A stretch of 32,835 nucleotides of DNA from Bacteroidota bacterium. Its GTDB lineage: Bacteria; Bacteroidota; Bacteroidia; NS11-12g; UBA955. This document shows positions 1 through 32,835 of the stretch, in pieces (positions within the stretch are counted from its first letter, which is position 1; every line of letters begins with the position of its first letter). The position numbers were made by a program, and so were the translations under genes. The notes under the pieces were generated by a model, which saw only the letters and a program-made list of their open reading frames with translations, had not been told where the DNA came from and searched no databases. The DNA is taken from NCBI GenBank assembly GCA_016868785.1, contig VGFS01000025.1, forward strand, positions 1-32,835, read 5' to 3'.

Positions 1-1
1 G

Positions 2-535
2 GAGGTAAAATTGATGATAGATCCGGCGGCGCAGCCGCCGGAGGGCTATGAACCGCCCGGCGGTTTTGGGGCCAAAGATGTGCAGGATTTGACTTGGAAA
101 AATTTGATGGATGCTTACACATGCACGGAGTGCGGTCGATGTAGCAGTGTTTGTCCGGCCAACCAAACGGGTAAGTTATTATCGCCCAGAAAGGTCATGA
201 TGGACACGCGCGACCGGTTGGAGGACGTAGGAAATGGCATCGATGCCGCGAAAAAAGCGGGCACGCCGGTGGAGGGTCGGTTTGAGGATGGCAAGGATTT
301 GCACAGCTATATTTCAGCTGAGGAATTGTGGGCTTGTACTACTTGCAATGCCTGCGCTGAGGCTTGTCCGGTCAACATCAATCCGGTGGATATTATCGTA
401 CAAATGCGACAGTATCAGGTGATGGAGAAGAGTGCGGCGCCGGGTGAGTTGAACAACATGTTCACCAATTTGGAGAACAACGGTGCGCCTTGGCAGTTCA
501 ATCAGATGGACAAAGCCAATTGGGTCCAGGGATAA
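2..535 (+). CDS. HdrC-like (Fe-S)-binding protein, 3' part only (5' end outside window)
   Basis: This is the C-terminal part of a membrane-associated iron-sulfur protein resembling the HdrC/4Fe-4S dicluster subunit of heterodisulfide-reductase-like complexes. Two ferredoxin motifs are visible, CTECGRCSSVCP and CTTCNACAEACP, each fit to bind a [4Fe-4S] cluster and pass electrons. Bacteroidota homologues are about 440 residues, with N-terminal membrane helices before this region. The frame is open to the window edge and reads EVKLMIDP, which matches the interior of those homologues, so the first ATG (position 14) and the GGAGGT before it are coding sequence, not a start and ribosome site. The usual HdrB-like partner is not downstream; tatA follows after 121 bases. 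The family assignment is firm. The electron donor and acceptor cannot be told from sequence. Confidence 0.88.
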   Translation, partial: EVKLMIDPAAQPPEGYEPPGGFGAKDVQDLTWKNLMDAYTCTECGRCSSVCPANQTGKLLSPRKVMMDTRDRLEDVGNGIDAAKKAGTPVEGRFEDGKDLHSYISAEELWACTTCNACAEACPVNINPVDIIVQMRQYQVMEKSAAPGELNNMFTNLENNGAPWQFNQMDKANWVQG

Positions 536-641
536 GGGTTTTTGGGACCGTGTTGAACGGTTGGGTTGCGTTGACGGATGGGAAACGGGCTTAGCGGTTG
601 GATATCTGTAAAAAAGGGGTGAATCCCTCGGAGTTTTGTCG

Positions 642-649
642 TATTTTTG
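642..649 (+). promoter_or_regulatory. -7 promoter box of tatA
   Basis: TATTTTTG is a perfect match to the Bacteroidota -7 consensus TAnnTTTG, seven bases before the tatA ATG. No clear -33 TTTG is seen at the expected distance. Confidence 0.55.
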
Positions 650-656
650 AGGGGCA

Positions 657-866
657 ATGAACACTATTCATTTATTATCTTTTTTGGGTGGTCAAGAACT
701 GATTGTCCTTTTGGTGCTCGTTTTGTTGCTGTTCGGCGGCAAAAAGATTCCTGAGCTAATGCGCGGTTTGGGCCGTGGCGTAAGAGAATTTCAAGATGCC
801 AAGAACAACGTTGGCAATGAGATTCGCAAGGGAATGAACGAGGAGCCAAAAGACAACAAGGAGTAA
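657..866 (+). CDS. tatA: Sec-independent (twin-arginine) translocase subunit TatA
   Basis: A 69-residue TatA/TatE-family protein, the pore-forming part of the twin-arginine pathway that exports folded proteins across the inner membrane. It has the standard layout: a short N-terminus, one hydrophobic helix (about residues 12-26, rich in L and V), the hinge FGGKKIPEL, an amphipathic helix ([14 protein letters not shown]), and a short charged tail. No tatC or tatB is in the window. The stop lies two bases before the TTG start of gatA, so the two genes are probably co-transcribed. The start is the only sensible ATG and sits just after a -7 box. Very likely correct; TatA and TatE cannot be told apart by sequence alone. 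Confidence 0.93.
858..863 (+). promoter_or_regulatory. Shine-Dalgarno-like AAGGAG of gatA
   Basis: AAGGAG lies within the last codons of tatA, five bases before the TTG at 869. It is one of few good Shine-Dalgarno matches near a start in this window and supports the TTG start of gatA. Confidence 0.5.
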
Positions 867-868
867 TC

Positions 869-2293
869 TTGAAGCACTACAGCCGGATTTCATCAATTCG
901 GGAAGACCTGAATGCGGGCCACATTTCATGTGTGTCCATGGTAGAATATTACCTAAAGAATATTGAATCCCAGCAGCATTTGAATGCGTTTTTGGAGGTT
1001 TGGGGCGACGAGGCTATCGAACGAGCTAAGGGCATCGATGAGAAAGTAAAAGCAGGCACTGCAGGTCGATTGGCTGGCTGTGTGATTGCTTTGAAAGACG
1101 TGTTGGCGTACAAGGATCACCGTGTAGGATCTTCTTCCAAGATATTGGAGGGGTTTACATCGATTTATTCTGCCACCGTGGTTCAGCGATTGTTGGGTGA
1201 AGACGCGATTTTTATCGGTCGTACCAACTGCGATGAATTTGCGATGGGTGCGAGCAACGAGAACAGCGCGTTTGGTCCGGTATTGAATGCTGCGGATCAC
1301 ACCCGCGTACCGGGTGGTTCATCGGGCGGAAGTGCAGTGGCTATTCAGGCGAAGATGGCTCATGCCGCTTTGGGTAGTGATACGGGTGGATCAATTAGGC
1401 AGCCGGCAGCGTTTACGGGAATATACGGCTTGAAACCCACGTATGGTTTGATATCTCGTTGGGGACTTTTGGCTTATGCATCGAGTTTTGACCAGGTTGG
1501 ACCCATGACGCAGAGTTTGGAAGACGTTGTGTTGTTGACAGAGATCATGGCAGGTCCGGACGGACAGGACGCCACGGTATATCAACAAGCTGCGCCAAAA
1601 TATGACATGCCCAAAGCGCCGGTTAAAGCAAAATTTGCGGTGATGACGCAGGCGTTGTCTGAGGATGGCATTGATGCGGAAGTTCGGGGCATGATGCTTT
1701 CGTTGATTGGCAAATTGGAGGCGGCGGGCCACGAGGTGACCTATTTCGATTTTCCCTTGTTGGATTATATGGTACCGGCCTATTACGTGTTGACTACGGC
1801 TGAGGCATCAAGTAATTTGTCGCGTTATTCCGGCATGTTGTACGGCAAGCGCAGTGAATCGGCCCATGATTTGGAGTCGACCTATACTTTGTCGAGAACG
1901 GAAGGTTTTGGCGAAGAGGTGAAGCGCAGGATCATGTTGGGTACGTTTGTACTAAGCAGTGATCAGTACGATGCTTATTATGATAAAGCCCAGCGGGTTC
2001 GTCAGGTGATTCGCACGGAAACGGAGAAGGTGTTGGCGGGTGTGGATGCGATTTTGTTGCCTACAACGAGTACGCCGGCGTTCAAGTTGGGTGAGAAGGC
2101 GGCCAATCCGGTGGCGATGTACATGGCGGATTTATTAACGGTCCAGGCCAATTTGGCGGGTAACCCGGCGATTTCTATTCCAGCGGGAACCACCAAAGCG
2201 GGCTTGCCGATAGGGGTTCAGTTGATGACGGGTTTGTTGGAAGAGAAGGCCCTTTTTGATTTATCGAAATTGTTGGAAGAAACGTTGGGATGA
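869..2293 (+). CDS. gatA: Asp-tRNA(Asn)/Glu-tRNA(Gln) amidotransferase subunit A
   Basis: A full-length 474-residue amidase-signature protein, the glutaminase subunit of GatCAB, which converts mischarged Glu-tRNA(Gln) or Asp-tRNA(Asn) to the correct amide form. The Ser-cisSer-Lys triad is intact: K76 in ALKDV, S151 in PGGSSGGS and S175 in GSDTGGSIRQPA. These sit three residues earlier than the K79/S154/S178 known from the S. aureus enzyme. The start is TTG: the next in-frame ATG would remove 23 conserved residues, and AAGGAG stands five bases before the TTG. gatB and gatC are not in the window, as is common where gat genes are scattered. The stop overlaps the next start as ATGA, which suggests translational coupling. 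High confidence. Confidence 0.96.
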   Translation: MKHYSRISSIREDLNAGHISCVSMVEYYLKNIESQQHLNAFLEVWGDEAIERAKGIDEKVKAGTAGRLAGCVIALKDVLAYKDHRVGSSSKILEGFTSIYSATVVQRLLGEDAIFIGRTNCDEFAMGASNENSAFGPVLNAADHTRVPGGSSGGSAVAIQAKMAHAALGSDTGGSIRQPAAFTGIYGLKPTYGLISRWGLLAYASSFDQVGPMTQSLEDVVLLTEIMAGPDGQDATVYQQAAPKYDMPKAPVKAKFAVMTQALSEDGIDAEVRGMMLSLIGKLEAAGHEVTYFDFPLLDYMVPAYYVLTTAEASSNLSRYSGMLYGKRSESAHDLESTYTLSRTEGFGEEVKRRIMLGTFVLSSDQYDAYYDKAQRVRQVIRTETEKVLAGVDAILLPTTSTPAFKLGEKAANPVAMYMADLLTVQANLAGNPAISIPAGTTKAGLPIGVQLMTGLLEEKALFDLSKLLEETLG

Positions 2294-3567
2294 GTTTGAG
2301 AATTCGCATCTTCATAGTGTGGGTAATGGTATGTGGTTTGGCCATCGGTCAGAACGATGTGCAGTTGCGACTTAAAACGTTGGAAGTAAGGGGTTTGCCA
2401 TTTTTTTACAACAGCGATATCGAGCAGACCATTGCCGATTGGTTGAAGAACGAAAACGAAAGCACATCTATTTTTTATGGGAGGATGCAATATTACGGCG
2501 AGCAGATTGATCGCACAGCGGTGAAGTATGGGTTGCCTTGGTTTGTGAAGTACATTCCGGCGGGTAGTTCGGGGTATGAGCCCAGGTATCGAGATGAGAG
2601 TGGTGCTTCTGGCATGTGGCCTCTGAGTTATACGATTGGGAAGAAGTACAATTTACGTCAGACGGCTCTTTTCGACGAGCGTAGAGACCCCAAGAAATCC
2701 ACGGAGGCGGCGTGTTTGTATTTGCGTGATTTGTATGTGATTTACGGCGATTGGTTGAAGGTCATTACAGCGTTTCACATTGGTCCTATTCGGTTGAATC
2801 AGGTGATTCACGAGATTGGGGGCGACCTTGATTTTGCCCATATTTACGAAGCTTTGGTGCCTCAGGAGCGGTTGCCAGTGATTCAGTTTTACGCGGCGGT
2901 AGCGGTGTTGCATCATGCGCAGCAGTATGGCATTCGGGCCATGGAAGTGGAGCGCACAGATGCGGTGGCTGTGGAGTCGATTGGTATGGTGGTACCCTTT
3001 GCGGTATTGAACGAAAAAATTGGGGTGGGGTTGTCGGATTTGCGCAACTTAAACCCAGAATTCCGGGCCGATGCGGTGCCTTATTTGGGGGAGCCATGCG
3101 CGTTTAAATTGCCCAAGAAATATGCCGTTATTTATACTGCCAAGCGCGATTCTTTGTCGATTTGGATAGGCAGCAAGCCCACGTTATCGCAGCGATTGTC
3201 GCGTGTTGACACGGTATTGGTTGGCGATGGTGATTCGGCCGTGTCTATGGTGGTATCGCGGAGTGATCAGTCGGTAACGGATTCTTCAGGGGTAACGCCT
3301 CCGGTGCCAAAATCGATTGCGGGCAGTACGGAGGGCACGAAAGTATGGGTTTATTACAAGGTAAAATCTGGTGATGCCGTTTACACCTTGAGTGATATTT
3401 TTGATTGCACGCCACAGCAGATGAAATCGTGGAATCATTTGCACAGCAATCAGTTGAAGGTGGGAAGCTTGTTGAAGTTTTACGTGCCTGCCAAGCGCAA
3501 AGCGTATTATGTTAAGTTGAATTCATTCACAATTGCTCAGAAGCGTAACATTGCCGGGGCTGACTGA
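2290..3567 (+). CDS. Exported LysM protein with degenerate MltD-like lytic transglycosylase domain
   Basis: A 425-residue protein with an N-terminal signal peptide (hydrophobic to about residue 20), an SLT/MltD-like domain (about 60-200) and a C-terminal LysM repeat (about 352-402, starting YYKVKSGDAVYTL). Family landmarks survive, such as GASGMW, DERRDPKKSTEAA and YLRDLY. The catalytic positions do not: where family 1 lytic transglycosylases read LPxxES(x)YxP, this protein reads IPAGSSGYEP, so Ser93 replaces the catalytic Glu. The Gln of GLWQF is Pro111, and the Asn of AYNAG is His163. I infer a peptidoglycan-binding protein without normal cleavage activity, perhaps a scaffold or regulator in the periplasm. 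It overlaps gatA by ATGA and the next gene by TGATG, so it sits inside a tight operon. Domain assignment is good; loss of activity is inference. Confidence 0.85.
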   Translation: MSLRIRIFIVWVMVCGLAIGQNDVQLRLKTLEVRGLPFFYNSDIEQTIADWLKNENESTSIFYGRMQYYGEQIDRTAVKYGLPWFVKYIPAGSSGYEPRYRDESGASGMWPLSYTIGKKYNLRQTALFDERRDPKKSTEAACLYLRDLYVIYGDWLKVITAFHIGPIRLNQVIHEIGGDLDFAHIYEALVPQERLPVIQFYAAVAVLHHAQQYGIRAMEVERTDAVAVESIGMVVPFAVLNEKIGVGLSDLRNLNPEFRADAVPYLGEPCAFKLPKKYAVIYTAKRDSLSIWIGSKPTLSQRLSRVDTVLVGDGDSAVSMVVSRSDQSVTDSSGVTPPVPKSIAGSTEGTKVWVYYKVKSGDAVYTLSDIFDCTPQQMKSWNHLHSNQLKVGSLLKFYVPAKRKAYYVKLNSFTIAQKRNIAGAD

Positions 3568-5942
3568 TGAAACGCCTGTTACTATTTTTAGGGTTGATTG
3601 CGGTTGGTGGGGCTTTGCGGTCGCAAAGTGCAACGGTTTGTGCGTTTACGCCTGAGCCGGTGGTGGTGGATGGTTTGTTGAATGAGTCGGTTTGGCAAAG
3701 ATCGCCATCCTTGGGCTACAAGATAGATGAGCGCGGTAGATTTGTTTGGCAGCGGGATGGCTCCATTGATTGGTTTACACAGCAGTATCCTTACGATACA
3801 TCGCGGTCTGAGACGCAAACGCGGTTTGCGATGGCGTTTGACGAAAAATACTTGTACGCAGTTTTCATTTGTGAAAATCGCCATCCGGAAAAGCCTTATG
3901 TGATTCAGAGTTTAAAGCGGGATTTCAGCGTCACGAATACCGATGCGGTGGTATTGACCTTGAGTCCGTTCAACGACGGCCAGAATGGATTTTCTTTTGG
4001 GGTTACGCCGTTCAATTCGCAGCGCGAGGGGTCGGTAGAAAACGGCGGGGGATTTGGGGTGACTACGGCTTGGGATCAGGTTTGGTATTCCGCAACCCAG
4101 AGAATGGGTGATTATTGGGTGGCGGAGGTGGCCATTCCCTTCAACAGTTTGCGTTTTAATCCGATGCAAAAACTGTGGCGATTCAATGTGGCTCGTTTTG
4201 ATTTTAAGAACAATGAAGTGTCGTCTTTCGCGCGGGTTCCAAGAAACTTCAACATCAGTTCGTTGGTGTTTTGCGATTCGATGTTCTTCAGCAATCCTGC
4301 GGTTCAGGGGGATGTTTCAGCGTTGGCGGCGGTGAAGAAAAACAAAAATTTGGTGTTGATTCCGTACGTGAGTGGGATTGGACAACAGGGTCAGTCGGGC
4401 AGGCGCACCAACCTTACCGACCCAGTAACGGCCGCGCCGAAATTGGGTTTTGATGCCAAGGTTGCGTTGAGTAGGAGTTTGAATTTGGACGTTACGGTGA
4501 ATCCCGATTTTGCACAGGTGGATGTGGATGTGCAGCAGGTGAACTTGACGCGGTATAGTTTGTTTTTTCCGGAGCGACGTCAGTTTTTCATTGAAAACAG
4601 TGATTTGTTTGCCAGTTTTGGGTTTCGGCAGATTCGTCCATTTTTCTCACGCCGCATTGGTTTGGGGAGTCAGGGACTTGTTCCCATTGTGGGCGGTGTG
4701 CGGATGTCGGGCAAAATCGGCAGCAACGTTCGCTTGGGTCTGATGAACATCACTACGCAATCACAAGATTTGATGTCGAGCGGGGGTGTTATTCCCGCCA
4801 CGAATTATTCGGTATTTGCCTTACAGCGCAAGGTATTTACGGCGAGCAATGTGGCGGTGATTGCGGTGCATGATCAGCGATTGAATACGTTGGTGAATTA
4901 TGTAGACCGACAGGGGAGGGTGGCACAATCGGGCGACTACAATTCGGTGTTGGGCACGGAGTTCAATTTGTTAACCAAAAGCAATCTGTGGGCGGGAAAG
5001 GGTTTTGTGCAGAAGTCGTTGTATCCAGGACTTCGCTCAGGTGCGGGATATGCCCATGCAACTTGGCTGCGTTATCGGAGTTTGAATTGGACGGCGATGT
5101 GGAACCATGAGTACGTGAGCAAGCAATTTGTGGCGCGCACGGGTTTTGTGCCTCGGACGGACAATTACGATCCAGTATCGGGGAAGGTGATTAAATACGA
5201 TTACTGGCGCTTGGAGCCGATGTTGACGTACAGCATTTATCCCAAGCGGAACAAGCACATCAATCATTATGGATTGGTTTTGAGCAACAGCAGCTATTAC
5301 GACAGCAGTTTTCATGGTACGGAATCGGAGTCTGAGTTGGGATTGGATTTGAATTTTCAGAACAGTTCATTGTTTCATGTGAGTGTTGATCATTCATATT
5401 ATGATTTGTTTTTGCCTTTTGATCCTTTGGATGAGGGCAAGTTGTTTTTTGGGAAATATCAATGGACCGGTGTTCATACAGAGTTTACTACCAATAACCG
5501 CAAGCCATTGAGCGGGTATTTGGAGGCGAGTTATGGTGGGTATTTTATGGGGCGGAAGGCGGAGTTTGGCGGAAATTTATCGTACCGGGTTAAGGGTGTG
5601 GGCAAGCAAAAATTGCCGTTGTTATTGTTCGCGGCGAATTTCAATCACATCAATGTGTTGATGGGAGATTCTTTCACTTCTGCGATCAATTTGATTGGAT
5701 TTAAGACGGAGTACAGCATCAATACAAACACGTATTTCACGGGGTTTGTGCAATACAATACCCAATCAGAGAAGATGAATGTGAATTTGCGGTTCCAGTG
5801 GAGATACCGTCCGATGAGCGATTTTTTCTTGGTATACAGTCAGAATTACGACCAATTCCAATCGGTGTTGCCGAATCGATCGTCGTATTTTGGACCATCG
5901 TTCAGGTCCTTGGCCGTGAAATGGGTGTATTGGTTTAATTAA
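3567..5942 (+). CDS. DUF5916 / carbohydrate-binding family 9-like outer-membrane protein
   Basis: A 791-residue protein with a signal peptide ([20 protein letters not shown]), a CBM9-like N-terminal domain (about 30-240, starting [13 protein letters not shown]) and a long C-terminal half with alternating aromatic and polar strands, as expected for an outer-membrane beta-barrel. The DUF5916 hallmarks are present: [15 protein letters not shown] from residue 312 and [12 protein letters not shown] around 333-344. It ends in WVYWFN. The biochemical role of the family is unknown. It is the last gene of the tatA-gatA operon-like run and overlaps the upstream gene by one base. Its stop shares the bases TTAA with the stop of the convergent AIM24 gene. 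Family call is secure; function is open. Confidence 0.9.
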
Positions 5943-6733
5943 AAACCGTCGCCATCGAGGATGTTGCCAAGTCCGCCGAGGATACTACCCTCTTCTCTTC
6001 TGCCGCCGGGTGCGCCATAGCTCAGAATTTTTCCTGCCAAGCGAGAGACGGGCAAACTTTGCAGCCATACTTTTCCGGGGCCTCTGAGTACGGCAAAGAA
6101 CAATCCTTCACCGCCGAACAGGGCGTTTTTAACCCCACGAACCAATTGGATGTCGTAATCGATGCCTGCGGTGAATGCCACAATACATCCGGTATCGATG
6201 CGCAGGGTTTCTCCGGCACGCAATTCTTTTTCCATGACATGTCCGCCTGCATGCACAAACGCGAGGCCATCGCCTTCTAATTTTTGCATGATGAATCCTT
6301 CACCGCCGAACAGGCCGGTTCCAAGTTTGCGTTGAAATTCTATGCCAACGCTCACGCCTTTGGCGGCGCAGAGGTAGCTATCTTTCTGACAGATCACTTT
6401 ACCCCCGAGTTGTTGTAAATCGAGCGGCATGATTTTTCCGGCATAGGGACCTGCGAAGGTTACGCGGGCTTTGTTATAGCCTACGTTGGTGAAGGCTGTC
6501 ATGAAGAGCGATTCACCGGTAAGGAGTCGTTTCCCGGCGCCCATGAGTTTGCCCAGGATTCCACCACTTTGTTGGCTACCATCGCCGAAGATGGTTTCCA
6601 TTTCGATGCCATCGTCCATGAACATAAAGCTGCCACTTTCGGCCATGACGGTTTCTTGGGGATCGAGTTCAATTTCCACGCATTGCATTTCTTCGCCGAA
6701 GATGCGGTAGTCGATTTCGTGATTGCGTCTCAT
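5939..6733 (-). CDS. TIGR00266 / AIM24 family protein
   Basis: A 264-residue protein of the AIM24/TIGR00266 family, which folds as a double-stranded beta-helix related to tryptophan RNA-binding attenuator-like barrels. Typical features are the opening [20 protein letters not shown], the segment [19 protein letters not shown], repeated glycine-rich turns ([20 protein letters not shown]) and a glycine-rich tail ([12 protein letters not shown]). No signal peptide or catalytic motif is seen; the molecular role of bacterial members is not established. It starts at ATG 24 bases downstream of the FAH-family gene and is likely transcribed with it. Its stop interlocks with that of the DUF5916 gene on the other strand. 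Family confidence is high, function unknown. Confidence 0.9.
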
Positions 6734-6757
6734 AGGTATGGGGTGTTTGAGTGGGTA

Positions 6758-7777
6758 TTAGGCGTTTTCGGTGGGTAATTTTTTCAGGGCTAGGATGCTG
6801 AAGTTGCTGTTTTCTTGTACGATGGTATTGCTCAGGTGGCCGAGTCCGGTAATTTCCATTTCCACGACATCGCCATTTTGCAACCATTGTTCTTTGTATT
6901 GGGGATCGTTGAGTTTGCCGGTTCCGTTGAGTTCTAGGAAGCAACCGGTACCCACGGTACCACTGCCGATGACGTCACCGGGGAAGATGTCGGCGCCGTA
7001 GGCGCATCGCTCGATGATTTCTGCGAATGTCCAGTCCATATCGCCCACGCTCCCTTCACTCACTTGGATGCCGTTTACCCAGCATTTCATGTTGAGGTTG
7101 TAGGAGTGGCCTGTATGTCCGGGTTTAGCGGTAATTTTATAGGGCTCAAGTTCATCGGGGGTTACGAGCCATGGACCGATGACGGTGCTAAAATCTTTGC
7201 CTTTGGCGGGACCGAGGTTGAGCAGCATTTCTTCCATTTGAAGACGTCTTGCACTCATATCGTTCATGATCATGTAGCCCGCGATGTATTGATCGGCGTC
7301 TTCGGCTTTCACGTTTCTGCCATGTTTGCCTAGCACAACGGCTGCTTCGAGTTCGAAGTCCAATTTTTCAAAATGGTCGGGCATGCAGGGGATGGCGCCG
7401 GGACCTTGGATGGCGTTGTGGTTGGTAAAATAGAAGATAGGGTATTGGTCGAATTCAGGAATCATGGGAACGCCGCGATTTCTTCTGGCGGCGGCCACGT
7501 GTTGACGGAAGGCGTAACCGTCTCTGCAGCTACTGGGCTGGGGCACGGGTGCTAGGAGAATATCGTCTGAGCATGGCACGGCGAGGTGGCTGTGGTTACC
7601 AGCGAGGATTTCCGTTTCTACGGCTTTGGCCAGGGCACTTTGGTTGTCCCAATCGTTGAGCATATCGCGCATGTTGTTGGCGATGGCGGGTTGAATGGTG
7701 TTGAGGGGGTAGATGTTGGCATTAACCAAAATCCCAGTTTGGGGTTGACCATCGGTTTTGAAGGTGACCAATTTCAT
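6758..7777 (-). CDS. Fumarylacetoacetate hydrolase family protein
   Basis: A 339-residue FAH-fold protein, probably a cytoplasmic C-C bond hydrolase or related enzyme of aromatic amino-acid breakdown. The likely Mg/Ca ligands align with fumarylacetoacetase: D86 in RDGYAFRQHV, E142 and E144 in DFELEAAVVLG, and D173 in MNDMSARRLQ. H93 matches the catalytic His of the mouse enzyme. Length fits two-domain FAH-family proteins rather than the roughly 420-residue eukaryotic FAH. A -7 box lies four bases before the ATG, and the AIM24-like gene follows in the same direction. A 3-hydroxyanthranilate dioxygenase lies 1 kb away, which makes a role in tyrosine or tryptophan catabolism plausible. Exact substrate (fumarylacetoacetate, acylpyruvate or another) is undecided. 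Confidence 0.88.
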   Translation of the reverse strand: MKLVTFKTDGQPQTGILVNANIYPLNTIQPAIANNMRDMLNDWDNQSALAKAVETEILAGNHSHLAVPCSDDILLAPVPQPSSCRDGYAFRQHVAAARRNRGVPMIPEFDQYPIFYFTNHNAIQGPGAIPCMPDHFEKLDFELEAAVVLGKHGRNVKAEDADQYIAGYMIMNDMSARRLQMEEMLLNLGPAKGKDFSTVIGPWLVTPDELEPYKITAKPGHTGHSYNLNMKCWVNGIQVSEGSVGDMDWTFAEIIERCAYGADIFPGDVIGSGTVGTGCFLELNGTGKLNDPQYKEQWLQNGDVVEMEITGLGHLSNTIVQENSNFSILALKKLPTENA

Positions 7778-7781
7778 ACTA

Positions 7782-7789
7782 CAAAAATA
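7782..7789 (-). promoter_or_regulatory. -7 promoter box of FAH-family gene
   Basis: On the minus strand this reads TATTTTTG, a perfect TAnnTTTG, with only four bases to the ATG at 7777. That would make the mRNA leaderless or nearly so. Confidence 0.6.
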
Positions 7790-7844
7790 CGGCTATTTCC
7801 CGAGTTTCTGTGGGTAATCGGGTTTGGTGGTTGGGACGGGAAGT

Positions 7845-7854
7845 TAGATTTTTG
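7845..7854 (+). promoter_or_regulatory. Possible -7 box of RmlD-like gene
   Basis: TAGATTTTTG resembles TAnnTTTG with two extra T, ending 15 bases before the ATG at 7870. Imperfect, listed because position and composition fit the other promoters in this window. Confidence 0.3.
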
Positions 7855-7869
7855 TGCATATTTATCACC

Positions 7870-8769
7870 ATGACAAACAAAACGAAGGTATTGGTAACGG
7901 GCAGCAATGGGTTGTTGGGACAGAAGTTGACGGATTTATTTTTGCAACGGTCTGATTGGGATTTGTTGGCTACGGGCGCGGGGAGGAATCGACATCCACA
8001 ACAGATGGGGTACCGGTATCAGACGTTGGACATCACGGATTCGGCGGCGATGGAGCGATTGTTGATGCAGGAATTGCCGGATGTGGTGATTCACACGGCG
8101 GCGATGACGCAAGTCGATGATTGTGAGTTTAAACGCGATGAATGTGTGGCTTTGAATGTGACGGCGGTGGAGAATTTGGCACGGTTGAGCACGAAATTGG
8201 GGTTTCATTTGGTGCATGTGAGCACGGATTTCATTTTTGATGGGACCAAGCCGATGTACACGGAATTGGACGAGGCGAATCCTTTGAGTTATTATGGTTG
8301 GAGCAAGTTGGAGGGCGAGAAACGGGTGATAGAGTTTGCAAACAGTTATAGCATTTTACGCACGGTTTTGGTGTATGGGAAGGTGGCGGATATGAGCAGA
8401 ACAAACATTGTATTGTGGGCGCATGGCACGTTGAAGCAGCAGAAGTCAGCCAACGTGGTCACGGACCAGTACCGCACACCTACTTTGGCGGAGGATTTGG
8501 CCATGGGCTGTTTTTTGGCGGCCGCGCAGCGGGCGCAGGGCATTTATAACATTGCGGGCAAGGATTACATGAGTGTGATTGAGTTGGTGGAGCGTGTGGC
8601 GCAGTTCTATGGGTATTCGATGGACTGCATCAATCGGGTTGATAGCAGCACGTTGAATCAGCCGGCCAAACGTCCGCCCATCACGGGGTTAGACATCACC
8701 AAGGCGGTGTCGGAGTTGGGCTACAACCCCCATTCTTTTGAGGAGGGATTGGCCCTGTTGGGTTTATAA
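7870..8769 (+). CDS. RmlD-like SDR family reductase (dTDP-4-dehydrorhamnose reductase superfamily)
   Basis: A 299-residue extended short-chain dehydrogenase. The nucleotide-binding motif GSNGLLGQ is at residues 11-18, the strand HVSTDFIFDG carries the catalytic Ser/Thr, and YGWSK gives the catalytic Tyr142 and Lys146. The C-terminal part matches RmlD substrate-binding domains. The protein would reduce a nucleotide-linked keto-sugar with NAD(P)H, but no rhamnose genes (rmlA, rmlB, rmlC) are nearby, so the substrate is uncertain; a general NAD-dependent epimerase/reductase is the safer reading. The frame opens at a GTG at 7810, but the conserved N-terminus starts at ATG 7870, which I use. It converges on the dioxygenase gene with an 11-base gap. 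Confidence 0.87.
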   Translation: MTNKTKVLVTGSNGLLGQKLTDLFLQRSDWDLLATGAGRNRHPQQMGYRYQTLDITDSAAMERLLMQELPDVVIHTAAMTQVDDCEFKRDECVALNVTAVENLARLSTKLGFHLVHVSTDFIFDGTKPMYTELDEANPLSYYGWSKLEGEKRVIEFANSYSILRTVLVYGKVADMSRTNIVLWAHGTLKQQKSANVVTDQYRTPTLAEDLAMGCFLAAAQRAQGIYNIAGKDYMSVIELVERVAQFYGYSMDCINRVDSSTLNQPAKRPPITGLDITKAVSELGYNPHSFEEGLALLGL

Positions 8770-8780
8770 AATTTGTTGCC

Positions 8781-9299
8781 TTAGGGTTTGGGCATCACTT
8801 CGCCGCACTCTTTGCAGGTGCGCAAATCTTCAGATTCGTAGTAGTGATTGAAGTGGGTAAGGAAATCGGTTTCGATGTTGTTGAGTTCGAAATAGGCCTC
8901 GTGCAATTTGTTGTTACACTTGTCGCAGAACCACAACAATCCATCTTTGAATCCTTTTCCAGCGCGCACTCTTTCGATCACTAGTCCGATGGAACCTTCG
9001 GTACGTCCGGGGCAATGGGGCACGCCGGCGGGGAGGAGGAACATATCGCCGGGACCTAATTTCACATCTACACGCTGTCCGTTTTGTTGTGTTTTAACGG
9101 TAATTTCACCTTCGAGTTGGTAAAAAAGCTCTTCGGTTTCGTTGTAGTGGTAATCGCGACGGGCATTGGGACCTCCAACGATCATTACGATGTAGTTGCT
9201 ACCTTCTGGGTACAGGTTTTTATTGGCAACGGGTGGTTTGAGCAAATGCCGGTTTTCGGCAATCCAGGTTTGGAGGTTGAAAGGCTTGCGAATTTCCAT
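8781..9299 (-). CDS. nbaC: 3-hydroxyanthranilate 3,4-dioxygenase
   Basis: A 172-residue cupin enzyme that opens the ring of 3-hydroxyanthranilate to 2-amino-3-carboxymuconate semialdehyde in the kynurenine pathway (tryptophan breakdown or NAD synthesis). From the ATG at 9299, the Fe(II) ligands fall at H51, E57 and H95, substrate-binding arginines at R47 and R99, and a rubredoxin-like second iron site at C125, C128, C162 and C165. These are the numbers known for the Cupriavidus enzyme. The frame extends upstream to 9344, but the added 15 residues are not part of the conserved protein, so I reject that start. No other kynurenine gene (kynU, kmo, tdo) is in the window. Very high confidence. Confidence 0.96.
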   Translation of the reverse strand: MEIRKPFNLQTWIAENRHLLKPPVANKNLYPEGSNYIVMIVGGPNARRDYHYNETEELFYQLEGEITVKTQQNGQRVDVKLGPGDMFLLPAGVPHCPGRTEGSIGLVIERVRAGKGFKDGLLWFCDKCNNKLHEAYFELNNIETDFLTHFNHYYESEDLRTCKECGEVMPKP

Positions 9300-9343
9300 G
9301 GTTTGTATGTATTTCTGTTGGCAAAATTGGCTTGGCAACAACA

Positions 9344-9351
9344 CAAAAGTA
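9344..9351 (-). promoter_or_regulatory. -7 promoter box of nbaC
   Basis: Minus strand TACTTTTG is a perfect TAnnTTTG, 44 bases before the ATG at 9299. It faces away from the purF promoter in the same 171-base divergent gap. Confidence 0.45.
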
Positions 9352-9449
9352 AATCTTTGATTGGCATTTTTTCCTGTTAATCGTCACATCGTGGCGGCAT
9401 ACACTTAATTTTTGAGATTTTTACTAAAAGTTCATCGCCCTGAATCATG

Positions 9450-9457
9450 TAACTTTG
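9450..9457 (+). promoter_or_regulatory. -7 promoter box of purF
   Basis: TAACTTTG, a perfect TAnnTTTG, ends 13 bases before the purF ATG. A TTTG occurs at 9411-9414, but the spacing (35 bases) is too long for a standard -33 element. Confidence 0.6.
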
Positions 9458-9470
9458 CCCTACAACTTCC

Positions 9471-11363
9471 ATGAGTGACGCGATAAAACATGAATGTGGT
9501 GTTGCTTTCATACGGTTGAGGAAGCCGTTGGAGTATTACCAGGAAAAGTATGGCACCTTTTGGTACGGCTTGGCCAAGCTACAGTACTTAATGACCAAGC
9601 AGCTAAATCGCGGTCAGGACGGTGCGGGCATGGGTGTGGTGAAATTGGATCCCGATTATGGGGCTCGTTATTTGGCGAGAAAGCGGAGTGCGAGTAAAAC
9701 GGCATTGACAGACATTTTCGAGGAGGTTGGTGCGGCGTTGAACGAGATTCCCGAGGAGTATCGCAAAGACGTGGATTATTTGAGAAAGCACTATCCCTAT
9801 GCGGGTGAAATGCTGTTGGGGCATCTTCGTTACGGCACTTATGGGGGGAACAGCATCGAAAACATTCACCCTTTTTTGCGACAGAACAATTGGATGGCGC
9901 GCAACTTGATGTTGGCGGGCAATTACAACATTACCAATACGGATGAGTTGTTCAATGCGTTGATTGAATTGGGGCAGCAGCCGAAGGAGAAGAGCGATAA
10001 CGTGTTGATGTTGGAGAAGATTGGTCATTTCATTGACGAGGAAAACCAGCGATTGTTTGGGGTGTTAAAGGCGCAAGGATTTACCAATTTAGAAATTTCG
10101 GAGAAGATCAAGGAGGAAATATCGCTAACTAATATTTTAAAGCGCAGTTTCAAAAACGTGGATGGCGGGTATAATATGATTGGGATGTTGGGTCACGGCG
10201 ATGCGTTTATCATTCGTGATCCGGCGGGAATTCGACCTTCGCACTACTACATCGACGATGAGGTGGTTGTGGTGGCGAGTGAGCGTGCTGCGATACAAAC
10301 GGCGTTCAACATTTACCCAGAGGACGTGCAGGAATTGGGTCCGGGCAATGCCTTGTTGGTGCGCAAGAGTGGCCATGTTGAGGAGGTGAATATTTTGAAG
10401 CCTACGGAAAGGATGAGCTGCAGTTTTGAGCGCATTTATTTCAGTCGGGGCAACGATCAGGCGATTTACCATGAGCGCAAGGAGTTGGGAAGGCTGTTGG
10501 CTAAGCCGGTTATGGATTTGTTGGGCAATGATTTGGTGAATACGGTGTTTAGTTATGTGCCTAACACAGCGGCGACGAGTTTTTATGGGTTGATTGATGG
10601 TATTCACGAGATCCGCAGGGAGTTGCAGGCGGAGGCTTTGTCGAAAATCGATGTGAAAAATGAGCCTGAGAAGGTGAAGGAGATATTGAGTTGGAGGCCA
10701 AGGCGGGAGAAAATATTGGTGAAGGATGTGAAGATGCGCACGTTTATCACGAACGATTCTGATCGGGATGATTTGGTGGGGCATGTTTACGACATCACCT
10801 ATGGGGTGGTGAAGAGTTGGAACGATACGTTGGTGATCATGGACGACAGTGTGGTTCGCGGCACCACTTTGAAGCGCAGTATTTTGCGGATTTTGGATCG
10901 TTTGGAGCCCACGCGAATCATCATGGTGAGTTCGGCGCCCCAGATTCGGTACCCAGATTGTTATGGGATTGATATGAGTAAGATGGGCGATTTTGCGGCG
11001 TTTGCGGCGGCGGTGGAGTTGCTGAAGGACAAAGGATTAACGCATATTTTGGATCAAGCTTATGAGGCGGCGAAGGCGGAGTTGATGAAGCCTGCGGCAG
11101 AGCAGCGTTGTGTGGTTCAGGACATATATGCTCCGTTGACGGATGCGGAGGTCAGCAAAAAAATCGCGGAGATGTTGAAGCCCACTGATTTGAGGGCAGA
11201 ATTCGACATTTTGTTCCAATCGGTGGACAATCTGAATGAGGCCTGTCCGGGCGACCGTGGCGATTGGTATTTCACGGGTAACTACCCAACACCAGGTGGC
11301 AATCAGGTGGCGAATCGATCGTATGTTTATTACATGGAGGGCAGGAAAGGGCGGGCGTATTGA
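9471..11363 (+). CDS. purF: Amidophosphoribosyltransferase, long Bacteroidota form
   Basis: A 630-residue enzyme for the first committed step of purine synthesis: PRPP plus glutamine to phosphoribosylamine. The N-terminal class II glutaminase begins MSDAIKHECGVAF; Cys9 would become the N-terminal nucleophile after removal of an eight-residue propeptide. Other glutaminase motifs are NRGQDGAG (47-54) and GHLRYGTYG. The PRPP loop MDDSVVRGTT lies at 457-466. It is about 130 residues longer than E. coli or B. subtilis PurF, with additional sequence between the domains and after the PRPP loop; it ends in DWYFTGNYPTPGG and GRAY as in other long Bacteroidota homologues. frr follows after 50 bases, and purK lies convergent beyond frr. 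High confidence. Confidence 0.93.
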   Translation: MSDAIKHECGVAFIRLRKPLEYYQEKYGTFWYGLAKLQYLMTKQLNRGQDGAGMGVVKLDPDYGARYLARKRSASKTALTDIFEEVGAALNEIPEEYRKDVDYLRKHYPYAGEMLLGHLRYGTYGGNSIENIHPFLRQNNWMARNLMLAGNYNITNTDELFNALIELGQQPKEKSDNVLMLEKIGHFIDEENQRLFGVLKAQGFTNLEISEKIKEEISLTNILKRSFKNVDGGYNMIGMLGHGDAFIIRDPAGIRPSHYYIDDEVVVVASERAAIQTAFNIYPEDVQELGPGNALLVRKSGHVEEVNILKPTERMSCSFERIYFSRGNDQAIYHERKELGRLLAKPVMDLLGNDLVNTVFSYVPNTAATSFYGLIDGIHEIRRELQAEALSKIDVKNEPEKVKEILSWRPRREKILVKDVKMRTFITNDSDRDDLVGHVYDITYGVVKSWNDTLVIMDDSVVRGTTLKRSILRILDRLEPTRIIMVSSAPQIRYPDCYGIDMSKMGDFAAFAAAVELLKDKGLTHILDQAYEAAKAELMKPAAEQRCVVQDIYAPLTDAEVSKKIAEMLKPTDLRAEFDILFQSVDNLNEACPGDRGDWYFTGNYPTPGGNQVANRSYVYYMEGRKGRAY

Positions 11364-11413
11364 TGACTTGGAAATCGCAAAGAATAAATAGTAAATTCGC
11401 TGAATAAACTGAT

Positions 11414-11974
11414 ATGAGCGCTTTAAACGATGTGATATCGCAGTTGCAGGAGCAATTGGAGAAAAACTTACAGCATACGTCTACGGAATTTTCGCGCATT
11501 CGTGCGGGCAAGGCCAGTCCGGCGATGTTGGAGAGTGTGATGGTAGAATATTATGGCGCTTTAACGCCTTTGGCGCAGGTGGCGAACGTGAACACTCCTG
11601 ATTCGCGCACATTGGCCATTCAGCCTTGGGATAAGGGGTTGATTAGACCGATTGAAACGGCCATCATCAATTCCAATTTAGGTTTTGCGCCTCAAAACGA
11701 TGGCGAGATGATTCGCATCAGCATTCCGCCGGTAACGGAGGAGCGCAGGAAAGAGTTGGTAAAGCGTGCAAAATCGGAGGCAGAGAATTCTAAAATCGGT
11801 ATTCGGAACTATCGCAAAGACGCCAATGAGCGCATCAAGAAGTTACAGAAGGAAGGATTGAGTGAGGACGATGCGAAGTCGGGTGAGGAGCGGGTTCAGA
11901 AGTTGATTGACGGTTACAATAAGAAGACCGACGATTTGTTTGAGTTCAAGGAAAAGGAAATCCTCACGGTGTGA
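11414..11974 (+). CDS. frr: Ribosome recycling factor
   Basis: A 186-residue, full-length RRF, which with EF-G splits the post-termination ribosome. Diagnostic segments are EFSRIRAGKASPAML near the N-terminus, the domain II stretch ALTPLAQVANVNTPDSRTL, and the C-terminal helix RNYRKDANERIKKLQKEGLS. In many bacteria frr follows pyrH; here it follows purF by 50 bases and no pyrH is visible. No TAnnTTTG box is seen in the gap, so read-through from purF is likely. The stop is 14 bases from that of convergent purK. Very high confidence. Confidence 0.97.
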   Translation: MSALNDVISQLQEQLEKNLQHTSTEFSRIRAGKASPAMLESVMVEYYGALTPLAQVANVNTPDSRTLAIQPWDKGLIRPIETAIINSNLGFAPQNDGEMIRISIPPVTEERRKELVKRAKSEAENSKIGIRNYRKDANERIKKLQKEGLSEDDAKSGEERVQKLIDGYNKKTDDLFEFKEKEILTV

Positions 11975-11988
11975 TGGGGCGTTAACCT

Positions 11989-13131
11989 TTAGGGTTTGGC
12001 TACAACCTGCAGTTGATTTTTTACAGTTTCGGCGCGTTGGAGTAGGGATTCCAGTGTTGGCGCGATGACGGTTGCATGTCCGAGTTTTCGGTTGGGCCGG
12101 GTTTCTGATTTTCGGTACATGTGTATGAAAATGTCGCCTTGTTGGGTGAGTTCTGATTCGTTGGCGAGTTGGTAATTGCCAGAGACGTTTTGGGGTCCAA
12201 CGATGTTGATCATAGCGGCGGGTTGGATGAGAGAGGGATCGCCGAGGGGGGCCCCGGAGAGGATGCGCAGGAATTGTTCAAACTGACTGCAGTGCGAGCC
12301 TTCGATGGTATGGTGACCGCTGTTATGGGGTCGCGGCGCAATTTCGTTGACCCAAATTTCTTGGTTTTCGGTTAGGAATAATTCTACGGCGAAGAGTCCG
12401 GGCGAATGTAATTTTTGGACACATTGACGTCCGATGGTTTGAATTTTTTCCTCCAATTCTTTGGCAATTCTGGCGGGGGAGAAGAGGAATTCCACCAAAT
12501 TGCTTTGGGGGTTGAAGTACATTTCGATGGCGGGGTAAACGGCGTAGTCGCCGTCTTGTGCAATGGCAACGATCACGGCAATTTCGAGGGCATTGGGTAC
12601 AAACGCTTCGATGAGGACATCGCCGTTGAAGGGGTTGTTGTTGAGCGCATCGGCTTTGCTGAGGATGGCCACACCTTTACCGTCGTAACCGCCTTTGCGT
12701 GTTTTCACTACGATGGTATCGCCGGTGAATTGGCTGAGGAGTGCATCGTTGATGTCTTGGGTATTGCAGAGGGCGAAGGGTGCTGTGGGGATGTTGTGTT
12801 GGGCGAAAAACTGCTTTTGGAGTCCTTTGTCTTGAATGATATGAAGGACAGCGGGTTTTGGGATGATGGTTTTGCCTTCTTTTTCGAGTGCTACGAGGGC
12901 GTCGACGTTGATGTGTTCGATTTCCCAGGTAACAACATCGGTTTGGTTTGCGAGGTTGCGGATATCGTTGGCGTTGTTGAGGCTGCCTTGGATGAATTGG
13001 TTGGTGATGGGTGCTGCTGGACAGTCGGGCGATTGTTCAAGTACAGTAAATTCCACAGGCAGGCTGGGGTATTTTGCTTCTATGGTCATCATGCCCAATT
13101 GGCCGCCACCGATAATACCAACGCGTATCAT
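11989..13131 (-). CDS. purK: 5-(carboxyamino)imidazole ribonucleotide synthase
   Basis: A 380-residue ATP-grasp enzyme that uses ATP and bicarbonate to carboxylate AIR to N5-CAIR in purine synthesis. The start MIRVGIIGGGQLGMM carries the family N-terminal GGGQLG loop at 8-13; KTRKGGYDGKGV is the ATP-binding glycine-rich loop, and NEIAPRPHNSGHHT is the strongly conserved C-terminal motif. The frame continues upstream to 13260, but those residues have no family match and the promoter lies there, so I use ATG 13131. The partner purE is not in the window. A perfect -7 box ends four bases before the ATG. Very high confidence. Confidence 0.96.
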   Translation of the reverse strand: MIRVGIIGGGQLGMMTIEAKYPSLPVEFTVLEQSPDCPAAPITNQFIQGSLNNANDIRNLANQTDVVTWEIEHINVDALVALEKEGKTIIPKPAVLHIIQDKGLQKQFFAQHNIPTAPFALCNTQDINDALLSQFTGDTIVVKTRKGGYDGKGVAILSKADALNNNPFNGDVLIEAFVPNALEIAVIVAIAQDGDYAVYPAIEMYFNPQSNLVEFLFSPARIAKELEEKIQTIGRQCVQKLHSPGLFAVELFLTENQEIWVNEIAPRPHNSGHHTIEGSHCSQFEQFLRILSGAPLGDPSLIQPAAMINIVGPQNVSGNYQLANESELTQQGDIFIHMYRKSETRPNRKLGHATVIAPTLESLLQRAETVKNQLQVVAKP

Positions 13132-13135
13132 GGCA

Positions 13136-13143
13136 CAAAGATA
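13136..13143 (-). promoter_or_regulatory. -7 promoter box of purK
   Basis: Minus strand TATCTTTG is a perfect TAnnTTTG, four bases before the purK ATG. It is part of an 11-bp arm (13134-13144) repeated in inverse orientation at 13199-13209 in front of the divergent gene. Confidence 0.6.
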
Positions 13144-13199
13144 CGCGCTGCTTGCAACACGAAATTTGGTTGTTGCGATTTTTGCCATATTTTCGGGGG

Positions 13200-13207
13200 T
13201 ATCTTTG
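13200..13207 (+). promoter_or_regulatory. -7 promoter box of CNNM/CorC gene
   Basis: TATCTTTG, identical to the purK box on the other strand, ends seven bases before the ATG at 13215 and 31 before the alternative ATG at 13239. Confidence 0.6.
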
Positions 13208-13214
13208 TGATAGT

Positions 13215-14519
13215 ATGATAGAGCCTCCCTCGGTATTAATGTTGTTGACAGTGAGTCCAAACGCTTGGTTGATTGTGGCGTTGTGTATGGTTGTGATTGC
13301 CTTTTTCTCTGGGATGGAGATTGCTTTTTTGTCGGCCTCGCGCTTACGCATTGAGTTAAGGAGCAAGGAGAATTTGGGGGGTGGGAAGTGGCTTTCTAAG
13401 TATGTAAAGAACCCGAGTGATTTCATCAGTACTGTGTTGGTGGGCAACAATTTGGGGTTGGTTGTGTACGGGATATACATGGGTGAAATTTTGGATGATT
13501 CGTTTGCTAACGTGTCATGGATGCAAAGTGAGTGGGTGAAGTTTTTGATGATTACGTTGAGCAGTACGATGGTGGTATTGGTGGTTGCGGAGTATTTGCC
13601 CAAGACGTTTTTCAAATTGTATGCAGATCGGTTGATTTTTGGGTTGATAGGCATATTTCGGATGGCGCATGTGGTGATGTGGCCGTTGATTCAGGTGGTG
13701 AAGGGCATTTCTGCTTTTTTGTTGCGGGTGTTTACCAAGACCCGGATTTCGGAGCACACACCGGTTTTTTCGAAGGTGGATTTGGACAATTACATTGCAT
13801 CGTTGGAGAATGCGGGGAATGTGGATACGGTGGAAATAGACACCGAGGTTTTTAGAAATGCGTTGGATTTTAGCGATGCGAAGGTGCGGGATTTTATGGT
13901 GCACCGGACGGAGTTGGTGGGTGTGGATGTGAATGCAGGTGTTGCGGAGTTGCGTGAAAAGTTTGTGGAGACGGCGCATTCGAAGATTCTCATTTACAAG
14001 GAGAACATAGACCACATTATTGGTTTTGTGCATCACAGTGATTTGTTTCACAATCCCCAGCGGATTCAGGATGTATTGCGGTCTGTATTGATTGTGAATG
14101 AAAGTTTGCAGGCGCATGATATGTTGCGAAATTTTATGCAGGAGAAGCGCAGTTTGGCTGTGGTGGTGGATGAATTTGGCGGTACGGCGGGTATGGTGAG
14201 TGTTGAGGATGTGTTGGAGGAGATTGTGGGTGAGATTGAAGACGAATTTGATGTGGAGGACAAAGTAGAAATTGCTTTGGGGGAAGGGCATTATGTGTTC
14301 AGCACCCGTTTGGAAGTGGATTATTTGAATGAAAAGTACGATTTAAATATTCCTGAGGGGGACTACAATACCTTGGGGGGATATATCATTTTCTGCTCGG
14401 AACGAATACCATCTGTTGGAGAAATTATTCATCACGAGCCGTTTGAATTTGTGATCAAAACATTGAAGGGCGCTCGACTGGAAGAAGTAGAAATACGTGT
14501 TTTACCAAAAGAAGATTAG
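13215..14519 (+). CDS. CNNM/CorC-type hemolysin-family membrane protein with CBS pair
   Basis: A 434-residue inner-membrane protein of the CNNM/HlyC/CorC family, linked in other bacteria to Mg2+ (or Co2+) efflux. The N-terminal DUF21 domain (about 15-190) has several hydrophobic segments and the typical FFSGMEIAFLSASRLRIEL and FISTVLVGNNLGLVVYGIYMG. A CBS pair follows (about 210-335, with VVVDEFGGTAGMVSVEDVLEEIVGEIEDEFD), then a CorC_HlyC domain (about 345-430). It is related to the gliding protein GldE, but the motif ISGAEVALFSL of GldE is absent, so I do not call it GldE. Two starts are possible, ATG 13215 and ATG 13239; I use the first, which is also consistent with a near-leaderless transcript. 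The next gene begins two bases after the stop. Confidence 0.9.
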   Translation: MIEPPSVLMLLTVSPNAWLIVALCMVVIAFFSGMEIAFLSASRLRIELRSKENLGGGKWLSKYVKNPSDFISTVLVGNNLGLVVYGIYMGEILDDSFANVSWMQSEWVKFLMITLSSTMVVLVVAEYLPKTFFKLYADRLIFGLIGIFRMAHVVMWPLIQVVKGISAFLLRVFTKTRISEHTPVFSKVDLDNYIASLENAGNVDTVEIDTEVFRNALDFSDAKVRDFMVHRTELVGVDVNAGVAELREKFVETAHSKILIYKENIDHIIGFVHHSDLFHNPQRIQDVLRSVLIVNESLQAHDMLRNFMQEKRSLAVVVDEFGGTAGMVSVEDVLEEIVGEIEDEFDVEDKVEIALGEGHYVFSTRLEVDYLNEKYDLNIPEGDYNTLGGYIIFCSERIPSVGEIIHHEPFEFVIKTLKGARLEEVEIRVLPKED

Positions 14520-14520
14520 C

Positions 14521-15264
14521 ATGAAAAAGAAACTCAGTGGCCTGACTATGATGGTTTTGTGTACCTTAGCAGGACTCAAAGCGCAGGATTCGGCTATGGC
14601 TGTGACTGACCCTTTGGCCGAGTCTAAACAGGATGTGGTGGGTTATTCGGCTTACAAGCCCAAATGGGAGGTAACTAGCAATGTTACATTGGCCTTGTCG
14701 CGATTTACAGGCAATGTGAGTCGCAATTTGAACGACGATCCATATTTGTTGATGGTACGCCGATTCGATTACAATGAGAAAGGGAATCAGTCTACATGGC
14801 GGATGGGCGTGAATGGGTTTCGCAGAAAGAGCGAGGACATGAATGGCGGTTTTTCTGGCAGTGTTTTTCGTAAGAGCGAGGAGAACTGGGCTTCATTGGT
14901 TGTTGGCAGAGAATGGCGCAGGGATTTGGGTTATGGATTTTACACCAGTTGGGGATTGGATACACGAGGATTGTGGCGCAACAGTATCTCTTCAACCGTT
15001 CAATTTGATGGCAGTATTGGAGTTATGACGGAGATTGTGACTGAAGCGAATGAATATGGGGGTAGCTTAGGTTGTTTTGGTGGCATTGGCTTGAAGTTGC
15101 ACCAGCGGATTGCTTTGTATACTGAGTCGATTGTTTACGGACAGGTGTTGAATACGGAGCGCTTGTTTACGGTGAATGGCGCGCAGACCACACTTGAGGC
15201 CAAGCAGACAATTTCTGTTGTTCCGATGGTGCCCATTGCTTTGTTTTTAACGGTTCAGTTTTAA
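14521..15264 (+). CDS. Exported protein, probable outer-membrane beta-barrel, family not recognised
   Basis: A 247-residue protein with a clear signal peptide (MKKKLSGLTMMVLCTLAGLKAQ). The mature part is rich in alternating aromatic and polar strands with glycine turns, and it ends in VPIALFLTVQF with a terminal Phe, the usual signature of a BAM-assembled barrel. I do not recognise a named family. The frame opens upstream at 14497, but ATG 14521 starts a standard signal peptide and follows the CNNM stop after one base. It lies in a three-gene run with the CNNM protein and the next exported protein, and all three are probably co-transcribed. A structural or porin-like role is possible, but I infer no function. 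Confidence 0.75.
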   Translation: MKKKLSGLTMMVLCTLAGLKAQDSAMAVTDPLAESKQDVVGYSAYKPKWEVTSNVTLALSRFTGNVSRNLNDDPYLLMVRRFDYNEKGNQSTWRMGVNGFRRKSEDMNGGFSGSVFRKSEENWASLVVGREWRRDLGYGFYTSWGLDTRGLWRNSISSTVQFDGSIGVMTEIVTEANEYGGSLGCFGGIGLKLHQRIALYTESIVYGQVLNTERLFTVNGAQTTLEAKQTISVVPMVPIALFLTVQF

Positions 15265-15267
15265 AGT

Positions 15268-15891
15268 ATGAGGGCAATTTTCATCTTTTTTTGTTGTGTG
15301 AGTGTAACGGCTTACGGCGGCAGTTTAGAGGGAGCGTTAGACACTGTTCCACCGGTAAAATCAATTACGGTGGTACAACGTGGGCCTCAATCGGCTGCTA
15401 AGCCCCTAGGGAACATTCGGGTAAATACGGAGCAGCGTTATGTTGGATTTAACACTTCGTATTTGTTGCAGCAGTTGATGCCGTTTAATGCCATTCCAGT
15501 TCAGCAGAATATGTACGGGGTTACTTATCGCAAGTACAAACAAAACAAAGGGTATCGCATCTCCATGGGTGCCAATTTGACGGAAACATCAGAAGTTCAG
15601 TGGTTTGGTTTGCGGTTTGATCGTGAAAAACGCAAGGAGATCACCAATCATTGGCGTTATTTTTACGGAATGGGGGGTGGTCTTGAGGTATTTGAAGATC
15701 CGGACCAGGTTGATTTTTTTACTCAAACTGAGGTGAATGTGTTGGGTCAGTTGCACTGGGGTATAGAATACCGGATCAACCCTGTGATGTCTTTGAGCAT
15801 GGAATGTCAGGGTATTTTGTCGTTGGGATCTTCCAGCTCGCTGGTATTGAGGCCGCCGACTGTCATCACAGCCTTTTTCAATATCAATTAA
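15268..15891 (+). CDS. Small exported protein, possible outer-membrane barrel, family not recognised
   Basis: A 207-residue protein with an N-terminal hydrophobic signal (MRAIFIFFCCVSVTAYGG). The mature part has a segment of unclear structure (about 20-60) followed by strands such as YRISMGANL, WFGLRFDREKR, WRYFYGMGGGLEVF and LHWGIEYRINPVMSLSMEC, which suggests a small eight-stranded barrel. It starts three bases after the preceding exported protein and is surely in the same operon. Its stop shares the bases TTAA with the stop of the convergent DUF4249 gene. No family recognised; confidence is for the gene being real. Confidence 0.7.
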   Translation: MRAIFIFFCCVSVTAYGGSLEGALDTVPPVKSITVVQRGPQSAAKPLGNIRVNTEQRYVGFNTSYLLQQLMPFNAIPVQQNMYGVTYRKYKQNKGYRISMGANLTETSEVQWFGLRFDREKRKEITNHWRYFYGMGGGLEVFEDPDQVDFFTQTEVNVLGQLHWGIEYRINPVMSLSMECQGILSLGSSSSLVLRPPTVITAFFNIN

Positions 15892-16841
15892 GGATAGACG
15901 ATGATCCACTCTTCTTGGGTGGCTGCACCAACAACGCCGTAACCGTTGGGTATATTGCTCTGAACGGGCCCGGGCAATTGGGTGATTGATTTTTGGCTCC
16001 AGAGGTGTTCTGCCCGCGTGTTGTAATAGTCGTATAAGGCCAGGTTTAAATTCTCCAAAGTGATTTTTACCGAGAGGTTTTTTTCGATTTTGCTATTTCG
16101 GAAAGGGAGTAAATTATAGAAGCGGAATGTGCTCAATACGCCGTTGAAAATTTCGTCGGAGAAGAGGATTTCTTGTTCTGTATAATTGTTGAAGTTGTTT
16201 CGCACAAAGGGGGTTTCGTTGCCATCAATTTTCAGGATTTGCCATTCTGTACTGCTGTCGATGGCTTGTCCACTGGCGTTGAGCGTGTATTTTCTCACTT
16301 GTTTTTGTGCGGTGATGCGGTAATAATTTTCATCGATGGCACTGTCTCTAAATTGCAGGTAGAAGACTTGGGTTATACCGATTCCTGCGATGGCTTCTGT
16401 GGAGGTATCTGTTTTTGTAATGCGAATGGCGGAGGGTATAACATCGCTAACGGAGACGTTATCTAAGGGCGAAGTGAGGGAAAATTGAAAACTGTCTCTG
16501 GGATTTAGGCGGAAATTGTTTATGGTAAATTGTCCGGCGGTATTGCTTTCTGCTGGTTTACTTCGCTTGGATGAGGTTTGTAATAAAATGGTTGCTTGAG
16601 GTTGGGGTTTGAAGGGTTCGGAAATCCCTGCCACCCGTGAATAGTGGATATGGTGGGTATCGTTTGCACCCAAGATGCACTCGATCACAGGTCCAACCGC
16701 CACTTGATCTGGTTGGGGCACCACAATTTCTCTGCTGCAGCTGACAAGCAGAAGGCATAATGCATACGCATACCACAGCCAGTTTCTCCCGTACTTGGGT
16801 TTGTTGGAGGTTTTGGGGCGATATGTTGGCTGAGAAATCAA
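15888..16841 (-). CDS. DUF4249 lipoprotein, partner of the TonB receptor
   Basis: A 317-residue predicted lipoprotein. A 20-residue basic N-terminal region is followed by a hydrophobic stretch and the lipobox LVSC, with Cys35 as the lipidated residue. The body matches DUF4249, including the late motif SNIPNGYGVVGA. DUF4249 proteins are typically encoded directly after STN-type TonB receptors in Bacteroidota and are thought to act with them at the cell surface, much as SusD does with SusC. The only possible start is TTG, overlapping the receptor stop as TTGA, so translation is probably coupled. The ligand is unknown. Confidence 0.86.
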   Translation of the reverse strand: MISQPTYRPKTSNKPKYGRNWLWYAYALCLLLVSCSREIVVPQPDQVAVGPVIECILGANDTHHIHYSRVAGISEPFKPQPQATILLQTSSKRSKPAESNTAGQFTINNFRLNPRDSFQFSLTSPLDNVSVSDVIPSAIRITKTDTSTEAIAGIGITQVFYLQFRDSAIDENYYRITAQKQVRKYTLNASGQAIDSSTEWQILKIDGNETPFVRNNFNNYTEQEILFSDEIFNGVLSTFRFYNLLPFRNSKIEKNLSVKITLENLNLALYDYYNTRAEHLWSQKSITQLPGPVQSNIPNGYGVVGAATQEEWIIVYP

Positions 16842-19495
16842 AAGGAAACTTGATAATTGATATGGGGAAGTATGGGCAGGAGGGAGAGTTGGGTAAGTTT
16901 ACGTTGGCCTTGATTGTCGTAGGCAAAGGTGATAAAGAAGGGGTTTTGACGGTTGTAGGCATTGTAGATTCCCAGAGACCAAGTCTCTTGAAATTGTTTG
17001 TGTTTCACAATGTATTGGGTGGAGATATCGAGTCTGTGGTTGTTGCGGGTGCGTGCGTTGTTGCGGTCGCCGTAGATGAAGATTTCCGCGAAGGGGTCGT
17101 TGGGGGTTGGTGACTGATAGACTCCGATGGGGAGGGTGTAGGCGAAGCCGGTGTTGAAAGTCCAACTGCCGCTAATGATTACATTGGGCGACAATTTATA
17201 GATCCCTACGAGATAGAAGTTATGTCGTCTATCGTAGCGAGAGGGAAAAATTTTTCCTTGGTTGAGTTCGGCAAATTGGCGGTTGTTGAACAGGAGGGAA
17301 TAGCTGGCCCATCCGGTGAGTTTTCCGGTGCGCTTTTCTAGCAGGCATTCTAATCCGTGGGCATTTCCTTTGCCTTGGGTGACGGTTTTTTCCCAGTTGA
17401 GGGCGCTGGTAATGTAGGCGGCATTATCGCGGTATTCCAGCAGGTTTTTGAATGATTTTTGGAAGTATTCAAAACTCCATTGATACTTGGTTGTTGTGAT
17501 GGTGTTACCTAGCGAGATTTGTTGGGCTTGTGCGGGTGCGAACTGGGCATTTGATGGAACCCACAAATCGGAGGGAAGTCCCATGGTGAGGTTGTTGAGC
17601 TGATGGAAAAACTGCACATTTTGGGAGGCTGCAGCTTTGATCCACATTTGTGGCGATAGGCGGTAGCGGTAATTAAACCGGGGTTCTGGTCGGATATAAA
17701 ACTGTTGATCTTCCAATCCGAAGTAGGAAATTCTGAAGCCGATATCGAGGTATCCCCATTTTGGGTGGTGAAATTCCAAGTTGGCAAAGGAGAAGATTTC
17801 GGGGGTAATGACTTTTTTGTCGTTGTATTGGTAGGTCCGAAACACCGAATCGAATTGTGTTTCGAGGGTTCTATCGCTGGGGGTGAAGGTATGTTGCACG
17901 TAGCCTCCGCCAATTTTGGCGGCCAGGTATTTTGACCATTGAATGTCGAATTTGGCATCGGCCGCTACATCGCGGAGTCCATTTGTTAGGTTGTAATTGG
18001 TAAAATTGTCTTTGTTTTTGTTGGGGTCGATTTTGTTTCTTAGTCGATAGTGGTAATCGTTGTGTTGGGTAAAGGCGTAATTGGTGTAGTGGGCTTTGGC
18101 GGTAAATCGGATCCGACGGTTGAAGAAGTATTGCCATTTGAGGCTGCCGAGTTGATTGCCCCAGAGGTTGCCTTGTTCTCTTTTTTGATAGACGCTGACT
18201 TCGTTGGATTCGCCGAAGGTTTTATCGATAAAGAAGGCGCGATCTCTGCCTTGGTATAGGGTGAGGGATAGGGTACTTTTCTCGCTGAAGCGGTGGTTTA
18301 ACTTTGCATTGACGTCCCAAAAGTTGTAGCGGTTGATGTTGTTGCTGTCTTTGAAAACGGCGTTGGCGACGGCTTGGGTGAGGAGGTCGAAGTTCGAGCG
18401 GCGGAAGGCCACGGCAAGGGTGGTGCGTTTTTTCCAGAGTGGACCTTGGATCATGGCCTTGCTGGTGAGGGCACCGAAGGTGAGGTTGCCGGACCACTGA
18501 TTTTCATGTCCATCCACGGATTGCACGGAAACCACGCTACTGAGTCGACCGCCATGTTCTGTGGAGAGAGTACCGCGGTTGAGTTGGGCACTTTTTACGA
18601 TGTCGCCATTGAAGATGCCGAAGATACCATAGAGGTGATAGGCGTTGAATACGGGAATATCATCGAGGAGGACGAGGTTTTGGTCCGCGGCTCCGCCGCG
18701 AACGTACATGCCGAGCATGCCTTCTGAGCCGCTGACAACCCCGGGATTGAGGCTGAGTGCACGCATCACATCGCCTTCTCCGAGCAGGGCGGGAATTTGT
18801 TGCAATCGGGCGGAGGACAAGCAAAATTGGTCTGACTGTCCGTGCACCACGGCCAATCGGCTTTGATTTTTATTGCCTTGGATGAGGGTGGTTTCGATGC
18901 GCTCGACGGTGGGTTTAAGCGGGGCAGTAATGAAGTAGTCTCTTTGTCCAAACAGGGTATCGAAATAGTGGTCGTACCCGGGATAATAAATCTGCAGATG
19001 TAGGGTATCGGAGGAGGGCTGTTGTTTTTCAGGGAGGGCGATTTTGAATATTCCAAATTCGTCTGTGTGTGTAAACAACTGAATTTCAGGTATTTGAACA
19101 ATGGCTTTTACCAGGCGTTCACCGGTATGATCTTGAATGACTCTTCCGGTGAGGAAGTGTTGTTTCGGGGTATTGGTGGGCGACCATTTTTTGAGAATGA
19201 GGGTGGTGCCTGAGGGTTGGTAATCGAGGCCATGTTGGTGTAAGAAATCGCGCAGGGCTTTATCGGCTTTTATATTTTGGTAGTGAACGTCGATGTTTTT
19301 TTGAACGGGCAGCAGTTGGTTGTTGTAGGCAAAATTGTATCCCGTTTGCTGGGTAAATTGACGCAAAACGGCTTTAAAATCGGTGCCGTAGTACTGAATA
19401 TCGACATAGCGGTTGAGTGCAGCCTCTTGGGCTTGGAGTGTTTTCGGCACGGTCCAAATCAAGAGCAATAGCGCTATGATGCGATGGCATTTCAA
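16838..19495 (-). CDS. TonB-dependent receptor with N-terminal STN and carboxypeptidase-like domains
   Basis: An 885-residue outer-membrane transporter. In order: signal peptide to about residue 22; an STN (secretin/TonB short N-terminal) domain at about 28-102; a carboxypeptidase-regulatory-like beta-sandwich at about 115-190 (FLTGRVIQDHTGERLVKAIVQ); a plug domain at about 225-345 (NPGVVSGSEGMLGMYVRGG, LVLLDDIPVFNAYHLYGIFG); and a 22-strand barrel to the C-terminus INYQVSF. It would take up a large ligand using TonB energy. STN domains often signal to a FecR anti-sigma factor, but no fecR or sigma gene is in the window. The start is TTG; an in-frame stop lies four codons upstream and no ATG is available. 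The DUF4249 gene follows with a four-base overlap. Confidence 0.93.
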   Translation of the reverse strand: MKCHRIIALLLLIWTVPKTLQAQEAALNRYVDIQYYGTDFKAVLRQFTQQTGYNFAYNNQLLPVQKNIDVHYQNIKADKALRDFLHQHGLDYQPSGTTLILKKWSPTNTPKQHFLTGRVIQDHTGERLVKAIVQIPEIQLFTHTDEFGIFKIALPEKQQPSSDTLHLQIYYPGYDHYFDTLFGQRDYFITAPLKPTVERIETTLIQGNKNQSRLAVVHGQSDQFCLSSARLQQIPALLGEGDVMRALSLNPGVVSGSEGMLGMYVRGGAADQNLVLLDDIPVFNAYHLYGIFGIFNGDIVKSAQLNRGTLSTEHGGRLSSVVSVQSVDGHENQWSGNLTFGALTSKAMIQGPLWKKRTTLAVAFRRSNFDLLTQAVANAVFKDSNNINRYNFWDVNAKLNHRFSEKSTLSLTLYQGRDRAFFIDKTFGESNEVSVYQKREQGNLWGNQLGSLKWQYFFNRRIRFTAKAHYTNYAFTQHNDYHYRLRNKIDPNKNKDNFTNYNLTNGLRDVAADAKFDIQWSKYLAAKIGGGYVQHTFTPSDRTLETQFDSVFRTYQYNDKKVITPEIFSFANLEFHHPKWGYLDIGFRISYFGLEDQQFYIRPEPRFNYRYRLSPQMWIKAAASQNVQFFHQLNNLTMGLPSDLWVPSNAQFAPAQAQQISLGNTITTTKYQWSFEYFQKSFKNLLEYRDNAAYITSALNWEKTVTQGKGNAHGLECLLEKRTGKLTGWASYSLLFNNRQFAELNQGKIFPSRYDRRHNFYLVGIYKLSPNVIISGSWTFNTGFAYTLPIGVYQSPTPNDPFAEIFIYGDRNNARTRNNHRLDISTQYIVKHKQFQETWSLGIYNAYNRQNPFFITFAYDNQGQRKLTQLSLLPILPHINYQVSF

Positions 19496-19560
19496 TGTAA
19501 ATAGACTTTATGATTTCAAAAGTGATTGGTTGGAATGTTGATTTGACTGTTGCTTCCATT

Positions 19561-19568
19561 CAAATATA
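19561..19568 (-). promoter_or_regulatory. -7 promoter box of TonB receptor operon
   Basis: Minus strand TATATTTG is a perfect TAnnTTTG, giving a leader of roughly 60 bases before the TTG at 19495. The 189-base gap 19496-19684 is the divergent regulatory region for this operon and the methyltransferase; I see no other element in it. Confidence 0.5.
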
Positions 19569-19653
19569 CGAGTATCACATAAAATCGGTGGATGTGGTGG
19601 ATACAATGGGGATGAACGGGGAGAATTTTCGGTTGAAATCGGAAAAGTTGCAG

Positions 19654-19661
19654 CATATTTG
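19654..19661 (+). promoter_or_regulatory. Probable -7 box of methyltransferase gene
   Basis: CATATTTG matches TAnnTTTG at all but the first fixed base and ends 23 bases before the ATG. A GGTTG about 18 bases upstream (19631-19635) could act as the -33 element. Confidence 0.4.
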
Positions 19662-19684
19662 AAGTTTCATCCAAATTCAGCGAT

Positions 19685-20482
19685 ATGTACGAGTTTCACG
19701 GCGACAAACGACGATACTTCGATATGACACACAAGGTAACGGTGGGCCATATTATCCCTTTTTTGAAGGACAATTGGTCGTTTCCGGCCGACATGCAGGT
19801 ATTGGAAATCGGCTGTGGCGAGGCGGGTGTGCTGAAGGCATTTACCGATTTGGGTTATGCTTGTACGGGTATTGAATTGGAGGAGAATCGCTTGGAATTT
19901 GCCCGAGAATTCATGCGTGAAGAGATGTTGGCGGGCAAGGTACAGTTCTTGAACAAGGATATTTACGATGTGGTTCCGGAAGAGGATTTGGGCACCAAGT
20001 TCGACCTCATCATATTGAAGGATGTGATTGAGCACATTCCGGACCAGGCGAGGTTTATGCCGCAGTTGCATCGATTCTTAAAGCCGGGTGGCAGGGTATT
20101 TTTTGCTTTTCCACCGTGGCAGATGCCTTATGGCGGACATCAGCAGGTGTTGCCACAAAAATGGGCGTCGAAGTTGCCCTACTATCATTTGTTGCCGGGC
20201 GCTCTGTATCCGGCGGCGTTAAAGTTGTTGGGTGTTCATCCGAACGGGATCAAAACGATGGAAGAAATTCGCAGCACGGGGATCAGCATTGAGCGATTCT
20301 TGCGGGTTTGTGGCGCGTCGGAATTCGGCATCAGCGGCAAGAAATTCTTCTTGTTCAACCCCATTTACCAGTACAAATTTGGGATCAAACCAAGGACCCA
20401 GTGGGGGGTAGTGTCGGCGATTCCCATTTTGCGGAATTTTGTCACGATGGGGGTGTATTACCTCACCGAATCGCGCAAATAA
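19685..20482 (+). CDS. Class I SAM-dependent methyltransferase
   Basis: A 265-residue methyltransferase of the Methyltransf_11/23 type. The SAM-binding motif I is VLEIGCGEAGVL (39-50), the acidic end of strand 2 is GIELEENRL, and the post-motif region is FDLIILKDVIEHIPD followed by LKPGGRVFFAFPPW. The C-terminal third (about 150-265), with HQQVLPQKWASKLPYYHLLPG, resembles Bacteroidota methyltransferases of unknown substrate. No partner gene hints at the acceptor; it stands alone between the divergent TonB receptor and the DUF6089 gene, and has its own probable promoter. Family confident, substrate unknown. Confidence 0.9.
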   Translation: MYEFHGDKRRYFDMTHKVTVGHIIPFLKDNWSFPADMQVLEIGCGEAGVLKAFTDLGYACTGIELEENRLEFAREFMREEMLAGKVQFLNKDIYDVVPEEDLGTKFDLIILKDVIEHIPDQARFMPQLHRFLKPGGRVFFAFPPWQMPYGGHQQVLPQKWASKLPYYHLLPGALYPAALKLLGVHPNGIKTMEEIRSTGISIERFLRVCGASEFGISGKKFFLFNPIYQYKFGIKPRTQWGVVSAIPILRNFVTMGVYYLTESRK

Positions 20483-20501
20483 ATTGTCATTTTGTGGTTG
20501 T

Positions 20502-20525
20502 AAATCCCTTTAGAATAGGGGATTT
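20502..20525 (+). terminator. Weak hairpin after methyltransferase gene
   Basis: AAATCCC and GGGATTT can pair around a 10-base loop, 20 bases after the methyltransferase stop. No T-run follows, so termination is only a possibility. Confidence 0.3.
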
Positions 20526-20570
20526 GGCGACTTGATGGGTGCATTTTTAGGAAAAGCAAGGTTTACCGCT

Positions 20571-20578
20571 TAAATTTG
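20571..20578 (+). promoter_or_regulatory. -7 promoter box of DUF6089-uppS-bamA operon
   Basis: TAAATTTG, a perfect TAnnTTTG, ends 15 bases before the ATG at 20594. Its presence also argues against starting the protein at the TTG at 20576, which lies inside the box. Confidence 0.6.
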
Positions 20579-20593
20579 CTAAAAACTGCATTC

Positions 20594-21580
20594 ATGAAAC
20601 ACTTGAAAATAACTTTGTTTGCCATCATTGCTATGGGCTCGGTAGCATCGGCTAGCGCTCAAGCAAAGAAGAAATTTAAGGGCAAGCCTATCGAGGCGGG
20701 TTTTACCTTGGGTGGATCAAATTACATGGGTGATTTGTCGAAGGGTGTAGCGATGAATGAAACCCATTTGATGGGCGGTCTCATTTGTCGATTCCACTAC
20801 AACGACTTCCTTACGCTTCGCGGAAATGCGGTATACGGACAGATCAGTGCCAACGACCAGAATTTCAAGGATGATATTGCTTTTACGCATACGGATTTGT
20901 CGGACAATCCCTTAGAAATTACTCGTGGGCAACGCAATTTGAATTTCAGAAGTGATATCGTAGAGTTCAGCGCCATTGGCGAATGGAACTTATTGGGATT
21001 CGAAGAATCTACCCGCAGCCGTCCTTACACGCCTTTCTTGTTTGCAGGTCTTGCTGTTTACAAGTTCAACCCAAAATCGCAGTTTCATTACATGGATGAT
21101 TTGAGAGATGCTACGGGTGCTTTGGTTCACAACACGCAGTTGCAACAGTTTGATGGACAGTGGATTGAGTTACAGACTTTGAGTACTGAGGGACAGGAAA
21201 CGACCAAGTTCAACGACCGCAAGCGATACAATTTGACGCAGGTTTCAATTCCGTTGGGGGTAGGTTTCAAGCAGCAGGTGGATGATTATTGGGCTTACGG
21301 TATTGAGTTTGGGATTCGCAAGACTTTCACTGATTATTTGGACGATGTGAGTATGGATTATGTAGACGATCAAATCGTGGGTGGTGCCAATGGGTATTTG
21401 GCTGCGGCGATGAAGGATAGAAGTTCTGAGCAGATCAATCCCAACACGGGGTTGCCATACGAGCGTTTTTACATGGGAAATCCTCGTGGATCTATGAAGG
21501 GCAGCGATTATTACATGTTCTTGAATTTTACGATCACGCGTAAAATCATGGGCGGTAAGACAGTTTGTTTCCAATTTTAA
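20594..21580 (+). CDS. DUF6089 family outer-membrane beta-barrel protein (first copy)
   Basis: A 328-residue exported protein with a signal peptide (MKHLKITLFAIIAMGSVASASAQ). The mature N-terminus IEAGFTLGGSNYMGDLS and later segments FTDYLDDVSMDYVD and YYMFLNFTITRKI fit DUF6089, a family usually encoded just ahead of uppS and bamA in Bacteroidota. Strand-rich sequence and terminal VCFQF suggest an outer-membrane barrel of 8-12 strands. Role unknown; the constant neighbourhood of bamA suggests a part in envelope assembly, which is inference. The frame extends 18 bases upstream to a TTG, but ATG 20594 gives the proper signal peptide and lies after the promoter box. Confidence 0.88.
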   Translation: MKHLKITLFAIIAMGSVASASAQAKKKFKGKPIEAGFTLGGSNYMGDLSKGVAMNETHLMGGLICRFHYNDFLTLRGNAVYGQISANDQNFKDDIAFTHTDLSDNPLEITRGQRNLNFRSDIVEFSAIGEWNLLGFEESTRSRPYTPFLFAGLAVYKFNPKSQFHYMDDLRDATGALVHNTQLQQFDGQWIELQTLSTEGQETTKFNDRKRYNLTQVSIPLGVGFKQQVDDYWAYGIEFGIRKTFTDYLDDVSMDYVDDQIVGGANGYLAAAMKDRSSEQINPNTGLPYERFYMGNPRGSMKGSDYYMFLNFTITRKIMGGKTVCFQF

Positions 21581-21582
21581 TT

Positions 21583-22401
21583 TTGAGACTACTTCACGGT
21601 GTTTTTTTGTCCATCGCGATGGTGATTATACCGTCGACTCTGGTTGCGCAGAAATATTTTTCAGGTCGCAACGAGTGGGGCTTGGCCGTGGGTATGAGCA
21701 ATTACTATGGCGATTTCAGCAGCGGGTTAAACACCAAGCATTTCAAGCCGTCTGGGGCGATTTATCAGAAGTACAATTTCAGCAGTTATTTTGGTTTACG
21801 TAACCAAGTTTCTTATTTGCAGATACAGGGCACCTCGGACGATGTGGTGGGTTTGCAATACCAGAATATCAATTTTCAATCGAAAGTGATAGAGGCGGCG
21901 AGCATGATGGAGTTCAATTTTCATGCGTTTGGCACGAACATCAACGATGGGTATACCACGCCTTATTTTTTGTTGGGGCTGTCGGGGTTTTGGTTTGATC
22001 CGCATCGGCTAGATAAGGGCGATGTGAATGTGCGGGATTTGCGTACTGAGCAGCAAAACAAGCGGTACAGTCAGATTCAGCCGGCGATACCCATTGGATT
22101 TGGGGTGAAGAGCATGGTGAGCAGCCGTCAGCATGCGGGCGGCATGATAGTGGGGTTTGAGGTGATTTTCAGGAAGACGTATACGGACTATTTGGACGAC
22201 ACGTATAAATCGTACGGTGATTACAAGACCATCAAGGATCAACAGGGTCAGGGAGCAGCGGATTGGTCGCAGTCCCAGGTGCTAGCCAATGGCAGTGTGG
22301 TGCCCAAGGGAACGATGCGGGGCGACACGCATTTAAAAGATTGGTATTATTTTGCGGGATTCACCTGTTCATATAGGTTTACTCCGCAAGTTTGTCGGTA
22401 A
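21583..22401 (+). CDS. DUF6089 family outer-membrane beta-barrel protein (second copy)
   Basis: A 272-residue paralogue of the preceding gene. Shared landmarks are the N-terminal EWGLAVGMSNYYGDFSSG, the RKTYTDYLDDTYKSYGD segment and a final WYYFAGFTCSYRF strand. The signal peptide is MRLLHGVFLSIAMVIIPSTLVAQ when read from the TTG at 21583, two bases after the upstream stop. The TTG at 21565 would add six residues inside the upstream gene, and the first ATG (21619) would cut the signal peptide, so I use 21583. Its stop codon is the first three bases of a TAAATTTG promoter-like box for uppS. Tandem duplication followed by divergence is the likely origin. Confidence 0.86.
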   Translation: MRLLHGVFLSIAMVIIPSTLVAQKYFSGRNEWGLAVGMSNYYGDFSSGLNTKHFKPSGAIYQKYNFSSYFGLRNQVSYLQIQGTSDDVVGLQYQNINFQSKVIEAASMMEFNFHAFGTNINDGYTTPYFLLGLSGFWFDPHRLDKGDVNVRDLRTEQQNKRYSQIQPAIPIGFGVKSMVSSRQHAGGMIVGFEVIFRKTYTDYLDDTYKSYGDYKTIKDQQGQGAADWSQSQVLANGSVVPKGTMRGDTHLKDWYYFAGFTCSYRFTPQVCR

Positions 22402-22406
22402 ATTTG
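22399..22406 (+). promoter_or_regulatory. Possible internal -7 box of uppS
   Basis: TAAATTTG fits TAnnTTTG exactly, ends seven bases before the uppS TTG and overlaps the stop of the second DUF6089 gene. It could give uppS-bamA a promoter of their own. Confidence 0.45.
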
Positions 22407-22413
22407 CAGGGCT

Positions 22414-23163
22414 TTGACGGATAGAATTGCGCAATATCAGATTGATTTACAGCGGATACCCCAGCATGTGGCTATCATCATGGACGGAAACGGCCGATGG
22501 GCGAAGCAGAAGGGGCATATGCGTATTTTTGGACACCGCCATGGTGTGAAGGCAGTGAGGGCGGCTATTGAGGCGGGCGCGGAGTTGGGGGTGAAATACC
22601 TGACGATGTATGCGTTTTCTGCGGAGAATTGGACGCGTCCTCAGCAGGAGGTATCGGCATTGATGGAGTTATTGGTGAGTACCATTGAGGACGAGTTGCC
22701 GACTTTGATGAAAAATAGAATTCGTTTGGAGACCATCGGAAACATCGAACAGTTGCCAGCGAAATGTCAGGTCCAGCTGACCAAAACCAAAGCGAAGACT
22801 GCAGAAAACGATAGACTTACCTTGGTATTGGCTTTGAGTTATAGTGGACGGTGGGACATTATCGAGGCGGTGAAAAAGGTGTCGAAGTTGGTAGAGGAGG
22901 GTGTTTTGAAGTCGGAAGACATCGACGAAAGTGAGTTGAATAAGGCATTGAGCACGGCGCAATATCCGCACCCTGATCTGTTGATTCGCAGCAGTGGGGA
23001 GCAGCGCATCAGTAATTTTTTGATGTGGGAAATCGCTTACAGTGAGTTGTATTTTACGCCCGTTTTGTGGCCAGACTTTACCAAAGACGATTTTTATCGA
23101 GCAATCGTCGATTATCAAGGTCGGGAACGCAGATTTGGCAAAACTAGTGAGCAAATTGCATAG
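22414..23163 (+). CDS. uppS: Isoprenyl transferase (undecaprenyl diphosphate synthase)
   Basis: A 249-residue cis-prenyltransferase that adds isopentenyl units to farnesyl diphosphate to make undecaprenyl diphosphate, the lipid carrier for peptidoglycan and surface glycans. The catalytic loop MDGNGRWAKQKG holds Asp24; GHRHGVKAVR and the late motif RSSGEQRISNFLMWEIAYSELYF bind diphosphate and Mg2+. The start must be TTG: an in-frame stop lies 15 bases upstream and no ATG precedes Met23, the Met of the catalytic loop. bamA begins three bases after the stop, in the same frame. Cytoplasmic enzyme at the inner membrane. Very high confidence. Confidence 0.96.
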   Translation: MTDRIAQYQIDLQRIPQHVAIIMDGNGRWAKQKGHMRIFGHRHGVKAVRAAIEAGAELGVKYLTMYAFSAENWTRPQQEVSALMELLVSTIEDELPTLMKNRIRLETIGNIEQLPAKCQVQLTKTKAKTAENDRLTLVLALSYSGRWDIIEAVKKVSKLVEEGVLKSEDIDESELNKALSTAQYPHPDLLIRSSGEQRISNFLMWEIAYSELYFTPVLWPDFTKDDFYRAIVDYQGRERRFGKTSEQIA

Positions 23164-23166
23164 GAA

Positions 23167-25743
23167 TTGAAAAGGTTTATCATCATAACATTGGCCTTAT
23201 GGCTCGCGAAAGGTTTGTTGGCTCAGGTTGGCACGGCCGACAGCTTTTATCGCAATGCGCCCATGGTCAATTATGACTTTGTGGAACCTGCGGAGTATAC
23301 CATCAAAAACATGTTGGTGACGGAGGTGAACGGCAAGCCCGTGCTGAAGTCGCAGGTGATTTTTTACTCGGGGTTATCGATCGGACAAAAAATCAAGGTC
23401 CCTGGCAGGGAGGTTTCCAAGGCCATCGAGAATTTGTGGAAGCAGGAGTATTTCAGCGACATTCAGGTGTTTTTTCAACCCACAGACGACGGTCAGGTGG
23501 TGGTTCAATTCCGGGTTCAGGAGCAGCCACGCTTGAATGGGCATCGCTTTTTGGGGTTGACCAACTCTCAGCAGAAGACGTTGAAAGAGGAGGTGGGCTT
23601 GCACAAGAACATGTACATCACGCCGAATTTGATCAATATCAGCAAGGAAAAGGTCATCAAGTATTACCAGGCCAAGGGGTATTACAATGTTCAGGTGGAT
23701 GTGAAGCGTTTGCAGGCATACAAGCGCGATGCCAAGGACAGTGCAATTGCGATGCCGGGCTATGAGAACTTTGATTTTGTGATCAACAAAGGGGCGAAGG
23801 TGAAGGTTCAGCAGTTTGTATTCTATGGAAATTCGGAATTAACGGATGATGACTTGCGTGCGAGCATCAAAAAGATCAAGGGAAAGCAGGGCAAGTGGCA
23901 GTTTTGGACGAAGTCTAAGTACATAGAGACGGAGTTTGACGAGGAGCGTCAGCACATCATCGACAAATATTTGAGCAAGGGTTACCGCGATGCGCGTATC
24001 ATGAACGACAGTGTGGTATTGATTTCTGACGATCGCATTGAGGTACATATTCGTTTGTTTGAGGGACATCAATATCGGTATCGCAACATTACGTGGAAGG
24101 GAAATTTGAAGTTCCGCAACGGTACTTTGGATACCATTTTGGGCATCAAATCGGGGGATTTGTTTAATCAGACTTTGTTGCGGGAGCGTTTGTTTGAGAA
24201 TCCTGGTGGGTTTGATGTGCAGACGTTGTACATGGACGATGGGTATTTGTTTTTCAACATGATGCCTGTGGAGGTGGGTGTGGTGAATGACAGCATCGAC
24301 ATGGAAATCCGCATCAGTGAGGGCAGCAGGGCCACGATTGGCAGTGTGCGTTGGTCTGGCAACACCAAGACTTCGGACCGAGTAATTCAGCGTGAAATTC
24401 GCACCAAGCCGGGCGATATTTTTTCTAAGAGTGATATTCAGAGAACGATGCGTGATTTGGGTGCGTTGGGTTTGTTTGATCCGGAGCAATTGGGTGTAAA
24501 TCCTAAGCCCAATCCCGAAGATGGAACGGTGGATATAGATTACACGGTGGCTGAGAAACCTTCTGACCAGATTGAATTGAGCGGTGGTTGGGGCGGAAAC
24601 GGATTCAGTACAACGCCTACGTTGATTGGAACGGCGGGCATTATGCTGAACAATTTCAGTCGCAAAAAATTGTTACACCCAGACCAGTGGAGTCCGGTTC
24701 CAACAGGGGATGGACAAAAGTTGAGTTTGCGTGCGCAGAGTAACGGTGCCACGTATCAGGGGTATACATTCTCATTCACGGAGCCTTGGTTTGGCGGCAA
24801 AAAACCCAATTCATTGAGCTTGAGTATTTTCCATACGGTGAATAGTTTCAACTGGAAGCAGCGCAACGATCCTACCCGACAATTCCTGATGAATACAGGG
24901 TTTACGGTGATGTATGGTGCTCGGTTGAAGTGGCCGGATGATTTCTTCAATATGCAATACGGGTTCTCATTCAATCAGTATCGCATGCAAAACATGGACG
25001 GTGGATTTTACGGATTTCCCAAGGGATTCAATGGTTTGAGTTATAACCCATCGTTCCAAATGAATATTACACGGAGTTCGGTAAGTGATCCCACCTATCC
25101 TACTTCGGGCAGTAGTTTTACGTTCCAGGTTCAGGCTACACCGCCGATTTCTTTGTTGTCGAACAAGAACTACTCGGAAATGAGCTTGAACGACAAGTAC
25201 AAGTGGGCTGAATTCCACAAGTGGAAGTTTGATGCGGAGTGGTACACGCCCATTTACAAGAAGACGGTGTTGATGGCCAAGGCGAGAATGGGCTTCTTGG
25301 GTTATTACAACAAGGACTTGGGTTTGACCTTCTTTGAGCGTTTCCAGGTGGGTGGTGCCGGTATTTTTGGTTTCAACATTGCGGCCACAGAAATTATCTC
25401 ACAGCGTGGTTACGACAACTACACCATATCGAGTAATGCGATGGGTGGACAGTCGGGCGCGCCGATTTTCAATAAATTCACGGTGGAGTTGCGTCAGGCC
25501 ATTACAACGGGTCAGGCAGCTACGGTGTACGTATTGGGATTTGCTGAGGCGGGAGATGCTTGGTCGAGCATGAGCAAGTACAATCCTTTCCAACTGAAGC
25601 GGGCTGCGGGTGTAGGTCTACGTTTGTTTATGCCGATGTTTGGATTGATTGGGTTGGATTGGGCTTACGGGTTTGATTACAAGCAGGTGCCAGCGAGTGG
25701 AAAGCCCACGCAGGTGCACTTCTTCATTGGTCAGCAGTTTTAA
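23167..25743 (+). CDS. bamA: Outer membrane protein assembly factor BamA (Omp85)
   Basis: An 858-residue Omp85 protein, the core of the machine that folds beta-barrels into the outer membrane. A signal peptide (to about residue 20) is followed by five POTRA domains (about 45-470; the fifth holds IGSVRWSGNTKTSDRVIQREI and GLFDPEQLGV) and a 16-strand barrel ending HFFIGQQF with a terminal Phe. POTRA 3 carries a Lys-rich insertion (KKIKGKQGKWQFWTKSK) of a type seen in Bacteroidota homologues. The start is TTG, one codon after the uppS stop in the same frame, and no ATG is available. The OmpH/Skp chaperone genes that commonly follow in this phylum are absent; a strong palindrome ends the unit instead. 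Confidence 0.95.
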   Translation: MKRFIIITLALWLAKGLLAQVGTADSFYRNAPMVNYDFVEPAEYTIKNMLVTEVNGKPVLKSQVIFYSGLSIGQKIKVPGREVSKAIENLWKQEYFSDIQVFFQPTDDGQVVVQFRVQEQPRLNGHRFLGLTNSQQKTLKEEVGLHKNMYITPNLINISKEKVIKYYQAKGYYNVQVDVKRLQAYKRDAKDSAIAMPGYENFDFVINKGAKVKVQQFVFYGNSELTDDDLRASIKKIKGKQGKWQFWTKSKYIETEFDEERQHIIDKYLSKGYRDARIMNDSVVLISDDRIEVHIRLFEGHQYRYRNITWKGNLKFRNGTLDTILGIKSGDLFNQTLLRERLFENPGGFDVQTLYMDDGYLFFNMMPVEVGVVNDSIDMEIRISEGSRATIGSVRWSGNTKTSDRVIQREIRTKPGDIFSKSDIQRTMRDLGALGLFDPEQLGVNPKPNPEDGTVDIDYTVAEKPSDQIELSGGWGGNGFSTTPTLIGTAGIMLNNFSRKKLLHPDQWSPVPTGDGQKLSLRAQSNGATYQGYTFSFTEPWFGGKKPNSLSLSIFHTVNSFNWKQRNDPTRQFLMNTGFTVMYGARLKWPDDFFNMQYGFSFNQYRMQNMDGGFYGFPKGFNGLSYNPSFQMNITRSSVSDPTYPTSGSSFTFQVQATPPISLLSNKNYSEMSLNDKYKWAEFHKWKFDAEWYTPIYKKTVLMAKARMGFLGYYNKDLGLTFFERFQVGGAGIFGFNIAATEIISQRGYDNYTISSNAMGGQSGAPIFNKFTVELRQAITTGQAATVYVLGFAEAGDAWSSMSKYNPFQLKRAAGVGLRLFMPMFGLIGLDWAYGFDYKQVPASGKPTQVHFFIGQQF

Positions 25744-25791
25744 CGGGTTTCGAAGTTCGGTTCCTTTTCGGTTCCGGGCTTGAATGATACA

Positions 25792-25827
25792 AATAAGGCG
25801 GGGTTGTGTACACAACCCCGCCTTATT
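25792..25827. terminator. Perfect 36-bp palindrome, probable bidirectional terminator
   Basis: Each 18-base half is the exact reverse complement of the other: AATAAGGCGGGGTTGTGT and its mirror, centred between 25809 and 25810. As RNA it forms a very stable G+C-rich hairpin with A/T-rich flanks, 48 bases after the bamA stop and 24 bases after the aldehyde dehydrogenase stop (minus strand), so it can serve both convergent genes. The rest of the 108-base gap shows nothing else. Confidence 0.85.
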
Positions 25828-25851
25828 GTTATGTGCCTTGTAAGTTAGGGA

Positions 25852-27387
25852 TTATAAATCGAAGCGGATGCCTTGTGCAAGGGGCAGGGATTTGCCGTAA
25901 TTGATGGTATTGGTTTGGCGGCGCATGTAGGCTTTCCAGGCGTCGGAACCGCTTTCACGTCCGCCCCCGGTTTCTTTTTCACCACCAAAAGCGCCGCCGA
26001 TTTCGGCACCGGAGGTGCCGATGTTCACGTTGGCAATGCCGCAATCGGAGCCCCATGCACTCAGGAATTGTTCGGCTTCCTGGAGGTTGTTGGTAAAGAT
26101 GGCGCTCGAGAGTCCTTGTTTCACATCATTTTGTTTGTTGATGGCTTCGTTGAGGTCGCTGTACGACATCAAATATAGAATGGGGGCAAAGGTTTCTTCT
26201 TGTACGATTTGGAAATGGTTTTGGGCTTCACAAATGGTGGGTTTCACGTAGCAACCGCTGCTGTATTGTTCGCCGGCGAGTACTTCGGCACCGCACAACA
26301 CGGATCCACCTTCGGCTTTCAATGCTTCAATGGCTTTGTTGTAGGCAATCACAGCATCGTGATCGATCAAAGGCCCAACGTGGTTGTTTTCATCCAATGG
26401 GTTGCCGATGCGCAATTGTCCGTATACCGACACCAATTTTGATTTGACTGTTTCGTAGATGCTGTCATGAACGATGAGTCTCCGTGTGGTGGTACATCTT
26501 TGTCCAGCCGTTCCCACAGCCCCAAATACGATGGCCACCATGGCCATTTCGAGGTTGGCTTCTGGGGTAAGGATGATGGCGTTATTGCCACCGAGTTCTA
26601 GGATGGATTTGCCCAATCGTTGTCCCACAACTTCGGCTACCCTTTTTCCCATGCGGGTACTTCCTGTGGCGCTGATGAGGGGAACACGGGGGTCGTGACT
26701 CATGGCTTCACCGATTTCGCGATCGCCTTGTATGAGGCAGAAAATGCCTTCGGGGAGTTGGTTGTTTTTTAGAACTGTCTGCAGGATGTGTTGCACGGCA
26801 GCGGCGCTGGCGGGTGTTTTTTCTGAGGGTTTCCACACGCAGGTATTGCCACAAATGGCGGCGAGCATGGCATTCCAGGACCAAACGGCTACGGGAAAGT
26901 TGAAGGCGCTGATGATGCCTACCACACCCAAGGGGTGCCATTGCTCATACATGCGGTGATTGGGTCGTTCTGAGTGCATGGTTAAGCCGTGAAGTTGACG
27001 GCTTAGTCCCACCGCAAAGTCGCAGATATCTATCATTTCTTGCACTTCGCCCAGACCTTCTTGCAGGCTTTTTCCCATTTCATAGCTCACCAATGCGCCT
27101 AGGTTGGCTTTGTGCTGACGCAGGGCATCGCCGATTTGTCTTACGATTTCTCCGCGTTTGGGCGCGGGGGTATGTCGCCAAGTCTTAAAGGCTTCTTGGG
27201 CGGTATCGATGACTTGATTATACGTTTGGTTATTGGCAAATTCAACGCGGGTGATATGGGCGCCATCCACGGGGGAGGTGATGTTGCGGTGGTTGGCATT
27301 GGGGGTTTGAATCCACTGGGTGCCGGTGCTTGCGGAGGCGAGGGTATCGCCAATGCCCAAATCGGAAAGAATGGTTTGAATGTTCAT
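25852..27387 (-). CDS. ALDH7-type aldehyde dehydrogenase (aminoadipate-semialdehyde/P6C dehydrogenase-like)
   Basis: A 511-residue NAD(P)-dependent aldehyde dehydrogenase closest to the ALDH7A1 (antiquitin) group, which oxidises alpha-aminoadipate semialdehyde in lysine breakdown. Catalytic residues are in place: N163 (FNFPVAVW), K186 (WKPSEK), E264 (LELGGNN) and the nucleophile C298 (GTAGQRCTT). The group signatures [33 protein letters not shown] and the end [10 protein letters not shown] are nearly intact. It has its own -7 box and lies downstream of an EamA transporter on the same strand. No other lysine catabolic gene is visible, so the physiological substrate is inferred from family only. 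Very confident in family. Confidence 0.93.
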
Positions 27388-27401
27388 GAAAGTGATAGTT
27401 A

Positions 27402-27409
27402 CAAATATA
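27402..27409 (-). promoter_or_regulatory. -7 promoter box of aldehyde dehydrogenase
   Basis: Minus strand TATATTTG is a perfect TAnnTTTG, 14 bases before the ATG at 27387, inside the 55-base gap after the EamA gene. Confidence 0.58.
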
Positions 27410-27442
27410 GAAGGGGCGGTTGAGGTTTGTGTGCTGAAGGAA

Positions 27443-28399
27443 TTACTCTTTTTTCATCACTAAGTAAACGCCAATGAGCGATAGCATCAATCCAACGATC
27501 ATGTTCCATTGGATGGGTTCTTGATCGATGAGTCCCCAGGCCACGGCCACGATGGGAATCACGAAGGTATTGGTGGAGGCCACCAGTGCGGTGGTATGTT
27601 CGATCAGGTAATTGAAGAGCATCATGGAGATGGCAGAGCCGATAACACCCAGGATGATCAAGCAGATGAGTGCGAATTGGTTGGTAGGTAGGTTGAAGGG
27701 TGCGGTTGGCGCGATGGGGCCGCGGTGGAAATTGCCAATGGCATCGGTTTGCCAGAGTACGAAGGCGTAGAGGATGCCCATGAATACAAAGGGATAGGCG
27801 GTTTTGGCCATGGGTGGAATGTGGGCCAATTTGGTTTTGATGAGGTTGATGTTGTAGCCATAGAGCACGGAGGCGGTCAGGGCCATAAGCGCACCGCTGA
27901 GGTGAATTTCCATGCCTTTTTGTCCGAGCAGTGAAGGACCCAAAAGAAATACGGCACCCATAATGCCTGCCATCACCCCAAGAAAGCCGTTGCGCGAGAG
28001 GGGACTTGCGAAGAACAGGCTACCCACCACCAAGGTAAACATGGGGGTAAACGCGTTGAGGATGCCCGAAAGTCCGCTTGGAATCAAGGTTCCGGCGGTT
28101 GAAAACAGGAATGCGGGGATGGCGTTGCCGACAAAACCGGTGAGGAAGAGGTAGAAGTAGTCGATGGGTTTGAGCAGTTTTTCGGTGGCTTGGGTGGAGG
28201 GGTTAATCACGGTGGATTTGGAGCCCAGGGAATAGCGATACACCCAAGGGGTAAGGAATATTCCAGCGAGAAACAGTCGCATACCGGCCACTTGGATGGG
28301 GGTAAAAACGAGCAATCCTCGCTTCATGAGGATGAAAGAACTACCCCAAATGCAGCCGAGCAGTATGATGAGAAAGAGGGGAAGCCATTTGAATTTCAC
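27443..28399 (-). CDS. EamA/DMT-family membrane transporter
   Basis: A 318-residue inner-membrane protein with about ten hydrophobic segments and the two-fold EamA repeat typical of drug/metabolite transporters. The first repeat opens with [17 protein letters not shown] and holds [20 protein letters not shown]; the second contains [21 protein letters not shown]. Such proteins export amino acids or other metabolites; the substrate cannot be read from sequence. The start is GTG (next in-frame ATG would lose the first helix), five bases after a perfect -7 box. The aldehyde dehydrogenase follows after 55 bases with its own promoter box, so co-transcription is possible but not required. Confidence 0.9.
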
Positions 28400-28404
28400 G
28401 CGTG

Positions 28405-28412
28405 CAAAAGTA
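28405..28412 (-). promoter_or_regulatory. -7 promoter box of EamA gene
   Basis: Minus strand TACTTTTG is a perfect TAnnTTTG, five bases before the GTG start at 28399. Confidence 0.58.
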
Positions 28413-28496
28413 AGGTAGGTTGTGCCAAGGATGGTGTTTTGTTCATGAGTTGTGCATTTTCCCTAAGCAACTGTTGTTTTGGCCCCGGGTATATTG

Positions 28497-28504
28497 GAAC
28501 TTTG
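28497..28504 (+). promoter_or_regulatory. Probable -7 box of M1 peptidase operon
   Basis: GAACTTTG matches TAnnTTTG except for the first base and ends four bases before the ATG. A TTG at 28474-28476 lies about 20 bases upstream and could serve as the -33 element. Confidence 0.42.
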
Positions 28505-28508
28505 TGTT

Positions 28509-30440
28509 ATGCGAAAATGGATTGGGATTGTTTTGGGTTACTGCTTGATGTTGCCTTTGGGTGCACAGGGGGTGTCTGAAGAGTTGGTTTGCAAAGAGCA
28601 CCAGCACTTTCAATCTCAGTTATCGCGCAGAAACAACTCTGGGGTTAAGCATGGGTATCTGATCGACTACAATCGCTGTAAGTGGTGGGTAAATCCGATC
28701 AAGGGGGCCTATTTCAAGGGCGATGTGATGGCGCATTTTACGGTGATTGCCAACACCGATTCTGTGGGGTTTGATTTGTCGTCGAACTTGCAGGTGGATG
28801 GTGTTTATGGCAAGGACGGACAGTCTTTGAATTACCGCAGGACGGGCAACCAGCTCTATGTATTTAAGCCGGGGGGTGGTTTGGCGCAGGCGCGAGATTC
28901 GGTGGGTATTGTGTACCAGGGCAATCCAACCAATGGCGGCGGATTCGGGTATTTTGTGCACGATAATCACATGAAAGGTCCGGTGGTTCACACGTTGAGT
29001 GAGCCTTATGGCGCGCAGTATTGGTGGCCTTGTAAGCAGTCGCTGCACGACAAAATCGACAGTTTGGATGTTTGGGTGTACACGGATACATCGATGCGTG
29101 CGGCTTCGAATGGTTTAATGGTGCGGAATGAGGTTTTGAGCGATACCCAGCGGTTGATGGTTTGGCAGCATCGTTATCCGATCGCTACTTATTTGGTGGC
29201 CATTGCGGTGACCAATTACAGCATTTATACGCAGTATGCGCCGTTGGTTGGCAGGACGAGGCCTTTGCCGGTGCTGAATTATGTGTTTCCTCAATTTAGA
29301 ACGGATGCAGAGCGGGAAACCAAAGACGTGCTGCCGATGATTCGGTTGTTGGATAGTTTGTTTGTGCCTTATCCGTTTGAGAAGGAGAAGTACGGACACG
29401 CGCAATTTACTTGGGGCGGGGGAATGGAGCATCAGACGATGAGTTTCATGGTGAATTTTTCTTACGATTTGATGGCGCATGAATTGGCGCATCAGTGGTT
29501 TGGGGATATGGTGACTTGTGGTACTTGGCAGGACTTGTGGTTGAACGAGGGGTTTGCGACGTATTTGACGGTGATGACCACAGAATATTTGCGTTCGAAA
29601 GAGGATGCCAATGGCAAGTTGCGGGGGATGCGGAGCAACATTTGCGGCACTGACGATGGGTCTGTATTTCCGAAGGATACGTTGAATGTAGGGAACTTGT
29701 TCAATGGCCGGTTGACCTATAACAAGGGAGCTTGGGTCTTGCACATGTTGCGAGATAAACTGGGCGATTCAATGTTTTTTGAAGGATGCCGATTGTATTT
29801 GAAGGGGAAAAACACGTCGTACGGGTTTGCAAAAACCGCCGATTTGCAGTGGTATATGGAGAAGGCAAGCGGTCTCAATTTGGACACCTTTTTTCAGCAG
29901 TGGTATTACGGTGAGGGGTTCCCTTATTTGAAGATCAACTGGAAGCAAAAGGGGAATACGGTGACATTGACTTGCGAGCAGACGCCATCGCACAGCAGTG
30001 TGCCTTACTGGCATGTGCGGGTGCCTTTGTTGATGAAGGGCGAGGGTAAGGAAAAGTTGGTGTTGTGGGAGCCAAAAAAGTTGTTGGGCGAGATGAAGAC
30101 ATCGGTAGATTTTGAGGTAGACACGCTCATTTTTGACCCGTATGTGAAGTTGTTGGCCAAGGCCAGCGTTGGCGGCATGAATTTGAATCGGGTTCAGGAG
30201 AATGCGTTTGTGTTGTATCCCAACCCTACATCGGGGGTGTTTGTATTGTATGCCCGAAATCCATCGACCATCCAAATAGAGGTGTTTGATGCGGTGGGAC
30301 AAAAGGTGCGGGAGATTGATACGGGGGCGACGGTAACCAAGCAGCTGGCGGTATCGTTGGGTGGCCTGTCGGCGGGTCCCTATTTTCTTAGGATTAACGA
30401 TGGAAATTTCGTATATTCGTATAAGTTGATAAAATACTAA
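28509..30440 (+). CDS. M1 family metallopeptidase with T9SS C-terminal sorting domain
   Basis: A 643-residue secreted zinc aminopeptidase. Signal peptide MRKWIGIVLGYCLMLPLGAQ; M1 N-terminal beta domain (about 60-245); substrate-recognition motif GGGMEHQTMSF in place of GAMEN; zinc motif HELAH at 324-328 with the third ligand E347 in WLNEGFATYL; and a C-terminal type IX sorting domain (about 570-643) opening VLYPNPTSGVFVLY and ending YSYKLIKY. It is predicted to cross the outer membrane by the Por/T9SS route and act on the cell surface or outside. The frame opens at 28479, but ATG 28509 gives the signal peptide. The MbnP-like gene starts three bases after the stop, so the two share an operon. 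Confidence 0.93.
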   Translation: MRKWIGIVLGYCLMLPLGAQGVSEELVCKEHQHFQSQLSRRNNSGVKHGYLIDYNRCKWWVNPIKGAYFKGDVMAHFTVIANTDSVGFDLSSNLQVDGVYGKDGQSLNYRRTGNQLYVFKPGGGLAQARDSVGIVYQGNPTNGGGFGYFVHDNHMKGPVVHTLSEPYGAQYWWPCKQSLHDKIDSLDVWVYTDTSMRAASNGLMVRNEVLSDTQRLMVWQHRYPIATYLVAIAVTNYSIYTQYAPLVGRTRPLPVLNYVFPQFRTDAERETKDVLPMIRLLDSLFVPYPFEKEKYGHAQFTWGGGMEHQTMSFMVNFSYDLMAHELAHQWFGDMVTCGTWQDLWLNEGFATYLTVMTTEYLRSKEDANGKLRGMRSNICGTDDGSVFPKDTLNVGNLFNGRLTYNKGAWVLHMLRDKLGDSMFFEGCRLYLKGKNTSYGFAKTADLQWYMEKASGLNLDTFFQQWYYGEGFPYLKINWKQKGNTVTLTCEQTPSHSSVPYWHVRVPLLMKGEGKEKLVLWEPKKLLGEMKTSVDFEVDTLIFDPYVKLLAKASVGGMNLNRVQENAFVLYPNPTSGVFVLYARNPSTIQIEVFDAVGQKVREIDTGATVTKQLAVSLGGLSAGPYFLRINDGNFVYSYKLIKY

Positions 30441-30443
30441 ATC

Positions 30444-31250
30444 ATGAAAAAACTGAACAAATGGGTAGGGATGTTGGCTATTGCAGCGATGGCTTTTTCA
30501 GTTCAATCTTGTGAAGAAAACCCACCCGTAGATCCACCGGTGGTGAACGACAAGCCGGGTGTGGAATTGAATGTTGCCGCATTGTGGGACGGACAGCCAT
30601 TGACTTTTTTGTCGGGCTGGTTCGAGCAACCCTCACCGAAGAAGGAGTACGTACAGTTCTTCAATTTTGGGATGATCGTATCGAAGTTGCGTTTGGTGAA
30701 GGAGGATGACACGGAGGTGATGCTTGGCGATGGATATCAGTGGATTGATTTCAAGAAGCAGCGCACGAAATTCAAATACGAGGTGCCTGTGGGCAAATAC
30801 AAGGCATTGCGCTTTACGTTGGGATTGGATTCGGCGATCAATCATGGCGATCCAAATCAGTGGGGTGCGGAGCATCCTTTGAATGGCAATTTGACAGGCA
30901 TGCATTGGGGCTGGGCCGGTGGCTATATTTTCCAGGCGATTGACGGAAACTACAAAGACAGTCTTACCGATAAATACACCAAGGGCATGAGTTTGCACAC
31001 CGCCACAGATGTTATGGTGCGCAATTTTGAGGTGCCTGTGGGTGCGGTGCTGGGAGCGGCTACGCTGGAGGTGAAGGACAAAGCCATCACGCCTGTGCAG
31101 GTCAATTACCATGTGAATCGCTTTTTGAAGGGAATTGAGTTGAAGAAGAATTCCGTATCGCATTCGGAAGGGGTGAAAGAGGCGGCCTTCATGCAACAGT
31201 TGTTGGGCAACTTGAAACTGTATTCGGCTTTTGAGATTCCTGCACCTTAA
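30444..31250 (+). CDS. MbnP-like lipoprotein
   Basis: A 268-residue predicted lipoprotein: hydrophobic signal with VQSC, lipidated Cys23, then a Pro/Asp-rich linker. The core matches the MbnP family (GLDSAINHGDPNQWGAEHPLN and MHWGWAGGYIFQAIDG). In methanotrophs MbnP is a copper-binding periplasmic protein in which a tryptophan is oxidised to kynurenine by the diheme enzyme MbnH; here W140, W155 and W157 are the obvious candidates, with H144 and H154 near by. An MbnH-like gene is directly downstream. Copper binding and the modification are inference from the family. It begins three bases after the M1 peptidase. Confidence 0.85.
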   Translation: MKKLNKWVGMLAIAAMAFSVQSCEENPPVDPPVVNDKPGVELNVAALWDGQPLTFLSGWFEQPSPKKEYVQFFNFGMIVSKLRLVKEDDTEVMLGDGYQWIDFKKQRTKFKYEVPVGKYKALRFTLGLDSAINHGDPNQWGAEHPLNGNLTGMHWGWAGGYIFQAIDGNYKDSLTDKYTKGMSLHTATDVMVRNFEVPVGAVLGAATLEVKDKAITPVQVNYHVNRFLKGIELKKNSVSHSEGVKEAAFMQQLLGNLKLYSAFEIPAP

Positions 31251-31261
31251 ATACATTGGCG

Positions 31262-32386
31262 ATGAAACCGGGTTGGTTATTGTTGGGTTTGTTGGTTTTG
31301 GGGTTCACTTCTTGTAAGAAGGATCCTGAAGACCCATTGCACAAAATACCATCGGTATATAAGCCTACACCTGTAGATCCTACGACGATATTTCCGGTGG
31401 GGAAGTTTGGGATGCCTGTGCTTCCGTCAGACAATCCATTTTCCCAAGAGGGAATTTATTTGGGGCGGATGTTGTTTTATGACCCCATTTTGTCGTTTGA
31501 CAGTAGCATTTCTTGTGGCAGTTGTCACAAGCAGGAATATGCGTTTGCTGAGCCGCAAAGACTGAGTAAAGGCATCAACGGATTGCAAGTGGGAAGGAAT
31601 GCTAGTTCACTTTTTAATCTTGCTTACAGTAGAAAGTTTTTTTGGGATGCTCGACAAAACACGTTGCGCGAGCTGGTGTTTGAACCTATCCAAGAACACA
31701 ATGAAATGGCGATGACTTTGCCGTTGTTGGCCAAACGGTTGGCAAGAACGGATCGTTATATCGAGTATTTCGACAAAGCCTTTGGCAGCAAGCCCAACGT
31801 TTTTGATATGTCGAAAGCGCTGGAGCAATTCTTGTTGACGCTTGTGAGCAAGGACAGTCGGTTTAATGGATTTTTCCCCGGCAAGTTTAGTATGTTGTCG
31901 GATGATGAGAAGCGAGGGGCCTTGTTGTTTAATGGTTTGGTGAATTTTGATGTGGTCACTGGTTTAACTACTGGCGCAGACTGTTTTCACTGTCACGGCG
32001 GTGCGTTGGCTCAGCAGAACAACCCCGACATGGGTGGTATTGCCAACAATGGGTTGGATGGCAATTTTGCTGACAAGGGGTATGGGGCCATCACGGGCAA
32101 TCCGGCGGATCGAGGATTGTTCAAGACCCCCAGTTTGTTCAACATCGCGGTTACAGGTCCGTATATGCACGACGGTCGATTTGCCACGTTGGATGAGGTG
32201 ATTGATCATTACAGCGACAACGTGAATTACCTATCTCCCACCATCAGTCCGATGATGGCGGCGCATGGCAACAGGCAATTGAAGCTCACTGCTGAGCAGA
32301 AGGCCAGTTTGAAGGCGTTCTTGATGACGATGACGGACTCTGCTTTCTTGACAAATCCGGCGTACAGCAACCCGTTTAAAAAGTAA
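31262..32386 (+). CDS. MbnH/MauG-like diheme cytochrome c peroxidase lipoprotein
   Basis: A 374-residue diheme protein of the cytochrome c peroxidase/MauG superfamily. Signal peptide with lipobox FTSC (Cys18), then two c-type heme sites: CGSCH at 85-89 and CFHCH at 241-245. Other family segments are YLGRMLFYDPILS, RKFFWDARQNTLRELVFEPI and GPYMHDGRFATLDEVIDHY. Members either reduce peroxide or, like MauG and MbnH, oxidise tryptophan on a partner protein; adjacency to the MbnP-like gene favours the second. The frame starts at a TTG at 31256, but ATG 31262 is the better start. Mature c-type hemes imply export and periplasmic maturation. Confident in family, role inferred. Confidence 0.9.
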   Translation: MKPGWLLLGLLVLGFTSCKKDPEDPLHKIPSVYKPTPVDPTTIFPVGKFGMPVLPSDNPFSQEGIYLGRMLFYDPILSFDSSISCGSCHKQEYAFAEPQRLSKGINGLQVGRNASSLFNLAYSRKFFWDARQNTLRELVFEPIQEHNEMAMTLPLLAKRLARTDRYIEYFDKAFGSKPNVFDMSKALEQFLLTLVSKDSRFNGFFPGKFSMLSDDEKRGALLFNGLVNFDVVTGLTTGADCFHCHGGALAQQNNPDMGGIANNGLDGNFADKGYGAITGNPADRGLFKTPSLFNIAVTGPYMHDGRFATLDEVIDHYSDNVNYLSPTISPMMAAHGNRQLKLTAEQKASLKAFLMTMTDSAFLTNPAYSNPFKK

Positions 32387-32395
32387 TTATTGGGT

Positions 32396-32427
32396 GTTGC
32401 GCCAATGCGGGTAGTCCGCGGTGCAAC
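32396..32427. terminator. Two-tier hairpin between convergent genes
   Basis: GTTGCGCC pairs with GGTGCAAC (one G-T pair), and inside it GCGG pairs with CCGC around GTAGT, with AAT as a bulge. It lies 10 bases after the MbnH-like stop and 6 bases beyond the metH stop, so it could end both transcripts; there is no T-run on either side. Confidence 0.45.
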
Positions 32428-32433
32428 GATTGA

Positions 32434-32835
32434 TTAATAGGCCAATACAGGACTGAGCCAACGCTCTGCTGTTTCTAAGTCGATCCCTTTTCTTTCTGCG
32501 TAGTGGGCCACTTGGTCGCGGTTGATTTTACCCAGTCCAAAATATTTGCTTTGGGGGTGGGCGAAGTACCAGCCGCTGACGGAGGCAGCGGGCAGCATGG
32601 CCATGGATTCTGTGAGGGTAATGTGGGCAGATTCGGGGGCATTGAGTAGGTTGAACAGGGTAGATTTTTCTGTGTGGTCTGGGCAGGCTGGGTAGCCGGG
32701 CGCAGGCCTGATGCCCTGGTACTTCTCGCGAATCAGGTCTTCATTGCTCAGTTCGGTTTCGTGGGCATAACCCCAGTATTCGGTTCTTACCATTTGGTGC
32801 AGTTTCTCCGCAAAACTTTCGGCCAATCGATCGGC
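32434..32835 (-). CDS. metH: Cobalamin-dependent methionine synthase, C-terminal end (gene runs off window)
   Basis: The last 133 residues of MetH, which moves a methyl group from methyl-tetrahydrofolate to homocysteine through cobalamin. This part is the S-adenosylmethionine-binding activation domain: [23 protein letters not shown], the hallmark [46 protein letters not shown], and YAERKG near the end. The frame stays open to the window edge, so the TTG at 32826 is internal, not a start. It converges on the MbnH-like gene across a 47-base gap with a hairpin. The promoter and any cobalamin riboswitch lie outside. Confidence 0.96.

Follow-up and report, generated by a model that had tools for sequence, protein, structure and literature searches.

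A gatA-linked MltD-type protein of Bacteroidota lacking the catalytic residues of lytic transglycosylases

Inactive relatives of cell-wall hydrolases and the locus beside gatA

Regulatory roles are well established for inactive cell-wall hydrolase relatives of the LytM class, to which DipM, EnvC, NlpD and ActS belong. To our knowledge, little is known about autolysin control in Bacteroidota. DipM, which combines LysM with an inactive LytM domain, binds and stimulates the lytic transglycosylase (LT) SdpA (PMC10336132), while in vertebrate lysozyme g, a member of the same fold family as LTs of the MltD type, duplicates without activity have been retained beside intact copies (PMC4243810). The MltD fold itself is thus already known, as is, in degenerate LytM factors and vertebrate lysozyme-g duplicates, the retention of genes whose products have lost their activity; our search of the open-access literature found no description of a conserved inactive family of bacterial LTs.

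The window, which is the whole stretch of DNA analysed (32,835 nt; contig VGFS01000025.1, assembly GCA_016868785.1), carries a gene for such an LT-like protein, hereafter the pseudo-lytic transglycosylase (pseudo-LT); its features are collected in Table 1. We refer to the window's family as f1, to the second family of the order as f2 and to another family of the class as f12. MltD of Pseudomonas aeruginosa (8rhe, 8rhf, 8rhi) has the same catalytic-domain fold and the same order of LT domain, LysM and LysM, but its active site consists of Glu, Gln and Tyr-Asn where the pseudo-LT has Ser, Pro and Phe-His. With the degenerate LytM factors (DipM and the EnvC/NlpD/ActS class) the pseudo-LT shares the design of a LysM-bearing periplasmic protein in which an inactivated hydrolase domain is kept by selection; the LytM endopeptidase fold differs, however, from the lysozyme-like LT fold, and the resemblance is one of functional analogy only. 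The inactive vertebrate lysozymes g (LygA/LYG1 and others) have a fold that is a structural neighbor of our model and, likewise, replaced residues in the active site while an intact copy persists, but they are animal proteins without LysM and do not reside in a cell wall.

Table 1. Window coordinates of the pseudo-LT gene, its parts and its neighbors
Feature	Position	Strand	Evidence or remark
gatA, upstream, overlapping pair (ATGA)	869..2293	+	TIGR00132 E 8.4e-161
Pseudo-lytic transglycosylase CDS	2290..3567	+	ATG, 425 aa + stop; Pfam SLT + LysM; orthologues
Probable signal peptide, residues 1-20 (MSLRIRIFIVWVMVCGLAIG, then Q)	2290..2349	+	sequence inspection
GH23/MltD-type transglycosylase fold without active site, residues 34-213	2389..2928	+	AlphaFold model; P. 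aeruginosa MltD match
Ser93 at catalytic Glu position	2566..2568	+	codon AGT
Pro111 at Gln of GLWQF	2620..2622	+	codon CCT
Phe162-His163 at Tyr-Asn of AYN	2773..2778	+	codons TTT, CAC
Divergent LysM-like module, about residues 223-277	2956..3120	+	strand-helix-helix-strand in model; no Pfam match
Disordered fast-evolving linker, about residues 290-350	3157..3339	+	pLDDT <50 at 297-348; dN 0.29-0.55 vs close congeners
LysM domain, residues 356-396	3355..3477	+	PF01476 E 9.6e-10
Conserved C-terminal tail, residues 404-425 (YYVKLNSFTIAQKRNIAGAD)	3499..3564	+	motif Y..[IL]N.M...QK across families
DUF5916 gene, downstream, overlapping (TGATG)	3567..5942	+	PF19313

Domain architecture and active-site residues

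According to our analysis, the fold is of the SLT/MltD type and not LytM. Pfam SLT (PF01464) matches residues 81-174 with E 1.4e-11 and 44.4 bits (cut-off 21.3), and the C-terminal LysM domain scores 38.7 bits against a cut-off of 20.9, while the score in the MltD equivalog model NF008050, 89.3 bits, lies far below its cut-off of 508. A hydrophobic N-terminus similar to that of the window's protein is found in every pseudo-LT orthologue with a complete start. In the AlphaFold model, for which 23 orthologues served as input, the transglycosylase domain has a pLDDT of mostly about 90 or more (87-97 in ten-residue blocks), and its best structural match is P. aeruginosa MltD (Foldseek E 6.7e-16). 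The alignment of the two by VIA-align gives Z 22.1 and an rmsd of 3.8 over 252 residues; it spans residues 31 to 288 and so takes in the divergent second LysM-like module.

In the 42 intact Bacteroidota MltD-type proteins that we aligned, columns 93, 111, 162 and 163 read E, Q, Y and N, respectively, each in 42/42, and since all four columns are invariant there, the substitutions are far from what chance would produce. Neither the catalytic Glu of the ES motif nor the Gln of GLxQ nor the Tyr-Asn of AYN is present in the pseudo-LT. Because these residues, which define GH23 catalysis, were tested and are absent, the protein should not be classed among the lytic transglycosylases, although automatic annotation gives all these proteins that name. 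An earlier reading of the letters alone (the sequence-only reading) had counted three active-site changes and had described the rest of the fold and a LysM as intact, the gene being locked between gatA and a DUF5916 gene by overlapping starts and stops. Alignment and codons confirm Ser93, Pro111 and His163, but a fourth change, from Tyr to Phe at 162, had been overlooked; the MltD-type fold (Pfam, model, Z 22) and the LysM stand, while the second LysM-like module at about 223-277 had been missed. The position of the gene is borne out by the ORF ends, TIGR00132 and PF19313: gatA stops at 2293 and the pseudo-LT ORF starts at 2290, hence the 4-nt overlap, and the DUF5916 ORF starts at 3567, hence the 1-nt overlap.

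The residues that replace the active site differ among families. In f1, position 111 is mostly Pro and 162 Phe, and the active-site Q, F, Y and N have given way almost uniformly to P111, L112, F162 and Arg163, His163 of the window being a species-level variant where congeners and the clade carry Arg and other members S, Y or K. In f2, Gln111 is mostly retained and Phe162 present, and f12 retains Tyr162 with mostly Met at 111. Asn163 has been lost nearly everywhere, the column reading N in the degenerate f2 copies L164, L237, L238, L240 and L241 and in the f1 copy L227. On the other hand, G105, G108, W110 and R131 are kept by all proteins in the alignment with the intact enzymes, and D129-E130 by nearly all. 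To judge from this alignment, the core of the fold stays while the active site goes, by differing routes after a common loss of Glu. The gatA-linked copy of one f2 genus, g12 (L164, L237, L240, L241), is very degenerate, with the LysM intact and, in L164, the copy tested, no Pfam SLT match. Since residue 93 varies freely and Pfam SLT no longer matches, the function of the groove may be relaxed in the most degenerate f2 copies.

Distribution, constraint and origin

Orthologues occur in all sampled genera of f1 and in f2. Position 93 was read at 85 loci in 84 of the 108 genomes of the order, covering about 20 genera; the remaining order genomes were unread, without a strong match or incomplete, and two nearly complete ones, G076 and G081, have the intact copy only. 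None of the 84 genomes has Glu or Asp at this position, where S, T, N, L, I, V, A, Y, F and W occur. A class-wide search of 395 genomes brought out f12 as one further family, with a copy in 15/15 genomes, none of which has Glu or Asp (0/15) but L, A, V, S or I instead. As the residue at 93 is otherwise free to vary, the conserved trait is the absence of the acid. The sequence-only reading had asked whether a Ser/Gly variant marks a conserved clade, and named close relatives with Glu as counter-evidence; such relatives were sought and none was found in the 84 order genomes. The clade-wide absence of the acid holds, but Ser itself is not conserved, S, T and N being genus-level states at a site that otherwise varies.

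Nonsynonymous distances were taken against four close congeners (80-86% identity), with gatA available in two of these comparisons. Within the protein, constraint is tightest on the dead SLT domain (dN 0.044-0.062, against 0.29-0.55 for the linker and 0.07-0.17 for the C-terminal LysM), which evolves about as slowly at nonsynonymous sites as gatA (0.057-0.060); the comparison rests on nonsynonymous distances, and omega is rough, because synonymous changes are close to saturated. Strong purifying selection acts on the SLT domain, and both it and the LysMs are maintained. The earlier proposal that selection keeps an inactive domain is thus supported, both by the 0/84 order genomes with Glu and by the low dN of the domain.

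The pseudo-LT gene follows gatA in most of f1, in f2 and in f12, one large f1 genus (g18) having the two unlinked. In other families of Bacteroidia, gatA stands beside an intact LT with Glu, Gln and Tyr-Asn at nine loci (L150, L152, L153, L156, L157, L185, L193, L195, L196); for each of the genomes concerned the class-wide search lists a single MltD-type match at E 1e-60, and for f12 genomes two. Near the fetched intact copies of f1, f2 and f12, no gatA lies within the few kilobases around. The gatA-LT pair is old. The tail motif Y..[IL]N.M...QK, of which the window's own YVKLNSFTIAQK is a one-letter variant, ends about 19 residues before the stop in 17/18 f1, 12/12 f12 and 4/7 f2 proteins and is absent from 16 intact copies of f1, f2 and f12 genomes. 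In five of the nine gatA-linked intact LTs, which share the gene order after gatA with the pseudo-LT but have an intact active site and are longer, the motif (as INxMxxxxK) is internal and followed by another, terminal LysM. Gene order and tail together suggest that the pseudo-LT descends from a gatA-linked LT, minus the last LysM.

With the columns of the four active-site residues excluded, three trees place all pseudo proteins on one side of a single branch, with SH-aLRT values of 96, 99 (ultrafast bootstrap 62) and 99, and the clade of f1 and f2 pseudo-LTs is firm (99/96). One origin for the pseudo-LTs of f1+f2 and of f12 is favored but not proven, and the root is not secured; the outgroup-rooted tree used P. 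aeruginosa MltD and the LT L003, which spans only 25% of the columns. Origin as a sister paralogue of the intact copies of the same families is disfavored for f1/f2 (p-AU 0.027) and weakly disfavored for f12 (p-AU 0.063).

Several single loci deserve mention. L197 (family f40) and L189 (family f35) are single LT-like proteins without the catalytic Glu, one adjoining gatA and the other an SGNH gene; given these two, for which membership of the same clade is not claimed, loss of Glu may have occurred more than once. L225 (G079:C101) is a second, f12-like pseudo-LT with gatA inside an f1 genome, by contamination or transfer. In a congener, the pseudo-LT gene (L017; G002:C158:12122-13413) is split over two frames, through sequencing error or a real break. 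The record CAMBTR010000004.1 (L038), titled Chryseobacterium gleum, contains a gene of the window's genus, and its title looks wrong.

Proposed role and competing readings

Besides an intact MltD (L001), the genome from which the window comes encodes another LT whose motifs are intact (L003), so that cutting has not been lost from this genome, and the other pseudo-LT genomes that we checked likewise have an intact MltD-type paralogue at a separate place. Since the cutting residue has been lost widely and preservation is best in the dead domain, the protein probably owes its retention to a helper role in binding the cell wall, not to enzyme activity. We consider it quite probable that the pseudo-LT is a periplasmic MltD-fold protein which no longer cleaves peptidoglycan and is kept to bind it; we infer both steps from sequence, and the binding from the fold together with the LysMs. 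In crystals, inactive E-to-Q mutants of LTs still carry glycan or inhibitor ligands, according to the titles of the records 4hjy and 6fcq. The two LysMs and the groove would hold glycan strands, on which the secreted protein would sit without cutting, and the conserved surface of the domain and the tail could dock a partner. By analogy with degenerate LytM proteins, the pseudo-LT would most likely be a localizing or regulatory factor for active autolysins. We also put forward, tentatively, a broader proposal, namely that the pseudo-LTs are pseudoenzymes of ancient standing, a family with a single origin from a gatA-linked MltD of Bacteroidia, whose members may act as strand-binding activators or guides for active autolysins or O-acetylation enzymes and would be the LT counterpart of the degenerate LytM factors. 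A clade that extends over several families, with a dead domain under gatA-like constraint, is a target for studying how Bacteroidota restrain or aim the cutting of their wall.

Continued cutting of glycan strands by the pseudo-LT, with another residue or an altered mechanism, would fit the preserved groove fold and the acids E97, D102 and E104, which the window's genus has close to the former site. Nevertheless, the clade alignment contains no substitute invariant acid in the SLT domain: position 97 is E, Q, N, A or D among relatives, and the only acids that are invariant, D129-E130 of DERR, are common to active enzymes. At the level of sequence, the absence of an alternative acid, on which the sequence-only reading depended, is therefore upheld, and with the active-site Tyr and Gln lost too and at least 10 residue types at position 93, we regard continued cutting as quite improbable. 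A decaying gene under relaxed selection, as the variability of position 93 and the split copy of G002 (perhaps a sequencing error) might suggest, is hardly credible when the ORF is intact in nearly all genomes, the dN of the SLT domain is as low as that of gatA and the gene is retained across at least three families; we rejected it on constraint and breadth.

A further reading is that the old groove now serves a ligand that is not peptidoglycan glycan, be it a protein or another saccharide, with the LysMs merely anchoring the protein to the wall; the near fixation of P111, L112, F162 and Arg163 in f1 is what a new function might require, but there is no clade-wide new signature, as Gln111 is kept in f2 and Tyr162 in f12, and we hold this to be improbable. 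We also deem it unlikely that the pseudo-LT serves a system for peptidoglycan O-acetylation or de-acetylation as its glycan-binding subunit, offering the strand to an SGNH enzyme that an MBOAT acyltransferase supplies, a task for which the LT site would be dispensable. An SGNH/GDSL gene does lie directly 3' of the pseudo-LT gene in f2 (e.g., L105:9169-10746, and other f2 loci), and loci of Bacteroidales type have the order intact LT-SGNH-MBOAT. The window's family, however, has in the SGNH place DUF5916, which follows the pseudo-LT gene in f1 only; the SGNH proteins of its own genome are encoded elsewhere and have LysMs of their own, and the SGNH matches are below the Pfam cut-off. Since the partners differ by family, DUF5916 in f1 and SGNH in f2, the neighborhood names no single partner for the peptidoglycan-binding helper that we prefer.

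The Bacteroidales-type loci L058:7752-12378 and L078:7734-12653 show the order parA-parB-DUF5683-MltD-SGNH-MBOAT or much of it (domains checked in L058 and partly in L078), which places an intact LT next to a possible peptidoglycan O-acetylation pair. The two SGNH proteins of the window's genome are long, with terminal LysM domains (L198, G000:C1 near 112390; L199, G000:C18 near 16621), and one of them is encoded just after an MBOAT gene.
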